A DNA stretch of 64,000 bases from an uncultured Eubacteriaceae bacterium (GTDB taxonomy: Bacteria; Bacillota; Clostridia; Lachnospirales; CAG-274), in the NCBI GenBank assembly GCA_947086655.1, contig CAMTZM010000003.1, forward strand, positions 62,001 through 126,000, in the 5' to 3' direction. Below, piece after piece: positions 1 to 64,000 of the stretch (position 1 is its first letter; each line of letters begins with the position of its first letter). A program made the position numbers and the translations under genes. The notes beneath the pieces were generated by a model. It made no database searches, had not been told where the DNA came from, and was given only the letters and a program-made list of their open reading frames with translations.

Positions 1-978
1 ATCTGTTTTATTAAAAACTGTGATAATAGGCTTTCCTACGCAGCCTAATTCATTAAGCGTATCATAGACAACTTTCATTTGATTTTGTCTTGAATCGTTT
101 GAGGCATCTACGACATGTATTATAATATCAGCGTATTTAACTTCTTCAAGCGTAGACCTAAAAGCTTTTATAAGGTTGTGAGGGAGTTTTTGTATAAATC
201 CTACCGTATCAGTAAAAAGACATTGTGTTCTGCTTGAAAGTTCAATTTTTCTTGTAGTTGTCTCAACGGTTGCAAAAAGTTTGTTTTCCTGCAATACTCC
301 GGCATTTGATACTTTATTCATAAGTGTTGATTTTCCGGCGTTTGTATATCCGGCAAAAGCAACAACTGGTATTTTATTTTTCATTCTTTTTTGTCTTAGA
401 ATATTTCTATGTTTTTCAATTTGAACAAGTTCTTTGTTCAATTCAGCTATTCTATCGGAAATGCAGCGTCTGTCTGTTTCAAGTTTTTTTTCACCGGGGC
501 CTCTTGTTCCTATGCCGCCGCCTTGTCGGCTCATATTTATTCCCATACCAATAAGATGCGACATTTTATATTTAAGCTGAGCTAATTCTACTTGTGCTTT
601 AGCCTCGGCAGATTTTGCTCTTAGAGCAAATATATCAAGTATTACAAGGGTACGGTTCATAATTTTTACTTTAAGTATTTCCTCCATGTTTTTCATTTGA
701 CTTGATGTCAATTCGTCATCACATATTACGCCGTCGGCGTTTGTTTCTATTATAAGTTCTTTCAATTCTTCGAGTTTTCCTTTTCCAAAGTAATGCGCTC
801 TGTCAATACTTTCTCTTTTTTGAAGCATTTTGCCTACGCATACAGCGCCGGCTGTTTCTGCAAGTGCTTTAAGTTCGTCAAGACTTGATATAGCGTCAAA
901 AAGCTGATTATCACGTTCTACCGCTATTAAAATCACTTTTTCTTTTTTATCAGCGGTATCAAATAATTTTGTTTCCAT
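1..978 (-). CDS. hflX: GTPase HflX, 3' end cut by window edge
   Basis: Ribosome-associated GTPase of the HflX family, which splits or rescues stalled ribosomes. I translated it from the reverse strand because the gene is open at the left edge. The first 326 residues are present: an N-terminal HflX domain, the glycine-rich linker GGGIGTRGPGEKKLE, the P-loop AGYTNAGKST, the switch II motif DTVGFI, and the G4 motif NKTD right at the window boundary. The start is ATG at 978, preceded on the minus strand by AGAGGTGAG. The remaining C-terminal part lies outside. It is divergent from the sensor gene at 1121. Family identification is very secure. Confidence 0.95.
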   Translation of the reverse strand, partial: METKLFDTADKKEKVILIAVERDNQLFDAISSLDELKALAETAGAVCVGKMLQKRESIDRAHYFGKGKLEELKELIIETNADGVICDDELTSSQMKNMEEILKVKIMNRTLVILDIFALRAKSAEAKAQVELAQLKYKMSHLIGMGINMSRQGGGIGTRGPGEKKLETDRRCISDRIAELNKELVQIEKHRNILRQKRMKNKIPVVAFAGYTNAGKSTLMNKVSNAGVLQENKLFATVETTTRKIELSSRTQCLFTDTVGFIQKLPHNLIKAFRSTLEEVKYADIIIHVVDASNDSRQNQMKVVYDTLNELGCVGKPIITVFNKTD

Positions 979-1041
979 TATTCTCACCTCTTTTTTTATT
1001 TTTAATTAAAATTTATTTCATTGCAAAATACTTTTTAATTA

Positions 1042-1070
1042 TTGAATGTTAGCTTTTTTTATAATATAAT
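1042..1070 (+). promoter_or_regulatory. sigma-A type promoter for the Cache/GGDEF gene
   Basis: TTGAAT at 1042-1047 and TATAAT at 1065-1070 are separated by 17 bp, about 50 bp before the TTG start at 1121. The region is AT-rich, so the call rests on spacing and consensus. Confidence 0.55.
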
Positions 1071-1120
1071 AATATAATAACATATAAAATATATAAAATG
1101 AAGTAAAGGGGGAGGATTTT

Positions 1121-2998
1121 TTGAAAATAAAAATACACTATATACATATAATTTCCCTTACTCTTTTTATTATACTTACAATATTGCTATATTCATTTAG
1201 TTGGTTTAAAGTTTCATTAACAAATGCAATAGAAGATATATACGCTGAATATCTTGAGGAATCTTCAAATCAGTATAATGCTGCTTTTAACATAAAATTA
1301 AATTCATATATAAACACATTAGAAGCACTTGCTAAAAGTTTTAAAGATGTAGATTTTGATGATTATTCAGTTCTTAGAAAGAACATTAACTATACAAAAA
1401 ATTATAATGATTTTAAAAGAATTTCCGTAGCTATGCCATCAGGTTTATCTTTAAACAATAATAATACAGCCGGCGGAAATATATCAAAAAATGAATATTT
1501 TATAGCTGCCATAAACGGTCGTTCAAATATATCGGCAACAACACATACAGATATAGATGGTGAAAAGGTTTTAGTTATAGCTGTTCCTGTTTATGACGAG
1601 GAAAATAATATAAAGGGTGTTTTAACGGGAACATTTAACAAAAGTTTTTTAAATGAGATTTTTAGTGTTAATACGTTTAAAGGAAACAGCTATTCTTATT
1701 TAATTGAGTCAGACGGAGATGTAATATTAAAAACGTATAGCCCTTATGCTGCTTTTACTGATGGGAATTTTTTTGATTTTTTAAGCAGAGCTAAAATTGA
1801 GGGTGATGATACAATTGAAAGTGTAAAAAATGATTTTAATGATAATTCAAAAAATATAATCAAGTATAATGTCAATTCAGAAGGAAGAATATGCTTATAT
1901 CGTCCTACGGGATTACATGGCTGGTTTATTGTTACAATAATGCCTATTGATATAATAACGGCTGAAATAAAGAATATAAGCTTTGATATTTTTATATTGC
2001 TTATGGCGATGTTTGTTTCATATATTTCAATGTCTCTTGCCATTTTCCTTATTTTAAGAAGAGCTGACAAATTAAAAATAAACAATGATTCTTTGAAATA
2101 TAAAAATGATAAATATAAAATGATACATGAACAAAGTCAGCTTATAGTTTTTGATTATGATATAGAAGAAGAACGTCTTGAACTTACAGGCAATATTGAT
2201 TTTGTTTTTGGAATACCCGAGACAAATATGACAATTACGAAAACAGAACCTCTTTTTAAGCAGATACATTCTGACGATTCACATGTATTAAAAAATATAA
2301 GAGAGATGATAAAAAACAGGGATTCATATTTTACAAGTGAATTTAGAATAAAATGCAGTGACGAAGAATATTATTGGTTTAAGTTTACGGCGGCTTTAAC
2401 TAAGGATGAAACAGGAAAGCCAATATGTCTTACGGGTTCTCTTGTAGATGTAAACGACCAAAAAGTTACAGGCAAATGGACTAAAGATAATTATGAAAGG
2501 GATAATCTTACAAATTTATTTGACAAAGAATCGGTATGCGAGAAAGTAATGAGGTTTATACAAGACATAGAGGGAAGAAACATATATGCTATTTTTATAA
2601 TTGATTTAGATAATTTTAATCAGATAAATGACAATTTAGGGCATGCTTTTGGCGACCGTGTATTAATTGAAGTTTCTCAAAAAATAACAAGCATATTTTC
2701 TCAAAGGGATATAATAGGGAGATTAGACGGGGATAAATTTATGGTATTTTTAAACATAGCAGATAAGTCACAGGATGAGGCTCTCAAAATAACCTCTCTA
2801 AAGGCTCAGTTTCTTTGTGAGACATTAAAGGAAAGTTATGTTTGTCCGGAAAGAATAGTTGATATAACTGCAAGTATAGGTATATCAATATTTCCAATAC
2901 ACGGAAATGACTATAATATGCTTTATGAAAAAGCAGAAACAGCTTTAGAGACAGCAAAGAAAAACGGTAAAAATTCATATTGTATATTTGGAAACTAA
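1121..2998 (+). CDS. Membrane sensor with Cache, PAS and degenerate GGDEF domains
   Basis: A 625-residue signalling protein. A TM helix at about residues 8-29 is followed by an extracellular Cache-like sensor region, a second TM helix near 285-312, a PAS domain around 330-450 and a GGDEF-family domain from about 460. The GGDEF fold is recognisable (NDNLGHAFGD and ITASIGIS), but the signature reads D536-G-D-K-F540 in place of GG(D/E)EF. Diguanylate cyclase activity is therefore doubtful, and it may only bind GTP or c-di-GMP or act by protein contact. The start is TTG at 1121 behind GGGGGAGG. The next gene, 43 bp downstream on the same strand, encodes a TRAP-type binding lipoprotein that might supply the ligand signal. 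Confidence 0.88.
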   Translation: MKIKIHYIHIISLTLFIILTILLYSFSWFKVSLTNAIEDIYAEYLEESSNQYNAAFNIKLNSYINTLEALAKSFKDVDFDDYSVLRKNINYTKNYNDFKRISVAMPSGLSLNNNNTAGGNISKNEYFIAAINGRSNISATTHTDIDGEKVLVIAVPVYDEENNIKGVLTGTFNKSFLNEIFSVNTFKGNSYSYLIESDGDVILKTYSPYAAFTDGNFFDFLSRAKIEGDDTIESVKNDFNDNSKNIIKYNVNSEGRICLYRPTGLHGWFIVTIMPIDIITAEIKNISFDIFILLMAMFVSYISMSLAIFLILRRADKLKINNDSLKYKNDKYKMIHEQSQLIVFDYDIEEERLELTGNIDFVFGIPETNMTITKTEPLFKQIHSDDSHVLKNIREMIKNRDSYFTSEFRIKCSDEEYYWFKFTAALTKDETGKPICLTGSLVDVNDQKVTGKWTKDNYERDNLTNLFDKESVCEKVMRFIQDIEGRNIYAIFIIDLDNFNQINDNLGHAFGDRVLIEVSQKITSIFSQRDIIGRLDGDKFMVFLNIADKSQDEALKITSLKAQFLCETLKESYVCPERIVDITASIGISIFPIHGNDYNMLYEKAETALETAKKNGKNSYCIFGN

Positions 2999-3041
2999 TA
3001 TTTTCAATATATAATATATAAGCGAATAGAAGGTGCTTTAT

Positions 3042-4097
3042 ATGAAAAAAATAATAATTGTTTTTATGATTTTATTACAAGTTTTCATATTAACTTCATG
3101 TGTCAAAGAAGAGAATAATGAAAATTCAGTAATGTCTAATGCTAATACAGAAGATAAGGATATTATTTCGGCTGAGAGTTCAGAAATTGTTTTAAGGGTT
3201 GGATTTTCTACGGATGAGTTTGACCCAAGAGGGAAAGCATGTGAAAAGTTCAAAGAAATAGTTGAGGAGAAAACGAACAATTCAATTAAAGTAGAGATAT
3301 ACCCATCAAGTAAATTAGGAAATGACAGTGAGCTTATAGCTGGAATTGTTAATAAAAATGTTGATATGACTGTTTCAAGTGCAGGAAATTTTGCGGTATA
3401 TTCGGCTAAATCAGGCATATCGGCTTTGCCGTATTTATTTACTGATTTTGAAGATGCGTGGAAGTTTATGGACAGTTCTGTTGAAACAAAAGCTGAAGAT
3501 GAACTTACAGATTATAATATACATGTTCTTGCGCATTTTGACAATGGATTTAGGTGTATTACAACATCTGAAAAGATAGGCGGTATAAACTCATTAGAAG
3601 ATATAAAAGGTATTGACATAAGAATTTCGGAAAATTCAATAGTTGCAGAAACTATGTATTGTTTTGGTGCTAATCCATATATATCTCCTTTTCCTAAATT
3701 ATATGAGGCGTTAGAAAAAGGTAAGTTTAATGCACAAGAAAATCCTGTACCTATAATTTATAATAATAAATTTTATAATGTACAAAAATATTTATCTATT
3801 ACAAATCATAGTTATGACGCTATGTTTTTTGTAATACGTGAAGATATATTTCAAAGCCTTACAAGGGAGCAAAAATTTATTATAGAGCAAGCTGCAATTG
3901 AGGCACAGGAGTTTAACCGTAAGCTTATAAAGAAACAGACAGAGGATTATATTGAGCTTTTAAGTGAGGAAGGAATGATTATACTTTATCCAGATTTAGA
4001 ACCATTTAAAGAAGTATCAAAAAATGTTTTAGAATATTTCAAACCTATATATGGAGATGAATTAATTGATTTTTTAGTTTCAGCACAATCTAAATAA
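3042..4097 (+). CDS. TRAP-type (DctP family) substrate-binding lipoprotein
   Basis: A solute-binding protein of the DctP family of about 351 residues. The signal peptide ends in the lipobox LTSC (Cys near residue 20), so it should be anchored to the outer face of the membrane. Family features include RVGFSTDEFDPRG at the start of the mature domain, the central stretch GIDIRISEN, and the ALEKGKFNAQENP segment that in DctP proteins lies at the ligand site. I prefer ATG 3042 (AGAAGGTG about 7 bp upstream) to the in-frame GTG at 3033. No DctQ/DctM membrane genes are nearby, so it is an orphan, possibly a sensory partner of the preceding Cache/GGDEF protein. Carboxylate or uronate ligands are typical of the family, but specificity cannot be read here. 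Confidence 0.85.
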   Translation: MKKIIIVFMILLQVFILTSCVKEENNENSVMSNANTEDKDIISAESSEIVLRVGFSTDEFDPRGKACEKFKEIVEEKTNNSIKVEIYPSSKLGNDSELIAGIVNKNVDMTVSSAGNFAVYSAKSGISALPYLFTDFEDAWKFMDSSVETKAEDELTDYNIHVLAHFDNGFRCITTSEKIGGINSLEDIKGIDIRISENSIVAETMYCFGANPYISPFPKLYEALEKGKFNAQENPVPIIYNNKFYNVQKYLSITNHSYDAMFFVIREDIFQSLTREQKFIIEQAAIEAQEFNRKLIKKQTEDYIELLSEEGMIILYPDLEPFKEVSKNVLEYFKPIYGDELIDFLVSAQSK

Positions 4098-4131
4098 TAA
4101 ATTTATTATTAATTTAGCGTAATCTTGAAAT

Positions 4132-4158
4132 ATCCGTTCCCTAAAAAAGGGAACGGAT
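4132..4158. terminator. Hairpin between convergent genes
   Basis: A perfect 10-bp stem (ATCCGTTCCC at 4132-4141 with GGGAACGGAT at 4149-4158) and a 7-nt loop. It sits between the stop codons of two convergent genes. A good U-tract is missing on both strands, so it may be a weak bidirectional terminator or an RNA-stabilising hairpin. Confidence 0.5.
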
Positions 4159-4184
4159 ATGAGGAATTAATTATGCTATTTTTT

Positions 4185-4577
4185 TTATTGCATAGATTTT
4201 TTAAAATCATCAATTTTATTTAATATACTATTAGCCTGTTCAACAGCTTCGTTAGTTTTATCCTGTGATGAATAAATTTCTTCTTCATTGTTTTTAATAT
4301 AATTGCCAAACTCCGCCGTTTCGTTAAATATTTCCTGAAATTTCAGCAAAACCTGTTCATCAGTAGTATTATTAATAAGCTGAGAAACAGAAAGAATTTC
4401 GTCGCCTAACTTCGTGCGCAGCTCATCAAGAGGGTTAGAAGTTTCAGACTGTACAGAGTTTTCAGTTGAAATTTCTGTATTAATCTCATTTTCTTGATTT
4501 TCAATATTGTTATTGTTACTGCAACCGGTAAAAAGCAACAGCGCAAAAGTTAAGACAGCCGTTAAATATCTTTTCAT
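4185..4577 (-). CDS. Small lipoprotein of unknown function (cluster member 1)
   Basis: A 130-residue protein with a signal peptide and the lipobox FTGC. The mature part begins with an Asn/Glu/Ser/Thr-rich low-complexity linker and ends in a helical, charged domain of about 75 residues. It is the third gene in the direction of transcription of a run of three small lipoproteins (5603 to 4185). The helical domain (SQLINNTTDEQVLLKFQEI, then FGNYIKN) looks distantly like the domain of the other two, but the match is weak. I do not recognise the family. Confidence 0.75.
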   Translation of the reverse strand: MKRYLTAVLTFALLLFTGCSNNNNIENQENEINTEISTENSVQSETSNPLDELRTKLGDEILSVSQLINNTTDEQVLLKFQEIFNETAEFGNYIKNNEEEIYSSQDKTNEAVEQANSILNKIDDFKKSMQ

Positions 4578-4621
4578 AGTTTACCCTTACCTCCTGAAAT
4601 TTACAGAAAAAACGCTAAAAA

Positions 4622-5092
4622 TTATTCCAAACCAATCGTAGCTTTTATTTCGTTAAGCTGAGCCTTATAATCAGCTATTTTAGCATTTAATTCATTAATA
4701 TTTTCCTGCTCAAGATATTTTGAAGGATTGTTTACCATATCCTGACCCATTTCAGATATACCAGTAGCTATATCTGTAAATTTTTGAGCTGTTTCTTCGT
4801 CCATTGTAACTGTTCCGGCTTGAATAGCGTTTGTTATTTCCATTAAAATATTAGTAAGTTCAGTAGCTGATTCTTGAATATCAGTTAAGTCAACATTAGA
4901 ATCAGCGGCATTGTTTTCGTTGTTGTTTTCATCGTCAGATACATTTGTATCAGTGGCTTCAGTGTTATTTTCAACAGTTTCAATAGTTGTAGGTTCGCTA
5001 TTATCTCTATTATTCTGTTCAGTTGAATCTTTGCCGCAACCGGCTAAAAGTAAAATTCCAGCTAATAAAACTAATGGTAATTTCTTTTTCAT
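4622..5092 (-). CDS. Small lipoprotein of unknown function (cluster member 2)
   Basis: A 156-residue predicted lipoprotein: signal peptide with lipobox LAGC, an acidic Asn/Glu/Thr-rich linker (about residues 22-70), then an all-helical domain of about 85 residues. That domain is clearly paralogous to the protein at 5262-5603: both carry a segment of the type AIQ.G.V.(M/L)D..TAQK(F/Y).D(I/V)A, then P.KY.EQ, and end in (L/F)NEIKA.(I/L)G. The extra linker makes it longer than its sibling. The function is unknown; a surface-attached helical binding domain is all that can be inferred. Confidence 0.8.
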   Translation of the reverse strand: MKKKLPLVLLAGILLLAGCGKDSTEQNNRDNSEPTTIETVENNTEATDTNVSDDENNNENNAADSNVDLTDIQESATELTNILMEITNAIQAGTVTMDEETAQKFTDIATGISEMGQDMVNNPSKYLEQENINELNAKIADYKAQLNEIKATIGLE

Positions 5093-5146
5093 TATACATA
5101 CTCCTCCAAATAATTATTAAATGAAAAAAAGTAAAAGGCTATTCGC

Positions 5147-5235
5147 ATTTTTGCTTTGCAAAAATACTCATAACCGACGGTTTCTAACGAAACCTTTGCA
5201 GTAAGCGCCCCGTTTTTTCAGCGGGGGCACTTACT
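5147..5235. repeat. Cluster of three hairpins between two lipoprotein genes
   Basis: Three consecutive stem-loops: ATTTTTGC/GCAAAAAT (5147-5165), GGTTTC/GAAACC (5179-5194), and a long GC-rich stem spanning 5200-5235 (AGTAAGCGCCCCG pairing with CGGGGGCACTTACT, one mismatch). The 19 bases at 5162-5180 recur with two changes at 42959-42977, so part of it belongs to a dispersed intergenic repeat. The long stem lies just after the stop of the minus-strand gene at 5262 and could end its transcript, although no U-run follows it. Confidence 0.55.
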
Positions 5236-5261
5236 CCATCAAATATTTTTTAGTAAAAAAA

Positions 5262-5603
5262 TTATTGAATACCTAAATCAGCTTTGATTTCATTAAACTG
5301 TTCTACATATCCTTCAACTTTAGCTGTAACTTCATCAAGAGCGCCCTGTTCTGTGTATTTTTCAGGGTCTGAAGTAATATCCTGTGCAAGCTGCTGAAAT
5401 TCAGCTGCTACATCTTGATATTTCTGAGCTGTATCAGGGTCAAGCTCAACTTCGCCATTTTGAACGGCTGAGTTTATTTCAGTTATAACAGCAGTAGCAT
5501 CTCCCATTGCTTTTTCATAAGCTGTTGTATCGACAGTACCGCATGCAACTAAAGATAAAGACAAAATAACAGAAGCTGCAAGAGTTGTAAAAAATTTTTT
5601 CAT
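5262..5603 (-). CDS. Small lipoprotein of unknown function (cluster member 3)
   Basis: A 113-residue predicted lipoprotein (lipobox-like LVAC near residue 21) with an almost purely helical mature domain. It is the first and shortest of the three-gene lipoprotein run and is clearly paralogous to the protein at 4622-5092, lacking only the acidic linker. The mature part is acidic and has the pattern DPDTAQKYQDVAAE, then DPEKYTEQ, then FNEIKADLGI. The start is ATG 5603 behind AGGAGG. No known family was recognised. Confidence 0.78.
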   Translation of the reverse strand: MKKFFTTLAASVILSLSLVACGTVDTTAYEKAMGDATAVITEINSAVQNGEVELDPDTAQKYQDVAAEFQQLAQDITSDPEKYTEQGALDEVTAKVEGYVEQFNEIKADLGIQ

Positions 5604-5701
5604 TTTAAGAATCCTCCTATGTAATTTTTTTATAACATTTATAGTATATCATTACTTTTAAAATTTTGCAACATATACATTGATTTTTTGTAATACATTT
5701 A

Positions 5702-6784
5702 TTAATTTTTTGTAATATTTATTTCTATTATTTCACTTCTGTTTACGGTTCTAAAAGGAAAGCCCCATGTTCCTGCGCCAGAAGAAACAATACTTGTAAA
5801 GCCGTCTTTAGATTTAATTCCATAAAATTGTTCGTTAAATGCGGAAGCTATAAAATTAAACGGAAATATTTGCCCTCGGTGAGTATGTCCGCTTAAAAAC
5901 AAATCGGTTTTCAATGATTTTGCATTTTCTATATCTTCAGGACGGTGAGAAAGTACAATAACAGGTTTTGATGCATCAACATTTGACATTATTGCATGGA
6001 GAGGAATATCGAAATAAACCATACTTTCTTTATATCTTTTATCATTAATACCTACAATGTATGTCTCTAAATCTTCTAAATATAGATAATCATTAATTAA
6101 TACTTTAATTCCAGAACTTTCAAGTCCGTCTTTTATATTATTTATATGATCAGCTGACAAATCATGATTTCCGGTTATGTAAAACGAGCCTGATTTTGCT
6201 TTAATATTTTTAAAACATTTATATGAGTATTCCAAAAGTTCTTTTGAAGTACTTTCGTCATATATATCTCCTAAAAGGCAAACAATATCTGGATTTGTAT
6301 TATTTATTTTTTCTACTATTTTTTCTAATTCATTTTTATTAATTGATGTACCTAAATGTATATCAGATACGGCAGTAATTTTAATAGGGGTTTTAAGTTG
6401 TTTTGCTGCAGTAATATTATATTGTTTTATGTAAAAACATTTTGTATTTATATAACCTGAAATTGTTATTATAAAAGCGATTATAAATACTGAAAATCCT
6501 TTTAAAGCTATTAAATTTAATATTTTGTTTTCTTTTAAAAACGGAAAGATTTTTTTTATTATATATGAAAAAATTATTATAATAGAACTGTAAAAAATTA
6601 AGAAAACAAAAAAGTTTCTTATTGCAATCAAAAAAACAAATAAACCGGCTATAATTAAAAATAAAGATATTTTTGCAATTTTACTTTTTATATTTATCAT
6701 TTTAACTATATGCTTTTGTATTGAATATAAAAGAATTAATATAATAATTAATAATACTGCAAAAGCAAATATAAAAGCAAACAT
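5702..6784 (-). CDS. Membrane metallophosphoesterase (YkuE/YaeI type)
   Basis: A 360-residue calcineurin-like phosphoesterase with about four N-terminal TM helices in the first 115 residues. The metal-site motifs occur in order: AVSDIHLGT (DxH), LLGDIYD (GD), ITGNHD (GNHD), LSHRPE and SGHTHRGQ (GHTH). Members of this group act on phospholipid-type or UDP-sugar substrates in or near the membrane; the true substrate cannot be read here. The start is ATG 6784 with AAGGAGATG upstream. A terminator hairpin separates it from the M23 gene upstream, so it is probably transcribed alone. Confidence 0.9.
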   Translation of the reverse strand: MFAFIFAFAVLLIIILILLYSIQKHIVKMINIKSKIAKISLFLIIAGLFVFLIAIRNFFVFLIFYSSIIIIFSYIIKKIFPFLKENKILNLIALKGFSVFIIAFIITISGYINTKCFYIKQYNITAAKQLKTPIKITAVSDIHLGTSINKNELEKIVEKINNTNPDIVCLLGDIYDESTSKELLEYSYKCFKNIKAKSGSFYITGNHDLSADHINNIKDGLESSGIKVLINDYLYLEDLETYIVGINDKRYKESMVYFDIPLHAIMSNVDASKPVIVLSHRPEDIENAKSLKTDLFLSGHTHRGQIFPFNFIASAFNEQFYGIKSKDGFTSIVSSGAGTWGFPFRTVNRSEIIEINITKN

Positions 6785-6822
6785 ATAAGCATCTCCTTTT
6801 TGGAAATTTCTGATATAACTAT

Positions 6823-6860
6823 AAAAGCAAAACCGACTTATTATGTACGGTTTTGCTTTT
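6823..6860 (-). terminator. Intrinsic terminator of the M23 peptidase gene
   Basis: A 13-bp perfect stem (AAAAGCAAAACCG at 6823-6835 with its complement at 6848-6860) and a 12-nt loop. In the minus direction it lies about 54 bp past the stop at 6914, and the descending arm ends in TTTTAT. It can also work in the plus direction. Confidence 0.75.
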
Positions 6861-6913
6861 TAAAATAATAATGAAGAAAGGTTTAATTTTTATATTTATT
6901 AAATAAAATGTTA

Positions 6914-8716
6914 TTATAAATAATTTAATGGATTACATGCGGTTCCATTTTTTCTTATTTCAAAATGAACATGATTTCCTGTGCTGTCGCCAGTACTTCC
7001 AACATAAGCGATTACTTCTCCTTGAGCAACTTTTTGCCCTACTGATACAGCAAGTCTTGAATTATGTCCATAGTAAGTTACAAAACCATTTCCGTGGTCA
7101 ATTTTTACAAGATTTCCATATCCGTTACCCCAGCCGGCAAATATTACAGTTCCGCCATCAGAAGCTTTTACAGGTGTACCGTAAGGTGCTGCAAGGTCTA
7201 AGCCTTTATGTGTTGTACCCCATCTTGCTCCGTATCCGGAAGAAAGACGACCATATACGGGATATTTAAAACTTCCGACTGCTTTTTTAGGCGGTTCAGT
7301 TAAAGTACCAACTTCAACTTTTTCGGTAACAGGAGCGACTGTTATTTTTTCGCTTAATGTCTCTCTTGTTTCTTCAATTCCATTAATTTTTGTAACTTTA
7401 GCTGTTATTTCTTTTTCTCCGTCTTTACCCTCAACAAGTACTTTTCGGTATGTTTTATATTCATTGTTATTCTCAACTACTTCTGTTTCTTTTGGCGCTG
7501 TTTCTGTATATATATACTCCTCAATTATCTTAACTGACAAATAAGGTTTAAATACTATTAAATTTATTTCGTCGCCAAGAGCTAATATTGAATCTTCTGT
7601 CAACTCCGGGTTTGCGTTTAATATATCATCTACGGAAATATCATAATTGATTGCAATATCCCAAAGAGTGTCTCCCTCTGTAATTGTATGTTTTTTTTCA
7701 GCATTTACATTTGACGTAAGTTTTTCATAAGCTTGATTATAAGATGAAAGTTCGTTGCTTTTTATAAATTTATTTGTTATTTCAACTTTTTCGATAAAAG
7801 ATTTTTCTAATACTTTTCTATCTTCAGTAACATAACTGTCAAGAATTTTATCTAAAATTTTATTTGCTGAATCTTTGTCAGAAACATATACAGTTTCTTC
7901 ATCGTTCACCTTTATAACAGCGGCTTCAATTTGAAATGTAAAACTGTCGGCGATTTTTTCAACTATTTCATCATGGCTCATAATTTCATCTGAAGATGCA
8001 TGTACAGGTTCAAGACTTACTTTTTCGTTTACTTTAACATTTACGCCTTTTTCGTTTTTAAGATATTCCACGGCTTCTTTAAAAAGTTCATCGCCTGAAA
8101 TTTCCATATCGCTTATTATTCCGATTTCCATATTATCTACAAATACCGTTTGTGCGTTTTTATGTATAAATCCGCAGGCAATAGATATAAGTACAGCAAA
8201 TATTATGGTACTTAAAGCAAACCTTTTTGAATGATTTTTTACTGTTAATGGAATATGCGGTTCAACTTTTCGTGCGATATCTTTTGATTTATCTTTTGCG
8301 CTTATTGCTGCCGGTTTAATAAGTTTCAATAAATCAACTGATTTATTTTTTAATTTCAGCATATTAGGTTTAATAAGTTTTAATAAGCCTAATGACTTAT
8401 TTTTTAATTTTAGTATGTTAGGTTTAATAAGTTTTAATAAATCAGCAGATTTATTTTTTAATTTCAGCATATTAGGTTTAACAAGTTTTAATAAGCCAGC
8501 AGATTTATTTTTAATTTTTAATACTATTAATTGTTTTTCGGCTTTTGGCGGGGTTTTTATTGCTGTACTTTCCCTTACTGCCGAAACCTCTGTAAATTCC
8601 GGCGCTTTGCTGACTGTATTAAAATCTATTTTATTATTTATTTCTTTTATACTTATTTCTTCCGTATCTTTAGTATCTTTCTCATGATTGTCCGTCTTTT
8701 GTATATTGCGGGACAT
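6914..8716 (-). CDS. LysM/G5/M23 cell-wall endopeptidase with N-terminal 18-residue repeats
   Basis: A 600-residue membrane-anchored peptidoglycan hydrolase. Residues 66-136 hold four tandem 18-residue repeats of the type KLKNKSADLLKLIKPNML. These are basic, amphipathic and predicted cytoplasmic, because the single TM helix is at about 166-185. Outside follow a LysM domain (TITEGDTLWDIA), a G5 domain (VLVEGKDGEKEITAKVTKI) and a C-terminal M23 domain. The zinc ligands are visible: H503 and D507 (HKGLD) and H584 in HVHFE, with H582 as the catalytic partner. It lies 16 bp after the SLH-protein gene, so the two are co-transcribed. M23 enzymes cut peptide cross-links, which fits wall remodelling or sporulation. 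Confidence 0.93.
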   Translation of the reverse strand: MSRNIQKTDNHEKDTKDTEEISIKEINNKIDFNTVSKAPEFTEVSAVRESTAIKTPPKAEKQLIVLKIKNKSAGLLKLVKPNMLKLKNKSADLLKLIKPNILKLKNKSLGLLKLIKPNMLKLKNKSVDLLKLIKPAAISAKDKSKDIARKVEPHIPLTVKNHSKRFALSTIIFAVLISIACGFIHKNAQTVFVDNMEIGIISDMEISGDELFKEAVEYLKNEKGVNVKVNEKVSLEPVHASSDEIMSHDEIVEKIADSFTFQIEAAVIKVNDEETVYVSDKDSANKILDKILDSYVTEDRKVLEKSFIEKVEITNKFIKSNELSSYNQAYEKLTSNVNAEKKHTITEGDTLWDIAINYDISVDDILNANPELTEDSILALGDEINLIVFKPYLSVKIIEEYIYTETAPKETEVVENNNEYKTYRKVLVEGKDGEKEITAKVTKINGIEETRETLSEKITVAPVTEKVEVGTLTEPPKKAVGSFKYPVYGRLSSGYGARWGTTHKGLDLAAPYGTPVKASDGGTVIFAGWGNGYGNLVKIDHGNGFVTYYGHNSRLAVSVGQKVAQGEVIAYVGSTGDSTGNHVHFEIRKNGTACNPLNYL

Positions 8717-8732
8717 TTTATTTATCCTCCTA

Positions 8733-10259
8733 CTATCGGTTTAAAACTGATATGCTTTTTACAGAATTTAAGTCTTTATCGTTAAATACTATGTAAAGCG
8801 TCATATCTTTTTTTAAATCTTCATATTTAATACTGTCTCCTGTTAATGAATCTATTATAGTTACATTATCGTCTATATTAATTTTTATGCTGTTATTTTC
8901 TGTTATTTTATTTACATATAAAGTAATATAGTTTTCATATACAGTATTAATGCGGCCTGTAACTGTTATGTTTTCAGCCTTTTCAAGAACTGAAACTGTA
9001 TAGACAAGACCGTCTTTAAATCTAAGCAGTATATTGTCAGAAACATTAAACGAATTAAGAAATACAAAATCAGTATTTACTCTGTAAGTTTCTTCATCTC
9101 CCGCAATTGTTACCACGGTGATTGTTGGGTCTTCTGAAATACATAATTCTTTTATTTTTCCTTGAATAGTTACGGAATCAGATGGTGTTGTAATTTTTGT
9201 TTCAGTTTTTTTTGTTTGTTCAATGTTGTCTTTTTTGTTATAAGCGTCAATTTCAATTATCAAATCGTTATTAAGAACGGCAGAAAAACGCATGCCTTCT
9301 TTTAACTCTGATTCCTTTGACGCAAGAGAGTTTGTTGTTATTTTAGCCTCTGCGCTGATTTTAAAAACCTTTGTTTCTCCTAATAATTCGGTTTGTATAA
9401 TGTTCATTGAAGGAATATATTTTTCAATTACTCCGTTTATTGTTCTTATTGTTTTAACGGCGGAGGTCGAATTGACTGTACTTAAATTAGTTGTAGGCTG
9501 TGCTTCGTAGTCTTTTATTGTTTTATTTTCGTCTTTTTTAATATTGTCTATTTCTTTTAATGTTTTGTCTAAAATAAAACAAAAATCAGCTCTTGTAACA
9601 GCGTCTAAAGGGTTAAAGCAGCCGCCTTCGGCAGTTTTCATTATACCCTTATGCAAAATAAAATAAACCGATTTTCTTTTTGATTCATTTATTTCGCTAT
9701 CATCGGAGCACATAAAATTACTTTCATTTATATCGTCTTTATCGATACTGCTTAAAAAACAAATAAGCCGAGCCATAAAAAGCGCCATATCCTCACGGCT
9801 GAGACTTTTTATTTTTTCAGCGCCGTCAATTTCCTTTACAATGAACTGGTTTAAATCTGATGAAGTTATAAGCTGGTTTTCAAGAAGAAAAGCTATTTCT
9901 TTATCTGCTGAAGTATTCCATTTTGAAAAAGCGTTAGAATATTGTATCAAAAATGGTTTATAGCTTTCGTAAATTCTGTTATAACTAAGTTTTTGTTTTG
10001 AGTCAGCTTCGTTATAATGATAACCAGCGGCTGCGGCTATGGCTTTAGCTGCGCTAAATTTGTCGATTTCCTGTTCGGGATTAAAATTTCCGGATAAATC
10101 TCCAACAACATAGCCTTTTGATGATACGTCAGAAATTGCGCTGTATGCCCAATGGTTTGCCGGAACGTCTTTAAAAACGGCTCCTTTTGCTGCGACCGTT
10201 GATAACAATATAAGCGTGAAGGCTATTGTCGTGCTCCGAAATATTTTTTTGCCACGCAT
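8733..10259 (-). CDS. S-layer-homology (SLH) domain protein
   Basis: A 508-residue exported protein: signal peptide, then an SLH motif at about residues 30-75 (FKDVPANHWAYSAISDVSSKG) and a second SLH-like motif near 190-235 (FNPLDAVTRADFCFILDKTL). SLH motifs bind pyruvylated secondary wall polymers, so this should be a wall-attached surface protein. The C-terminal half is made of repeated beta-rich segments (VTIQGKIKEL, NITVTGRINTVYENYITLYV) with no family I recognise. The start is ATG 10259 behind GGGAGG. A long structured leader lies upstream, and the M23 peptidase gene follows 16 bp downstream. Confidence 0.88.
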   Translation of the reverse strand: MRGKKIFRSTTIAFTLILLSTVAAKGAVFKDVPANHWAYSAISDVSSKGYVVGDLSGNFNPEQEIDKFSAAKAIAAAAGYHYNEADSKQKLSYNRIYESYKPFLIQYSNAFSKWNTSADKEIAFLLENQLITSSDLNQFIVKEIDGAEKIKSLSREDMALFMARLICFLSSIDKDDINESNFMCSDDSEINESKRKSVYFILHKGIMKTAEGGCFNPLDAVTRADFCFILDKTLKEIDNIKKDENKTIKDYEAQPTTNLSTVNSTSAVKTIRTINGVIEKYIPSMNIIQTELLGETKVFKISAEAKITTNSLASKESELKEGMRFSAVLNNDLIIEIDAYNKKDNIEQTKKTETKITTPSDSVTIQGKIKELCISEDPTITVVTIAGDEETYRVNTDFVFLNSFNVSDNILLRFKDGLVYTVSVLEKAENITVTGRINTVYENYITLYVNKITENNSIKINIDDNVTIIDSLTGDSIKYEDLKKDMTLYIVFNDKDLNSVKSISVLNR

Positions 10260-10290
10260 GGATTTAAACCTCCCTAATAGAACCGATATA

Positions 10291-10376
10291 ATAAAAGCGG
10301 TAATTAGTCAAATTCGCAATTTGATTTTTTTGTATCAGACTCTGTCTGAAAGGCGTTTGATAAAAGCCGCTTTTAT
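10291..10376 (-). promoter_or_regulatory. Three-way-junction RNA leader candidate upstream of the SLH gene
   Basis: An outer 10-bp stem (ATAAAAGCGG at 10291-10300 with CCGCTTTTAT at 10367-10376) encloses two perfect hairpins: TCAAATT/AATTTGA at 10308-10324 and TCAGAC/GTCTGA at 10335-10349. It sits 32 bp before the SLH start, inside its likely 5' UTR. It matches no riboswitch I know. Read on the plus strand, the inner hairpin at 10308-10324 is followed by seven Ts and would work as a terminator. Confidence 0.5.
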
Positions 10377-10832
10377 TTATTTTAGTTCAAAGTAAGTATT
10401 TATGCAAGCGTTTCCAAAGAAAAAAATAAATTTTGATAAATTTTAACAAAAACATTATAATAATTCAAGTATGTAAATATTTTAACTTTAAGATATTATA
10501 TAAAAATTTAAAAAAACGTGTCTAAAATTTAAAATATGCACAAAAAGTTATAGAAAATAAAATTTAATTGAACTTTTTTTATTTATAGAATGTAAATAAA
10601 ATTTAAAAAAATATCGTATTTATTATTAGGTATTTATATTTTTATAAAATGAAAATATAAGTAGTTTTTTACTGAAATAAGTGATTTCTTGTAATTTTGA
10701 TTTAGTTTTCGTATAATAAGAAAATACTGATTAGAGCTTATCTTAAAAATAGAATACTATAAAAAAGTCGTAAACATAATTTTTTTTGATATGCACTGGT
10801 TTAGAATAAAAATAATTTTGGGAGGATTAGCA
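10377..10832. other. Long AT-rich intergenic region
   Basis: About 450 bp between divergent genes, very AT-rich, with no convincing gene. The only supported elements are the plus-strand promoter at 10689-10717 and one copy of the intergenic motif AAATACTGATT just downstream of it. Confidence 0.6.
10689..10717 (+). promoter_or_regulatory. sigma-A type promoter for the GH18/recU operon
   Basis: TTGTAA (10689-10694), 17 bp, TATAAT (10712-10717). It lies about 115 bp before the chosen start at 10833. Confidence 0.6.
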
Positions 10833-12587
10833 ATGGATGATAACAGGCAAATGAGAAATAGCAGAAGAAACAGACGAAAAAAAGCGAAACAAAGAAAGGG
10901 GATTATTTTTCCTCTTATATGTTCTTTAATAGGTGCTGCGGTTTTTTTTACTGTTATAAAGCTTTGGTTTCCGAGTTTTATAAGCATGTCGTTTTATGAT
11001 TATTTTCAAACAAGTGCTGATAATGCTAATATTGTTATTGGAGATGAAATTATTACAGAAAAAAACAATGCTGTAATTGATAATGCCGATATTTATTTTT
11101 CTGTTGATTTTGTTAAGGAAAAAATTGACCCATATGTTTTTTGGGATTCAAATGAAAAAAAGCTTACTATTACTACCGATAATCATGTTATAAGAATGGA
11201 AACAGATGAGCTTACATATTATGTTAATGATGAGCCTATGAAACTGTCAATTCCCGTTTATGAAATAGATGGTATTGCGTATATGCCGCGTACTATTATT
11301 GAAGAACTTTATAACTTTGTTGTTAATTATGACAATGAAAGTAAAATAATATGTATAGACAATACTAAAAGCGAACTTGTTACAGGAAAAATTTCTTCAA
11401 GAACGGCAGTTTTAAGGTTTTTGGCAGACAAAAAAAGTCCTATTGAAAAAAGAATGAAAAAAGAGGAGGATGTTTATATATTTGGGGAAGAAGAAAATAA
11501 TTATATAAAAGTACGTACAAAAGAAGGGTATGTAGGATACGTATTAAAAAGCAAGGTTGAGACTACTGGAACGAAAAAATTTGAACAAAAAGAAAAAGAA
11601 GAAAAAAGACAGCTATGGGATAAGTCCGACGGAAAGATTAACATGTTTTTTGACCAAGTAACAAGAGTTGAAGCTAATAGGACAGCTATGGCAAGAGGTG
11701 AGGCTAAAGGTGTAAATGTAGTTTCTCCGACATGGTTTTCTTTTGATAAAACAAGCGGAAATATAGTTAATATTGCAGATAAAAGTTATGTTAATTGGGC
11801 TCATAGAAACGGCTGGCAAGTTTGGGCGCTTATTACGGATAATTTTGATGAAAATGTATGTCATAGTGTTATTTCAAGTACGGAGACAAGAGAAAAAGTA
11901 ATTAAACAGATATTAGCTTTTGTATCTCTTTACGAGCTTGATGGAATTAATATAGATTTTGAGGCTGTTCCAAAAAGTGACGGAGAATATTACATTCAGT
12001 TTTTAAGAGAACTTGCCCCTTATTTAAACAGGCAGGGAGCTATACTTTCGGTTGACATGTTTGTTCCAAAACCATGGACTAATCATTATAACAGAAATGA
12101 GGTTGGAAAAATAGCTGATTATATTGTTGTAATGGGATATGACGAGCATTATAGCGGTTCTAAGGAAAGCGGTTCGGTTGCATCTATTGACTGGTCGAGA
12201 CAGGCTATTGATTTAACTGTAAAAGAAGGGGTTGCATCTGAGAAAATTATACTTGGAATGCCTTTTTACACACGTTTATGGACAGAAGAAGAAACCGATT
12301 CAGGCGTAAATGTTTCATCTAAGGCGCTTGGAATGGAAGATGCTTATAATTTTATTATTGAAAAAGGTGAAGAATTTGAATGGCTTGAAGATATAGGGCA
12401 GTATTATGCAGAAGTAAAAGAGAATAATTTAACTTATAAAATATGGCTTGAAGATGAGAAAAGCATACAAGGAAGAGTTGAATTAGCACTTCAAAAAAAT
12501 ACTGCTGGTGTTGCGGCATGGAAAAGAGGTTTTGAGAAAGATGAAATATGGAATATTATAAATAATGTGCTTAAAGAAAATGAATAG
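10833..12587 (+). CDS. Spore-type GH18 peptidoglycan hydrolase with amine-oxidase-like and SH3 modules
   Basis: A membrane-anchored glycoside hydrolase family 18 enzyme of the YdhD/YaaH type, expected to cut glycan strands in cortex or cell wall. The very basic N-terminus is followed by a TM helix at about 20-42. Then come a copper-amine-oxidase N-terminal-like fold (about 90-180), an SH3-like module (about 185-250) and the GH18 barrel. The catalytic motif is D370-G-I-N-I-D-F-E377, with E377 as the acid. ATG 10833 is used because GGGAGG lies just before it, giving 584 residues; an upstream in-frame ATG at 10791 lacks a good site. recU follows after 14 bp. Confidence 0.9.
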   Translation: MDDNRQMRNSRRNRRKKAKQRKGIIFPLICSLIGAAVFFTVIKLWFPSFISMSFYDYFQTSADNANIVIGDEIITEKNNAVIDNADIYFSVDFVKEKIDPYVFWDSNEKKLTITTDNHVIRMETDELTYYVNDEPMKLSIPVYEIDGIAYMPRTIIEELYNFVVNYDNESKIICIDNTKSELVTGKISSRTAVLRFLADKKSPIEKRMKKEEDVYIFGEEENNYIKVRTKEGYVGYVLKSKVETTGTKKFEQKEKEEKRQLWDKSDGKINMFFDQVTRVEANRTAMARGEAKGVNVVSPTWFSFDKTSGNIVNIADKSYVNWAHRNGWQVWALITDNFDENVCHSVISSTETREKVIKQILAFVSLYELDGINIDFEAVPKSDGEYYIQFLRELAPYLNRQGAILSVDMFVPKPWTNHYNRNEVGKIADYIVVMGYDEHYSGSKESGSVASIDWSRQAIDLTVKEGVASEKIILGMPFYTRLWTEEETDSGVNVSSKALGMEDAYNFIIEKGEEFEWLEDIGQYYAEVKENNLTYKIWLEDEKSIQGRVELALQKNTAGVAAWKRGFEKDEIWNIINNVLKENE

Positions 12588-12601
12588 GAAAGGAAAGAGA
12601 A

Positions 12602-13162
12602 ATGGGATATTGGAATACAAGAGGGCTTAGAGGAAAATTCCTTGAGGAGCTTATAAATATGGCTAATAGTATGTATAGAAAAAAAGGAGTTGCATTAATA
12701 CAAAAAATACCTACGCCTATAACACCTCTTGAAATAGAAAAAGGTACAGGAAGAATAAAAAAGGCTTACTTTGAAAGTAAAAGCACAGTTGATTATATTG
12801 GAGTTATACAAGGAATACCTGTATGTTTTGATGCGAAAGAAACAAATAATAAAAGTCTTCCCTTTAAAAATATACATGAGCATCAGTTTGAATTTATGGA
12901 AGATTTTGAAAAGCAGGACGGAATTTCTTTTTTCATTGTTTATTTTAAATTATATGATAAATTTTATATACTTCCTTTTAAGATATTAAAAAAATATTGG
13001 GAAGAAGGTAAAAATGGCAAAAATAAGTCTATTAAGTATGAATTGTTTGACAAAAGTCTTGAGATTAAAAGCAATAATGGTTATATACTTGATTATATAG
13101 ATACGCTTAAAAGATTTATTGAGTGCTATGATGAATATGACGTTTTTGGTGATTTTGTATAA
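12602..13162 (+). CDS. recU: Holliday junction resolvase RecU
   Basis: A 186-residue member of the RecU family, the Firmicutes Holliday-junction-specific endonuclease used in recombination and chromosome segregation. Diagnostic parts are the N-terminal NTRGLRGKFLEELI, the KPTP-like IPTPITPLEI, the stalk/active-site region SKSTVDYIGV, and CFDAKET with the metal-binding Asp and Lys, then FKNIHEHQFEFM. Length and order match the family. The start is ATG 12602, with AGGAAAGGAAAG upstream. It is the second gene of an operon with the GH18 hydrolase. In bacilli recU is paired with a penicillin-binding protein gene instead, so a wall-gene link persists here with a different partner. Confidence 0.92.
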   Translation: MGYWNTRGLRGKFLEELINMANSMYRKKGVALIQKIPTPITPLEIEKGTGRIKKAYFESKSTVDYIGVIQGIPVCFDAKETNNKSLPFKNIHEHQFEFMEDFEKQDGISFFIVYFKLYDKFYILPFKILKKYWEEGKNGKNKSIKYELFDKSLEIKSNNGYILDYIDTLKRFIECYDEYDVFGDFV

Positions 13163-13251
13163 ATTGCTTTTTATTTCCTAAATATTCATGTACGTATAGG
13201 TTTTAAAGCTTTTAATTATATTTTATTTTAAAAATACAATAAAAATCCATA

Positions 13252-13286
13252 TTGACAGTTAGTTATACTGACAACTAAATTATAAT
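13252..13286 (+). promoter_or_regulatory. Possible promoter/operator of the phase-variable pectinesterase
   Basis: The 314-bp gap between recU and the pectinesterase holds TTGACA (13252-13257), TTAGTT (13259-13264) and TATAAT (13281-13286). TTAGTT to TATAAT is 16 bp apart. TTGACAGT and ACTGACAA form an imperfect inverted repeat just before the -10 box, which could be an operator. The rest of the gap is featureless AT-rich DNA. Confidence 0.35.
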
Positions 13287-13476
13287 ACAGATTTTTTATA
13301 ATTGTTATATGTGTATATATATTTGTGCAAAAAATAGAATGTATGTTAAATTTATTGCTTTTTATTTTTAAAATGATATAATTATTATATATTATAAACA
13401 AACAATGTGTTTATTTTTATATTTTTCAATGTAAAAATATTTCGCATTTAGCTATGAAAAAGGAGGAGGCATTTTA

Positions 13477-16400
13477 ATGAATCAAAAAATGAATCGTGTT
13501 TTGGGCTGGCTGCTTGTGTTTACTATGATGTTCACATCTGTTTTTTCAAATTTAACATTTGCAGGCAGCAATGACAGCAATGAAAATTTATTGGGGGGGG
13601 GTACTTTTCCGCAGGCAGATTCCCTCACAACAGATGCAGCAGTTGAGGTCGGAAAGACTTATGAATACAGCCTTGTAAAAGGGGCTGATGAAGACGGGCT
13701 TGCTATTCAAAATTCAGGACAGGAAGTTGACCCTACAAAAGTAGGAGAAGTACATGGAATAAAAGTTGACGCATCTGCTCCGGGAGCAAAATTTGACAAT
13801 GTGAACAGAGCTTCTAACGGAGATTCTCAGGTTACAAAAGGAGTAGTTTTGGGTGTTCCTGTAAATGGAAAAAGCACAATAACTATTGTAGGATATCAAG
13901 ATATTGAAATAGGAATTACAGATAAGGAAGAACCGGCTTATGCCGATAAGGAGACTATTTCATGCGGAGGCGGATGGACACCTCAGAGTATTACTTATTA
14001 TGGAAAAAGTGAAAGTTATGTATATTTAGAGATAAGAAATAGTACATATATCAAAAAAATAACAGTTGTTTCAGACGGAGTACAGGAAGAAGAAACAAAA
14101 GTTTGGGAAAAAAGGGATTTTAATCTTACTATAAACGGTACTGTTGTAACAGTTACAGGAGCTGAAAATATATTTTCAGAACCTACTATAACATTAAGCG
14201 ATAACGACGGCACTTCAATAGAGTCAAAAACGGCTGAATCAGCATCATTAAAGCTTAATTTAGGCGGAGCTGTAACTAATGATACTATTACTGATATTAG
14301 TTCTTCAATAACAGCGGCTTTAAATGAAAGCGGACAGATAGTTGTTACATTTAAAGATGCTAAGGTTAAACCGTATACTTTTACATTTACTGTTGGAAAT
14401 ACATATGAGAAAAAGCAATTTTCTTTTGATTTTAACGGAGAGGGCAAAACTGTTTCTGTTGAGACAGGAGCAAAGCCTACGGATATTCCCGAAGTAGCTT
14501 TAGCAGAAGGAATGACAGGAGAGGTTATTAATAAAGAACTTAATAAAGCTACACTTGTTGTAGATTTAGCTGGAGCAGAACTTGCCGAAAGTATGATTAC
14601 GAAATTGACTGATAAATATACGGCAGCAGTTGAAGGAAATGCAATTAAGTTTACTTACACTGAAAGTGATGGTTCTTTATGGACATATACTCTTAATGTT
14701 GTTGACAGCAGTGTTAATGTAATGCCTGAAAAAGGCAAAACATATACTTATATATTCTCGGATGGTTCTATTGTTCCGAAAGATACTGAAACACCGATTA
14801 ATACCATAGTTTCAGAAGATATGTTTCTTACTATAAACGGAAACGGAACAATGAAATATAATAACGGCGGAGGCGTTTCACACGGTGTAGCCGTTTATGA
14901 TGGAAATTCATTTGAAGTTAAGGTAGCCGGAGATGCTATTATAACATTTAATTGCTGTATGTATAGTGGAAGCGGGTCTTCTGTTGAGTCTTCCGTAAAG
15001 ACAGGTACAGGTACTTTCAATGCTGAAAGCGTTGATATAGCTGGTACTGCCGGAGGAGGAACAAAAGGCGAAGGAGAAGCTGCAACATTTGTTTATACAG
15101 GAGAAGCTGCTGATTTATTGTTTACGGTAAAAGGCGCTGGTTTTATACATGGAATGAGTGTACAAAATCTTGACAATAAACCTGTTGAAGATAATGGCAA
15201 AATTGATGTTTGGGATTTTGGCGCTTACGCTTTAGATGCAGAAAAATATAACAATTTACTTGATGTAGATACTATTAACAGCTGGTATGCTGATACTATT
15301 GTAAAAGGTTCGGCAGGAAATGTTTTTGCTGTTCCTACATTTACAGCAGGAGATTTAACATGGAATACAACGGCTGTAAATAACAGATTAAGAACGACAA
15401 ATAAGGATCTTACACGTTATGACGAGGGAACAAGTGCATCAAGCATAAAAGGATTTAATTGTACAGAACTTAATATTAACGGCTGTATTTATATTAATTC
15501 AGCAGCCGGAGGCGGAAGTTTTACAATAAATACTAAAAAAGACGATGTTGTATATGTATATGTTAAAATGGATAATGAAAACGATGTAATTAATTTTGCA
15601 AAAGCTGGAGCTATTGAGCCTACTGCACAGATAGCGGCTTCAACTGATGGCAGCATAGTTAAGTTTATTGTTCCAGAGGATGGTATATATACAATTTCTG
15701 ATGGCACCGTAGGCGGCGGAAAGCCAAGATATTACAGAATAATAAGAGAACATGCTAAATATGTAAACTTGACAGGTACTGTTACAGCAGCAGAAGGCAT
15801 ACCGGAAAATTACAGCATTATTTTTAGAAATATAGAAACAGGAGCAGAAACAGAGGCTATACCGGAAGATGGAAATTATGTTATTACAGTAGCAGCCGGA
15901 TATACTTATCAGGCAAGACTTGCAAATGCTGAGGGATTTAGAATATCAGAAGGCGTTGAGGTTAAAGTTGATGATGCGGCGGTTAATAATATAAAAATAG
16001 ACGCTGTTACTTATAGAACTGTTTCAGGAAGTTTTACAGGTTTTGAGGAAAGTTTTGATATGACTAATGTTGAAATTTATTTCCAGCCTGTTGATGAGCT
16101 TGAAAAGTTGAGTTATGGAAAAGTGTCTATTGAAATTACTGAAGGAAAATACAGTGCTAAGTTTGCCGATAATGTTGAGTATGAAATGGTAATGGAAGGC
16201 GCTAACGATTATGAAATAAAATCAGGCAATACTGTAATAAAGGTTACAGAAGATACTACAAATGATATATCTGTTGCGAAAAAAGCTGTTTATGATGTTA
16301 CAGGCAAGTTTGTAACTTATGATGAAAAACCGATAAATGTAAGCGCAATTAAGTTTAAAAATCTTGATGATGATTATGTTTATGACGGTGTTGTAGCTGA

Positions 16401-17925
16401 AGACGGATACAGCGTTAAGCTTAGAGAAGGAAATTATGAGGTTGTTATTGAAACAGAGGACGCTTATAATTCAGCATCGCATGTAGTTGTAACTACCGAA
16501 GCTGTTAAAAAAGACATTTTATTTATGCCAAAAACTGCGGCTGAAGTTGCTTACGCTAAAGATGTTTATGTAGGAGTTCCGGAACAGGAAAATAATTATG
16601 AAACTGTTAAAGACGCTATTGAGGCTGTAAACAATATGAATCCTAAGCCTACAAATGAAAGCGAGAGAATTACTATACATGTTGCTCCAGGTGTATACAG
16701 AGCTCAGCATATACTTAAAACTCCTTATGTATCAATAGTAAGTACAGACCCTTCACAAGAAGTTAAACTTACATGGTATTATGGAATTGGCTATAAATAT
16801 TACAGCGCTGGTTCAAACGGATATTATAATGAATTAAATGCTTTTGACAAATTCCTTAAAAACGGAAAAACAGAAAAGAAAACAGGAAATGTAGATCGTT
16901 GGGGCGGAGCATTTCAGCTTCAAAGTACTGCTAATGATTTTTACGCTGAAAATATTACATTTGAAAACTCATTTAATAAATATGTTACCGAAGAGGAAAT
17001 ACTTGATGGAGTAGAGCCAAGCGGTGCAGAATCAATTAATTTTGACAGAACTAAAGAAGGAGTTGACGTTTATTCAAAGGCAGCAACAGAAAGAGCAGCA
17101 GCAATGATTGCAGAAGCTGATAACGCTGAGTTTTATAGATGTTCATTCCTTTCAAGTCAAGATACGCTTTATATAAATCCATCAATAAAACAATACTATA
17201 AAGAATGTTTTATTGAAGGTATGACAGACTATATATTCGGAGACGGTCAAGTTGCATTTGAAGATTGTACGCTTAATTTCTGCGGATACAGTGACAGTAC
17301 CACAGGCGGATATGTTACGGCTACAAGATGGGATCAAGGCGGTTTAGGATATATATTCAAAAATTGTAAAGTTACAAGTTCAAGCGATAAAAGTGTTGGA
17401 ACAGGACATTTTGGACGTCCATGGGGCGCTACTTCAAGAGTATATTTTATGAATACAACAATTGAGAAAACAGGGCTTATTAATAATGAAGGTTTTTCTG
17501 ATTGGGGAAATGTTTTGGCATTAAAAGCAAACTATCATGAATACGGTTCAAAATATGCTAACGGAGATGCTGTTGACACATCAAAAAGAAAATGTAAAGT
17601 AATGACTTTAGAAGAAGCTAATCAGATTAAAATTAAAGATTGGTTTGGAGATTGGACTCCTAAAAATTATGTAGATAATGATGATGAAGATGATGATAAA
17701 GACATTATATATGGCGATATAAATAATGATAGAAAGATTACTGCTTTAGACGCTGCTATTGTTCTTCAGTACTGCAATAATAAAGCTGAATATACGCTTA
17801 CAGACAAACAGTTAAAGGCTGCTGATGTAGATGGTTCAGAAGGAATTAGTTATAATGATGTAAGCTTAATTTTGGATAAAGCGCTTAATTATGACACTGT
17901 ATTACCTTTTGAGAGTGTAAATTAA
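13477..17925 (+). CDS. Secreted multidomain pectinesterase (CE8) with C-terminal dockerin and a G9 tract
   Basis: A 1482-residue exported pectin methylesterase that removes methyl groups from homogalacturonan. The order is signal peptide (about 1-29), two diverged beta-rich repeats around 210-410, further carbohydrate-binding-like beta modules, prealbumin-like segments (VTGTVTAAEG), a CE8 beta-helix at about 1023-1395, and a type I dockerin at 1413-1475. The catalytic set is visible: Q1228 and D1229 (QDTLY), D1251 (TDYIFGD), R1314 and W1316 (GRPWG). A run of nine G bases at 13593-13601 (codons 39-42) lies just after the signal peptide; slippage there would switch the gene off. The start is ATG behind AAGGAGGAGG. 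A strong terminator follows. Confidence 0.93.
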   Translation: MNQKMNRVLGWLLVFTMMFTSVFSNLTFAGSNDSNENLLGGGTFPQADSLTTDAAVEVGKTYEYSLVKGADEDGLAIQNSGQEVDPTKVGEVHGIKVDASAPGAKFDNVNRASNGDSQVTKGVVLGVPVNGKSTITIVGYQDIEIGITDKEEPAYADKETISCGGGWTPQSITYYGKSESYVYLEIRNSTYIKKITVVSDGVQEEETKVWEKRDFNLTINGTVVTVTGAENIFSEPTITLSDNDGTSIESKTAESASLKLNLGGAVTNDTITDISSSITAALNESGQIVVTFKDAKVKPYTFTFTVGNTYEKKQFSFDFNGEGKTVSVETGAKPTDIPEVALAEGMTGEVINKELNKATLVVDLAGAELAESMITKLTDKYTAAVEGNAIKFTYTESDGSLWTYTLNVVDSSVNVMPEKGKTYTYIFSDGSIVPKDTETPINTIVSEDMFLTINGNGTMKYNNGGGVSHGVAVYDGNSFEVKVAGDAIITFNCCMYSGSGSSVESSVKTGTGTFNAESVDIAGTAGGGTKGEGEAATFVYTGEAADLLFTVKGAGFIHGMSVQNLDNKPVEDNGKIDVWDFGAYALDAEKYNNLLDVDTINSWYADTIVKGSAGNVFAVPTFTAGDLTWNTTAVNNRLRTTNKDLTRYDEGTSASSIKGFNCTELNINGCIYINSAAGGGSFTINTKKDDVVYVYVKMDNENDVINFAKAGAIEPTAQIAASTDGSIVKFIVPEDGIYTISDGTVGGGKPRYYRIIREHAKYVNLTGTVTAAEGIPENYSIIFRNIETGAETEAIPEDGNYVITVAAGYTYQARLANAEGFRISEGVEVKVDDAAVNNIKIDAVTYRTVSGSFTGFEESFDMTNVEIYFQPVDELEKLSYGKVSIEITEGKYSAKFADNVEYEMVMEGANDYEIKSGNTVIKVTEDTTNDISVAKKAVYDVTGKFVTYDEKPINVSAIKFKNLDDDYVYDGVVAEDGYSVKLREGNYEVVIETEDAYNSASHVVVTTEAVKKDILFMPKTAAEVAYAKDVYVGVPEQENNYETVKDAIEAVNNMNPKPTNESERITIHVAPGVYRAQHILKTPYVSIVSTDPSQEVKLTWYYGIGYKYYSAGSNGYYNELNAFDKFLKNGKTEKKTGNVDRWGGAFQLQSTANDFYAENITFENSFNKYVTEEEILDGVEPSGAESINFDRTKEGVDVYSKAATERAAAMIAEADNAEFYRCSFLSSQDTLYINPSIKQYYKECFIEGMTDYIFGDGQVAFEDCTLNFCGYSDSTTGGYVTATRWDQGGLGYIFKNCKVTSSSDKSVGTGHFGRPWGATSRVYFMNTTIEKTGLINNEGFSDWGNVLALKANYHEYGSKYANGDAVDTSKRKCKVMTLEEANQIKIKDWFGDWTPKNYVDNDDEDDDKDIIYGDINNDRKITALDAAIVLQYCNNKAEYTLTDKQLKAADVDGSEGISYNDVSLILDKALNYDTVLPFESVN
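13593..13601 (+). repeat. Homopolymeric G9 tract inside the pectinesterase gene
   Basis: Nine consecutive G bases in an AT-rich genome, encoding the Gly run after residue 38. This is the classic substrate for slipped-strand mispairing. As read here the frame is open. Confidence 0.9.
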
Positions 17926-17940
17926 AACCAATGTTAAAGA

Positions 17941-17983
17941 AAAGCTTTATGGAATTTTTATAAATTCCATAAAGCTTTTTTTA
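17941..17983 (+). terminator. Intrinsic terminator of the pectinesterase gene
   Basis: A 16-bp perfect stem (17941-17956 with 17963-17978), a short AT loop and a run of Ts starting within the descending arm, 16 bp after the stop at 17925. Confidence 0.93.
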
Positions 17984-17989
17984 TTTTCC

Positions 17990-18018
17990 TTGAAAGACTA
18001 ATATTTTTGTGCTATTAT
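17990..18018 (+). promoter_or_regulatory. sigma-A type promoter of the DUF1189 gene
   Basis: TTGAAA (17990-17995), 17 bp, TATTAT (18013-18018), 26 bp before the start codon at 18045. Confidence 0.65.
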
Positions 18019-18044
18019 AAATAAAATATAAGGAGTGAATTATT

Positions 18045-18809
18045 ATGAGTTTTTTTAAACAGATTGTTAATGCGTGCTACGCTTTTGATAAATATCATTT
18101 ACTTGTAAAGGTAAGTTTACCAAAGGTGCTTTTTTATCTTTTTGTCATAACAGTATTACAGCTTATAGTAATGCTTATGCCTATTTGTGCAGAATATGTG
18201 GAAAAAGGAGGAATTACGGGTATAATTGATAAATATATACCTGAATTTGAGATAAAAGACGGTGTATTTTATTGTGATAAAAAAATTAATTATGTTGATG
18301 ATTTGGCAGATAGTATAATTATTGTAGATTCAGACAAAGTTTTTGATGAAGAAGTATTTGACGGGCATATGTTAGGTATTGCTGTTGATAAGGAAAAAAT
18401 AATGAGCCGCCATTTTAAAACATCTGTAAGTTATTTCAGATATTTTAAAACAAACGGCGTCATAAATAAAAGTTTTATATATACTTTACTTCCTTTTATA
18501 AGATTAGCGTTTATCGTTTCAGCAATAATTATTTTAGTTATGGCATATTGTACTACAATTTTCAATTCTATTTTAGTTGCATTTATGGCGTTTTTAATTA
18601 ATTTAATAATAAGTTCTTACATTAAAAATGTAGAATATTTTAAACTTGCTGTTTATGTACAGACAATGCCTGTTATTTTACAAATGTCACTATATTTTAT
18701 AGGCGTAAGTATGCCTTCAATGGTTTATATAGCGGTTATAGGTTTATATATTTATTTTGCTCTTAAAAATATTAAAAAGCAGGAAGGTATGATTATTGCT
18801 GTTGTTTAA
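18045..18809 (+). CDS. DUF1189-like multi-pass membrane protein
   Basis: A 254-residue membrane protein with one TM helix near residues 25-50, an extracellular domain of about 100 residues, and then four TM helices (about 145-250). The overall plan, and the opening FFKQIVNACYAFDKYHLLVK, fit the DUF1189 family of Firmicutes, whose function is not established. The start is ATG behind AAGGAGTG. Its 3' end overlaps the end of the convergent malic-enzyme gene by 17 bp, so neither has a private terminator. Confidence 0.75.
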   Translation: MSFFKQIVNACYAFDKYHLLVKVSLPKVLFYLFVITVLQLIVMLMPICAEYVEKGGITGIIDKYIPEFEIKDGVFYCDKKINYVDDLADSIIIVDSDKVFDEEVFDGHMLGIAVDKEKIMSRHFKTSVSYFRYFKTNGVINKSFIYTLLPFIRLAFIVSAIIILVMAYCTTIFNSILVAFMAFLINLIISSYIKNVEYFKLAVYVQTMPVILQMSLYFIGVSMPSMVYIAVIGLYIYFALKNIKKQEGMIIAVV

Positions 18810-19974
18810 ATGAAACACCAGATTTTACAGCGGCGTCTGCTACCATTTCTGCTATTTTGCGGCTTACATCTTTGTTAAATGGAGACGGTATTATTATACC
18901 GTTTTTTATGTCGTCTTCTGTAACAAGTTCAGCGATGGCTTTAGCCGCCGCAAGTTTCATTTCCATATTTATATCTGAAGCACGAACGTCAAGAGCACCT
19001 CTAAATATTCCGGGGAAAGCAAGTACGTTATTTATTTGATTTGGATAATCGCTTCTTCCGGTAGCTACAATATATGCTCCGGCAGCTTTTGCTTTATCCG
19101 GCATTATTTCAGGAGTAGGATTTGCCATTGCGAAAATTATAGGTTTGTCAGCCATTGACTTTATCATTTCTTCAGTAACAAGATTAGGAGCTGATACTCC
19201 TATAAAAATATCTGCATCTTTTATTATGTCTTTTAATGTTCCGTGTTTTTTATGAGGGTTTGTTATTTTAGCAAGTTCATTTAAGCTATTGTCATCATAT
19301 TTTATATCAGAAGATATTACACCATTTATATTTGACATTGTTATATCTTTTATACCGGCATGAATAAGAAGTTTGGCTATTGCAGCTCCGGCAGCTCCGG
19401 CTCCGGACATCGCAACCGATACTTCTGATATTTTTTTGCCTACTGCTTTTAAAGCGTTTGTTATTCCGGCAAGCACTACAACAGCAGTTCCATGCTGGTC
19501 GTCATGAAATACAGGTATATCGCATACTTTTTTTAACTTTTCCTCTATCTCGAAACAGTAAGGCGCTCCTATATCCTCTAAATTTATTCCTCCGAAACTT
19601 CCCGAAAACAAGCTTATAGCTTTTACTATTTCATCAGGGTCTTTTGAGCGGATACATAAAGGTATTGCATCTATTCCTCCAAATTCTTTAAATAATATAC
19701 ATTTTCCCTCCATTACAGGCATACCGGCTTCAGGGCCTATATCTCCAAGTCCAAGTATAGCTGTGCCGTTTGTTATAACAGCTACTGTATTCCATCGGCG
19801 TGTAAGAGAGTAAGAGAGTTCAGGATTTTCTTTTATAGCTGTACATGCCTCGGCTACTCCGGGAGTATAAGCAATAGATAAATCATGAGGAGTTTTTAAT
19901 TCAGCTCTTGATATTACTTCTATTTTACCTTTCCATTGTTTATGTTTTTCAAGTGCTTCTTTTTTAATATCCAT
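18793..19974 (-). CDS. NAD(P)-dependent malic enzyme
   Basis: A 393-residue short bacterial malic enzyme that converts malate to pyruvate and CO2. Family motifs include SIAYTPGVAEAC, a Lys in MEGKCILFKEFGGIDAIP, INLEDIGAP, FHDDQHGTAVV (metal ligands), the Rossmann motif SGAGAAGAAIAKLL, and MANPTPEI. The length is normal for the single-domain clostridial type without a phosphotransacetylase tail. The start is ATG 19974 with GGAAGAAATTAC upstream, a weak site. The gene is transcribed alone, divergent from the phosphoglucomutase gene. Cofactor preference cannot be settled from sequence by eye. Confidence 0.95.
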   Translation of the reverse strand: MDIKKEALEKHKQWKGKIEVISRAELKTPHDLSIAYTPGVAEACTAIKENPELSYSLTRRWNTVAVITNGTAILGLGDIGPEAGMPVMEGKCILFKEFGGIDAIPLCIRSKDPDEIVKAISLFSGSFGGINLEDIGAPYCFEIEEKLKKVCDIPVFHDDQHGTAVVVLAGITNALKAVGKKISEVSVAMSGAGAAGAAIAKLLIHAGIKDITMSNINGVISSDIKYDDNSLNELAKITNPHKKHGTLKDIIKDADIFIGVSAPNLVTEEMIKSMADKPIIFAMANPTPEIMPDKAKAAGAYIVATGRSDYPNQINNVLAFPGIFRGALDVRASDINMEMKLAAAKAIAELVTEDDIKNGIIIPSPFNKDVSRKIAEMVADAAVKSGVSFKQQQ

Positions 19975-20195
19975 TTTTGTAATTTCTTCCTTTCTTAAAA
20001 TTTTAAAGTTATATTTTATATTATAATCATAGTAACACTTTGACTTTTTATATTCAAGAGAAATGCCTATTATTTTTCGGTTTTAAATAGTATATTAACT
20101 TAAATATAAAAAATAGTTAAAAATAGGCTTGTAATAATTACGTTAAAAATATATAATATTTATGTAAGGAAATATTTATAGAAAGAGGGATTTTT

Positions 20196-21932
20196 ATGGA
20201 ATATATGGATATTTACAAACAATGGCTTACTGACAGTAGTTTTGACGATGCAACAAAAGAAGAACTTAAAAAAATTGAAAACGACGAAAATGAAATCAAA
20301 GAAAGATTTTACAAAGATTTAGAGTTTGGTACAGGAGGATTAAGAGGTATTATTGGTGCCGGAACAAACAGAATGAATATATATACTGTCAGCAAAGCTA
20401 CGCAAGGGTTTGCTAATTATCTTATTAAACAAAATGAAAATGCTAAAAGTATGGGTGTTGCAATTGCATATGATTCAAGAAATATGTCACCTGAGTTTGC
20501 GGAAACAGCAGCGCTTGTTTTAAATGGAAATGGTATTAAAACATATTTATTTGATGAGTTAAGACCTACGCCTATGCTTTCATTTGCTGTAAGGCATTTA
20601 GGATGTATAGGAGGCATTGTAGTTACAGCAAGTCATAATCCTCCGGAATATAATGGTTACAAAGTTTATGGGGAAGATGGCGGTCAAGTTCCTTTTCCTA
20701 AGGATATGGAAATAATTAAAGAGGTTGAGGCTGTTTCTGATTTTAAATTAATTAAGAAAGCTGATAAAAAAGATGCTGAAGAAAAAGGATTATTTACAAT
20801 TATAGGAAAAGAAGTTGACGATGCTTATGTTAAAGAGGTTAAGTCTCAAAGCATAAATCCGGATGTTATTAAGAGACAGTCAAATCTTAAAATTGTTTAT
20901 ACTCCGCTTCACGGCACTGGAAACAAACCTGTAAGACGTGTTCTTTCAGAAATGGGATTTACAGATGTACATGTTGTTCCTGAGCAGGAAAAGCCGGATA
21001 GTCAATTTTCTACGGTAGGATATCCTAATCCTGAAGACCCTAAAGCTTTTACACTTGCCTTAAAGCTTGCCGATGAGATTAAAGCTGATATAGTTGTTGG
21101 TACTGACCCTGACGCTGATAGAGTAGGCGCTGTTGTTAAAAACAGCAATGGTGAGTATGTTGTTTTATCTGGAAATATGACAGGTGTTCTTTTAACTGAA
21201 TACATTTTGTCTCAGAAGAAGGAAAAAGGCGAACTTCCTGATAATGCTGCTGTTATTTCAACAATTGTATCTACTGATTTAACAAAGAAAATTACAAAAG
21301 CTTATAATGTTGATTATTTTGAAGTTTTGACAGGTTTTAAATATATAGGTGAGAAAATAAAGAATTTTGAAAAAACAGGAAGCAATACTTATGTTTTCGG
21401 TTTTGAAGAAAGTTATGGCTGTCTTGCCGGTACATATGCAAGAGATAAAGATGCTGTTGTAGCTACAATGCTTATATGTGAACTTGCAGCTTTTTATAAA
21501 GAAAAAGGCATGTCTCTTTATGAAGGAATACAGGAAGTTTATAAAAAATACGGTTATTCAAATGAAACAATTAAATCAATAACTTTAAAGGGCATTGAAG
21601 GCGCTGAAAATATGAAGAAGATTATGGATTCGCTTAGAAATGATGCTCCGGCAGAGATAAGCGGTTCAAAGGTTCTTGAAATTAGAGATTACTTAAAAGG
21701 TACATTTAAAAACTTTAGTTCTAATGAAGAAGGCAAAGTTAATCTTCCTCAATCAAATGTTCTTTATTACATACTTGAAAATGGTACATGGTTCTGTGTA
21801 CGTCCGTCAGGTACTGAACCTAAAATAAAAGTTTATTTCGGTTCTGAGGGAAAATCTATGGAAGAAGCCGAGAAGAACAATTCAAGTGCTATTGATGGCG
21901 TTATGGCTATTGTTGATGATATTTTAAAATAA
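20196..21932 (+). CDS. pgcA: Phosphoglucomutase/phosphomannomutase (PgcA type)
   Basis: A 578-residue alpha-D-phosphohexomutase interconverting glucose-1-phosphate and glucose-6-phosphate, feeding glycogen, UDP-glucose and wall polymers. The four signature loops are present: the phosphoserine loop VVTASHNPPEYNGYKVY, the metal loop GTDPDADRVG, the sugar loop GFEESYGCLAG and the phosphate loop RPSGTEPKIKVYF. Length matches the PgcA/YhxB group rather than GlmM. The start is ATG 20196 behind AGAAAGAGGG. It appears monocistronic and ends in a strong terminator shared with pcrA. The enzyme class is secure; the symbol is by closest group. Confidence 0.93.
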   Translation: MEYMDIYKQWLTDSSFDDATKEELKKIENDENEIKERFYKDLEFGTGGLRGIIGAGTNRMNIYTVSKATQGFANYLIKQNENAKSMGVAIAYDSRNMSPEFAETAALVLNGNGIKTYLFDELRPTPMLSFAVRHLGCIGGIVVTASHNPPEYNGYKVYGEDGGQVPFPKDMEIIKEVEAVSDFKLIKKADKKDAEEKGLFTIIGKEVDDAYVKEVKSQSINPDVIKRQSNLKIVYTPLHGTGNKPVRRVLSEMGFTDVHVVPEQEKPDSQFSTVGYPNPEDPKAFTLALKLADEIKADIVVGTDPDADRVGAVVKNSNGEYVVLSGNMTGVLLTEYILSQKKEKGELPDNAAVISTIVSTDLTKKITKAYNVDYFEVLTGFKYIGEKIKNFEKTGSNTYVFGFEESYGCLAGTYARDKDAVVATMLICELAAFYKEKGMSLYEGIQEVYKKYGYSNETIKSITLKGIEGAENMKKIMDSLRNDAPAEISGSKVLEIRDYLKGTFKNFSSNEEGKVNLPQSNVLYYILENGTWFCVRPSGTEPKIKVYFGSEGKSMEEAEKNNSSAIDGVMAIVDDILK

Positions 21933-21950
21933 ATATTATTTTTAAAATAC

Positions 21951-21996
21951 AAAGTAAGTCCCAAAGCTTTTTAAGCTTTGGGACTTACTTTTTTTA
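21951..21996. terminator. Bidirectional terminator between pgcA-like gene and pcrA
   Basis: A 19-bp perfect stem (21951-21969 with 21973-21991), a 3-nt loop and a T-run on the plus strand. The minus side has an A-rich ascending arm, so it can serve both convergent genes. Confidence 0.92.
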
Positions 21997-22019
21997 CTTA
22001 TATTTATTATAAACATATT

Positions 22020-24260
22020 TTAAATTTTTTGAAGTTTTGATAATGCTGCCATAAATTTCTTTTTTCCCGTTGAAGGAAATTCCACGGTTATTTCAAAATC
22101 AGCTCCGGCAGGCATAATATCTATAACGGTACCAACTCCATATTTAAGTTGTTTTATTTTATCTCCAATTTCAAAGTCAATTTTAACATTTTTAGGCGCT
22201 AAAGTATTGTTATAATTTTCAGCGCCTTTTGTACTATATTCGGCATGATGTTTAAAAGATGATGTTTTAGCAGCTCCGCTTATTATTTTAACTTCTTGAA
22301 AATCGGATAAATGTTTTTTGTTTGTTTGTGTATCTAAGCTGTAAGTTTCCAAAAGTTCCATTGGAAGTTCATCAAAAAAGCGTGACGGCAAATTTGAGTT
22401 ATACTGTCCGTTTTGAAGTCTTGACTTAGCACAGGTTATATAAAGTTTTTCCTTTGCCCTTGTTATAGCCACATAACAAAGCCTTCGTTCTTCCTCAACT
22501 GCCGATGGGCTGGGGTCGAGCGTACTTCGGTAGCTTGGAAATATTCCTTCTTCAAAACCTATTAAAAATACCGTAGGAAATTCCAGTCCTTTTGAACTAT
22601 GTATTGTCATTAATACAACTGTATCAGAATCCTCTGAATAATTATCTATATCTGCTACAAGTGCAACTTCTTCTAAAAATGATGATAATGATGGTTCTTC
22701 TGAAATATTTTCAAATTCAATAGCTTTTGACAGAAGTTCATTAAGGTTTTCTATTCTTCCGTTTGCCTCTTCTGTTCCCTCTGCTTGAAGCTCATTAATA
22801 TATCCGGTTTTTGACAATATTTCATTTATTAAGTCGTATATAGAAGATGTTTTTGAAAATTCTTTCAATTCTTCTATTATATTTATAAATTCATTAATTT
22901 TTTTTGTCCTTGTTTTTAATTCTGTTATTTCTTCAATTCTAAAAAGTGATTCATATAAAGAAATATTATTTTCATCGGCAAAAGCTGTAAGTTTATCTAA
23001 AGTTGATGCTCCTATGCCTCTTTTAGGAACATTTATAATTCTTTGTATATTTGTATTATCATAAGGGTTATAAAGAAGTTTCATATATCCTAACACATCT
23101 TTTATTTCTTTTCTGCTGTAAAAAGGAACACCGCCAAAAAGTCTGTAAGGTATAGCGTTTTTTACAAGTCGGTCTTCTATTGTACGGGATAATGAGTTAT
23201 TACGGTATAAAATAGCGAAGTCGCTGTATTTTCCACCGTTTTCAACAGCTTTTTTTATTTCATCAGCAATAAATAAAGTTTCATCTAAATCATTATTAGC
23301 ACGATAAAATTTTATTTTTTCTCCTTTTCCTTTATCTGTCCATAATGTCTTTGATTTACGTCCTATATTATTTTTGATTACATTATTAGCGGCTTTTAGT
23401 ATTGTTTCGGTCGAACGATAATTTTGTTCAAGTTTTATAATAGCTGCTCCTGTAAAATCTTTTTCAAAGTTTAGTATGTTTCTTATATCTGCACCTCTAA
23501 AGCCATATATACTTTGGTCGTCGTCTCCAACAACGCATATATTTTTATATTTTGCGCTTAAAAGCCTTATTAAGCTGTATTGACAAGCGTTTGTGTCCTG
23601 ATATTCGTCTATAAGTATGTATTTAAAACGCTCTTGATATTTTTCAAGTATATCTGGATACTGCATAAAAATTTGTACAGTTTTAAATATTAAGTCATCA
23701 AAATCGAGAGCGTTATTTTGTTTTAAGTAACTTTGGTATTTAGTATATACATTGGATATTGTTTTCATCCTGTAATCATTTTCAACAGTTTTTTTATATG
23801 ATGCAGCCGATATAAGATTATTTTTTAGTGAACTTATTTCATTTGCAATAGATTTTGGAGAAAAATTTTTTTCATTTATATTTAATTTTTTTAATATATC
23901 TTTTATTAACCGTTGTGAGTCATCGGCGTCATATATTGAAAAATGGGTTTCATACCCCAATATATTTATTTCACGCCTTAATATACGTACACATGACGAA
24001 TGGAATGTACTTATCCATACGTCATTTCCATAAGGTGTAGCTGCTGCTACTCTTTGTTTCATTTCTCCGGCGGCTTTGTTTGTAAATGTTATAGCCATTA
24101 TATTAAATGGTCTTACTCCATTTTCAATCAGATAAGCGATTCTTTTTGTCAAAACGCCGGTTTTGCCGGAGCCGGCGCCGGCAAGAAGCAAAAGAGGCCC
24201 TTCTGTTGTTTTTACAGCTTCTTTTTGCGCCGGATTTAAGTTATTTAATAAATTTGACAT
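22020..24260 (-). CDS. pcrA: ATP-dependent DNA helicase PcrA/UvrD
   Basis: A 746-residue superfamily 1A helicase for repair and replication of blocked DNA. All motifs are visible: Q motif LNPAQKEAV, Walker A GAGSGKT (28-34), Ia AITFTNKAAGEM, Walker B DEYQDTN, motif III GDDDQSIYGFRGA, motif IV LEQNYRST, motif V VFLIGFEEGIFP and motif VI YVAITRAKEKLY. The C-terminal Tudor-like region GDKIKQLKYGVGTVIDI is typical of PcrA. The start is ATG 24260 with AAGGAGAATAAAAA upstream. The yerC-like gene lies 25 bp upstream, as near pcrA in bacilli. Confidence 0.97.
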   Translation of the reverse strand: MSNLLNNLNPAQKEAVKTTEGPLLLLAGAGSGKTGVLTKRIAYLIENGVRPFNIMAITFTNKAAGEMKQRVAAATPYGNDVWISTFHSSCVRILRREINILGYETHFSIYDADDSQRLIKDILKKLNINEKNFSPKSIANEISSLKNNLISAASYKKTVENDYRMKTISNVYTKYQSYLKQNNALDFDDLIFKTVQIFMQYPDILEKYQERFKYILIDEYQDTNACQYSLIRLLSAKYKNICVVGDDDQSIYGFRGADIRNILNFEKDFTGAAIIKLEQNYRSTETILKAANNVIKNNIGRKSKTLWTDKGKGEKIKFYRANNDLDETLFIADEIKKAVENGGKYSDFAILYRNNSLSRTIEDRLVKNAIPYRLFGGVPFYSRKEIKDVLGYMKLLYNPYDNTNIQRIINVPKRGIGASTLDKLTAFADENNISLYESLFRIEEITELKTRTKKINEFINIIEELKEFSKTSSIYDLINEILSKTGYINELQAEGTEEANGRIENLNELLSKAIEFENISEEPSLSSFLEEVALVADIDNYSEDSDTVVLMTIHSSKGLEFPTVFLIGFEEGIFPSYRSTLDPSPSAVEEERRLCYVAITRAKEKLYITCAKSRLQNGQYNSNLPSRFFDELPMELLETYSLDTQTNKKHLSDFQEVKIISGAAKTSSFKHHAEYSTKGAENYNNTLAPKNVKIDFEIGDKIKQLKYGVGTVIDIMPAGADFEITVEFPSTGKKKFMAALSKLQKI

Positions 24261-24285
24261 TTTTTATTCTCCTTGGTCTGTTTTA

Positions 24286-24603
24286 TTATTTTTGCTCTCT
24301 TTCTTCTTCAATTTTTTCGTTTTTTAATCTGTTAAAAACGAGTTCATATCCATCGCACCCGTAATTAAGTGACCTGTTTACACGGCTTATTGTAGCAGTT
24401 GACGCTCCGGTTTCTTGTCCTATTTCTGTATATGTAGCGCCTTTTATTAAAAGTCTTGCTACGTCAAGACGCTGTGCAAGGCTTTTAATTTCGTGTATTG
24501 TGCAAAGGTCTTCAAAAAAATTGTAACATTCTTCAAGGTTTTTAAGTTTTAGTATACCTAAAAACAAGTTGTCTATTGATTCATTTTTTAATTTTTTATT
24601 CAT
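24286..24603 (-). CDS. yerC: YerC/YecD family TrpR-like DNA-binding protein
   Basis: A 105-residue helical protein of the TrpR superfamily YerC group. The helix-turn-helix is SLAQRLDVARLLIKGATYTE followed by EIGQETGASTATISRVNRSL. The N-terminal ILKLKNLEECYNFFEDLCT matches the family. Ligand and target genes are not known. It sits directly upstream of pcrA (25 bp gap), an arrangement also known in Bacillus. The start is ATG 24603; the upstream GGCGAGGTG is a plausible ribosome binding site. Confidence 0.92.
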   Translation of the reverse strand: MNKKLKNESIDNLFLGILKLKNLEECYNFFEDLCTIHEIKSLAQRLDVARLLIKGATYTEIGQETGASTATISRVNRSLNYGCDGYELVFNRLKNEKIEEEREQK

Positions 24604-24752
24604 AAAAACACCTCGCCATTATAATAATGCGGCAAAGCTGTCTGCCTTTTTTATTTTATCATTTTGAGCATTATAAGTAAAGGTTCATATTTCCGCTTTA
24701 ATATAAAGAAATAAAAGCGTATTTATTAAATTTTTGTATATAGTATTTAGTA

Positions 24753-25463
24753 TTATTTTCCAATATGTTTTTTTAAAAGTTCTTTATTTGTATTAAGTAT
24801 AAGATTTTCTGGTATAGAGATGTTTTCTATTATTTTTTCTATATTTGAAAAATTGCCTATATCGCTGCAATAATGAGCGTCACTTCCTAACACTATACAA
24901 GTGTTTTGTTTTACGCATTCCTCCAAAATAGTGCAAATAGTTTCTGTTCCGCCGAATCGTGGGTTTAATGGATTAAGAGATGTATTATTTATTTCTATTG
25001 CAGTATTTGTTTTTTTTGCGTAATATACGACTTCTTTTATATCAAATGGATATCGAGGGTCTCCGGGGTGTCCAAGTATGTGTATATTGGGATTTTTCAT
25101 AGTATTAATCATTGCCTGTGTGTTTTCTTCTTTTGTCATAGGGGCTATACATGGAATGTGAAGACTTGCTATTACTATATCAAGTTTTTTAAGGGCGTTA
25201 TTGTTTAAATCGACAGTACCGTTTTTATCCAATATGTTGACTTCAGCTCCTTTTAATATTTCAACGTCTTTAATATATTTTGGTATTACATGAAGGTTTG
25301 AAAAATATAGTTTATGAGAGGAACCGGGCATCTTAGGAGCGTGGTCAGTTACAGCGATAAGTTCAAGACCTTTTTCATAAGCTGACAAAGCGTTTTCGGT
25401 AACGGTTGAATATGCGTGCCCGCTTGCAATTGTGTGACAATGTACATCTAATATAAATTTCAT
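24753..25463 (-). CDS. PHP-domain phosphoesterase (YcdX type)
   Basis: A 236-residue metal-dependent hydrolase of the PHP family. Metal-site motifs occur in order: DVHCHTIASGH, VTDHAP, GAEVNI, ASLHIP, ILGHPGDPR, AIEINN and LGSDAHYCSDIG, which together give the trinuclear site typical of YcdX. The substrate is probably a small phosphate ester, not defined here. The start is ATG 25463 behind GAAAGAGGGT. The gap after it toward the yerC gene contains no clear terminator. Confidence 0.9.
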   Translation of the reverse strand: MKFILDVHCHTIASGHAYSTVTENALSAYEKGLELIAVTDHAPKMPGSSHKLYFSNLHVIPKYIKDVEILKGAEVNILDKNGTVDLNNNALKKLDIVIASLHIPCIAPMTKEENTQAMINTMKNPNIHILGHPGDPRYPFDIKEVVYYAKKTNTAIEINNTSLNPLNPRFGGTETICTILEECVKQNTCIVLGSDAHYCSDIGNFSNIEKIIENISIPENLILNTNKELLKKHIGK

Positions 25464-25496
25464 TTGTGTTACCCTCTTTCATAATTATAATTTGTA

Positions 25497-25537
25497 TTAA
25501 GTAAACACCGCACAATTATAATTTTATAATTTTTAAT
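25497..25537. repeat. Partial copy of the MITE-like terminal repeat
   Basis: TTAAGTAAACACCGCACAAT followed by TATAATTTTATAATTTTT matches the left end of the 42978 element with few changes. A clear right end was not found. Confidence 0.55.
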
Positions 25538-25564
25538 TATATTTTAATTTTCTGTATAAAAAAG

Positions 25565-25601
25565 CTCTTAATATAATTTTATATTATGTTTAAGAGTTTT
25601 T
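25565..25601. terminator. Isolated bidirectional terminator-like hairpin
   Basis: CTCTTAA (25565-25571) pairs with TTAAGAG (25590-25596), with extra A-T pairs inside. Ts follow on the plus strand and As precede. It lies between divergent genes, so neither known gene ends here. Confidence 0.5.
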
Positions 25602-25874
25602 ATATTATTGCGAATATTTTTATAAAATAAAAATATTCATATTCTTTGACTATAATTTTTTGAGTATATTTCATTTTTTATACATATTGCTAAAATCAGT
25701 ATTTACTTATGTTTATTATATCATATTTTACCTGTATACATTAAGTATATATTAATGTTATAATAAAAATCAGTTAATGCCTTTATTTTTTTAGTAAATA
25801 CTGATTTAAAATATAAAAGTTTAATTGGTATTTGCTTTATAAGGCATATTAACAAATGTAAGGGTGTGATTGTT

Positions 25875-26114
25875 GTGAGAGTTTTAAAGAAAGTATCGGT
25901 TATTAAAGCTGAAATTGATGAAATATACTGTAATAAATGCGGCAGTAAAATAGAAAAAGACTCTTTCGGAAATTTCAGCGACCATTTGCATATTGAAAAA
26001 GCATGGGGATATCATTCTGACAAAGATGGACAGATTGATAGCTTTGATTTATGTGAAAAGTGTTATAATGAGCTTATAAATAATTTTAAAATCAGTCCTT
26101 ATGAAAATAAATAA
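25875..26114 (+). CDS. Small zinc-ribbon protein of unknown function
   Basis: A 79-residue protein with two CxxC pairs, CNKCGSKIEKD near the N-terminus and LCEKCYNELINNF near the C-terminus. They flank a central segment with HLHIEKAWGYHSDKDG. Such four-Cys small proteins are common in Firmicutes and probably bind one zinc; no function is established that I can name. I prefer GTG 25875 (TAAGGGTGTG upstream) over GTG 25866. The amidase gene follows after about 110 bp with its own promoter. Confidence 0.75.
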   Translation: MRVLKKVSVIKAEIDEIYCNKCGSKIEKDSFGNFSDHLHIEKAWGYHSDKDGQIDSFDLCEKCYNELINNFKISPYENK

Positions 26115-26140
26115 TTAATGACAAATTAAAGTTTTAACAA

Positions 26141-26169
26141 TTGTTTTAATTTGGATAATATAGTATAAT
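26141..26169 (+). promoter_or_regulatory. sigma-A type promoter of the amidase gene
   Basis: TTGTTT (26141-26146), 17 bp, TATAAT (26164-26169), 58 bp before the start at 26228. Confidence 0.55.
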
Positions 26170-26227
26170 GGTTAAATACAGAAAAATTTGTTGTTAGTTA
26201 TTTATTATTCAGAGGATTGGTGAAATA

Positions 26228-28108
26228 ATGTCATTAAAAAAAATTTCATGTATTGTTTTGTTTTTTTTATGTGTGGCTTTTTTTGAAGTTGGCGTTTTTG
26301 GAGCTCCATGGATTACTTTAAATCTTAATTATGACGGTGCAAATCATAAATATAATGCAGAATCGGTATATTTATTTATTAACGGAGAAGAAATAAAAAA
26401 CTTAACGATGCCTCCTATTATTTTAAATCAGACAACACTTGTTCCGGCAAGGGAAGTATTTGAGCCTTTGGGAGCGAAGGTTGAATGGAGAAAAGAAACA
26501 AGCGAGGTATTTGTGACATATAATAATAATACCGTTAGCATCATAATAGGAAGTAAAACAGCAAAAGTAAATGGAGAAAATATACAGATGCAAATTCCGC
26601 CCAAAATAATAAATAATAAAACTATGATACCTGTCAGATTTATTGCAGAAGCTTTAAATTTTGATGTACAATGGGATAAAGCGTCAAGATATATATTAAT
26701 AAGAGAAAAGCAAAATGTTGACGAGACACAAAGTATTGTTGAAAAGACTACTGAGGAAACGAGCAATGCTGATATTATATATGGATATGAGGAAGAAGGC
26801 GCAATTTTAAAAAATGTAAAATGTGAAGACGGTTTTCTTAAAGTTGAGGCTAAAGGAAAGTTTGGAGATTATTCAGTACCTAATTCATCAAATAAAAAAA
26901 TTATTGCTTTTGATATTCATAACATAGAACTTGGTATTCAAAATGACTATAATTTTGACGATGAGTATGTAAAAAGTGTAAATCTGCTTCAGATACAGGA
27001 AAAACCTGCTAAAATTATAAGAGTTGCGGTTGAATTGCGCAAAGAAACGGATTATAATGTATATGTAGGAAATAACGGAACAAGTCTTGAAGTTGATTTT
27101 AAGAAAAGAAACTTAGATATAGGCTCGAATAATTTTTATTGGTCAGACGGGAAAACTGAGACTACGACAGCGTCGACAGGTAATATAGATATACCTATGG
27201 CGTCAGGTACTATTGTACCAAATGACAATTTTACGTTTGACTCTAATTTTAAAAGGTTGAAAATAAGAAAAGGTTCCGTAGATTTTAATGCGTCAAATGT
27301 AAAAATAAATAATGATTATGTGAATAATAAATGTGTTTTTAACTTAAACTGTAATTTAAGCAGTGTTGTTAATTCAGGAAATTTTTATGCTAATGATTCT
27401 TTGATTAAAAATATTAACGTATCTTCTTTAAATGATAACACGCATATAATATTTGAAACAAATGATTTAATTGAGTTTAGTTTATTTGAGGATAAAAATG
27501 ACTTTTACATATACTGGTCGCTGCCAAGGGAAGTATATTCAAAAATTGTTGTAATTGATGCCGGACATGGGGGACATGACGGAGGAGCGTACGGCAACGG
27601 GCTGTTGGAGAAGAATATTAATATTGATATTGCGTTAAAATTGAAGGCGTTATTTGAGAGAGATAATTCTGTTAAGGTTTATATGACAAGAAGTGATGAC
27701 ACTTTTGTAGAACTTGAGCAAAGAGCGGCCTTTGCGAATAAGGTTGGAGATATATTTATTTCTATTCATCAAAATTCATTTGACGCCGAAAGAGCTAATG
27801 GCACGGAAGTTTGGTATTATCCTCATTCTAATGATAATACTATTGGGTTTACATCAAAAAGACTTGCGGAGCTTGCTCAGGATGAACTTATTAAACTTCT
27901 TGGAAGTACTAACAGAGGTGTAAAAAGCACTGATTATGTAGTTTTAACTAAGACTAAAATACCAGCTATTCTTTGTGAGATTGGTTTTATTACAAATGTC
28001 CAAGAAGCTTCAAAATTAAGCGGCGACTCATACAGGCAAGCGGCTGCTCAGGCTTTGTATAATTCGGCGTTAAAAGCGTTTGAGGAATATTCTCCTGTTA
28101 GAAAATAA
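26228..28108 (+). CDS. N-acetylmuramoyl-L-alanine amidase with amine-oxidase-like N-terminal domain
   Basis: A 626-residue exported wall hydrolase that cuts between N-acetylmuramate and the stem peptide. The order is a signal peptide (about 1-27), a copper-amine-oxidase N-terminal-like fold (about 45-160, MPPIILNQTTLVPAREVFEP), an AMIN-like beta region (about 190-300), a further beta region and an Amidase_3 domain at about 438-620. The zinc ligands are H447 (DAGHGGHDGG), E461 (LLEKN) and H514 (SIHQN), and the catalytic Glu is E584 (CEIGF). The start is ATG 26228 with AGAGGATTGG upstream. The CheB-like gene follows after 21 bp. Confidence 0.94.
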   Translation: MSLKKISCIVLFFLCVAFFEVGVFGAPWITLNLNYDGANHKYNAESVYLFINGEEIKNLTMPPIILNQTTLVPAREVFEPLGAKVEWRKETSEVFVTYNNNTVSIIIGSKTAKVNGENIQMQIPPKIINNKTMIPVRFIAEALNFDVQWDKASRYILIREKQNVDETQSIVEKTTEETSNADIIYGYEEEGAILKNVKCEDGFLKVEAKGKFGDYSVPNSSNKKIIAFDIHNIELGIQNDYNFDDEYVKSVNLLQIQEKPAKIIRVAVELRKETDYNVYVGNNGTSLEVDFKKRNLDIGSNNFYWSDGKTETTTASTGNIDIPMASGTIVPNDNFTFDSNFKRLKIRKGSVDFNASNVKINNDYVNNKCVFNLNCNLSSVVNSGNFYANDSLIKNINVSSLNDNTHIIFETNDLIEFSLFEDKNDFYIYWSLPREVYSKIVVIDAGHGGHDGGAYGNGLLEKNINIDIALKLKALFERDNSVKVYMTRSDDTFVELEQRAAFANKVGDIFISIHQNSFDAERANGTEVWYYPHSNDNTIGFTSKRLAELAQDELIKLLGSTNRGVKSTDYVVLTKTKIPAILCEIGFITNVQEASKLSGDSYRQAAAQALYNSALKAFEEYSPVRK

Positions 28109-28129
28109 TAAGGTCGGGGGTGTGCGGTT

Positions 28130-29203
28130 ATGGCAGCAAAAATTATTGTAGTGTCATATGACAATGATTTGAAATACTCTGTAATGGAAGGTATAAAGGG
28201 AAGCGGTATGCAGTTTGAGGCATGTTATAATCTTTCTGGTACATTACGGCTTATGAGTACTAATAATCCAAATGTTATTATCCTTGATTTAGATAGTGGG
28301 TTTGGCGCTACGAACTTTGTTGAAATGATTTTAAAAAATTACAATCTTCTTATTATACTTACTGGTAAAGAAATGTCAAAGGTACATGATTTTATGCATT
28401 ATGGGGTAACAGATTTTGCTATTAAGCCGGATAGTTTTACATCAAGAGACGGAAGGGAATTTATTATTTCTATTACTGAAAGAGCACAAAGATTTTTAAG
28501 GTCAGGCGGACATCAAGTTGTAAGTCATATTCCTAAAAAGCATATACCAAGGTATGGTGGTGTGCTTGCAAGTGTAAGAAATTATACTACTGTATATGGT
28601 AAAAATAATTCTGGTACAGATAAGCTTATTGCCATTGCGTCATCTACTGGCGGTCCTGATGCGCTTTTTGAGGTTTTAACTAATTTACCGGAAAATATGC
28701 CGCCTATATTGATTGTACAGCATATGCCTAAAAATTTTACGTTACAGTTTGCTAAAAGGCTTGATAATTATTGCAAGCTTAGTGTAAAAGAGGCGGAATC
28801 GGGAGAGACTGTATATCCGGGAACGGTTTATATTGCACCTGGTGATTTTCATATGTTTCTTGAAAAATCAGGTACAGGGCTTCGAGTAAGGTGTGCAGGA
28901 GGAAATAAAGTAAACGGTGTTCGTCCGGCTGCTGATTTGCTTTTTAATTCTGTTGCTGATGTAATGAAAGATAAAGCCATAGGGGTTATTATGACAGGTA
29001 TGGGTGCTGACGGAGCGAAAGGTCTTAGCATTATGAAAAATAACGGCTCTAAAAATATTGGGCAAGATGAGGAATCATGTGTTGTATATGGCATGCCTAA
29101 AGAAGCTTATAGGCTTGGCGTTTTGGATATTGTACTTCCTCTTGATAAAATTGCTGGTGAGTTAATTAATTTATGTAATGTAAATCAAACCTTGAAATTA
29201 TAA
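28130..29203 (+). CDS. CheB-like protein-glutamate methylesterase with receiver-like domain
   Basis: A 357-residue protein. An N-terminal receiver-like domain (about 1-120; IIVVSYDND, then IILDLDSG, then KPDS) has an altered acidic pocket, so phosphorylation is uncertain. A complete CheB catalytic domain follows at about 165-350, with triad S172 (ASSTGG), H198 (VQHMP) and D294 (GMGADG). CheB demethylates chemoreceptors or amidates-deamidates their glutamines. No cheA, cheR or receptor gene lies in this window. Its close link to the amidase (21 bp gap) and a terminator right after it suggest a two-gene transcript. The start is ATG behind GGTCGGGGGTG. Confidence 0.9.
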   Translation: MAAKIIVVSYDNDLKYSVMEGIKGSGMQFEACYNLSGTLRLMSTNNPNVIILDLDSGFGATNFVEMILKNYNLLIILTGKEMSKVHDFMHYGVTDFAIKPDSFTSRDGREFIISITERAQRFLRSGGHQVVSHIPKKHIPRYGGVLASVRNYTTVYGKNNSGTDKLIAIASSTGGPDALFEVLTNLPENMPPILIVQHMPKNFTLQFAKRLDNYCKLSVKEAESGETVYPGTVYIAPGDFHMFLEKSGTGLRVRCAGGNKVNGVRPAADLLFNSVADVMKDKAIGVIMTGMGADGAKGLSIMKNNGSKNIGQDEESCVVYGMPKEAYRLGVLDIVLPLDKIAGELINLCNVNQTLKL

Positions 29204-29210
29204 AATTTTA

Positions 29211-29252
29211 AAACCTTGAGGCTGTTTTTTTAAAAAACCTCAAGGTTTTTGT
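29211..29252 (+). terminator. Intrinsic terminator after the CheB-like gene
   Basis: An 11-bp stem (AAACCTTGAGG at 29211-29221 with its complement at 29238-29248), a 16-nt loop and a T-run, 8 bp after the stop. Confidence 0.88.
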
Positions 29253-29269
29253 TATTGGAGGAAATACTA

Positions 29270-30688
29270 ATGGTTTTCAGCAGCTTAAATTTTTTATTTT
29301 TATTTTTGCCTATATTATTGCCGTGTTATTTTTTATTTGTATTTATAAAGAAAAGAAAAATAAGTAATTTTGTTCTTCTTATATTTAGTCTTTTCTTTTA
29401 TGCTTATGGCACGCCAAAATTTATTTTTATTATGCTTTTTTCTATTATTGTAAATTATGTTGGAGCTTTGTTTATTTATAATGATAAGCCGTATAAAAAA
29501 TTAGCTCTTTTTATAACTGTAATTTTAAACATTTCTGTTTTATTTTATTATAAATATGCTAATTTTTTTATAGAAAATATAAATAATATTTTCAATATAA
29601 ATATAAATACTTTAGATATAATTTTTCCTATTGGCATTTCTTTTTTTACTTTTCAAGGAATGAGTTATGTTATAGACGTTTACAGAAACGATACAAAGGT
29701 TCAGAAAAACCCTTTGAATGTTGCTCTTTATATTTCACTTTTTCCACAGCTTATAGCTGGACCAATAGTTAGATATTCAACAGTAGCCTTTGAGATAGAA
29801 GAAAGAAAAGAAACTTTAAATGATTGTTCAGAAGGTATTATAAGATTTTGTACTGGTCTTTTAAAGAAAGTTATTGTTGCCAATACTATTGGAATTGCAG
29901 CAAAAGAGATATTAAGTGTGCCGCCTTCTTCTATGAGTGTAACTCTTGTATGGCTTGGGGCTGTTGCTTATGCTTTTCAAATTTATTTTGATTTTTCCGG
30001 TTATTCGGATATGGCAATAGGTTTAGGAAGAATGTTTGGGTTTCACTTTTTAGAAAATTTTAATTATCCTTATATTTCTAAATCAATAACGGAATTTTGG
30101 AGAAGATGGCATATTTCTCTTTCAACATGGTTTAGGGATTATATATATATCCCTCTTGGAGGAAACAGATGCACAAAAATAAAAAATATAAGAAATATTG
30201 CTGTTGTATGGATTTTGACGGGATTTTGGCATGGAGCTTCATGGAATTTTATAGCATGGGGCGTTTATTTTATGTTGTTTCTCTTAGGTGAAAAGTTTGT
30301 TTATGGAAAGTTACTTGAAAAATTTCCAGCTTTTTTAAGACATATTTATGCTATAATATTAATTCTTGTAGGCTGGATAATTTTTTATTGTTCATCAATG
30401 GATACGGCAATAGCTTTAATTAAAAATATGTTTGGATTTGGAAAAATTCCTTTTATTAATAATTTAACGGTTTATAGTGTTATTGAGTATAAATTTGAGT
30501 TTTTAATTGCGTTTATAGGTTCTGTTCCTATTTTTAAATATATATCTGAATTTATAAAAGCGAGGGACGGTTTTATAAAAGAGTGTTTTTATTGTTTAAG
30601 GGTTATATATGCTTTTATTATATTTTTATTAAGTATTGTATTTATTGTAAGTTCGACATTTAATCCATTTATTTATTTTAGATTTTAA
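29270..30688 (+). CDS. MBOAT family O-acyltransferase (AlgI-like)
   Basis: A 472-residue multi-pass membrane O-acyltransferase of the AlgI/DltB group, which moves acetyl groups across the membrane to extracytoplasmic polysaccharide. About ten hydrophobic segments are visible. Diagnostic stretches are FQGMSYVIDVYR, LFPQLIAGPIVRY, FWRRWHISLSTWFRDYIYIP and the catalytic His in LTGFWHGASWNF. ATG 29270, preceded by TTGGAGGAAATAC, is chosen over the TTG at 29249, which lies inside the terminator of the gene before. It forms an operon with the DHHW protein gene 13 bp downstream, so the pair should acetylate a surface glycan. Confidence 0.93.
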   Translation: MVFSSLNFLFLFLPILLPCYFLFVFIKKRKISNFVLLIFSLFFYAYGTPKFIFIMLFSIIVNYVGALFIYNDKPYKKLALFITVILNISVLFYYKYANFFIENINNIFNININTLDIIFPIGISFFTFQGMSYVIDVYRNDTKVQKNPLNVALYISLFPQLIAGPIVRYSTVAFEIEERKETLNDCSEGIIRFCTGLLKKVIVANTIGIAAKEILSVPPSSMSVTLVWLGAVAYAFQIYFDFSGYSDMAIGLGRMFGFHFLENFNYPYISKSITEFWRRWHISLSTWFRDYIYIPLGGNRCTKIKNIRNIAVVWILTGFWHGASWNFIAWGVYFMLFLLGEKFVYGKLLEKFPAFLRHIYAIILILVGWIIFYCSSMDTAIALIKNMFGFGKIPFINNLTVYSVIEYKFEFLIAFIGSVPIFKYISEFIKARDGFIKECFYCLRVIYAFIIFLLSIVFIVSSTFNPFIYFRF

Positions 30689-30701
30689 GGGGAGTTTAAA
30701 A

Positions 30702-31886
30702 ATGAAAAGAGTATTTCAGATTTTAAATATAATTCTTTTTATTTCTTTAATTTTTGCCGTGCCTATATTTTCTAAGGTTTTGGATAAAGAGCATTTTTTG
30801 TTTTATGAGAATAGAAATGTAAATTATATAGAGGATTTTACAAAAGAAGGTTTTTTAGACGGTTCATTTTTTGAGAGCGTTGAGGATTATTTTACTGATA
30901 TATTTCCTTTTCGTGAGGATATATTAAAATTTCGTACGTATATGGATAGGTCTGTTTTAAAAAAACCGGTTGTAAATGATATTGTTTTTAGCGGTGATTT
31001 TCTTTTAGCGAAAGTAAATTATACAAAGTGTGATGAAAAACAAATAGAAAACAATTCAAAAATAATGGCGGCAAGACTTTCATCTTTAAATAAGTTTGTA
31101 AATTCTCAAGGAGGAAAGTTTTATTATGTATTTGTTAATGAACAGTATTCATATTTTAGGGATAAATATCCTAAGTATATTTTTAATAATGATGAAGTTC
31201 TTAATAAAACAAATTATTATTTTTTGAAGGAATTGAAATCTAAAAATATAGAGTTTATAGATATGGGAGAGGTTTTTTATAAATTAGGGAAAAAAGATTC
31301 ATTTTATTCAAAAATTGACCATCATTACAGTTATGAAGGAGCTTTTATAACTTATAAAACTATTATAGACAAAATTAATTCTGAAACAGATTTTAATGTA
31401 CCAAAGTTAAATGAGTATGATTTTAATTTTGAGTATGTCAAAAACAATTATATAGGTTCAAGAAACAGAAAGCTTATGGGTGTTTATGATTTTACTGAAA
31501 AGCTTGAGATGGGTTATCCTAAAACACATATTTCCTTTGAAAGATGGGATAATGGAAAAAGGTCTGAAAGCAAGCTTTTTTACACACCGCCTTATATGGA
31601 TGAAAATGTTACTTACCTTGCTTATATGGGAGGGGATATAGGAGAAACTGTTATTAAGACAAACAGAGAAAATCTTTTAAATGTTTTAATAGTAGGTGAT
31701 TCTTTTACAAATCCCCTTGAAACTATAATTTATACAAGTTTTAATGAAATGCGTTCAATTGATTTAAGAAAATATGATAAAATGACTATACGTGAATATA
31801 TTAGGGATTATAAACCTGATATAGTTTTAATGATAAGAGATGATATAAGCTGTCTTGATTTTGATGGAAATGGATATGTATATTAA
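30702..31886 (+). CDS. DHHW/AlgX-type SGNH-like O-acetylation partner
   Basis: A 394-residue protein with an N-terminal signal anchor (about 5-25) and an extracellular SGNH-like fold of the DHHW family. The motif IDHHYSYEGAF carries the Asp-His pair, and VGDSFTNPLE the presumed nucleophilic Ser. In AlgJ/AlgX and related systems such proteins take acetyl groups from the MBOAT partner and place them on the polymer. The gene sits 13 bp after the MBOAT gene. The start is ATG 30702 behind AAGGGGAG. The polymer is not identified, since no polymerase genes are near. Confidence 0.87.
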   Translation: MKRVFQILNIILFISLIFAVPIFSKVLDKEHFLFYENRNVNYIEDFTKEGFLDGSFFESVEDYFTDIFPFREDILKFRTYMDRSVLKKPVVNDIVFSGDFLLAKVNYTKCDEKQIENNSKIMAARLSSLNKFVNSQGGKFYYVFVNEQYSYFRDKYPKYIFNNDEVLNKTNYYFLKELKSKNIEFIDMGEVFYKLGKKDSFYSKIDHHYSYEGAFITYKTIIDKINSETDFNVPKLNEYDFNFEYVKNNYIGSRNRKLMGVYDFTEKLEMGYPKTHISFERWDNGKRSESKLFYTPPYMDENVTYLAYMGGDIGETVIKTNRENLLNVLIVGDSFTNPLETIIYTSFNEMRSIDLRKYDKMTIREYIRDYKPDIVLMIRDDISCLDFDGNGYVY

Positions 31887-31895
31887 AAAAATTTA

Positions 31896-32170
31896 AAAGC
31901 CGCTAAGTAAAATTAGCGGCTTTCAGCGTGTCGACAAAGTCGACAACGCTGTCATCGAAAAAAAGTTTTCGATGATTTTAAGCAGAAGAATAAAGAGACG
32001 TTTCTTCGTACAAGGCTTGAAAGCCCTTGAAACGTCTCTTTTCCTCAAACGGGCAAAGCCCGTTTTGCGGTTTAAAGTCTGCGACGCTTTTTCCATAAAT
32101 TAAAGTTAAAAAAAATTTTGATTTTTTTGACAGTCTAAACGCCGCTAAGTAAAGTTAGCGGCGTTTTTTT
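31896..32170. repeat. Array of six hairpins bracketed by twin terminators
   Basis: Consecutive stem-loops: AAAGCCGCTAA/TTAGCGGCTTT (31896-31923), CAGCGTGTCGAC/GTCGACAACGCTG (31924-31951), TCATCGAAAA/TTTTCGATGA (31952-31975), AAAGAGACGTTTC/GAAACGTCTCTTT with an inner hairpin (31992-32041), CAAACGGGC/GCCCGTTTTG (32046-32067), and AAACGCCGCTAA/TTAGCGGCGTTT followed by Ts (32137-32170). The first and last share the core CGCTAAGTAAA. The last is a good intrinsic terminator. The content between may be a structured RNA or an inserted repeat. No gene is seen in the 31887-32248 gap. Confidence 0.75.
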
Positions 32171-32248
32171 ATATAAATGAGAGAGTGAAATAAGTAATTT
32201 ATAAAAATACTGATTAAACCTGATACGTAAAATCAAATTATTTTTATT

Positions 32249-34726
32249 TTAAAGATAGTTTCGTGGTCCTATTAATGAACGAATTGCCGTATTTGTATAA
32301 GCTTCAGCCTTTGACGTATTTCCTGTAATGCTTATGTCTGAAAACTTTGCGGTGTTTACATTCACAAGCTTATTTTTTACTTTATTTCCGTCGGCTGCTA
32401 CTCCGATATATACTTTTTGAGACATAGGAACCGTTCTTTCTCCAACTTCAGTCCATTCTTTTCCGTCAGGCGAGCAATATGCTGTAAATGTGTCGCCCTT
32501 TCTTGTAAGTTTCATATAATAACCTAAATAATCATTAAGATTTTTAAAGGCTATATCATTTTTAAGCTGTACGCCTGTTTCAAGTGCACTTTCAGGCTTA
32601 TCAAGGTTTTCATCAAGCATGTCAAACGCTCCGCCCTTTTCGTCACGACCGGCAAGGTATATTGCGAATGCGTTTCTATAAAGAGTTTCTTCTTTGTTTG
32701 TTTCAGGATTTTTTTCTTTCCATTCATATGCTTTAGTGCTGGAGAGACCTAAAACAACAGCAGCTGAATCTGCTTCAAGACTTTCTCTTACCATTATTCC
32801 GGAAAAGGCATGATTGTCAACAGGTGTTGCTGAATCAAGTTTAACAACAATCTCTCCGTCTCCGTCAAGATATTTATATACATATTGGCATGTATCGTTA
32901 TTATCTATAAGTTTTCCGCTGCCTTTTACAGTTATTTTATCTTCTGAATATATTGTGCTGTTTCCGGCAACTTCTACATTTCCTATATCAGCAGCATTCC
33001 ATTGTGTGCCGGTTGTTGATTGGTCGTTAACATGTATTGCTTTAGGAACTGACTGAGTTTGGTTTCCGTCTTTGTCAGTTGCTTTAAGTGATATAAAATA
33101 TGTACCGTCGCCCAATCCTTCTATTTCATATCTGTAAGGTGCTTTTGTAAGTGTTGCAATTATTTCTGAACCGTTGAAAACTTCTACTTTTTCAATTCCG
33201 TCGTTATCTGTTATATTAGCTTCTACTATTACTTTGCTTCCTGTACTGTATTTTTGGTTATAAACAGGTGTTTTAACTTCTATAACAGGATTCTCAGGAG
33301 CATATTCCATATCTACAAGAGAATTTAAGTATTTTTCAAGGTTAGTATATCCGCTTCCATCAGAAGCAAGTTTCTTTCCGTCATCAGGGTTATTTGGGTC
33401 AAGTCCGTTAGCTATTTCCCATTCATCAGCCATTCCGTCTTTGTCTTTATCAAAATCAGCGTCACGTTTTACACTTTCCCTAACAGGAAGTCCGCCTATT
33501 TCAGCATCGACATTTGAGAAACGTCCTTGATTTGTTTTAACTTCATATATAATCCTTGCATCAAGAGCGTCACGTCGTGGAAGAACTGCACCGGCTTTAG
33601 CAAGAACTTCTTCATAAGCTTTTTCAGCAGATGTTGTTCTTAAATTTTCTTTTTCTGTACCGTCCATAGTAAATTCTTTATTCACTATTTCAGTAAATGG
33701 AGCAGCATCTTCGGATATATATATTCCTTTTGAGTTATCATTTGTTATTTCAGTATTTCCTTCAAGTACATTTCCGGCTACATAAAATCTTCCTGGTTTA
33801 TTTTTCTCTCCGGGGTTAATAAGCCGGTTTGTTACGCTTTCTCTTGTTCCCGGACCCGGTTTCATATAATTGTTTATGTAATTGCTGTCAGCACGGCCTC
33901 CGCCGTAAGCGGTATTAAATCCCCAGTTATATATTACGTTGTTTCTCATATCAAAATTAGCTATATGCTCATTGTCATCAGCCTCAGGAGTACCCCCGCC
34001 TAAACGTGGATTTCTTGATGTATGATTTGCAACAAGGTTATGATGATAAGTAGTATTTAAGCCGCCCCAAATAGCGCCGTATCCGTGACGTCCTTTTGTA
34101 TGTCCGCTCATTGTAAGGCTTTCAGCTATTATACTCCATTGAACAGTCATATTTTCTGCTCTGTAAAGAGACATTGTCTCATCAGTCGACCAACTTGTTG
34201 ATATATGGTCTACCATTATATTTTTCATGCTTCTGCCCCATATAGCGTCCATAGAATCGCCTTTATGTACGTTAGCAGCGCCGGGACGGAAACGAACATA
34301 TCTTATTATCATATTTTCGGAATTGCTTATATTTGTTTCAAAGCCGTATAATGTAATACCGTCTCCGGGAGCGGTTTGTCCGGCTATTGTAATATTTTTC
34401 CTATTTGTTATAAGCATTTTGTTTTTAAGTACAATAGTACCTGAAACATTAAATACTATTGTTCTATTGTCTTGACTTACAGCGTCTCTGAAAGAGCCTT
34501 TTATAGGTTCTTCCGTATCCGGGTCGTAATCTTCTAACGTATCGACAATATAAACTTCGCAGCCACGGCCTCCGCTTGTATATTTTCCGCCGCCTTCTGC
34601 TCCAGGAAACGCTGGTATATCAGATGGATAAGGATAAGATCCTTCTTTTGAATCAGCACCTGATACCATACATGGAGCAAAACACATTATGCCTGCCATT
34701 AGCAATGCCATTAATTTTCTTTTCAT
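32249..34726 (-). CDS. Secreted pectate lyase (PL1 family) with Ig-like and C-terminal beta domains
   Basis: An 825-residue exported pectate lyase that cleaves polygalacturonate by beta-elimination. The signal peptide (about 1-23) is followed by a right-handed beta-helix of PL1 type to about residue 390, with IPAFPGAEGGGKYTSGGRG, the Ca-site stretch MDAIWGRSMKNIMVDHISTS and the catalytic-Arg region NPRLGGGTPEADD. Next come a calcium-binding hinge (DFDKDKDGMADEWEIANGLD), a bacterial Ig-like domain (about 455-550) and a C-terminal LamG-like beta domain of about 240 residues. The order resembles pectate trisaccharide-lyases. No dockerin or SLH is seen. The start is ATG 34726 with AAAGGAGGATTG upstream. 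Confidence 0.94.
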   Translation of the reverse strand: MKRKLMALLMAGIMCFAPCMVSGADSKEGSYPYPSDIPAFPGAEGGGKYTSGGRGCEVYIVDTLEDYDPDTEEPIKGSFRDAVSQDNRTIVFNVSGTIVLKNKMLITNRKNITIAGQTAPGDGITLYGFETNISNSENMIIRYVRFRPGAANVHKGDSMDAIWGRSMKNIMVDHISTSWSTDETMSLYRAENMTVQWSIIAESLTMSGHTKGRHGYGAIWGGLNTTYHHNLVANHTSRNPRLGGGTPEADDNEHIANFDMRNNVIYNWGFNTAYGGGRADSNYINNYMKPGPGTRESVTNRLINPGEKNKPGRFYVAGNVLEGNTEITNDNSKGIYISEDAAPFTEIVNKEFTMDGTEKENLRTTSAEKAYEEVLAKAGAVLPRRDALDARIIYEVKTNQGRFSNVDAEIGGLPVRESVKRDADFDKDKDGMADEWEIANGLDPNNPDDGKKLASDGSGYTNLEKYLNSLVDMEYAPENPVIEVKTPVYNQKYSTGSKVIVEANITDNDGIEKVEVFNGSEIIATLTKAPYRYEIEGLGDGTYFISLKATDKDGNQTQSVPKAIHVNDQSTTGTQWNAADIGNVEVAGNSTIYSEDKITVKGSGKLIDNNDTCQYVYKYLDGDGEIVVKLDSATPVDNHAFSGIMVRESLEADSAAVVLGLSSTKAYEWKEKNPETNKEETLYRNAFAIYLAGRDEKGGAFDMLDENLDKPESALETGVQLKNDIAFKNLNDYLGYYMKLTRKGDTFTAYCSPDGKEWTEVGERTVPMSQKVYIGVAADGNKVKNKLVNVNTAKFSDISITGNTSKAEAYTNTAIRSLIGPRNYL

Positions 34727-34860
34727 TTCATTGCAATCCTCCTTTGTACCGACAAATTAATAGTAGTTTATTAAAGGTTATTTTAAAACTTTTAATTTAT
34801 AAGAACTAAATTAAGTAAGCTTAATATTACCTTTAGATGTCAGTACATATTATATAATAA

Positions 34861-34888
34861 AGTATAGCATATTATATTTTTTTTGCAA
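34861..34888 (-). promoter_or_regulatory. sigma-A type promoter of the pectate lyase gene
   Basis: On the minus strand TTGCAA (34883-34888), 16 bp, TATACT (34861-34866), giving a leader of about 130 nt. Elsewhere the 34727-35127 gap is AT-rich without a gene. Near 35083 it carries a short dispersed repeat (CCGTCGGTTAAATA). Confidence 0.45.
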
Positions 34889-35127
34889 TAGATTTTGTTT
34901 AAATCAAATTGTATCAATAGAAATATATTAAAAATATATATTTTTTTGTTTTCAAATTTATGCAGTTTTTATAAAATTGAAAACAAATGTCTATTTTAGA
35001 GTCAAATAACATATGGGAGAAAGCATTCGCCTTTATATTTAGTGAGAGTAATTAACCCAGTTTAAGGAACGGTGGACTTCTTCCGTCGGTTAAATAAACA
35101 TATGTGCAAAAAGTTATCCACATACTT

Positions 35128-37242
35128 TTACACATTTTCCACATCTTTATTAACAACTATTTTATAAGTTTTTAATAAATTATGAACATTTTCCACACCA
35201 GTGTTTAAAACTGCGCTTGTGTATTTTTGTTTTAAGTTATACTCAACATTTATACTTTCCAGCGAATCACATCCATCAAGAAAATTACTGCCAAGATATG
35301 GAACTTCTTGTGAGTTTAAAGTTATATCTGAAAGGAATTGGCAGTCTTCAAATGCATAACTTCCTATATTATCGACAGTTTTAGGCAAATCAACGGTTTT
35401 AAGCGGTGTTTTAGCAAAAGCACGAGTGTATATTTTATTTAAGTTTTCATTAAATTGTATTGTTTCTAATTTTGAGTTTTCAAATGCGCTTTCTTCTATT
35501 TTCTCAACATTATCTCCCAAAACTACAAATTTTACGGAAGCATTTTTAAATGCTCCTTTTTTAATAGTCTTAACCGAATCCGGCACAACAAATTTTTCAG
35601 TTTTTTTATTTGGATATTTTATTAATTCTGTTTTATCTATATTGTATAGTACCCCGTCTTCTGATATATAGTGCCTGTTTGTATTGTTTGCGTATATTGC
35701 TTCAAGTCCAGAACAGTTGTCAAAAGCGTATTCTCCTATTTCAGATACATTATATGATATATTTATATAACCTGATATAAGTGCTCCTTTAAAAGCTTTT
35801 GTTCCTATTTTTCTTACAGAGTCAGGTACAGTGTATGTATCAAGGGTTTTTCCTAAAGGATATTGTATTAAAACAGATTTTGTATCATTAAACAATATAC
35901 CATCTTCAATCTCAAATTCTCCGTTTGTATGTTCAAGTCTAAATTCGTCTAAATATCGGCAGTCTGAAAATGCGCCTTCTTCAATTTCAGTAACCGATAC
36001 AGGAATTTCAAAAAATGTATCAGGGTTTGCCGGAGGATATTTAATAAGTTTTTTCTTGCCCCCGGTATAAAGTATACCGTTATCAGAGGCGTAATATTTA
36101 TTTGATGCTCCTATATTAATAGCCTCAAGTCTGTTGCATTCATCAAATACACTGTTTCCAAGGGTTTTAAGTCCGCTGCTTAAACGAACAGTTTTTAACA
36201 TGCTGCATCCATAAAATACTTTATTGCCTATTTTTTCTGTAAAATCATTAAACTTAACACTTTCAAGTTTTAAACATTCTGAAAATGCGCTGTTTCCAAC
36301 CTCTATAACATTTTGAGGAATAATTACAGAGCTTAAACCTGTTCTTGCAAATGCGAATGCATCTATATATTTTGCGCTGTGTTTTACAGAATAAAGATTT
36401 TCATTGTTATAAAATGCGGCATAAGGTATTCTTTCAATGCTTGAGGGAAGTTCTATGTTTGTAAGTTCTGATGAAGCGAATACGCCTTCGCCTAATTCGT
36501 TTAATTCAGATGATAAAGCTATTGTCTTTAAGGCTGTATTGGCAAAAGCATACTTTCCTATTTCAGATACAGTTGTACCTATTGATACGGAAGAAAGCGA
36601 TAATGCTCCTGTAAAAGCATAGTCTCCAATTTTTTTAAGAGGAGAGTTTATATTTACTTCTTTTAAATTTACTGAATCAAAAAATGAGTATGCACCTATT
36701 TCCTCTAATGTCGATGGAGGTTCGTAATAATTGTCAGATTTTGATTGAGGGTATTTTAAAAGTTTTGTTTTTGCTTTATCAAATAATACTCCGTCTAAAC
36801 AGGACAAATTTTTATTTTCATCTTTTACATATATGTTTTCTAATTTACTTGTCTGCGTAAGTGCAGTAGGCGCTACTTCCTTTATGTACTTTCCGAGTTC
36901 TATGCTTTTTATATTGTCATTTGAGTAAAAAGCATAATCTGATATTTCCGTAACAAGATATGTTCCTGAATCAATAGTTATCACATCAGGAATAACAAGA
37001 TTTTGAGTGGATAAATCAGTATTAATGCTTACGCTTACTTCACCTAATGAAACAATGCCGGCATCTTTTGTTATTTTGTATTTTAAGCCGTCGTATATAA
37101 GTGTTTTACCTCCTGTTTGTACATTTCCTAAGTCGGCATAAGACAATACCGGTCTGTCGGCATATGTGCTTATTGAACTTAATGACGACATAAATATACA
37201 AGCTGAAAGAAAAAAGGGCAGTTTTAATATATGTCTTTTCAT
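35128..37242 (-). CDS. Secreted BspA-type leucine-rich-repeat protein
   Basis: A 704-residue exported protein with a signal peptide (about 1-28) and a long stack of LRR_5/BspA-type repeats of the pattern IG.YAF....L..I.(I/L)...(V/I). Four spaced copies of a second element occur, for example DGVLYNIDKTELIKYPNKK and DGVLFDKAKTKLLKYPQSK, dividing the repeats into blocks. Such proteins usually bind surface ligands or extracellular matrix; here a plant-fibre or cell-surface partner is only a guess. There is no SLH, LPXTG or dockerin, so anchoring is unclear. It may share the pectate-lyase neighbourhood but has its own long upstream gap. The start is ATG 37242 behind AAAGGAGAA. Confidence 0.9.
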   Translation of the reverse strand: MKRHILKLPFFLSACIFMSSLSSISTYADRPVLSYADLGNVQTGGKTLIYDGLKYKITKDAGIVSLGEVSVSINTDLSTQNLVIPDVITIDSGTYLVTEISDYAFYSNDNIKSIELGKYIKEVAPTALTQTSKLENIYVKDENKNLSCLDGVLFDKAKTKLLKYPQSKSDNYYEPPSTLEEIGAYSFFDSVNLKEVNINSPLKKIGDYAFTGALSLSSVSIGTTVSEIGKYAFANTALKTIALSSELNELGEGVFASSELTNIELPSSIERIPYAAFYNNENLYSVKHSAKYIDAFAFARTGLSSVIIPQNVIEVGNSAFSECLKLESVKFNDFTEKIGNKVFYGCSMLKTVRLSSGLKTLGNSVFDECNRLEAINIGASNKYYASDNGILYTGGKKKLIKYPPANPDTFFEIPVSVTEIEEGAFSDCRYLDEFRLEHTNGEFEIEDGILFNDTKSVLIQYPLGKTLDTYTVPDSVRKIGTKAFKGALISGYINISYNVSEIGEYAFDNCSGLEAIYANNTNRHYISEDGVLYNIDKTELIKYPNKKTEKFVVPDSVKTIKKGAFKNASVKFVVLGDNVEKIEESAFENSKLETIQFNENLNKIYTRAFAKTPLKTVDLPKTVDNIGSYAFEDCQFLSDITLNSQEVPYLGSNFLDGCDSLESINVEYNLKQKYTSAVLNTGVENVHNLLKTYKIVVNKDVENV

Positions 37243-37412
37243 TTTTTATTCTCCTTTTCTATTTATATTTTTATGGCATATTTGAAAACAAAAATTTTAT
37301 TTTTCAAATACGCATAGGAAATACGGATTAACTTGAAAATATATTAAAAAAACTAAGGCGTTTAAATTAAGTATTCCCATAAATCAGTTATGCCCTGTTT
37401 CTGTAATTATGT

Positions 37413-37452
37413 CGAAAAAGTTCATATAAAATTTTATAAATGAACTTTTTCG
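37413..37452 (-). terminator. Terminator of the small unknown gene at 37477
   Basis: CGAAAAAGTTCAT (37413-37425) pairs perfectly with ATGAACTTTTTCG (37440-37452), and more A-T pairs extend inward. It lies 24 bp past the minus-strand stop. Confidence 0.7.
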
Positions 37453-37476
37453 AGCTTATTCTTATTTTATACTTTT

Positions 37477-37887
37477 TTATAGATAATTAAAAGAGTGTAA
37501 TTTTTGGCACATTGAAATAATTTTATTCCATTGTGATTCAGTTCGGGCATTTGCTATGGTTTTAAGGAAATCCATAGTTGCTTTTTTATAAAATATATTT
37601 TCAATTTGTTCTATTTCTTTGTCATTATTTGACTCAAAAGCTTTTACAAGCAAATAAAAACTGTCATTATCTATACATAAACTTAAAGGAATATAAGGTT
37701 CGATTTGTTTTATTATATTCCTTATGCTTTCGTATTTACTTCCATAAAAATTATCTAAATATGAATAAAAAGAGTCTAAGTTGATGAAAATAATATTATT
37801 ATTGTCAGCTTCATATTTTTCAAGTGTTTTTTTAATGTAGCAAAGATTTTCCTTTAATTTTTCGGCAGTTATTTTTTCTTCACTCAT
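37477..37887 (-). CDS. Hypothetical protein, 136 residues
   Basis: A small cytoplasmic protein without signal peptide, TM helix or Cys motif that I can use. It is mixed alpha/beta with charged termini. I do not recognise it. Support for being a real gene comes from the ribosome binding site (AGAAAGGTGGTGC before ATG 37887), a fitting terminator just downstream and codon use like its neighbours. The upstream side is shared with the divergent metG T-box region. Confidence 0.65.
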   Translation of the reverse strand: MSEEKITAEKLKENLCYIKKTLEKYEADNNNIIFINLDSFYSYLDNFYGSKYESIRNIIKQIEPYIPLSLCIDNDSFYLLVKAFESNNDKEIEQIENIFYKKATMDFLKTIANARTESQWNKIISMCQKLHSFNYL

Positions 37888-38004
37888 ATAGCACCACCTT
37901 TCTGCACACTATTAATATATGTGGTTTTTATTATATAAAACGCTGATTTATTTTCCGTTTTTTAAAAATGGCTTATATTTTAGTACAATTGTAGGAAAAA
38001 TTTA

Positions 38005-38033
38005 TTGACAAAAAAAGTATAATTTAATATAAT
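38005..38033 (+). promoter_or_regulatory. Consensus sigma-A promoter of the metG operon
   Basis: Perfect TTGACA (38005-38010), 17 bp, perfect TATAAT (38028-38033). Transcription would start near 38040, giving a leader of about 340 nt with the T-box. Confidence 0.88.
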
Positions 38034-38074
38034 TAAAAAATACTGATATAATCAGTATTTTTTATATATTTTTA

Positions 38075-38336
38075 GACTATGAAAAGAAGAGTAAACTTGT
38101 GTATGGTATTACAGAGAATCCTTATTTGGTGCAAAAGGATATACCGACTTTGTTGAAGATGGTCTTGGAGTCTTCTGCGCCGACCGCCTTTTAATGGCAT
38201 AGACCGCAGCGGGTACACCCGTTATTGTGTCAGGGTATTGTTGTACCTATGAGGCTGTTTTTGTGAAAAAGCAGTAAATTAAGGTGGTATCACGGATTTA
38301 ATGTTCGTCCTTTAATAAGGGCGGACGTTTTTTTAT
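38075..38336 (+). promoter_or_regulatory. T-box riboswitch (tRNA-Met sensing) of metG
   Basis: A leader that senses uncharged tRNA and controls transcription of methionyl-tRNA synthetase. Stem I carries ACAGAGAATCC and the TTTGGTGCAAAAGGAT distal part. A likely specifier AUG lies at 38159-38161 within GAAGATGGTC. The T-box sequence AAGGTGGTATCACGG is at 38281-38295. The terminator hairpin runs 38303-38326 and is followed by eight or more Ts. The assignment to Met agrees with the downstream gene. The specifier position is by eye. Confidence 0.9.
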
Positions 38337-38377
38337 TTACTAAATAATTTTAAAAATAAAAAAGGAGGTTTGCAAAA

Positions 38378-40348
38378 ATGGAAAAAGAAAAGTTTTATAT
38401 TACTACCCCTATATATTATCCAAGTGATAAACTTCATATAGGGCATTCTTATTGTACGGTAGCTACCGACACTATGGCAAGGTATAAGCGCATAAGAGGT
38501 TATGACGTTATGTTTTTGACAGGAAGCGACGAACATGGGCAAAAGATAGAGAGAATAGCTAAATCTCAAAATGTCACTCCAAAGCAGTATGTCGATAAAA
38601 TTGTAGATTGGATAAAAGAACTTTGGGAACTTATGGATATAAGTTATGACAGATATATAAGGACTACTGATGAAAAGCATGTAAAAGGAGTTCAGAAAAT
38701 ATTTAAAAAACTTTATGATAACGGGGATATTTACAAAAGTTCATATGAAGGCTGGTATTGTACTCCATGCGAAACATTTTATACAGAAAGGCAGCTTGTT
38801 GATGGAAAGTGTCCGGATTGTGGGCGTGAAGTTGAGAAATTAAAGGAAGAAAGTTACTTTTTCAAGTTATCTAAGTATCAGGAAAGACTTATAAAGCATA
38901 TTGAGGAAAATGTCGAATTTATACAGCCATCTTCAAGAAAAAATGAAATGATTAATAATTTTTTAAAGCCGGGACTTGAAGATTTATGTGTATCACGTAC
39001 ATCTTTCAAATGGGGTATACCAGTTGAGTTTGACAAAGGGCATATAGTTTATGTATGGATTGATGCTCTTTCAAACTATATAACGGCGCTTGGGTATGGT
39101 TCAGAAGATGAAAGAGATTTTAAAAAATATTGGCCGGCTGATGTACATGTTGTTGGAAAAGAGATTGTAAGATTTCATACTATTATATGGCCGGCAATGC
39201 TTATGGCACTTGAATTGCCGCTTCCAAAAAAGATATTTGGACATGGATGGCTTATTATAGACGGAGGCAAAATGTCTAAATCGAAAGGAAATGTAGTTGA
39301 CCCAAAGGAACTTGCCGAAAGATATGGAGTTGACGCTTTAAGGTATTTCCTTTTAAGAGAGATAGCGTTTGGACAAGATGGGAATTTTACAAATGAAGCT
39401 TTAATTCAGAGAATAAATTCAGACCTTGCAAATGATTTAGGCAATCTTCTTTCAAGAACTGTCGGTATGATAGAAAAATATTTTAATGGAAAACTTCCTA
39501 ATGAGCAAAAAGGAAATTCATTTGATACAGATGTAATTAAAGTAGCTAAAGAAACTGTTGAGAAAACAGAAGAATATATGGAAAAGATGCTTTTTTCGGA
39601 TGCTTTTGCACAAATTTGGGTTTTAATCAGAAGATGCAATAAATATATAGATGAAACATGTCCATGGATTATAGCTAAAGACGAAAAAAGAAAAGACGAA
39701 CTTGCAAATATATTATATACTCTTTCAGAAAGTCTTAGAATTGTTGCCGTTCTTATTAGTCCGGGAATGCCTTCTACACCAAATGAAATTTACAAGCAGC
39801 TTTCAATTAAAGATGATAATTTAAAAACGTGGGATTCTATAAAAGAATTTGGAAAACTTGCCAAAGATGTAAAAATAGAAAAAGCTTTGCCTGTTTTCCC
39901 TCGCATTGACATAAAAAAAGAACTTGAAGTGCTTAATAAGAAAGCAGAGAAGGCACAAAAGGAAAGTGTATGTAATAATAAAGGAAAAGACAAAGAAAAA
40001 GCGAATAATTTTGATGAATCTTCATTTATTTCTATTGACGATTTTGCTAAAGTTAAAATTAAAACCGGAGAGGTTATAGAGTGTGAAAAACTTGAGGGTT
40101 CAGATAAACTGCTTGTTTCGAAAATAAAAATTGGAAATGATATAAAGCAGATTGTATCAGGAATAGCTAAATATTATGAGCCGTCTCAAATGATAGGAAA
40201 AAAGGTATGTGTTGTTGTTAATTTAAAGCCTGTAAAGCTTAGAGGTGTCGTTTCTGAGGGAATGATATTAGCGGCTTCTGATGATTCAGGAAAATTAAAT
40301 GTTGTAACTGTCGATGGAGATATTGGAAGTGGAGCTGAGATTAAATAA
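38378..40348 (+). CDS. metG: Methionyl-tRNA synthetase with C-terminal tRNA-binding domain
   Basis: A 656-residue class I synthetase charging tRNA-Met. It has the HIGH motif (KLHIGHSY), a zinc knuckle CTPC...CPDC in the connective peptide, the KMSKS motif (GGKMSKSKGN), an anticodon-binding helical domain, a Lys-rich linker around 525-550 and a C-terminal EMAP II/Trbp111-like domain (FAKVKIKTGEVIEC, VVVNLKPVKLRGVVSEGM). The start is ATG behind AAAAAAGGAGG. The stop overlaps the tatD start by one base (TAATG). Controlled by the T-box upstream. Confidence 0.97.
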   Translation: MEKEKFYITTPIYYPSDKLHIGHSYCTVATDTMARYKRIRGYDVMFLTGSDEHGQKIERIAKSQNVTPKQYVDKIVDWIKELWELMDISYDRYIRTTDEKHVKGVQKIFKKLYDNGDIYKSSYEGWYCTPCETFYTERQLVDGKCPDCGREVEKLKEESYFFKLSKYQERLIKHIEENVEFIQPSSRKNEMINNFLKPGLEDLCVSRTSFKWGIPVEFDKGHIVYVWIDALSNYITALGYGSEDERDFKKYWPADVHVVGKEIVRFHTIIWPAMLMALELPLPKKIFGHGWLIIDGGKMSKSKGNVVDPKELAERYGVDALRYFLLREIAFGQDGNFTNEALIQRINSDLANDLGNLLSRTVGMIEKYFNGKLPNEQKGNSFDTDVIKVAKETVEKTEEYMEKMLFSDAFAQIWVLIRRCNKYIDETCPWIIAKDEKRKDELANILYTLSESLRIVAVLISPGMPSTPNEIYKQLSIKDDNLKTWDSIKEFGKLAKDVKIEKALPVFPRIDIKKELEVLNKKAEKAQKESVCNNKGKDKEKANNFDESSFISIDDFAKVKIKTGEVIECEKLEGSDKLLVSKIKIGNDIKQIVSGIAKYYEPSQMIGKKVCVVVNLKPVKLRGVVSEGMILAASDDSGKLNVVTVDGDIGSGAEIK

Positions 40349-41109
40349 TGTATTTTGAGTCACATGCGCATTATGATGATAAAAGATTTGACGATGACAG
40401 ATATGAGACAATAGAAAGAGTGTATGCTAACGGTGTTGATTATATAGTTAATTCTGGTTCTGATATGAATTCAAGTGAGTTTGGAATTGAGTTGAGTCAT
40501 AAATACCCGTTTTTTTATGCGGCAGTTGGCATACATCCTCATGAGACAAAGGATATTAAACAAGAAGATATGCTGAAACTTCTTGCAATGAGTAAAGATG
40601 AAAAGGTTGTAGCGATAGGGGAGATAGGGCTTGACTATTACTATGATTTATCTCCAAGGGATATACAAAGAAAATGGTTTGAAAAACAGCTTGATTTAAG
40701 CATAGAGGCAAAACTTCCTGTTATAATCCATTCAAGAGATGCCGCAGGTGAATGTTTCGATATTATTAAAAACAGTGGAGTAAGAAAAGGTGTTATACAC
40801 AGTTATTCCGGTAGCGTTGAGATGGCTCTTGATTATATTGAAATGGGTTTTTATATAGGTGTAGGAGGAATTGTTACATTTAAAAATGCAAAAAAACCGG
40901 CAAATGTTGTAAAAAGTATACCTATTTCCAAAATTTTAATAGAAACAGATTCGCCATATTTAACTCCGGAGCCTAATAGAGGTGTTAGAAATGATTCACA
41001 AAATTTAAAGTATATTGTGGAGAAAATTGCACAAATTAAACAAATTGAACCTGAAAAAGTGGCTGAAATTACTATGGTAAATGCAAAAGAGTTATTTTTT
41101 GAAAAATAA
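40348..41109 (+). CDS. tatD: TatD family metal-dependent deoxyribonuclease
   Basis: A 253-residue TIM-barrel hydrolase of the TatD family. Metal-ligand motifs are FESHAHYDD, AVGIHPHE, IGEIGLDYYYD, IIHSRDA, GVIHSYSG and IETDSPYLTPEP. The start overlaps the metG stop by one base, so translation is coupled. The metG-tatD pairing is widespread in Firmicutes, often followed by a YabE-like gene and rnmV/ksgA. Here the YabE-like gene does follow, but nrdR comes next. Confidence 0.95.
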   Translation: MYFESHAHYDDKRFDDDRYETIERVYANGVDYIVNSGSDMNSSEFGIELSHKYPFFYAAVGIHPHETKDIKQEDMLKLLAMSKDEKVVAIGEIGLDYYYDLSPRDIQRKWFEKQLDLSIEAKLPVIIHSRDAAGECFDIIKNSGVRKGVIHSYSGSVEMALDYIEMGFYIGVGGIVTFKNAKKPANVVKSIPISKILIETDSPYLTPEPNRGVRNDSQNLKYIVEKIAQIKQIEPEKVAEITMVNAKELFFEK

Positions 41110-41175
41110 ATTGTTGCGTAAATGTTACATTTGTGTTAATATAGTTTCTGAAAATGTTAATTAAAAATATATTTT

Positions 41176-41205
41176 TTGCGAATATATTTTTGAATTTTGC
41201 ATAAT
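41176..41205 (+). promoter_or_regulatory. Possible promoter of the YabE-like gene
   Basis: TTGCGA (41176-41181), 18 bp, CATAAT (41200-41205). A structured leader follows. Confidence 0.4.
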
Positions 41206-41217
41206 ATATTAATATGT

Positions 41218-41286
41218 GGTGTAGATAATTGAAAAGCTTTTGAAACACCAACACAATGCAAAAGGGGATAACCCCTTAACACATTG
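41218..41286 (+). promoter_or_regulatory. Two-stem leader abutting the YabE-like ribosome binding site
   Basis: GGTGT/ACACC (41218-41249) closes a hairpin with an AAAAGCTTTT core. CAATG/CATTG (41254-41286) encloses AAGGGG/CCCCTT. The right arm of the second stem touches GAGGAGG, so folding could affect initiation. No known riboswitch class was recognised. Confidence 0.4.
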
Positions 41287-41301
41287 AGGAGGATTATTGA
41301 G

Positions 41302-42345
41302 ATGGAACATTTACGTTTTATTAAAAATCAGGTAGACAGAATTTCAAAACCGGTTAAAACTGCTGTTTTTCTTTTCATTATATTGCTGTTTTTTGCTGGA
41401 GTGGCTAATGCTTATGAGCAAAACCACCAATTTGTTTACCTTGATGACAACGGAGTTAAGACAGAGGTTAAAACATATGCTTCTAATATCAAGGAGTTTC
41501 TTAAAGAGCAGAATATAGTTATAAATGAAGGCGATATTTTAAGCGTTGATCTTGATGCTGATATAAAAAAGCATATGGAGATAAAAATAGAGAGAAAAGC
41601 TGATATTATTCTTTATATTGATGATGAGGCTCCTTGGCATAGAGATACTTATGCGAAAAAAATTGACGAGTTTATTGAAGAACTTGAGGAAAAGATGGAC
41701 TGTGAGTATGAAACGGCTGTTAAATATGATTCTTCAGCCATTAAAGACAAAATGGAGTTAAAACTTGTTTCTGTAAAAGAAGAAGAAGTTACAGATGTTC
41801 AAGAAATTGATTTTGAAATAACTTACGTTGAAAACGGCGAACTTGAAAAAGGAACCGAGAAAGTTGTACAGGAAGGGCAAAAAGGAGAAAGGACTATTGT
41901 TGCTAAAAAACTGTACAAAGGCGGAAATCTTGAAGAAACTACTATTATAAGTGATTCTGTAACAAAACAGCCTGTTTCAAAGATTATTGAAAAAGGTACA
42001 AAAGAACCTGTTGTTAAAAATGAAACAAGAGCGGTAAATGCTAATGTTGATTCAGGAAAGCACGTAAGTTCAGGTTCGTTTGGACGTGAGATAAAAATGA
42101 AAGCTACGGCGTATACAGGCGGAGGAACTACGGCGTCGGGACGTCCGGCACAAGTAGGTGTTGTAGCTGTTGATACAAAGGTAATTCCTTTAGGAACAAA
42201 GCTTTATATAGAAGGATACGGTTACGCTGTTGCAGGTGATACAGGCGGAGCAATTAAAGGAAACAAGATTGATTTATATTTTGATACTCATAGAGAAGCC
42301 ATTAATTTCGGTGTAAAAAATGTTAAAGTTTATGTTATAGAATAA
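41302..42345 (+). CDS. YabE-like exported protein with DUF348, G5 and 3D domains
   Basis: A 347-residue wall-remodelling protein of the YabE/Rpf2 type. A signal anchor (about 18-40) is followed by a ubiquitin-like DUF348 domain (FVYLDDNGVKTEVKTYASNI), a G5 domain around 170-245 (VVQEGQKGERTIVAKKLYK) and a C-terminal 3D domain (MKATAYTGGG, VVAVDTKVIPLGTKLYI, AGDTGGAIKGNKIDLYF) with the three conserved Asp. The 3D fold resembles lytic transglycosylases, so peptidoglycan cleavage is likely. ATG 41302 behind GAGGAGG is preferred to the TTG at 41284. Confidence 0.92.
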   Translation: MEHLRFIKNQVDRISKPVKTAVFLFIILLFFAGVANAYEQNHQFVYLDDNGVKTEVKTYASNIKEFLKEQNIVINEGDILSVDLDADIKKHMEIKIERKADIILYIDDEAPWHRDTYAKKIDEFIEELEEKMDCEYETAVKYDSSAIKDKMELKLVSVKEEEVTDVQEIDFEITYVENGELEKGTEKVVQEGQKGERTIVAKKLYKGGNLEETTIISDSVTKQPVSKIIEKGTKEPVVKNETRAVNANVDSGKHVSSGSFGREIKMKATAYTGGGTTASGRPAQVGVVAVDTKVIPLGTKLYIEGYGYAVAGDTGGAIKGNKIDLYFDTHREAINFGVKNVKVYVIE

Positions 42346-42412
42346 GTTGATAGTTAACAGAAACGTATATTAATTTATGTTTCCATAATTGTTAAAATGG
42401 GTGGAATTAATT

Positions 42413-42877
42413 ATGAAATGTCCTTTTTGTTCAGCGCAGGATACGAAAGTTCTTGATACAAGAAACATGGACAGCGATAATGCCGTAAGACGCCGCCGTA
42501 TGTGCGAAACTTGCGGCAATAGGTTTACTACTTATGAAAGAATTGAAAGTATTCCGCTTATTGTTATTAAGTCAGATAATAAAAGAGAAAAATTTGACAG
42601 AAGCAAGCTTTTAAAGGGGATTATGCTTGCTTGCAACAAAAGACCCGTCTCTATGGAGCAAATAGAAAAAATTGTTTCAGATGTTGAAAATAAACTTTAT
42701 TCTTCTTCAAAAAAGGAGTTTGAAAGCAGTGAGATAGGGCAGCTTGTTATGGAGCGTCTTAGGATTTTAGATGAGGTTTCTTATGTAAGATTTGCCTCTG
42801 TTTACAGAAAATTTAAAGATATAGATTCATTTATGAATGAACTTGCGCAGCTTCTTGACGAGAGAAAGAAAAATTAA
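42413..42877 (+). CDS. nrdR: Transcriptional repressor NrdR
   Basis: A 154-residue regulator of ribonucleotide reductase genes. An N-terminal zinc ribbon (MKCPFC and CETCGNRF) is followed by an ATP-cone (VIKSDNKREKFDRSKLLKGI, then FASVYRKFKDI). The length is standard. I use ATG 42413, where GGGTGG sits upstream and the conserved MKCPFC begins, not the TTG 24 bases earlier. No ribonucleotide reductase gene is in the window. Confidence 0.96.
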   Translation: MKCPFCSAQDTKVLDTRNMDSDNAVRRRRMCETCGNRFTTYERIESIPLIVIKSDNKREKFDRSKLLKGIMLACNKRPVSMEQIEKIVSDVENKLYSSSKKEFESSEIGQLVMERLRILDEVSYVRFASVYRKFKDIDSFMNELAQLLDERKKN

Positions 42878-42922
42878 TATTAAATATAATTGTAAGCGTA
42901 TAAAATTTTTAAAAAATGTTTT

Positions 42923-42954
42923 GGCGTAGACTTTGTGTCTGCGTCATTTTTTAT
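42923..42954 (+). terminator. Intrinsic terminator of nrdR
   Basis: GGCGTAGAC (42923-42931) pairs with GTCTGCGTC (42937-42945) with two G-T pairs, followed by ATTTTTTATT. Confidence 0.82.
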
Positions 42955-42977
42955 TGTCAAATACTCGTAACCGACTG

Positions 42978-43142
42978 TTAAGGAAACACCGCACAATTAA
43001 GATTTTATGGTTTTTGATAGAATTTTCCATTTCTTTGTCAATGTCGCTTAACATAGGCTCCGACTATGTTTGCGCTCCATTTCCTCGAACTGAAAAATTC
43101 TCTCTGAAAACCATTTTATTGAATTATGCGGTATTTCCTTAA
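42978..43142. mobile_element. Palindromic MITE-like element, 165 bp
   Basis: The ends are imperfect terminal inverted repeats of about 36 bp: TTAAGGAAACACCGCACAAT at the left and, reversed, TTAAGGAAATACCGCATAAT at the right. The similarity continues inward, so the whole element folds as one long imperfect hairpin around ACATAG/CTATGT. It has no coding capacity; a 69-codon frame crossing it is fortuitous. A second, partial left end lies at 25497-25537. TTAA at both ends may be the target site. Confidence 0.65.
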
Positions 43143-43233
43143 ATAACAAAATAAGTATTATTGTTATAATTTGCTTTGTATGTGTTGTTTAAATAAATGA
43201 AAAGGTGCAAGTTTTTTTTGTTAAAAGTATAAA

Positions 43234-43262
43234 TTGACAAAAAAATAACATATAAGTATAAT
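43234..43262 (+). promoter_or_regulatory. Consensus sigma-A promoter of the hydrogenase operon
   Basis: Perfect TTGACA (43234-43239), 17 bp, perfect TATAAT (43257-43262), about 108 bp before the first gene. A further AT-rich stretch around 43328-43350 could hold a second start. Confidence 0.85.
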
Positions 43263-43369
43263 TAATAGGGAAGATTGTTGAAAAAAGTTATTTGCTCAAA
43301 TTTTTATTTATAAGTTAAAAAATGTTTAGTATAATTATAATATAATATTTTGATTGGGGGACTATTTTT

Positions 43370-43612
43370 ATGGAACTTAAAGTTTGCGTTGGAAGCGCTT
43401 GTCATCTTAAAAATTCAAGGGTTGTTATAGAGGAGTTTAAAAGACTTATATCTGAAAATAATCTTGAAGGTGAAATTACGCTTATGGGAAGTTTTTGCAT
43501 GGGTAAATGTGGGGAAAAAGGAGTAAGCGTAATGGCAGGCAATGAGTTTTATTCTGTAATTCCGGAAGAAACAGAGACGTTTTTTAATGAGAAGGTGAGG
43601 GGGCGTCTTTAA
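43370..43612 (+). CDS. Thioredoxin-like [2Fe-2S] ferredoxin
   Basis: An 80-residue protein with the thioredoxin-like [2Fe-2S] fold of NuoE/HydC type: CVGSAC near the N-terminus and CMGKC in the middle give the four Cys ligands. It is the first gene of a four-gene [FeFe] hydrogenase operon; the next gene starts 2 bp after its stop. It presumably passes electrons to or from the hydrogenase modules. The start is ATG behind TTGGGGGAC. Confidence 0.9.
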   Translation: MELKVCVGSACHLKNSRVVIEEFKRLISENNLEGEITLMGSFCMGKCGEKGVSVMAGNEFYSVIPEETETFFNEKVRGRL

Positions 43613-43614
43613 AT

Positions 43615-45327
43615 ATGGATTATATAAGGGTAAGAAAGGCAAATTGTAAAAATTGTTACAGATGCCTTAAAAATTGTTATGTTAAGTCAATTAAGTTTAA
43701 AGACGAAAAGGTTTCCGTTATTTCTGATAAATGTGTTTTATGCGGAGAGTGTATTATATCTTGTCCTCAGAAAGCTAAGCACGCTCAAAGTGATATATTA
43801 AAGGTTATGGAGTTTATTAAAAATCCTAATATAAAAACTGTTGTATCGCTTGCGCCAAGTTTTTCGTCGGCATTTGGAAAGAACAGCGAAAAGATAGTTT
43901 CTTTGCTTAAAGCTTTTGGTTTTGATGAAGTTGAAGAAACGGCAATAGGAGCAGCACATGTAACTAAAAGATACAAAGAGCTTATAGAGGAAGGCAAAAT
44001 GGATAATATTATAACTTCATGCTGTCCTACCGTAAATATGTATATAAAGAAATATTACCCTGAACTTACAAAATATATAGCTCCTGTAATGTCTCCGGCT
44101 ATTGCTCATGGAAAACTTATAAAAAAGAAATATGGAAATGATGTTAAAGTTATTTTTGCTGGACCGTGTTTGTCAAAGATTAAAGAAATAGATGATAATC
44201 CAAAATATGCTGATGGAACAATTACATTTGAACAAGTTATGAAGTGGATTAAAAATGAGAAGATATCACTTGATGAACTTGATAAAGCTGAATTTAGTGC
44301 AGTTTCCAGTTTTTCGAGAATATATCCTATTGAGAGCGGAGTTATTGAGGATATTAAAAGTATTTCTTCTTTATGCCGTGAAGAGGGAGAAGGAAAATAC
44401 AATTTTTTAAGTGTAAGCGGTTTAAAGGATATAAGCAGACTGCTTGACGATATTCAAAGCGGAAAAATTGTAAATGTTTTTGCAGAGGTAAATGCCTGCA
44501 GAGGCGGCTGTGTAAACGGGCCTCTTATGCCGGAAGGAAAAGAGTATTCTTTTGCCGACAATATAAATATTAAAAAATATGCGATAAGCGCTGATACTAA
44601 AAATAATTATGAACAAGAGGATATAAGTGCGGAATATAAGCCGGAGCATTTCGATGATGCTATGCCTACTGATGAAGAAATACAAAAAATACTTTTTCAG
44701 ATAGGAAAGTATTCAAAAGAGCAGGAACTCAACTGCGGAAGCTGCGGTTATCCCACATGCCGTGATAAGGCTATTGCCGTTTATCAAAAAAAGGCGGAGC
44801 TTTACATGTGTTTGCCGTATATGAGTGATATGAATCAAGCAATGGCAAATGTTACATTGTCAGTTACACCTAACTACATAATAGCGGTTGACGAAGATAT
44901 GAGTATAAAAGAATTTAATGTAGCGGCACAGAAACTTTTTAAAGTGTCAAGAAATGATGTTATAGGAAAATCACTTTATGAATTTATTGATACTGCGGAT
45001 TTTGAAGAAGTTATAAAAAATAAAAAGAGTATTTATGCTAAAAAAGTTAAATATGACAGTCTTGGAATAAGCACAAGTCAAGATATAATTTACGTAAAGG
45101 AAAGAAATTTAGCTATTGCCATTATATATGACATTACTGAAGAAGAACAGCAAAAAGAGAGTGTACGAATGTTAAAGCTTGAATCTGTTGATATGGCGCA
45201 AAAGGTAATTGACAAGCAAATGACGGTAGCGCAGCAAATAGCAAGCCTTTTGGGAGAAACTACGGCAGAGACAAAGGTTACTCTTAACAAGCTTAAAAAT
45301 CTGATTGCCAGCGAGGAGACGGATTGA
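43615..45327 (+). CDS. Sensory-type [FeFe] hydrogenase with PAS domain
   Basis: A 570-residue protein. Two [4Fe-4S] motifs (C11-C14-C17-C21 and C40-C43-C46-C50) precede an H-cluster domain with TSCCP (C136, C137), MSP (159-161), GPC185 and NACRGGC (C295, C299). An extra CGSCGYPTC cluster motif follows at 374-382, then a PAS domain (about 418-520) and a helical tail. The H-cluster Cys are all kept, although the usual Trp after TSCCP is changed. The order matches sensory (HydS, group C) hydrogenases thought to sense H2 or redox state. The adjacent SpoIIE-type phosphatase fits a signalling role. Confidence 0.92.
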   Translation: MDYIRVRKANCKNCYRCLKNCYVKSIKFKDEKVSVISDKCVLCGECIISCPQKAKHAQSDILKVMEFIKNPNIKTVVSLAPSFSSAFGKNSEKIVSLLKAFGFDEVEETAIGAAHVTKRYKELIEEGKMDNIITSCCPTVNMYIKKYYPELTKYIAPVMSPAIAHGKLIKKKYGNDVKVIFAGPCLSKIKEIDDNPKYADGTITFEQVMKWIKNEKISLDELDKAEFSAVSSFSRIYPIESGVIEDIKSISSLCREEGEGKYNFLSVSGLKDISRLLDDIQSGKIVNVFAEVNACRGGCVNGPLMPEGKEYSFADNINIKKYAISADTKNNYEQEDISAEYKPEHFDDAMPTDEEIQKILFQIGKYSKEQELNCGSCGYPTCRDKAIAVYQKKAELYMCLPYMSDMNQAMANVTLSVTPNYIIAVDEDMSIKEFNVAAQKLFKVSRNDVIGKSLYEFIDTADFEEVIKNKKSIYAKKVKYDSLGISTSQDIIYVKERNLAIAIIYDITEEEQQKESVRMLKLESVDMAQKVIDKQMTVAQQIASLLGETTAETKVTLNKLKNLIASEETD

Positions 45328-45328
45328 T

Positions 45329-46507
45329 ATGAGCGGAAAGATATATGTTGATGCGGCTTATAAAAGTGTAAATAAATATACTGAAGAATTATGCGGAGAC
45401 AGGGTTGAAATAGTAAGAAATGACGATTGCTGCATAGTTGTTTTATCAGATGGTTTGGGAAGCGGTGTAAAGGCAAACATACTTTCAACTTTAACATCTA
45501 AAATTATTTCTACTATGATGGAGCAGGGTTCAAGCATTGAAGATACAGTTGATACAATTGTTCATACATTGCCTGTATGCAGTGTTAGAAATGTTGCGTA
45601 TTCAACATTTGTTATATTGAAAATAGGTTATGATGGAAAGACGTATCTTGCGGAGTTTGATTCGCCGGGCTGTATATTTGTCAGAAACGGAAAGCTTATG
45701 CCTATTTTATATAAAACAAGAGAAATTTGGGGAAAGACGATTAAAGAGGCTCGTTTTGATGTAGAGGTAGGCGATACGCTTACTATTATGAGTGATGGAG
45801 TTATTTATGCCGGGATAGGTGCGCTTCTTAATTTAGGATGGAGTTTTGAGAATGTAGCTGAATTTATGGCGAAAAGAAGCAGAACAGAAACTACGGCAGC
45901 AAGACTTGCGGCGGCTTTATCTGAAACTTGCTGTGATTTATATATGGATAAGCCAGGAGATGATACAACAGCGGCGTCTGTCAAGATTATTCCTTATATG
46001 CCTGTATGTTTGTTTACAGGACCGCCTCAAAATCCAGAAGACGATGAGACTGCTGTTTGTGATTTTATGAAAACCGAAGGAGTAAAGGTAGTAGCCGGAG
46101 GAAGCACCGCAAATATTGTAAGTCGTATTTTAGATGTTAAGATAGAAACAAATCTTGATTATATTGATTATGATGTGCCGCCTACGGCAGAGATGAAAGG
46201 TATTGACCTTGTTACAGAAGGCGTTTTAACGCTTAAAAAGACAGTTGATATTTTAAAGGAATATTTTAATAATCCAACGGAAAGAAAAAATATTGATGAA
46301 ATGGATAAAGAACATGGAGCGGCGAAACTTGCTAAAATACTTGCTGAAGAATGTACACATGTAAATTTGTTTGTGGGTAAAAAAATTAATCCAGCGCATC
46401 AAAATCCTAATATGCCTATTGATTTAAGCATAAGAATGAGAGTTGTCGATGACCTTATAAGCGTTTTAAAATTAGGCGGAAAGGTTATAAACGCTAAATA
46501 TTATTAA
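45329..46507 (+). CDS. SpoIIE/PP2C-type serine phosphatase of the hydrogenase operon
   Basis: A 392-residue protein with a PP2C-like phosphatase fold in its first 230 residues: DDCCIVVLSDGLGSG carries metal-binding Asp and IMSDGVIYAG the next. The remaining about 160 residues are an extension (AVCDFMKTEGVKVVAGGSTANIV) found in hydrogenase-linked members of the family. It has no anti-sigma or STAS partner in the window. ATG 45329 is chosen because the first eight codons from TTG 45305 overlap the preceding gene and GAGGAGA lies at the right distance. It likely reverses a Ser/Thr phosphorylation linked to the H2-sensing module. Confidence 0.88.
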   Translation: MSGKIYVDAAYKSVNKYTEELCGDRVEIVRNDDCCIVVLSDGLGSGVKANILSTLTSKIISTMMEQGSSIEDTVDTIVHTLPVCSVRNVAYSTFVILKIGYDGKTYLAEFDSPGCIFVRNGKLMPILYKTREIWGKTIKEARFDVEVGDTLTIMSDGVIYAGIGALLNLGWSFENVAEFMAKRSRTETTAARLAAALSETCCDLYMDKPGDDTTAASVKIIPYMPVCLFTGPPQNPEDDETAVCDFMKTEGVKVVAGGSTANIVSRILDVKIETNLDYIDYDVPPTAEMKGIDLVTEGVLTLKKTVDILKEYFNNPTERKNIDEMDKEHGAAKLAKILAEECTHVNLFVGKKINPAHQNPNMPIDLSIRMRVVDDLISVLKLGGKVINAKYY

Positions 46508-46525
46508 TTTAAGAGAGGATTGCAT

Positions 46526-47986
46526 ATGGAAAATATTACTGATATTAACCAGATTAAAATGGCTGTTTTGAAAAAAACAGCAGAGTATGCCTATGAAGGC
46601 AAGTTAAATGAAAAGGTTGAGGATATAGTTTATGAACTTATTAGCGGGCCTAAACCTCAGTTTCGCTGCTGTATTTATAGGGAAAGAGAGATTATAAGAG
46701 AAAGAGTAAGGCTTTCAATGGGAATGTTTCCTAAAAACCCTCATTATAAAAAAACAGATGGAACACAGGTTGTGCATGTAATATCAGCGGCATGCGAGGG
46801 CTGTCCAATAGCAAGATTTACAGTTACTCCAAATTGTCAGAACTGTCTTGCGCAAAAATGTATAAAGGCATGTAAGTTTGGTGCTATTACTAAAACGGCA
46901 AGAGGAGCTTATATAGATTCATCAAAGTGTAAAAAATGCGGACAATGTCTTGCAGCTTGTCCTTATAATGCAATAGTGGATATTGAAAGACCATGTAAAA
47001 AGGCGTGTCCTGTTGACGCTGTTCAGATTGACGATAACGACCTTGCTATTATTGACGAGTCAAAATGTATTAATTGCGGGCAATGTGTAGCAAGCTGTCC
47101 TTTTGGCGCTGTATCTGATGTTTCTATGATTTCTAATGTAATAGATGTAATAGTTAAAAAAGAAAATGATATTTATGCTATGATTGCACCATCAATAGAG
47201 GGGCAGTTTGGGGATGCAAGTGTTCCGGTGCTTAAAGAGGCAATTAAAGCTTTGGGATTTAAGGATTGTATTGAAGTTGCTTTAGGTGCTGACGCAGTTG
47301 CTTATAATGAAGCTAAAGAAGTATACGAAAGAGTAAAAGAAGGCAAAAAGACAACATCATCATGCTGTCCGGCATTTGTAAATCTTATTCAGAAACATTA
47401 TCCGGAGGTTATGGAAAATGTTTCTACAACAGTATCTCCTATGGTAGCGGCGGCAAGACATATTAAAAAGAATCATCCGGGAAGTCTTATAGTGTTTATA
47501 GGACCTTGTATAGCTAAGAAAAATGAAGCTCTTAAACATTATATTTCAGAAATTAATTATGTTTTAACATTTGAGGAATTAGCGGCTATGTTTGATGTTA
47601 AAAATATTAATTTTGCTGATTTTGAAAGTGCTGCCCAAGATGCTACAAAATATGGAAAAGGTTTTGCTAAGTCAGGTGGAGTAACAAATGCTGTTATGGA
47701 AGTTGTAAAAGAATTAAATTTTGATACTCCTATTAAAGCTGTAAAATGCAATGGAATAGCAGAGTGTAAAAAAGCGTTGCTTTTACTTAAAAACGGAAGA
47801 CTGCCGGAAGATTTTATAGAAGGAATGTCATGTGAACACGGCTGTATAAATGGACCGGCTAAAGTTAGTGAAGTTATGGCATCAAGGAAAGTGTTTGATA
47901 AGAATGTAAATGTTGAAAATGGAGATATTTCAAAAACTGTCTCTGATTTTGAAATGGATAAGCTTAATATGCATAGACCTAAATAA
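46526..47986 (+). CDS. [FeFe] hydrogenase (group B-like) with N-terminal Fe-S clusters
   Basis: A 486-residue iron-only hydrogenase. A Cys-rich N-terminal region (CEGCPIARFTVTPNCQNC) is followed by ferredoxin-like motifs CKKCGQCLAACP and CINCGQCVASCP. The H-cluster domain has SSCCPA, VSPMVAAARH, FIGPCIAKK and MSCEHGCINGP. All H-cluster Cys are present. It is the last gene of the operon and probably the catalytic partner of the sensory hydrogenase; the four-gene set resembles the hfs cluster of Thermoanaerobacterium. Start ATG 46526 behind AGAGAGGATTG. Maturation genes hydEFG are not in the window. Confidence 0.9.
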   Translation: MENITDINQIKMAVLKKTAEYAYEGKLNEKVEDIVYELISGPKPQFRCCIYREREIIRERVRLSMGMFPKNPHYKKTDGTQVVHVISAACEGCPIARFTVTPNCQNCLAQKCIKACKFGAITKTARGAYIDSSKCKKCGQCLAACPYNAIVDIERPCKKACPVDAVQIDDNDLAIIDESKCINCGQCVASCPFGAVSDVSMISNVIDVIVKKENDIYAMIAPSIEGQFGDASVPVLKEAIKALGFKDCIEVALGADAVAYNEAKEVYERVKEGKKTTSSCCPAFVNLIQKHYPEVMENVSTTVSPMVAAARHIKKNHPGSLIVFIGPCIAKKNEALKHYISEINYVLTFEELAAMFDVKNINFADFESAAQDATKYGKGFAKSGGVTNAVMEVVKELNFDTPIKAVKCNGIAECKKALLLLKNGRLPEDFIEGMSCEHGCINGPAKVSEVMASRKVFDKNVNVENGDISKTVSDFEMDKLNMHRPK

Positions 47987-48035
47987 TTTAAGTATATAAA
48001 AAATAATTAGTTTATAGAGTTTTTGCCCGTTGGTT

Positions 48036-48079
48036 AAATACAGGTTTTTAAGAGTTTTCTTTTAAACCTGTATTTTTTT
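48036..48079 (+). terminator. Intrinsic terminator of the hydrogenase operon
   Basis: A 17-nt arm AAATACAGGTTTTTAAG (48036-48052) pairs with 48059-48075, and seven Ts follow. Confidence 0.88.
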
Positions 48080-48095
48080 GGTTTTAATAAAATAA

Positions 48096-48124
48096 TTGAA
48101 ATGTATTTTATTATGAGTTATAAT
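48096..48124 (+). promoter_or_regulatory. sigma-A type promoter of the FG-GAP lipoprotein gene
   Basis: TTGAAA (48096-48101), 17 bp, TATAAT (48119-48124), about 120 bp before the start. Confidence 0.6.
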
Positions 48125-48246
48125 TACATAGGGAAATATTGATTAATTTGATAGAAAAAAGTATTTTTTTGATTAATACAAAAATCAATGTTTTTCTAAT
48201 TTATTTAGGAGCTTTTTGTTTTTTTAAAAGCTATGGGTGAATTGTT

Positions 48247-49602
48247 ATGCTTAAAAAATTATTATTTATTTTTATTATTTTAATTATTTTTTCAGGCTGT
48301 TCTGACGATTTGGGAGATGAACCTGTATTTTCTTTAAGTGAGGATTTAAAGCAAAAATACAATGAGCAAATAAAAAGTCAGCTTGCAGAATATTCATGGA
48401 ATTACAGTGAAGGGCAGAATATATTTGAGCCGGCAGATATTCCAAGTAATAAAGCGGCAAATTATGAGATGATTAAAGAAGCAAGTTTTACAAGCGGAGT
48501 TGATATGTCAGGTTTTGAAAACAGAGAAGCCATAAGGGCGTCGGTTAGTTTAATGCACTTTAATAATGATTCTGCTGGTACTGCTTATTTTTATTTTTAT
48601 AATGATAAAATAGTATGTCAATATTATGTTTATAACTCTAACGTATATTCTCTTAAAGACAGAAACGTATTTGAAAATGAGATTACATTTACAAAATTTG
48701 AAGATACAGATGTAAAAAGAGATTTTAAAAAAAAGGAAATGAATTTGAATTTTCAGCAATATAATGGTTATTCGGCAATGGGTTCTATGCTTGCGGTTAT
48801 AAATGAACACAATGTTGATTTTTATAAATATGAGACAAACAAATTTAATCTTAAAAAGTCTGTAAGTTTTTCTAATGAGTCGTTATATCCAATAGATACT
48901 ACGTTTTTTGATGATGGCGGCGGAGCTGTACTTTTAGGAAGAAAAATTGAAAATACAAATATTTCTGATTCGGAAGATACAGGAGCATTTGAAATTAACG
49001 AAACAACGGAAAAAGAAAGGCTTTTATCTGAAAAGATTGTATTTTTTGATAATTTGCTTAATTTTGATTCAAATTCTATTTTACTTGAAACACCGTCGTA
49101 TACTACGCTTGCTTATGATAATGGTACGTTAATAGTGGGAATGGAAAAAAGCGTTGATTTGTTTATCAAGGAAAATTCAGTATATGTTAAAAAAGGACAA
49201 TATTATTTGAATCATGGTGTTAATAAAATAAGAACTGTTGATTTTGAAACTGATTTACATATGGAATATATAATTTCAGATGGAATGAATTTATTTTTGT
49301 ATAAAGCCGGAGAAACGCTTGAGCTTATTTGGAGAACACATTTTTCGGTGCAGATGGCGCAAAATAATGTTTTTACCGCTGATTTAAACGGAGACGGAGT
49401 AAAGGAAATATATGCCGGAGGCAAAGATGGTATTGTTGAAAAATATATATTAACTGAAACAGGATTTGTAGCCAGCGGCACAACAGAAGATTTAAGTTAT
49501 GGAAACTATATTACAGGAGATTTCAACTTAGACGGTTTAGATGATTTTATTTTTATAGATAAAAATACAGGCAAGTCAAGTTTATACATAGCGATTAAAT
49601 GA
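48247..49602 (+). CDS. Lipoprotein with FG-GAP/VCBS-like repeats
   Basis: A 451-residue predicted lipoprotein (lipobox FSGC, Cys near residue 18). The C-terminal part has calcium-binding FG-GAP-like blades: TADLNGDGVKEIYAGGKDG and TGDFNLDGLDDFIFIDKNTG. The middle is beta-rich and probably completes a propeller. No function can be assigned; such proteins often bind ligands or surfaces. It is monocistronic between two terminators. The start is ATG 48247; the upstream AGCTATGGGTG is a weak ribosome binding site. Confidence 0.8.
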   Translation: MLKKLLFIFIILIIFSGCSDDLGDEPVFSLSEDLKQKYNEQIKSQLAEYSWNYSEGQNIFEPADIPSNKAANYEMIKEASFTSGVDMSGFENREAIRASVSLMHFNNDSAGTAYFYFYNDKIVCQYYVYNSNVYSLKDRNVFENEITFTKFEDTDVKRDFKKKEMNLNFQQYNGYSAMGSMLAVINEHNVDFYKYETNKFNLKKSVSFSNESLYPIDTTFFDDGGGAVLLGRKIENTNISDSEDTGAFEINETTEKERLLSEKIVFFDNLLNFDSNSILLETPSYTTLAYDNGTLIVGMEKSVDLFIKENSVYVKKGQYYLNHGVNKIRTVDFETDLHMEYIISDGMNLFLYKAGETLELIWRTHFSVQMAQNNVFTADLNGDGVKEIYAGGKDGIVEKYILTETGFVASGTTEDLSYGNYITGDFNLDGLDDFIFIDKNTGKSSLYIAIK

Positions 49603-49648
49603 AAAAGTACAGCATGCCAATATTATATTGACATGCTGTACTTTTTTT
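49602..49648 (+). terminator. Intrinsic terminator after the FG-GAP lipoprotein gene
   Basis: AAAAAGTACAGCATG (49602-49616) pairs with its complement at 49632-49646, and the arm runs into seven Ts. It begins at the stop codon. Confidence 0.92.
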
Positions 49649-49761
49649 GAAAAATAACGTACAATTTTGATATAGTTAATAAGTGATAAAAAAAGTATTT
49701 TAATTTTTCTTATTATAGTGTATAATAAAAAAACATAAATATGCAAAAGGAGGAAAGAGCT

Positions 49762-51243
49762 GTGAATGTATGGGTAGCGGCGGCATTTATTATTTATTTA
49801 GGTTTTATTGTGGGAATAGGTTTTATATTTTCAAAAAAATCTTCTGATATGAGCGATTATTTTTTAGGCGGAAGAGGTATGGGCAGTTGGCTTACGGCGT
49901 TATCAGCTCAAGCATCGGATATGTCGAGCTGGCTTTTAATGGGACTTCCGGGCGCAGTATATATATCAGGACTAAGTGCTGCATGGATTGCTATTGGTTT
50001 AGGATTGGGTACATATCTTAATTGGAGGATTGTTGCTAAGAGACTTAGAAAATATTCTTATATTACAGGTGACTCAATTACTATACCACAGTTTCTTCAA
50101 AACAGGTTTAATGCGGCGTCTGTAAGTGTAAGAATAATATGTGCCGCTATAATATTTGTATTTTTTCTTATTTATACGGCATCGGGATTTAATGCCGCCG
50201 CAAAACTTATAGAGAATGTTTTTGGACTTGATTATAAAATCGGTCTTACAATAGGAGTTATTGTTATAATGCTTTATACTTTTATGGGAGGATACTTTGC
50301 AGTTGTATGGACTGACTTTTTTCAAGGCATGCTTATGTTTTTCGCATTGATGATTGTGCCTATAATTGTTTATGTATCTGTTGACAAAGGCATTTTTGAA
50401 ACTATGGCAGTTTCTAATTCCGGTTATTTCTCACTTTTTGGAGCAGAAGGAAACAGAGTCAGCATACAGGAGATAATATCCAATCTTGGATGGGGATTAG
50501 GATATTTTGGAATGCCCCATATACTTGTAAGGTTTATGTCAATTAAATCAAGCAGTCTTATTAAAAAGTCAAGAATTATTGCTATGGTTTGGGTTGTTAT
50601 AACATTAGCGGCGTCTGTTGCAGTAGGTATTATAGGTTTTGCTTATTTAAAACAGGAGATGATTGTTCTTGAAAGTGCTGCCGAGGCTGAAAAGATATTT
50701 ATGAAACTTGTTCAAATGGTTGCTCCGGCATTTATTGCTGGCATACTTTTATGTGCCATTGTATCTGCCATTATGAGCACGTCTGATTCTCAGCTTTTAG
50801 TTACGGCATCGGCTGTATCAAATGATATTTATAAAACTTTATTCAGAAAAGACGCAGGAAACAAGGAATTGCTTTTTGTAAGCCGTCTTGCTGTTATTTT
50901 AATTTCAGCAGTTGCCTATTTTATTGCTCTTGACCCGGAAGCCACTGTAATGGGTCTTGTATCTTATGCATGGGCAGGATTTGGCGCAGCATTTGGACCG
51001 GTTATGCTTTTTGCACTTTTCTGGAAAAGAATGACTATGTATGGAGCAATTGCCGGAATGCTCTCAGGCGGAGTGTGTGTTATAGTATGGAACAAGTTTT
51101 TGGCGCAAAGTACAGGAATTTATGAACTTGTGCCAGCGTTTATAATATCATGCGTTTTTATTGTTATTGTTTCTTTAATTGATAAAGAACCTTCAAAAGA
51201 TGTTGTTGAAACATTTAATAAAGTATCGGAAATAGAAATTTAA
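49762..51243 (+). CDS. putP: Sodium:solute symporter, PutP (proline) type
   Basis: A 493-residue SSS-family transporter with about 13 TM helices, using the Na+ gradient for uptake. GGRGMGSWLTALSAQASDMSSWLLMGLPG and the following GTYLNWRIVAKRLR match PutP proline symporters, and Ser-rich STSDSQLL in the later helix is a sodium-site region. (The first motif is split here: GGRGMGSWLTAL, then SDMSSWLLMG.) I choose GTG 49762, preceded by AAGGAGGAAAG, over ATG 49741, which lies upstream of that site. The substrate is likely proline, by similarity only. Confidence 0.87.
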   Translation: MNVWVAAAFIIYLGFIVGIGFIFSKKSSDMSDYFLGGRGMGSWLTALSAQASDMSSWLLMGLPGAVYISGLSAAWIAIGLGLGTYLNWRIVAKRLRKYSYITGDSITIPQFLQNRFNAASVSVRIICAAIIFVFFLIYTASGFNAAAKLIENVFGLDYKIGLTIGVIVIMLYTFMGGYFAVVWTDFFQGMLMFFALMIVPIIVYVSVDKGIFETMAVSNSGYFSLFGAEGNRVSIQEIISNLGWGLGYFGMPHILVRFMSIKSSSLIKKSRIIAMVWVVITLAASVAVGIIGFAYLKQEMIVLESAAEAEKIFMKLVQMVAPAFIAGILLCAIVSAIMSTSDSQLLVTASAVSNDIYKTLFRKDAGNKELLFVSRLAVILISAVAYFIALDPEATVMGLVSYAWAGFGAAFGPVMLFALFWKRMTMYGAIAGMLSGGVCVIVWNKFLAQSTGIYELVPAFIISCVFIVIVSLIDKEPSKDVVETFNKVSEIEI

Positions 51244-51258
51244 TGCGAGGATTAAATA

Positions 51259-51762
51259 ATGATTGAACGATTTTATCCAAATGAATATATTGATTCTGTA
51301 TATGAACTTGATATAAATAAGTTTAAGAAAAAGGGAATATCTGCTTTTGTGTTTGATATAGATAATACGCTTGCTCCTTTTTTTGTTAAAATTCCGGATG
51401 GACGTGTAAGAAGATTTTTTGAAAGACTTAAAAAAAATGGAATGTCTGTTGGAATATTATCAAACAATAAAAGAAAAAGAGTTGATATTTTTTGCCGTGA
51501 ACTTAATGTCATTTATGAATATAAAGCGGGAAAGCCAGGGCTTAGGGGGCTTAAAAAAATGCTTAAGCGACTTGAGACAAAACCTTCTTCGGCGGCTCTT
51601 ATAGGAGATCAGATTTTTACAGATATATGGTGTGCAAATAGATTGGGAATGTATTCAGTTCTTGTAAAACCTATTTGTAAAAAAGACCAATTTGTAACAT
51701 GGCTGAAAAGAGGTATTGAAGGATATGTTATAAATGCTTATGTAAAGGAGACGTCAAAATGA
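51259..51762 (+). CDS. yqeG: YqeG family HAD phosphatase
   Basis: A 167-residue HAD-superfamily III phosphatase. Motif I is FDIDNTLAPF (nucleophile Asp and acid Asp), motif II GILSNNKRKR, the Lys region KAGKPGLRG and motif III IGDQIFTDIWCANRLG. YqeG proteins are conserved in Firmicutes; the substrate is not firmly known, although some relatives act on phosphatidylglycerophosphate. Its stop overlaps the aroE start by 4 bp (ATGA), indicating translational coupling. The same yqeG-aroE neighbourhood occurs in bacilli. Confidence 0.93.
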   Translation: MIERFYPNEYIDSVYELDINKFKKKGISAFVFDIDNTLAPFFVKIPDGRVRRFFERLKKNGMSVGILSNNKRKRVDIFCRELNVIYEYKAGKPGLRGLKKMLKRLETKPSSAALIGDQIFTDIWCANRLGMYSVLVKPICKKDQFVTWLKRGIEGYVINAYVKETSK

Positions 51763-52637
51763 TTGATTTATGTGTAGGAGGAAAAACAAAGGTTTTAGGA
51801 CTTATAGGAGACCCTGTTGAGCATACATTTTCTCCATTGATACAAAATTCAATAGCGAAAAAAGCAAAAGAAGACATTTTGTATCTTCCTTTTCATGTAA
51901 GAAAAGAAGGGCTTGAATACGCTGTTAAAGGGGCTTATGAACTTGGAGTCAAAGGGCTTAATGTAACTGTACCTCATAAAAAGGCTGTTTTAGATTATTT
52001 ATGCGGTATAGATAAAAAAGCACGTGCAATAGGCGCTGTAAATACGCTTAAATATACAAAAGACGGTTATTATGGTTACAATACCGATGTTTTAGGCATT
52101 AAAAGTACTTTTGAAAATAATTCAATATCTTTAAAAGGGAAAAAAGTGCTTATTATAGGTGCCGGGGGAAGCGCATGTTCTTCTCTTGTGCTTGCATGCG
52201 AAAGTAAAGCTGAAAAAATTATTATAGCTAACAGAACGGTTGAAAATGCTTTAAAATTAATTGAGCATGTAAAAGGGTTTTATGATTTTAATGCGGAGGC
52301 TATAAGTATTGATAATATAGATAATATTAAAGATTTAGATATTGTAATTCAAAATACAACCGTAGGTTTTGGAGATAAAGTAAAATTAAGCCCTGTTTCG
52401 TCTGATTTTTTTAAGAAAAGAAATATTGAGGCAGCGCTTGATGTTATATATACCCCATGGAAAACAGCTTTTTTAAAGTTGGCTGAAGGAAATTGTACAG
52501 CTTTAAATGGTTTTGATATGCTTTTTTATCAGGCAGCCGCTGCAAGAGAAATATGGCTTGATAAACAATACGATATTAAAATGAAACTTGAATTAAAGAA
52601 GGAAATAGGGGAATATATGAAAAACAGCTTGTTGTAA
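51759..52637 (+). CDS. aroE: Shikimate dehydrogenase
   Basis: A 292-residue NADPH-dependent enzyme reducing 3-dehydroshikimate to shikimate in aromatic amino-acid synthesis. The substrate-site motifs are IGDPVEHTFSPLIQN, NVTVPHKKAV (catalytic Lys), GAVNTL and NTDVLGI; the cofactor site is IIGAGGSACSSLV. The length is normal. The start overlaps the yqeG stop. It heads an aro group with comFB, aroK and aroQ. Confidence 0.95.
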   Translation: MIDLCVGGKTKVLGLIGDPVEHTFSPLIQNSIAKKAKEDILYLPFHVRKEGLEYAVKGAYELGVKGLNVTVPHKKAVLDYLCGIDKKARAIGAVNTLKYTKDGYYGYNTDVLGIKSTFENNSISLKGKKVLIIGAGGSACSSLVLACESKAEKIIIANRTVENALKLIEHVKGFYDFNAEAISIDNIDNIKDLDIVIQNTTVGFGDKVKLSPVSSDFFKKRNIEAALDVIYTPWKTAFLKLAEGNCTALNGFDMLFYQAAAAREIWLDKQYDIKMKLELKKEIGEYMKNSLL

Positions 52638-52660
52638 ACATAAGATTGGAGTGTATATTA

Positions 52661-52930
52661 GTGATACTTAAAAATTGTATGGAAATATGTGCATCAAAAT
52701 ATATTGATGAGGCAATGAAAAATGCCAATATGTGTACATGTGAAAGATGCCGCCTTGATACGCTTGCCATAACTCTTAATAAACTTCCTCCTAAATATAT
52801 TGTTGCCGCCGGTTCAATTGCATCTACAAAAATAAAATCTTTGGAATTGCAATATGATGCTGTTATAAGAAAAGAAGCGGAGGAAGCCGCTTTTATAGTA
52901 AAAAGGAAAAACAGGCATGATTTACAATAA
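52661..52930 (+). CDS. comFB: ComFB-family (late competence) protein
   Basis: An 89-residue protein with the ComFB signature CTCERCRLDTLAITLNKLPPKY, which includes the conserved Cys residues for metal. In some bacteria ComFB-like proteins bind cyclic dinucleotides; in Bacillus the gene lies in the competence comF operon. Here it lies between aroE and aroK and overlaps aroK by 14 bp. GTG 52661 is used because TTGGAGTG is just upstream; the TTG at 52646 forms part of that site. Confidence 0.88.
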   Translation: MILKNCMEICASKYIDEAMKNANMCTCERCRLDTLAITLNKLPPKYIVAAGSIASTKIKSLELQYDAVIRKEAEEAAFIVKRKNRHDLQ

Positions 52931-53441
52931 CAAAAATATTGTTTTAATAGGTTTTATGGGATGCGGAAAAACGTGTGTGGGGAAAAGGTTAGCTTTAAAA
53001 AGCGGATTGGAGTTTATAGATACGGATATTGAAATTCAAAGAAGAAAAGGAATTACAGTAAGCAAAATTTTTGAAAATTACGGAGAAGCGTATTTTAGAA
53101 AAATGGAAAGAAATTTATGCAAGCAGCTTGCATTTAACAGCGGAAGCATAATTGCCACAGGCGGAGGAATAATTAAAGACGAGGAAAACGTATATAATTT
53201 AAAGATAAATGGAGTTGTTGTATATTTAAAATCAACTCCAGAAAAGATATACAGCAACTTAAAAAACAATTCTACAAGACCTCTTTTGGATAATACAGAA
53301 GATAAACTTCAAACAATAAGAAAACTTCTTTTTGAAAGAAAATGGCTTTATGAAAAGTACAATGATATTACATTTGATGTTACGGATTTTACAGTTGAGC
53401 AAAGCGCTGATTTAATTTATAATCGTTTGTGGAGATATTAA
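52917..53441 (+). CDS. aroK: Shikimate kinase
   Basis: A 174-residue P-loop kinase phosphorylating shikimate. Motifs are GFMGCGKTCVGKRLA (P-loop), DTDIEIQRR (substrate Asp), YFRKMERN (Arg) and ATGGGII, then RPLL in the lid (STRPLLDN). Length is normal. The start overlaps the comFB gene by 14 bp on a different frame. Part of the aro operon. Confidence 0.95.
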   Translation: MIYNNKNIVLIGFMGCGKTCVGKRLALKSGLEFIDTDIEIQRRKGITVSKIFENYGEAYFRKMERNLCKQLAFNSGSIIATGGGIIKDEENVYNLKINGVVVYLKSTPEKIYSNLKNNSTRPLLDNTEDKLQTIRKLLFERKWLYEKYNDITFDVTDFTVEQSADLIYNRLWRY

Positions 53442-53470
53442 TTTAAAGCGGAGGGTATAAAGTTTTAATT

Positions 53471-53905
53471 ATGAAAAAGATTAAAGTTATTAATGGACCG
53501 AATATTAATTTTACAGGTATAAGAGAAAAGGGAGTTTATGGAAATTTGACATTTGAGGATATAAATGAAAAAATAAAAGAAAAATGTGATAGTATGGGAA
53601 TTGAGGTATCATTTTTTCAGTCAAATTATGAGGGAGCATTAATTGATGAACTTCAAAAATCTTATAGTGACAATACAGAAGGCATTATAATTAATCCCGG
53701 AGCTTTTACGCATTACAGTTATGCTTTAAGAGATGCTATAAAGTCAGTAAATATTCCGGTTGTTGAAACACATATGTCAAATATTCATAATCGTGAGGAA
53801 TTTAGACATAAATCTGTTACAGCGCCTGTATGTATTGGGCAGATATGCGGATTTGGCTATTTTTCTTATATATTGGGAATAGATGCTTTATGCGAATTAT
53901 TTTAG
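53471..53905 (+). CDS. aroQ: 3-dehydroquinate dehydratase, type II
   Basis: A 144-residue type II dehydroquinase. Motifs are INGPNINFTGIREKGVYGN (Tyr of the lid), FQSNYEGALID, NPGAFTHYSYALRDA (catalytic His region) and THMSNIHNREEFRHKSV, matching the family. A normal Leu in the GPNLN motif is Ile here. The start is ATG behind GCGGAGGG. Normally a pepP-type gene and efp follow; here efp follows after 185 bp. Confidence 0.95.
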   Translation: MKKIKVINGPNINFTGIREKGVYGNLTFEDINEKIKEKCDSMGIEVSFFQSNYEGALIDELQKSYSDNTEGIIINPGAFTHYSYALRDAIKSVNIPVVETHMSNIHNREEFRHKSVTAPVCIGQICGFGYFSYILGIDALCELF

Positions 53906-54090
53906 AAGAAATACTATTGTTAAAAAGGCGGTGACATTAGATGTTAAAATATATATAAAACGCTTTTAAAAGAAAGTGTATATAAATTATTCATCAGTAC
54001 ACAAGAACTCCACTCTTTTAAGCGTGGAAGTTTAAGTATATAGTGTAATATAAATTAAAAAAAAGCATATATTTAAAGGAGGAGTTTAAA
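53906..54090. other. Gap between aroQ and efp with a five-codon frame and a hairpin
   Basis: A short frame ATG TTA AAA TAT ATA TAA starts at 53941 behind GGCGGTGA, and an imperfect hairpin AACTCCAC/GTGGAAGTT lies around 54009-54034. The efp site is AAAGGAGGAG. Nothing longer is coding. Confidence 0.45.
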
Positions 54091-54648
54091 ATGATTTCAG
54101 CAGGTGATTTTAGAAACGGCGTAACTATTGAATATGAAGGAGATATTTATACTATTATTGAGTTTCAGCATGTTAAGCCGGGAAAAGGTGCAGCATTTGT
54201 ACGCACAAAAATAAAAAATATAAAAACAGGCGGTGTTGTTGAAAAGACTTTTCGTCCTACCGAGAAAATGAACAAGGCGCATATTGACAGAAAGGACATG
54301 CAGTATTTATATAGTGACGGTGAATTATATCATTTTATGGATACTGAAACATTTGAGCAGATTGCTGTAAATGCAAGCGATGTAGGTGATGCGCTTAAAT
54401 TTGTAAAAGAAAATGAAATGGTTAAAATACTTTCACATAATGGAGAGGTTTTTGGAATTGAGCCGCCTCTTTTTGTTGAGCTTGAAATAACAGATACAGA
54501 GCCCGGATTTAAGGGAGATACAGCAACAGGCGCTACAAAACCGGCTGTTGTTGAAACAGGTGTAACTGTAAATGTTCCGCTTTTTGTAAGTCAGGGAGAA
54601 AAAATTAAAATTGATACACGAACAGGAGAATATCTTTCACGCGCATAG
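54091..54648 (+). CDS. efp: Elongation factor P
   Basis: A 185-residue translation factor that relieves ribosome stalling at polyproline. The KOW-like N-terminal domain has [20 protein letters not shown] and the modification-loop [10 protein letters not shown]. The two OB domains end in [13 protein letters not shown], the usual C-terminus. Length is standard. The start is ATG behind AAAGGAGGAG. It is followed by a strong hairpin and spoIIP. The modification Lys is in place. Confidence 0.97.
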
Positions 54649-54677
54649 TTTGTACCGATTGTATTGCACAAAAAAAC

Positions 54678-54704
54678 TGAGACTCTGTTTTAAACAGAGT
54701 CTCA
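54678..54704 (+). terminator. Hairpin after efp
   Basis: TGAGACTCTGTTT (54678-54690) pairs perfectly with AAACAGAGTCTCA (54692-54704). The following AAGGCTTTT is a poor U-tract, so termination may be partial, allowing spoIIP expression. Confidence 0.6.
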
Positions 54705-54727
54705 AGGCTTTTGGGAGGGTCTTATAA

Positions 54728-55750
54728 TTGGAGAAAATGAAGGGAGCGGCAGCAGGAGTAATTATAAGTATAATATGTATATATATACTTGGAGCAAGAG
54801 ATTTTGGAGGAATATTTGCGGAGTTATTTTTTTATGAGACAATACCCGGATATAATATAATGAACAATGAGCCTATTATGCTCTTTGATGGAGGATATAG
54901 CGAGAGTATAGAGGTAGTTGGAAAAAACGATGTGGAAATAAAAACAAAAGAGGCAATAAATGGAGCTATACAAGACGCTGTTGTTTTAAAAGATTACAGT
55001 AATTTTGATGAACTTAGAAAAAACTTTTATGTTATTGATAAAAGAACAGGAATGACTCAGGATTTGTTTAATGTTAAAAATTTTATGTCATGTGACCTTA
55101 AATTAAAAGGCGATGACAATAAGCCTAAAATATTAATATTTCATACTCATTCAAGAGAAATGTTTGCAGATAGTGATACAAGCGATATAAACGAGGGAAT
55201 TGTAGGAGCAGGAGAATATTTAAAAGAACTGCTTGAAAATAAATACGGTATAAAATGTATACATCATACAGGTTCGTATGATGTTGTAGATGGGAAATCA
55301 TATATAAGAGGCGCTTATGAAAGAATGGAGCCCGGAGTAAGGAAAGTAATAAATGAGAATCCTTCGCTTGAATTGGCAATAGATTTACATAGAGATGGAA
55401 TAGCTGAAGATAAAAAACTTGTAACGACAATAAACGGGAAACCAACGGCAAAGATAATGTTTTTTAATGGTTTGTGCAAGCTTAATGAAAATGGTAAACT
55501 TAATGATATAGCAAATCTTTCAAATGAATATTTAAGCACAAACCTTGCTTTGAGTTTTCAGATGGAACTTACTGCAAGAAAGCTTTACCCCGGCTTTACC
55601 CGAAAAATATACTTAAATGCTTACAGATATAGTCTGCATATGCTTCCAAAGTCGCTTTTAATTGAGGCTGGAGCACAGACTAATACAAAAGAAGAGATAT
55701 ATAATGCTATGGAACTTTTGGCAGAAATATTAAATGAGGTTGTAGGATAA
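54728..55750 (+). CDS. spoIIP: Stage II sporulation protein P
   Basis: A 340-residue SpoIIP amidase/endopeptidase needed for septal peptidoglycan thinning and engulfment during sporulation. An N-terminal TM helix (about 5-25) precedes the catalytic domain: KILIFHTHSREMF (metal His), AYERMEPGVRKV, AIDLHRDGIA and LIEAGAQTNTKEE with the catalytic Glu. TTG 54728 is taken as the start because GGGAGGG lies 8 bp upstream; ATG 54737 is an alternative. It is the clearest sign of an endospore former in the window. The usual gpr neighbour is not present. Confidence 0.92.
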   Translation: MEKMKGAAAGVIISIICIYILGARDFGGIFAELFFYETIPGYNIMNNEPIMLFDGGYSESIEVVGKNDVEIKTKEAINGAIQDAVVLKDYSNFDELRKNFYVIDKRTGMTQDLFNVKNFMSCDLKLKGDDNKPKILIFHTHSREMFADSDTSDINEGIVGAGEYLKELLENKYGIKCIHHTGSYDVVDGKSYIRGAYERMEPGVRKVINENPSLELAIDLHRDGIAEDKKLVTTINGKPTAKIMFFNGLCKLNENGKLNDIANLSNEYLSTNLALSFQMELTARKLYPGFTRKIYLNAYRYSLHMLPKSLLIEAGAQTNTKEEIYNAMELLAEILNEVVG

Positions 55751-55867
55751 GGAAAAGTTTGATATAATAATTACCGTAGAAGTATAAGATATTTTATATA
55801 AAATACTTATTAATTCAGATTTAAAACGACATAATAATTTATGTTTTTGTAAGGAGGTAATTTTAAA

Positions 55868-58369
55868 ATGAGGAAAATAACCGCTAAGATTTTTTTGTCA
55901 GTATTGTCAAGTGCAATAGCTATATTGATGGTTATTTCTAATTTTTCGGTATATGGTGCACAAAATTCAGATAAAAAAATCAAAAAAACTATTACAGTAG
56001 GTAAAAACAGTGAATTTACAAGTATACAGGCTGCGCTTGATTCTGTAAATTTTACTCCTGATGAAAAAAATCCTTTGACTATAAAAATTAAAAAAGGATT
56101 TTATGAAGAGCCTGTCACTGTTAATTTGCCTTATGTAAAGTTTGTAAATGCCGATAGTGATAGACCGGAAGACGTTATAATATCATATGACAAAGCAAAT
56201 GACCACGAAGACCCAAAAAAGAAATTTGGAACACAGCAGTCAGCAACTGTTACTATAAATAATACAGCAGAGGGATTTAGTGCGGAGAATATCACTATTC
56301 AAAATTCTTTTAACCTAAATCAGCCTAATTTAGGGCTTGACGGCGGAAGAAATCAGACACAGGCAGTAGCTCTTGTAACGATGACAGACAAAGTTATTTT
56401 AAAAAACTGTCATTTTTTAGGACGTCAGGATACTTTATATTTAAAAGGGGCGTCTAAGGGTTCTAATGTATACGGCGATGTTAATAATGCAAGGGTTTAT
56501 GTAAAGGATTGTTATATAGAAGGTACAGTCGATTATATATTCGGAGATGCGACGGCATATTTTGATAATTGTGATTTGAATATGGCTTTTTATAAAAACG
56601 GCGGGCATTATACTGCTGCAAACACAACTCTTTTTAATACAGGTTATGTATTTAACAACTGTCGTCTTACAGTAGATAAAAAGTATTTTTCATATACAGG
56701 CGAAAATAAAAAAAATATAGATTTAGGCAGACCATGGCAGGGAGATAATACATATCCTAATTATGGTTCTCATACAGTTTTTATAAATTGTGTTATGCCT
56801 GATTATTTAAAAAGCGATGGTTTTAGTGTATGGAATACAAATACTGTCAGTGAAAAAATAAGATATATGGAATATGGCTCTGTAAATGAGAAAGGTGAAA
56901 AAATTAATTTGTCAATACGTCCGGATTGGATTATAAAGCTTACAGATAAACAGGCTGAAAATTATAATGTATATAATGTTTTAAGAGGGGACGACGGCTG
57001 GAATCCGGCAAAAGCAGAAAATACAGATACGCCTGTTTTAGCAACAGGAATTACTCTTGACAAATATAACATTGAAATACCAAAAGGCGAAAGCGATGCT
57101 ATAAAAGCGTTTGTTGTTCCTTACAACGCTGAAAACAGAAAATACAGTTTTGTATCGTCTGATGAAAGTATTGTTACAGTTGACGGAGATGGAAATATTA
57201 AAGCAGTTTCACAAGGGGACGCTTATGTTGAGGCAATAGCGTCAGATAGTGGTTTTAAGGTGCGTGTAAATATAAAAGCGCTTGCTCAAAGAACAGTTCC
57301 TCCGGAAGTTGAGAGCATAAGCATAAAAACACCTAAGTCCGAGGTTTATCCTGAAGATGTAATAACAGGAGTATACAGCTATAAAAATGGACTTGATACA
57401 GCTATTGATTGTGCTAAGGTACGTTTTGTTGCTGTAAATCCGGAAACAGGCGAAGAAATTCTTTTACAGGAAGGCAGAGAGGATTTTGACAGGCAATACA
57501 AAGTTAAGGCGGCAGATATAGGATATAAAATCCGTTTTGAAGTTTTGCCGGAAACTGATACAAGCTATGGAGATAAAGGTGAAAGGGCTGTTTGTGAGAC
57601 AGCAAATGTTTTAACGCCTGATTTTTACGTTCCTAAAACGTATTTAAGAGAAGGATTCAGCGATTTTTATACAGAAAAATATGTTGATGAAAATACCGAT
57701 AAATATCCTGAAAATCCAAAAGCCGATGTTTTATGGAAAGGTTCAGGAGATTTAGGAGATGAGGTTGTACCGAGTATAAATGTTATTACAGAAGACGGAA
57801 ATGACATGATTGCCGGTGCAAGTCAGTCAGGTTCTTTTATGGAATATATTCCTAAAGATAATGAAAAAGCGTGGGGCAATATATCCCTTGAGGCGAGAAT
57901 GAGATTTAATCCAACTGCCGGAGGTTTTGCATCAAATAATTATTTTAATATATATACATCTTACGATAGTGAAAATGATTCATATTATAAGCTGCAAATA
58001 GGCAGAGGAGGAAACACAAATTCTTTAAAGCTTTATCTTTATAAAAAGGATAAAGATAAAGAGGAAGTTCTTGTAGCTAAAGACGAAGAAAGTTTAAACG
58101 GTATTGTTCCTCAAAACGCCGGAGAAAATAACCCGTGGTTTAGAGTTAATATAAAAAATGCTGATGGAAGAATTACTGTTTCATTTAGACTTGAGTCAAG
58201 TACAAACAATAATTGTGTTATGACGTATAATGATAAAGAACCATTAGAAGGCTTTACAGCTATTGAAAGCTATGGCAAGGTTTCTGTACTGCTTGTTGAC
58301 AGTATTCTTATTGAAGAATGTATTGACAGCGGTATTCAGATACAAAATCCGAAAGCTGCGTTAAAATAA
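55868..58369 (+). CDS. Secreted pectinesterase (CE8) with Big2 and C-terminal beta domains
   Basis: An 833-residue exported pectin methylesterase. A signal peptide (about 1-29) is followed by a CE8 beta-helix at about 40-385: Q187 and D188 (QDTLY), D222 (VDYIFGD), R288 and W290 (GRPWQ). A Big2-type Ig-like domain (about 395-480, ITLDKYNIEIPKGESDAI) and a further beta domain follow, then a LamG-like C-terminus (about 600-820). It lacks the dockerin of the other two CE8 proteins and is more distant from them. The start is ATG behind TAAGGAGG. An 8-bp hairpin (58356-58374) overlaps the stop, and an amino-acid transport gene follows after 31 bp. Confidence 0.94.
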   Translation: MRKITAKIFLSVLSSAIAILMVISNFSVYGAQNSDKKIKKTITVGKNSEFTSIQAALDSVNFTPDEKNPLTIKIKKGFYEEPVTVNLPYVKFVNADSDRPEDVIISYDKANDHEDPKKKFGTQQSATVTINNTAEGFSAENITIQNSFNLNQPNLGLDGGRNQTQAVALVTMTDKVILKNCHFLGRQDTLYLKGASKGSNVYGDVNNARVYVKDCYIEGTVDYIFGDATAYFDNCDLNMAFYKNGGHYTAANTTLFNTGYVFNNCRLTVDKKYFSYTGENKKNIDLGRPWQGDNTYPNYGSHTVFINCVMPDYLKSDGFSVWNTNTVSEKIRYMEYGSVNEKGEKINLSIRPDWIIKLTDKQAENYNVYNVLRGDDGWNPAKAENTDTPVLATGITLDKYNIEIPKGESDAIKAFVVPYNAENRKYSFVSSDESIVTVDGDGNIKAVSQGDAYVEAIASDSGFKVRVNIKALAQRTVPPEVESISIKTPKSEVYPEDVITGVYSYKNGLDTAIDCAKVRFVAVNPETGEEILLQEGREDFDRQYKVKAADIGYKIRFEVLPETDTSYGDKGERAVCETANVLTPDFYVPKTYLREGFSDFYTEKYVDENTDKYPENPKADVLWKGSGDLGDEVVPSINVITEDGNDMIAGASQSGSFMEYIPKDNEKAWGNISLEARMRFNPTAGGFASNNYFNIYTSYDSENDSYYKLQIGRGGNTNSLKLYLYKKDKDKEEVLVAKDEESLNGIVPQNAGENNPWFRVNIKNADGRITVSFRLESSTNNNCVMTYNDKEPLEGFTAIESYGKVSVLLVDSILIEECIDSGIQIQNPKAALK

Positions 58370-58400
58370 CGCAGTAAAAAAGAAAAGGAGAGTAAATATA

Positions 58401-59309
58401 ATGAAAAAGTTTTTAAAAGTTTTATTAGCATTAAGCACTGCATGTATGATTTTTGCAGGATGTACAGACAGCGGAAGTGAAAATGAACAAAATACAGAGG
58501 CAACTACACAGGCTACGTCTAATGAAAACGGACAAGCTGACGGTACTGACATTAACGGAAGCGGAAAGCTTATAGTAGGAACAAATCCAGAGTTTCCTCC
58601 ATTTGAGTATGTTGGAGATTCAGGGGAAATTGAAGGTTTTGACGTTGAACTTATGAACGAAGTAGGAAAAAGATTAGGCTATGAAGTAGAATTTAAGTCA
58701 ATGGAGTTTAAATCTCTTATAGGTGCAATGGAAGCAGGTTCAATTGACGCAGTTGCTGCCGGAATGTCAATAACTAAGGAAAGAAAGCTTGCGGTGGATT
58801 TTTCAGATACTTATTTTAATGCGTCACAATATATAATTGTAAACAAAGAAAATCAGGATATAAAGAAAGCAGCAGACCTTACTGGTAAAATTGTAGGTGT
58901 TCAAGAAGGAACAACAGGCGATGTTTATTTAACAGAGAATGTAAAAACTCAAAATATAAAAAGATTTAAAAAAGGTATAGACGCTGTTCTTGACCTTAAA
59001 AACGGCGGCTGTGACGCTGTATTTATAGATGCTCAGGTAGCTATGGATTTTGTTGCAGCAAATGAAGACCAGCTTGTATGTTTTTCAGGCGGTATAGATT
59101 CTGAAGAATATGCTGTTGCTTTTCCTAAGGGAAGCGAACTTGTTTCAAAAGTAAATGAGGCTATTGCTGAAATGCGTGCAGACGGCACATATAAAACTAT
59201 TTATGATAAGTATTTTGAGGAGCAGTCTGATGATGAGACAGAAGATATTTCTTTAGAAGAAAATACATCAGATGAGGAATCAAAAGAAGATGTAAAAAAA
59301 GCTGAGTAA
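58401..59309 (+). CDS. Amino-acid ABC transporter substrate-binding lipoprotein
   Basis: A 302-residue periplasmic-type binding protein of family 3 (polar amino acids). A signal peptide with lipobox FAGC is followed by a Thr/Asn-rich linker. The fold has GTNPEFPPFEYV, IEGFDVELMNEVGKRLG, AGMSITKERKLAVDFSD and VGVQEGTTGD, then AFPKGSELV. A very acidic 30-residue tail is unusual for the family. The permease gene follows after 51 bp. The ligand is an amino acid, not further defined. The start is ATG behind AAAGGAGAG. Confidence 0.9.
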   Translation: MKKFLKVLLALSTACMIFAGCTDSGSENEQNTEATTQATSNENGQADGTDINGSGKLIVGTNPEFPPFEYVGDSGEIEGFDVELMNEVGKRLGYEVEFKSMEFKSLIGAMEAGSIDAVAAGMSITKERKLAVDFSDTYFNASQYIIVNKENQDIKKAADLTGKIVGVQEGTTGDVYLTENVKTQNIKRFKKGIDAVLDLKNGGCDAVFIDAQVAMDFVAANEDQLVCFSGGIDSEEYAVAFPKGSELVSKVNEAIAEMRADGTYKTIYDKYFEEQSDDETEDISLEENTSDEESKEDVKKAE

Positions 59310-59360
59310 TGAAATAATAAAAATAAAGCTTTAATTTACTAAGGAGGCGGAAGAGGACAG

Positions 59361-60080
59361 ATGATTAACTGGTTTTTAGAGCTTATAGAAGAAATAAATT
59401 TAATATTTTTTACAGGAGACAGGTATAAGCTTGTTTTACAGGGATTAGGCGTAACGCTCAAGCTGTCCTTTTTCGCTGTTATAATAGGCACAATATTGGG
59501 TTTTATAATTGCACTTATGAAAATGTGCGGTGAAAGACGAGAAAAAGGAAAAATTTCATATTATATATATACAGTTTTGTCATTTATATCGAAGTGCTAT
59601 ATTGATATAATAAGAGGTACACCGTCAGTTGTTCAGCTTCTTATTATGTATTTTGTTATTTTCAAAAGCAATTTTGGAGAAATGGCTGCTATTATGACTT
59701 TTGGAATTAACTCAAGTGCATATGTTGCTGAAATTATACGAGCCGGTATACAAGCTGTTGATAAGGGACAGACCGAGGGCGGTCGTTCATTAGGTTTTAC
59801 ATATTCTCAAACAATGCGTTATATAATAGTTCCTCAGGCGGTTAAAAATATACTTCCGGCTTTGGGAAATGAGTTTATTGTGCTTATTAAAGAGACAGCA
59901 ATAGTCGGTTATATTTCATTAATGGATTTAACAAAAGCATCTGACTTTATAATATCAAGAACATACAAAGCTTTTATACCGCTTATAACAATAGCGTTTA
60001 TTTATTTTATAATTATAAAAATTATATCAAAACTTCTTAATATGTTTGAAAAACGTCTTAGAAAAAGTGAATGTCGTTAG
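59361..60080 (+). CDS. Amino-acid ABC transporter permease (HisM/GlnP type)
   Basis: A 239-residue permease with about five TM helices. The EAA loop for ATPase contact is EGGRSLGFTYSQTMRYIIVP, and GTPSVVQLL is typical of the amino-acid group. The substrate-binding protein gene precedes it. A terminator follows immediately and no ATPase gene lies in the window, so the ATPase must be encoded elsewhere or be shared. The start is ATG behind AAGGAGGCGGAAGAG. Confidence 0.93.
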   Translation: MINWFLELIEEINLIFFTGDRYKLVLQGLGVTLKLSFFAVIIGTILGFIIALMKMCGERREKGKISYYIYTVLSFISKCYIDIIRGTPSVVQLLIMYFVIFKSNFGEMAAIMTFGINSSAYVAEIIRAGIQAVDKGQTEGGRSLGFTYSQTMRYIIVPQAVKNILPALGNEFIVLIKETAIVGYISLMDLTKASDFIISRTYKAFIPLITIAFIYFIIIKIISKLLNMFEKRLRKSECR

Positions 60081-60094
60081 GGTCAATTAAAAAT

Positions 60095-60124
60095 AAAGCG
60101 CACCTTAAAAATGGTGCGCTTTTA
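60095..60124 (+). terminator. Intrinsic terminator after the permease gene
   Basis: AAAGCGCACC (60095-60104) pairs with GGTGCGCTTT (60113-60122). It lies 14 bp after the stop and ends in TTTT. Confidence 0.88.
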
Positions 60125-60216
60125 AATTGTAATTTAAAAGTCAAATTATGCTTAGCATTACCTTTTGTCTGACATTTTTATTGTGCTGTTTGTATAAATT
60201 TGCACATGATTTTTAA

Positions 60217-60245
60217 TTGACATTAGTAAATATTTAGTATATACT
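60217..60245 (+). promoter_or_regulatory. Strong sigma-A type promoter of the giant pectin esterase
   Basis: TTGACA (60217-60222), 17 bp, TATACT (60240-60245). An inverted repeat overlaps its start site. Confidence 0.8.
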
Positions 60246-60277
60246 ATTACTGTACCGGATTGAAGTATAGTAATAGT
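60243..60277 (+). promoter_or_regulatory. Inverted repeat (operator candidate) at the transcription start
   Basis: ACTATTACT (60243-60251) and AGTAATAGT (60269-60277) form a perfect 9-bp inverted repeat with a 17-bp spacer, covering the end of the -10 box and the predicted start. It could bind a repressor or form a 5' hairpin. Confidence 0.5.
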
Positions 60278-60327
60278 AATGTGTATTTATATTTTTGCAC
60301 ATATTTTTTTTATAAGGGGGAATAAAA

Positions 60328-63300
60328 TTGAACGAAATTTCTAAAAAGTTTATAAGCAGACTGCTTGTGGCTATTATGATTTTTACAGCCGCTTTTCAAA
60401 ACGCTGGTTTTGTGTTTGCTTATGAATATGGTGATTTTGACGGAAGTGGGGATATTGAATATAACGACGCTTCTCTTATTTTGGATTATGTTCTTAGTCC
60501 AGAAGATGAAAAATTTAAAGATTATAATGCTGATAATTACAAAAGAGCGAAAGTTACAAGCGGTAAAGATATAACTGCAAGAGATGCCGCTGAAGTTCTT
60601 AGAAAAGCCGCTGATAAAAGCTTTAAATTTAGCGCTAACAACGGTGAAGCCGATAATCCTAAACCTGAAACAGATTTCAGCAAAATAGTTTATTCCGGTA
60701 CTACATGGCTTATGGGTGATTCGACAGTATGTGAATACGGTCCGGACAGAGCTGAAAGTGAACTTTGGAATTACAGAGAAGGCTGGGGAATGGAGCTTGG
60801 TACTTATCTTCCGAAGGGTACTAATCTTAAAAATAAGGCTTTAAGCGGACGAAGCCTTAGAAGTATGCTTACAGAAAGCAATTATACAGATTTTATAAAC
60901 GGTATAAAAGCCGGAGATTATTTTATAATGCAGTTTGGACATAATGACAATAATGCAAACAGTGACTGGAACGCTCCTTCCAGAGAGGATAAATTAGGCG
61001 TTTATGCTATTCCTTTTGATACTTTGAAAGAAAAAGGACTTATAGCTGAAGATGACTGGATTAATGATGATGACGGAATGTTTGACAACATTTCAGGTAC
61101 AGGCGAAAAACAGCTTCCATGTTTTGAATGGTTTATGTATTACAAGTATCTTAAACCTGTAATAGATGCCGGAGCAGTGCCTGTTTTGTGTACTCCTATA
61201 ACAAGAGCATCACAGGATAAAAATGATAAGAATATATTTAACGGACCAGAAATAAACACAAAACATCAGCTTTATGCTGATACAACAAAGAAAGTTGCTG
61301 AAAGATTTAATATTGAGTACATAGACCTTCTTGACTTAACTACTAAAAAATGGACAGAAGTATATAACGGAGCTGGTGCTAATGGTTCTGAAGAACTTAA
61401 AAAACTTCACGCAATAGATTATAAAGGTGCCAATGTTGATAATTTCCCTGACAGAACTCATTTAAGCAAAGAGGGAGCTAAAATAGTAGCTGAGTTTGTA
61501 GCTAAAGGTTTGAAAGACTTAAATTATGACATTTCCTCAAAGCTTCAAAATTTAGGAGGAAGTACTTTACCAGAAACAGATTTAAGTAAAATAGTTTATT
61601 CTGGTACTACATGGCTTATGGGCGACTCAACAGTATGTAACTATGATAAGTCGTATGATAATGAAAAATGGAATTACAGAGAAGGCTGGGGAATGGAACT
61701 CGGAGCATATCTTCCGGCAGGAAGCACTGTAAATAATCAGGCTATAAGCGGAATAAGTTCAAGAGATATGCTTACAAAAGGTTCAGCTAATTATAATAAA
61801 TTTGCTGCTGGTATAAAGAAAGGCGATTATCTTATAATGCAGTTTGGACATAATGACAGCAAGACAAACGGCACAATGGATGGCCCTTCATCAGATGGAG
61901 ACAAAGACAGATACACAATTCCATGGAACTCAATAAAGGACAAGGTTAAAGAAACTGACTGGTATGGAGATGAAGACGGATTGTTTACAAACACTTCAGG
62001 TTCCGGAGAAGAAAGTATTCCATGTTATGAGTGGTTCTTATATTACAAATATGTTAAACCTGTAATAGATGCCGGAGGAGTACCTGTATTATGTACACCT
62101 ATAACAAGGTCTAAATCAGGCTTAGCCGGTGTTGAGATTAGTGAAAAGCATAATTTATATGCTGCTGCTGTAAGAGGTTTGGCAGAGAGATTTAATCTTC
62201 CTTGCATAGATCTTCTTGATTTAACTACTAAAAAATGGACAGAAGTATATAACGCTGAGGGAGTAGATGGACTTAAAAAACTTCATGCAATAGCTTATAA
62301 AGGCGAAGGACAGACAAACGACCCTGACAGAACTCATTTAAGTAAAGAGGGAGCTAAAATAGTAGCTGGGTTTGTAGCTAATGGCTTAAAAGATTTGAAT
62401 TATGATATTTCATCAAAACTTCAAAATCCAGATAAAGAGCCGGAAGAACTTAAACCGCTTGATTTTAGCGAAGTAACTGTTGATGCAAGTGCTGAATCAA
62501 ATGAAAGTACTAAAACTTTCAAAACTGTAAACGAGGCTCTTGATTTTGTTGAAAAATATGAAGCTCCAAAAAGTGAGTCTGAAAGAATAACAATAAAAAT
62601 CAAAAAAGGTACTTACAGAGAACAAATAATTGTAAATACTCCTTATATTACTTTTGAAAATGCTGATTCAGAAAATTATAATGATGTTGTTCTTACATGG
62701 TATTATGGTATAGGTTATAAATATTATAGTATAGGAGCAGACGGTTACTATAATAAAGATGAGTATGATAAAAATAAAGCAGCTAAAACATATACTGCAC
62801 CAGCTAAAAACTGGGGACATACAGTAAGAGTTAATTCAAGTGATTTTACGGCTAAAAATATAACATTTGAAAATTCGTTTAATTACTATATAACTCAGGA
62901 AGAAATTGATGACGGAGTTGTTCCTGTTGACGTTACAAACGCTGATGAAAAATCAAAGTTTTATTCAGACGGAACGGCAACTAAGCCGGCAAGAGCATCT
63001 TTAGCTGTAAATACAGATGTTAGCGGCGCAAACTATGTTGAAAGAGCATGTGTTCTTTATTTTAGCGGCGCTGACAAAGGCATTGTTGAGGGATGTTATC
63101 TTAAAAGTGCACAAGACACGTTAGGTACAGCCGGAAGAGGCTATTATAAAAATTGTGTTATAGAAGGAGTAACCGATTATATATGCGGAAGCGGATTTTC
63201 TGTATTTGAAGACTGCGAGTTAAGATGGCATAATTCAGCTAAGACAAAAACAGGTGTTATTACAGCACCTCAGGAAAGCTATCTTTTCAAAAACTGTAAA

Positions 63301-64000
63301 GTTACAGGTCCAAGCGGAAGCGGTTTAGGAATGGTATATGGAAGACCATGGAGAGACCCGGCAAGCGCAGTTATGTATAAAACAAGACTTGCAAACTCTA
63401 CTGATTCAGGCAATGCGTCATCTCTTACAATAACAGGCAGAGGCTGGACGGATATGAGTTCAAGAAAAGCTGAAGATGCAGCATTCTTTGAATATGGAAC
63501 AGTAAAAGATACAGACGGAAGTGCGGTAGACCTTTCAGGCAGACTTAAACTTAAAAAAGAAAGCAATAAATATGGTTTCTCTAACTCTGTAATTACAGAT
63601 GCATGGGATATGATACAGTTTAATGCCTATAATTATACAAAAGGCGCAGATAACTGGGACCCTTCAGGTGTAGGCGCTAAAGTTAAGCCTATACAAGATG
63701 CACTTAATGCTTTGAATATAGCTGAAAATAACGAAAATGTTGTACTTGAAAATGAAATATATAAAGTATCAGGAAACTTTACACTTCCAGCAGTTGGAGC
63801 GTTTGAAGTTAAATATGTTTCAAATAGTGCTAATGTTGTTATAAACGGAACAAATGCTGAAGTTAAGAGACCTATTTTTGGTTCTGAGCCGGAATCGGTT
63901 GTATTAAAGGTTTATGCAAGGGAAAATGACAGTGATGAGTTTGGAGACGTAAAAGAAATTAAGCTTAGCATAATACCGGATGAGCCGGAAAATGCTCAAG
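60328..64000 (+). CDS. Secreted dockerin - CE12 - CE12 - CE8 pectin esterase, 3' end cut by window edge
   Basis: At least 1224 residues, open at the right edge; I translated it from TTG 60328, with AAGGGGG upstream. A signal peptide (about 1-35) is followed by a dockerin-like domain (about 37-105), first loop DFDGSGDIEYNDASLIL, second loop KVTSGKDITARDAA with lost Asp ligands. Two tandem SGNH esterase domains of rhamnogalacturonan-acetylesterase type follow: GDST at 130-133 and 432-435, FGHND at 203-207 and 506-510, and DRTH at 375-378 and 667-670. A CE8 domain (about 710-1090) has Q929, D930, D950 (TDYICG) and R1006 (GRPWR). It should strip acetyl and methyl esters together. Confidence 0.93.
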   Translation, partial: MNEISKKFISRLLVAIMIFTAAFQNAGFVFAYEYGDFDGSGDIEYNDASLILDYVLSPEDEKFKDYNADNYKRAKVTSGKDITARDAAEVLRKAADKSFKFSANNGEADNPKPETDFSKIVYSGTTWLMGDSTVCEYGPDRAESELWNYREGWGMELGTYLPKGTNLKNKALSGRSLRSMLTESNYTDFINGIKAGDYFIMQFGHNDNNANSDWNAPSREDKLGVYAIPFDTLKEKGLIAEDDWINDDDGMFDNISGTGEKQLPCFEWFMYYKYLKPVIDAGAVPVLCTPITRASQDKNDKNIFNGPEINTKHQLYADTTKKVAERFNIEYIDLLDLTTKKWTEVYNGAGANGSEELKKLHAIDYKGANVDNFPDRTHLSKEGAKIVAEFVAKGLKDLNYDISSKLQNLGGSTLPETDLSKIVYSGTTWLMGDSTVCNYDKSYDNEKWNYREGWGMELGAYLPAGSTVNNQAISGISSRDMLTKGSANYNKFAAGIKKGDYLIMQFGHNDSKTNGTMDGPSSDGDKDRYTIPWNSIKDKVKETDWYGDEDGLFTNTSGSGEESIPCYEWFLYYKYVKPVIDAGGVPVLCTPITRSKSGLAGVEISEKHNLYAAAVRGLAERFNLPCIDLLDLTTKKWTEVYNAEGVDGLKKLHAIAYKGEGQTNDPDRTHLSKEGAKIVAGFVANGLKDLNYDISSKLQNPDKEPEELKPLDFSEVTVDASAESNESTKTFKTVNEALDFVEKYEAPKSESERITIKIKKGTYREQIIVNTPYITFENADSENYNDVVLTWYYGIGYKYYSIGADGYYNKDEYDKNKAAKTYTAPAKNWGHTVRVNSSDFTAKNITFENSFNYYITQEEIDDGVVPVDVTNADEKSKFYSDGTATKPARASLAVNTDVSGANYVERACVLYFSGADKGIVEGCYLKSAQDTLGTAGRGYYKNCVIEGVTDYICGSGFSVFEDCELRWHNSAKTKTGVITAPQESYLFKNCKVTGPSGSGLGMVYGRPWRDPASAVMYKTRLANSTDSGNASSLTITGRGWTDMSSRKAEDAAFFEYGTVKDTDGSAVDLSGRLKLKKESNKYGFSNSVITDAWDMIQFNAYNYTKGADNWDPSGVGAKVKPIQDALNALNIAENNENVVLENEIYKVSGNFTLPAVGAFEVKYVSNSANVVINGTNAEVKRPIFGSEPESVVLKVYARENDSDEFGDVKEIKLSIIPDEPENAQ

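Follow-up and report, generated by a model that had tools for sequence, protein, structure and literature searches.

Homopolymeric tracts as known or putative phase-variable switches

Discussions of phase variation by slippage usually turn on the surface structures of pathogens, which face immunity and phages. In Campylobacter, 53% of poly-G tracts are nine bases long and 26% are ten, many of these tracts are proven switches, and runs of at least eight Gs are known to be mutable (PMC6321876). In the gut commensal Bifidobacterium breve, slippage at an intragenic G tract decides whether the full-length product of a sortase-dependent pilus is made, as demonstrated by deep sequencing (PMC9187656). 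Slipped-strand variation has also been ascribed to an enzyme, the Gardnerella sialidase NanH3 (Kurukulasuriya 2021, as cited in PMC11868660). In Bacteroides, the SusC/SusD glycan-uptake genes vary by invertase-driven DNA inversion (PMC11868660).

The locus considered here lies in a 64,000-nt stretch of DNA (the window) and consists of nine consecutive G bases (G9) within the gene of a secreted pectinesterase. This tract is probably a contingency-locus switch operated by slipped-strand slippage during replication, one of about twenty such tracts in the genome.

A G9 tract behind the signal peptide of a pectinesterase

The features of the locus are as follows.

13460..13469, + strand: Shine-Dalgarno-like AAGGAGGAGG, just 5' of the ATG at 13477 (from the sequence)
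13477..17925, + strand: secreted pectinesterase with C-terminal type I dockerin, 1482 aa, intact and in the ON (open) frame (from the ORF, Pfam and homology)
13477..13566, + strand: signal-peptide region, ~30 codons (from the translation; end placed by eye)
13593..13601, + strand: G9 homopolymeric tract, putative slipped-strand switch (from the sequence, codons 39-42)
17080..17589, + strand: pectinesterase catalytic domain stretch, residues 1202-1371 (Pfam PF01095)
17710..17871, + strand: dockerin type I domain, residues 1412-1465 (Pfam)

The 1482-residue protein matches the Pectinesterase family PF01095 with an E value of 3.4e-28 and 98.7 bits, against a curated cut-off of 27, and it also matches solved pectinesterases (5c1c, E 6e-22). 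The family motifs SSQDT (1226), DYIFGDG (1251) and FGRPWG (1312) are present, and we take these to be the catalytic Gln/Asp, Asp and Arg motifs of CE8 pectinesterases. By its sequence, the protein is identified as a pectinesterase (CE8, PF01095) with its catalytic motifs kept. The window holds a further pectinesterase, with a Big_2 domain and without any poly-G tract, at 55868-58369 on the + strand.

The G9 tract spans codons 39-42 just behind the signal peptide, where a previous sequence-only reading had placed it, and is in frame with the long ORF. Its first G is the third base of codon 39 (TTG, Leu) and its last falls within codon 42 (GGT). It is the longest run of G or C in the window and the sole one above five, while an order-1 model expects 0.026 runs of at least nine Gs per window. 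The locus has two features of a contingency locus, a homopolymer of at least eight Gs inside a reading frame and a product that is abolished when the tract changes by one unit. Both other frames after the tract reach a stop, 14 or 24 residues on, which bears out the earlier claim that gain or loss of a G leaves little but the signal peptide. Of the internal in-frame starts within the first 400 codons, one alone has a Shine-Dalgarno-like site, the TTG of codon 125, and a protein begun there would have no signal peptide.

In the proposed mechanism, replication slippage would add or remove a G and thus shift the frame directly after the signal peptide. With nine Gs, or nine plus or minus three, the full pectinesterase-dockerin would be made and secreted; with eight or ten, only a peptide of about 55-66 residues would result. 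That the tract slips in living cells, together with its slip rate, its reversibility and any benefit of switching, we infer throughout.

Long G runs across the genome

The window's own genome (G000; 2.79 Mb in 96 contigs, AT-rich) is the only one analysed of its species and genus. From six upwards, the exact run lengths derived from counts of overlapping matches are six (36 G runs), seven (3), eight (6), nine (12) and ten (4), and no run exceeds ten. This distribution is bimodal, with its second peak at nine. Runs of eight to ten number 22, where decay from the shorter runs would predict about 2-3 (P below 1e-11 against geometric decay), an excess of tracts over chance of the kind that marks contingency loci. 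The G9 tract is not a chance run. A G7 inside the pectinesterase gene of contig C5 fits the chance tail and was left out of the tract count. For some relatives (G017 and others), raw counts of poly-G were set aside on account of runs at contig ends.

A run that exceeds chance may still simply encode Gly-Gly-Gly in a fixed linker behind the signal peptide and leave this gene unswitched, even if other tracts switch. The region is indeed a poorly conserved linker, in some relatives one that contains glycine. The gene is also in frame, and this ON state counts against the switch reading, because a fixed sequence would show the same. However, GGG is the rarest glycine codon in the window's genes (6.6% of glycine codons), so that a glycine linker does not explain the G9 run, and nine Gs without a synonymous break would be improbable. 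The length also falls on the genome's own peak at nine, and silence is hard to expect given the known mutability of runs of at least eight Gs (PMC6321876). A fixed linker is on this evidence unlikely.

The sequence next to the tracts shows a regularity of its own. Of 67 G tracts of at least eight, 41 have TA immediately after them (14 of 22 in the window's own genome, 27 of 45 in relatives), compared with about 8% for runs of G4-G5 (p about 3e-24), and across 118 Clostridia genomes G9TA is far commoner than the mirrored ATG9. A -10 box accounts for only some of these cases. Three genomes of another family of the class (G087, G121 and G175; f41 g53) carry 9-13 G9TA sites each, with the mirrored control almost nil, and by this sequence pattern their genus is a probable further Clostridia poly-G phasome.

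Sibling tracts in ON and OFF genes

Seven poly-G tracts occur within C31:11750-21813 (loci L033 and L034), among PglD-like, polysaccharide-deacetylase and heparinase-II/III-like paralogues of a gene cluster that probably serves a surface glycan. Three of these genes are OFF, broken exactly at the tract, beside four intact ON genes. When the intact paralogues were used in tblastn, two copies showed residues 1-34 and 29-587 in different frames, with the switch at the tract and 92% identity to the intact paralogue over the long part, and the third gene likewise changes frame at its tract. Judged from these frames, the array looks like a combinatorial surface-glycan switch. On contig C59, a radical-SAM gene is split at a G9, which parts the radical-SAM domain from its SPASM domain. 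An HsdS specificity gene on C22 is apparently broken by a frame change at a G9, as read from the translation, its N-terminal part having no Pfam match. Sibling loci thus stand in both ON and OFF frames (C31, and also C59 and C22), as contingency loci do. With about twenty further tracts and several genes in the OFF frame, the earlier proposal of a candidate phase-variable locus is credible.

Other tracts lie outside reading frames. On C4, a G9 makes up half of the 18-bp spacer in TTGACT-N18-TATAAT, 5' of a gene for a 1845-aa BspA-LRR surface protein. By sequence and by analogy with Campylobacter, the tracts on C31, C59, C22 and C4 can be said to occupy the usual places of slippage switches. 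The poly-G set would act partly by intragenic frameshift and partly by altering promoter -35/-10 spacing, and its putative targets are surface glycans, restriction specificity, surface proteins and pectin enzymes. Some tracts have no obvious effect (for example C3:159309, or the one upstream of an ftsL-like gene on C53), and these count against the switch reading.

Additional observations concern single loci. A MerR-type regulator gene, itself followed by a P-type ATPase, has a G9 at C6:77870 (L027 7866-8684) that sets in at its likely start codon, where the ATG runs directly into the Gs. The G10 at C53:2238-2247 (L035) is near the Shine-Dalgarno position of the ftsL/DivIC-like gene, which lies between mraW and a penicillin-binding protein. 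A second HsdS-like gene contains about 13 units of the tetranucleotide (CAGA), seen at C22:39504-39555 and C66:4-47, both contig ends, which are probably one locus where the assembly broke; from its sequence, this appears as a second type of slippage repeat in the genome.

Homopolymers can be slippery to the polymerase or the ribosome. Slippage at the G tract during transcription or translation would then yield a constant mixture of frames and tune the dose without genetic switching. This general slipperiness speaks for it, but the intact frame is already present, and slippage would only lower output; moreover, it cannot explain tracts in promoter spacers, and OFF copies exist at the tracts. 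These points make it highly improbable for the G9 tract. Slightly less probable still is a sequencing or assembly artefact, be it a different true length or poly-G from two-colour sequencing chemistry: poly-G at contig ends in at least one relative (G017 C23, C87) looks artefactual and one tract of the present genome (C11:54) is near a contig end, but the G9 tract, like most others, is embedded in a long contig and in a gene, no tract is longer than ten, and the reading frame stays open over 1482 residues.

Pectin enzymes among the tract-bearing genes

The sequence-only reading had advised a scan for poly-G at other pectinase genes, and such tracts were found both in this genome and in relatives. 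The second pectinesterase-dockerin gene of the genome, on C29, has a G10 65 bp upstream of its ATG, in the promoter or leader. In relative G004, a GDSL-pectinesterase of 1899 residues is preceded by a G11 in the spacer between TTGCTT and TATGAT. Secreted pectate-lyase-like orthologues in G004 and G008 both have a G9 between the TTGACA and TATAAT of their promoter; the promoter core is identical and the upstream DNA has diverged. The spacer of these promoters is 14 bp, shorter than the usual 17, which leaves their ON length ambiguous and counts against the switch reading. G008 has another G9, at 165 bp upstream of a gene for a pectate lyase-CBM77-dockerin protein. Outside the family, a pectinesterase of the Lachnospiraceae (L141), with an open frame of 2409 residues, carries an in-frame G9 right after the signal peptide, just like the window gene.

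Across 79 loci, pectinesterase genes show a weak enrichment of tracts of eight or more Gs in their N-terminal parts (2 of 7 tracts, p 0.016). Dockerin genes account for 2 of 16 tract loci of the window's own genome (p 0.01), or 3 of 16 when a sub-threshold dockerin is included (p 0.0005), both values assuming 2500 genes. A search for a conserved tract in the orthologues of the window pectinesterase found none. In the full-length orthologue that is closest (53%, G026), the tract is missing at this place; the switch is thus not conserved there, which counts against it, and tracts seem to be gained lineage by lineage.

This G026 orthologue (L050, on C159) is itself split into two frames near residue 455-467, with no G run, which is either a sequencing error or a real break. 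In another relative, G016, an Eco57I-type methylase gene is out of frame at a G9 tract (C39, L107). Treponema sp. RGIG8974 has a G9 between TTGACT and TATAGT with a spacer of 16 (L158 2503-2511, - strand), on a contig that also carries a pectinesterase.

A broader proposal assigns a poly-G phasome to the gut Clostridia of the family, with plant-pectin-degrading enzymes (pectinesterases and pectate lyases, often with dockerins) as a recurrent target. A frameshift behind the signal peptide in some genes, and a change in promoter spacing in others, would then give clonal mixtures of makers and non-makers of costly pectin enzymes. We consider the chances of this proposal to be evenly balanced.

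Possible consequences and comparison with known systems

The genome has about 22-25 dockerin and 2-3 cohesin matches, and a dockerin on the enzyme together with cohesins in the genome is an arrangement of the cellulosome type. These matches suggest that the enzyme may sit in a complex rather than be freely shared. The public-good reading of the earlier note, in which sub-populations would share or withhold a costly enzyme, is conceivable but weakened by the dockerin. If fibre-degrading enzymes of gut Clostridia are indeed switched in this manner, G counts from metagenomic reads would offer a direct test of division of labour or cheating over polysaccharide breakdown, and surveys that score fibre-degrading capacity by gene presence would overlook genes in the OFF state.

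The titles and abstracts searched, which cover few subscription journals, described no switch of this kind for pectin or other plant-fibre enzymes, glycoside hydrolases or Lachnospiraceae, which is weak evidence of novelty. The mechanism is already known; the target class, pectin enzymes, and the Clostridia lineage are new to the literature searched. The earlier remark, which was aware of no phase variation for a carbohydrate-degrading enzyme of this group, needs a correction: NanH3 is a precedent among glycan-degrading enzymes, and glycan-uptake genes of Bacteroides switch by inversion. As described in the citing article (PMC11868660), NanH3 is, like the proposed case of the window pectinesterase, a glycan-degrading enzyme switched by slippage at a simple repeat. 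It acts on sialic acid and not on plant pectin, and is an unrelated enzyme from an unrelated phylum. The Bacteroides system varies glycan use in gut bacteria, as the window locus would, through inversion instead of slippage and in uptake proteins instead of secreted enzymes (PMC11868660). With B. breve, the locus shares a gut commensal host and an intragenic G tract at which slippage would decide on the full-length product, although the target there is a pilus and not a polysaccharide-degrading enzyme (PMC9187656). Unlike the Campylobacter phasome, the set described here, known from the sequence of one genome, belongs to a Clostridia gut lineage and includes pectin-degrading, dockerin-bearing enzymes; like it, it combines intragenic and intergenic tracts of G8-G10 with a peak at nine, a prominence of surface-glycan and modification genes, and a mixture of ON and OFF states (PMC6321876).
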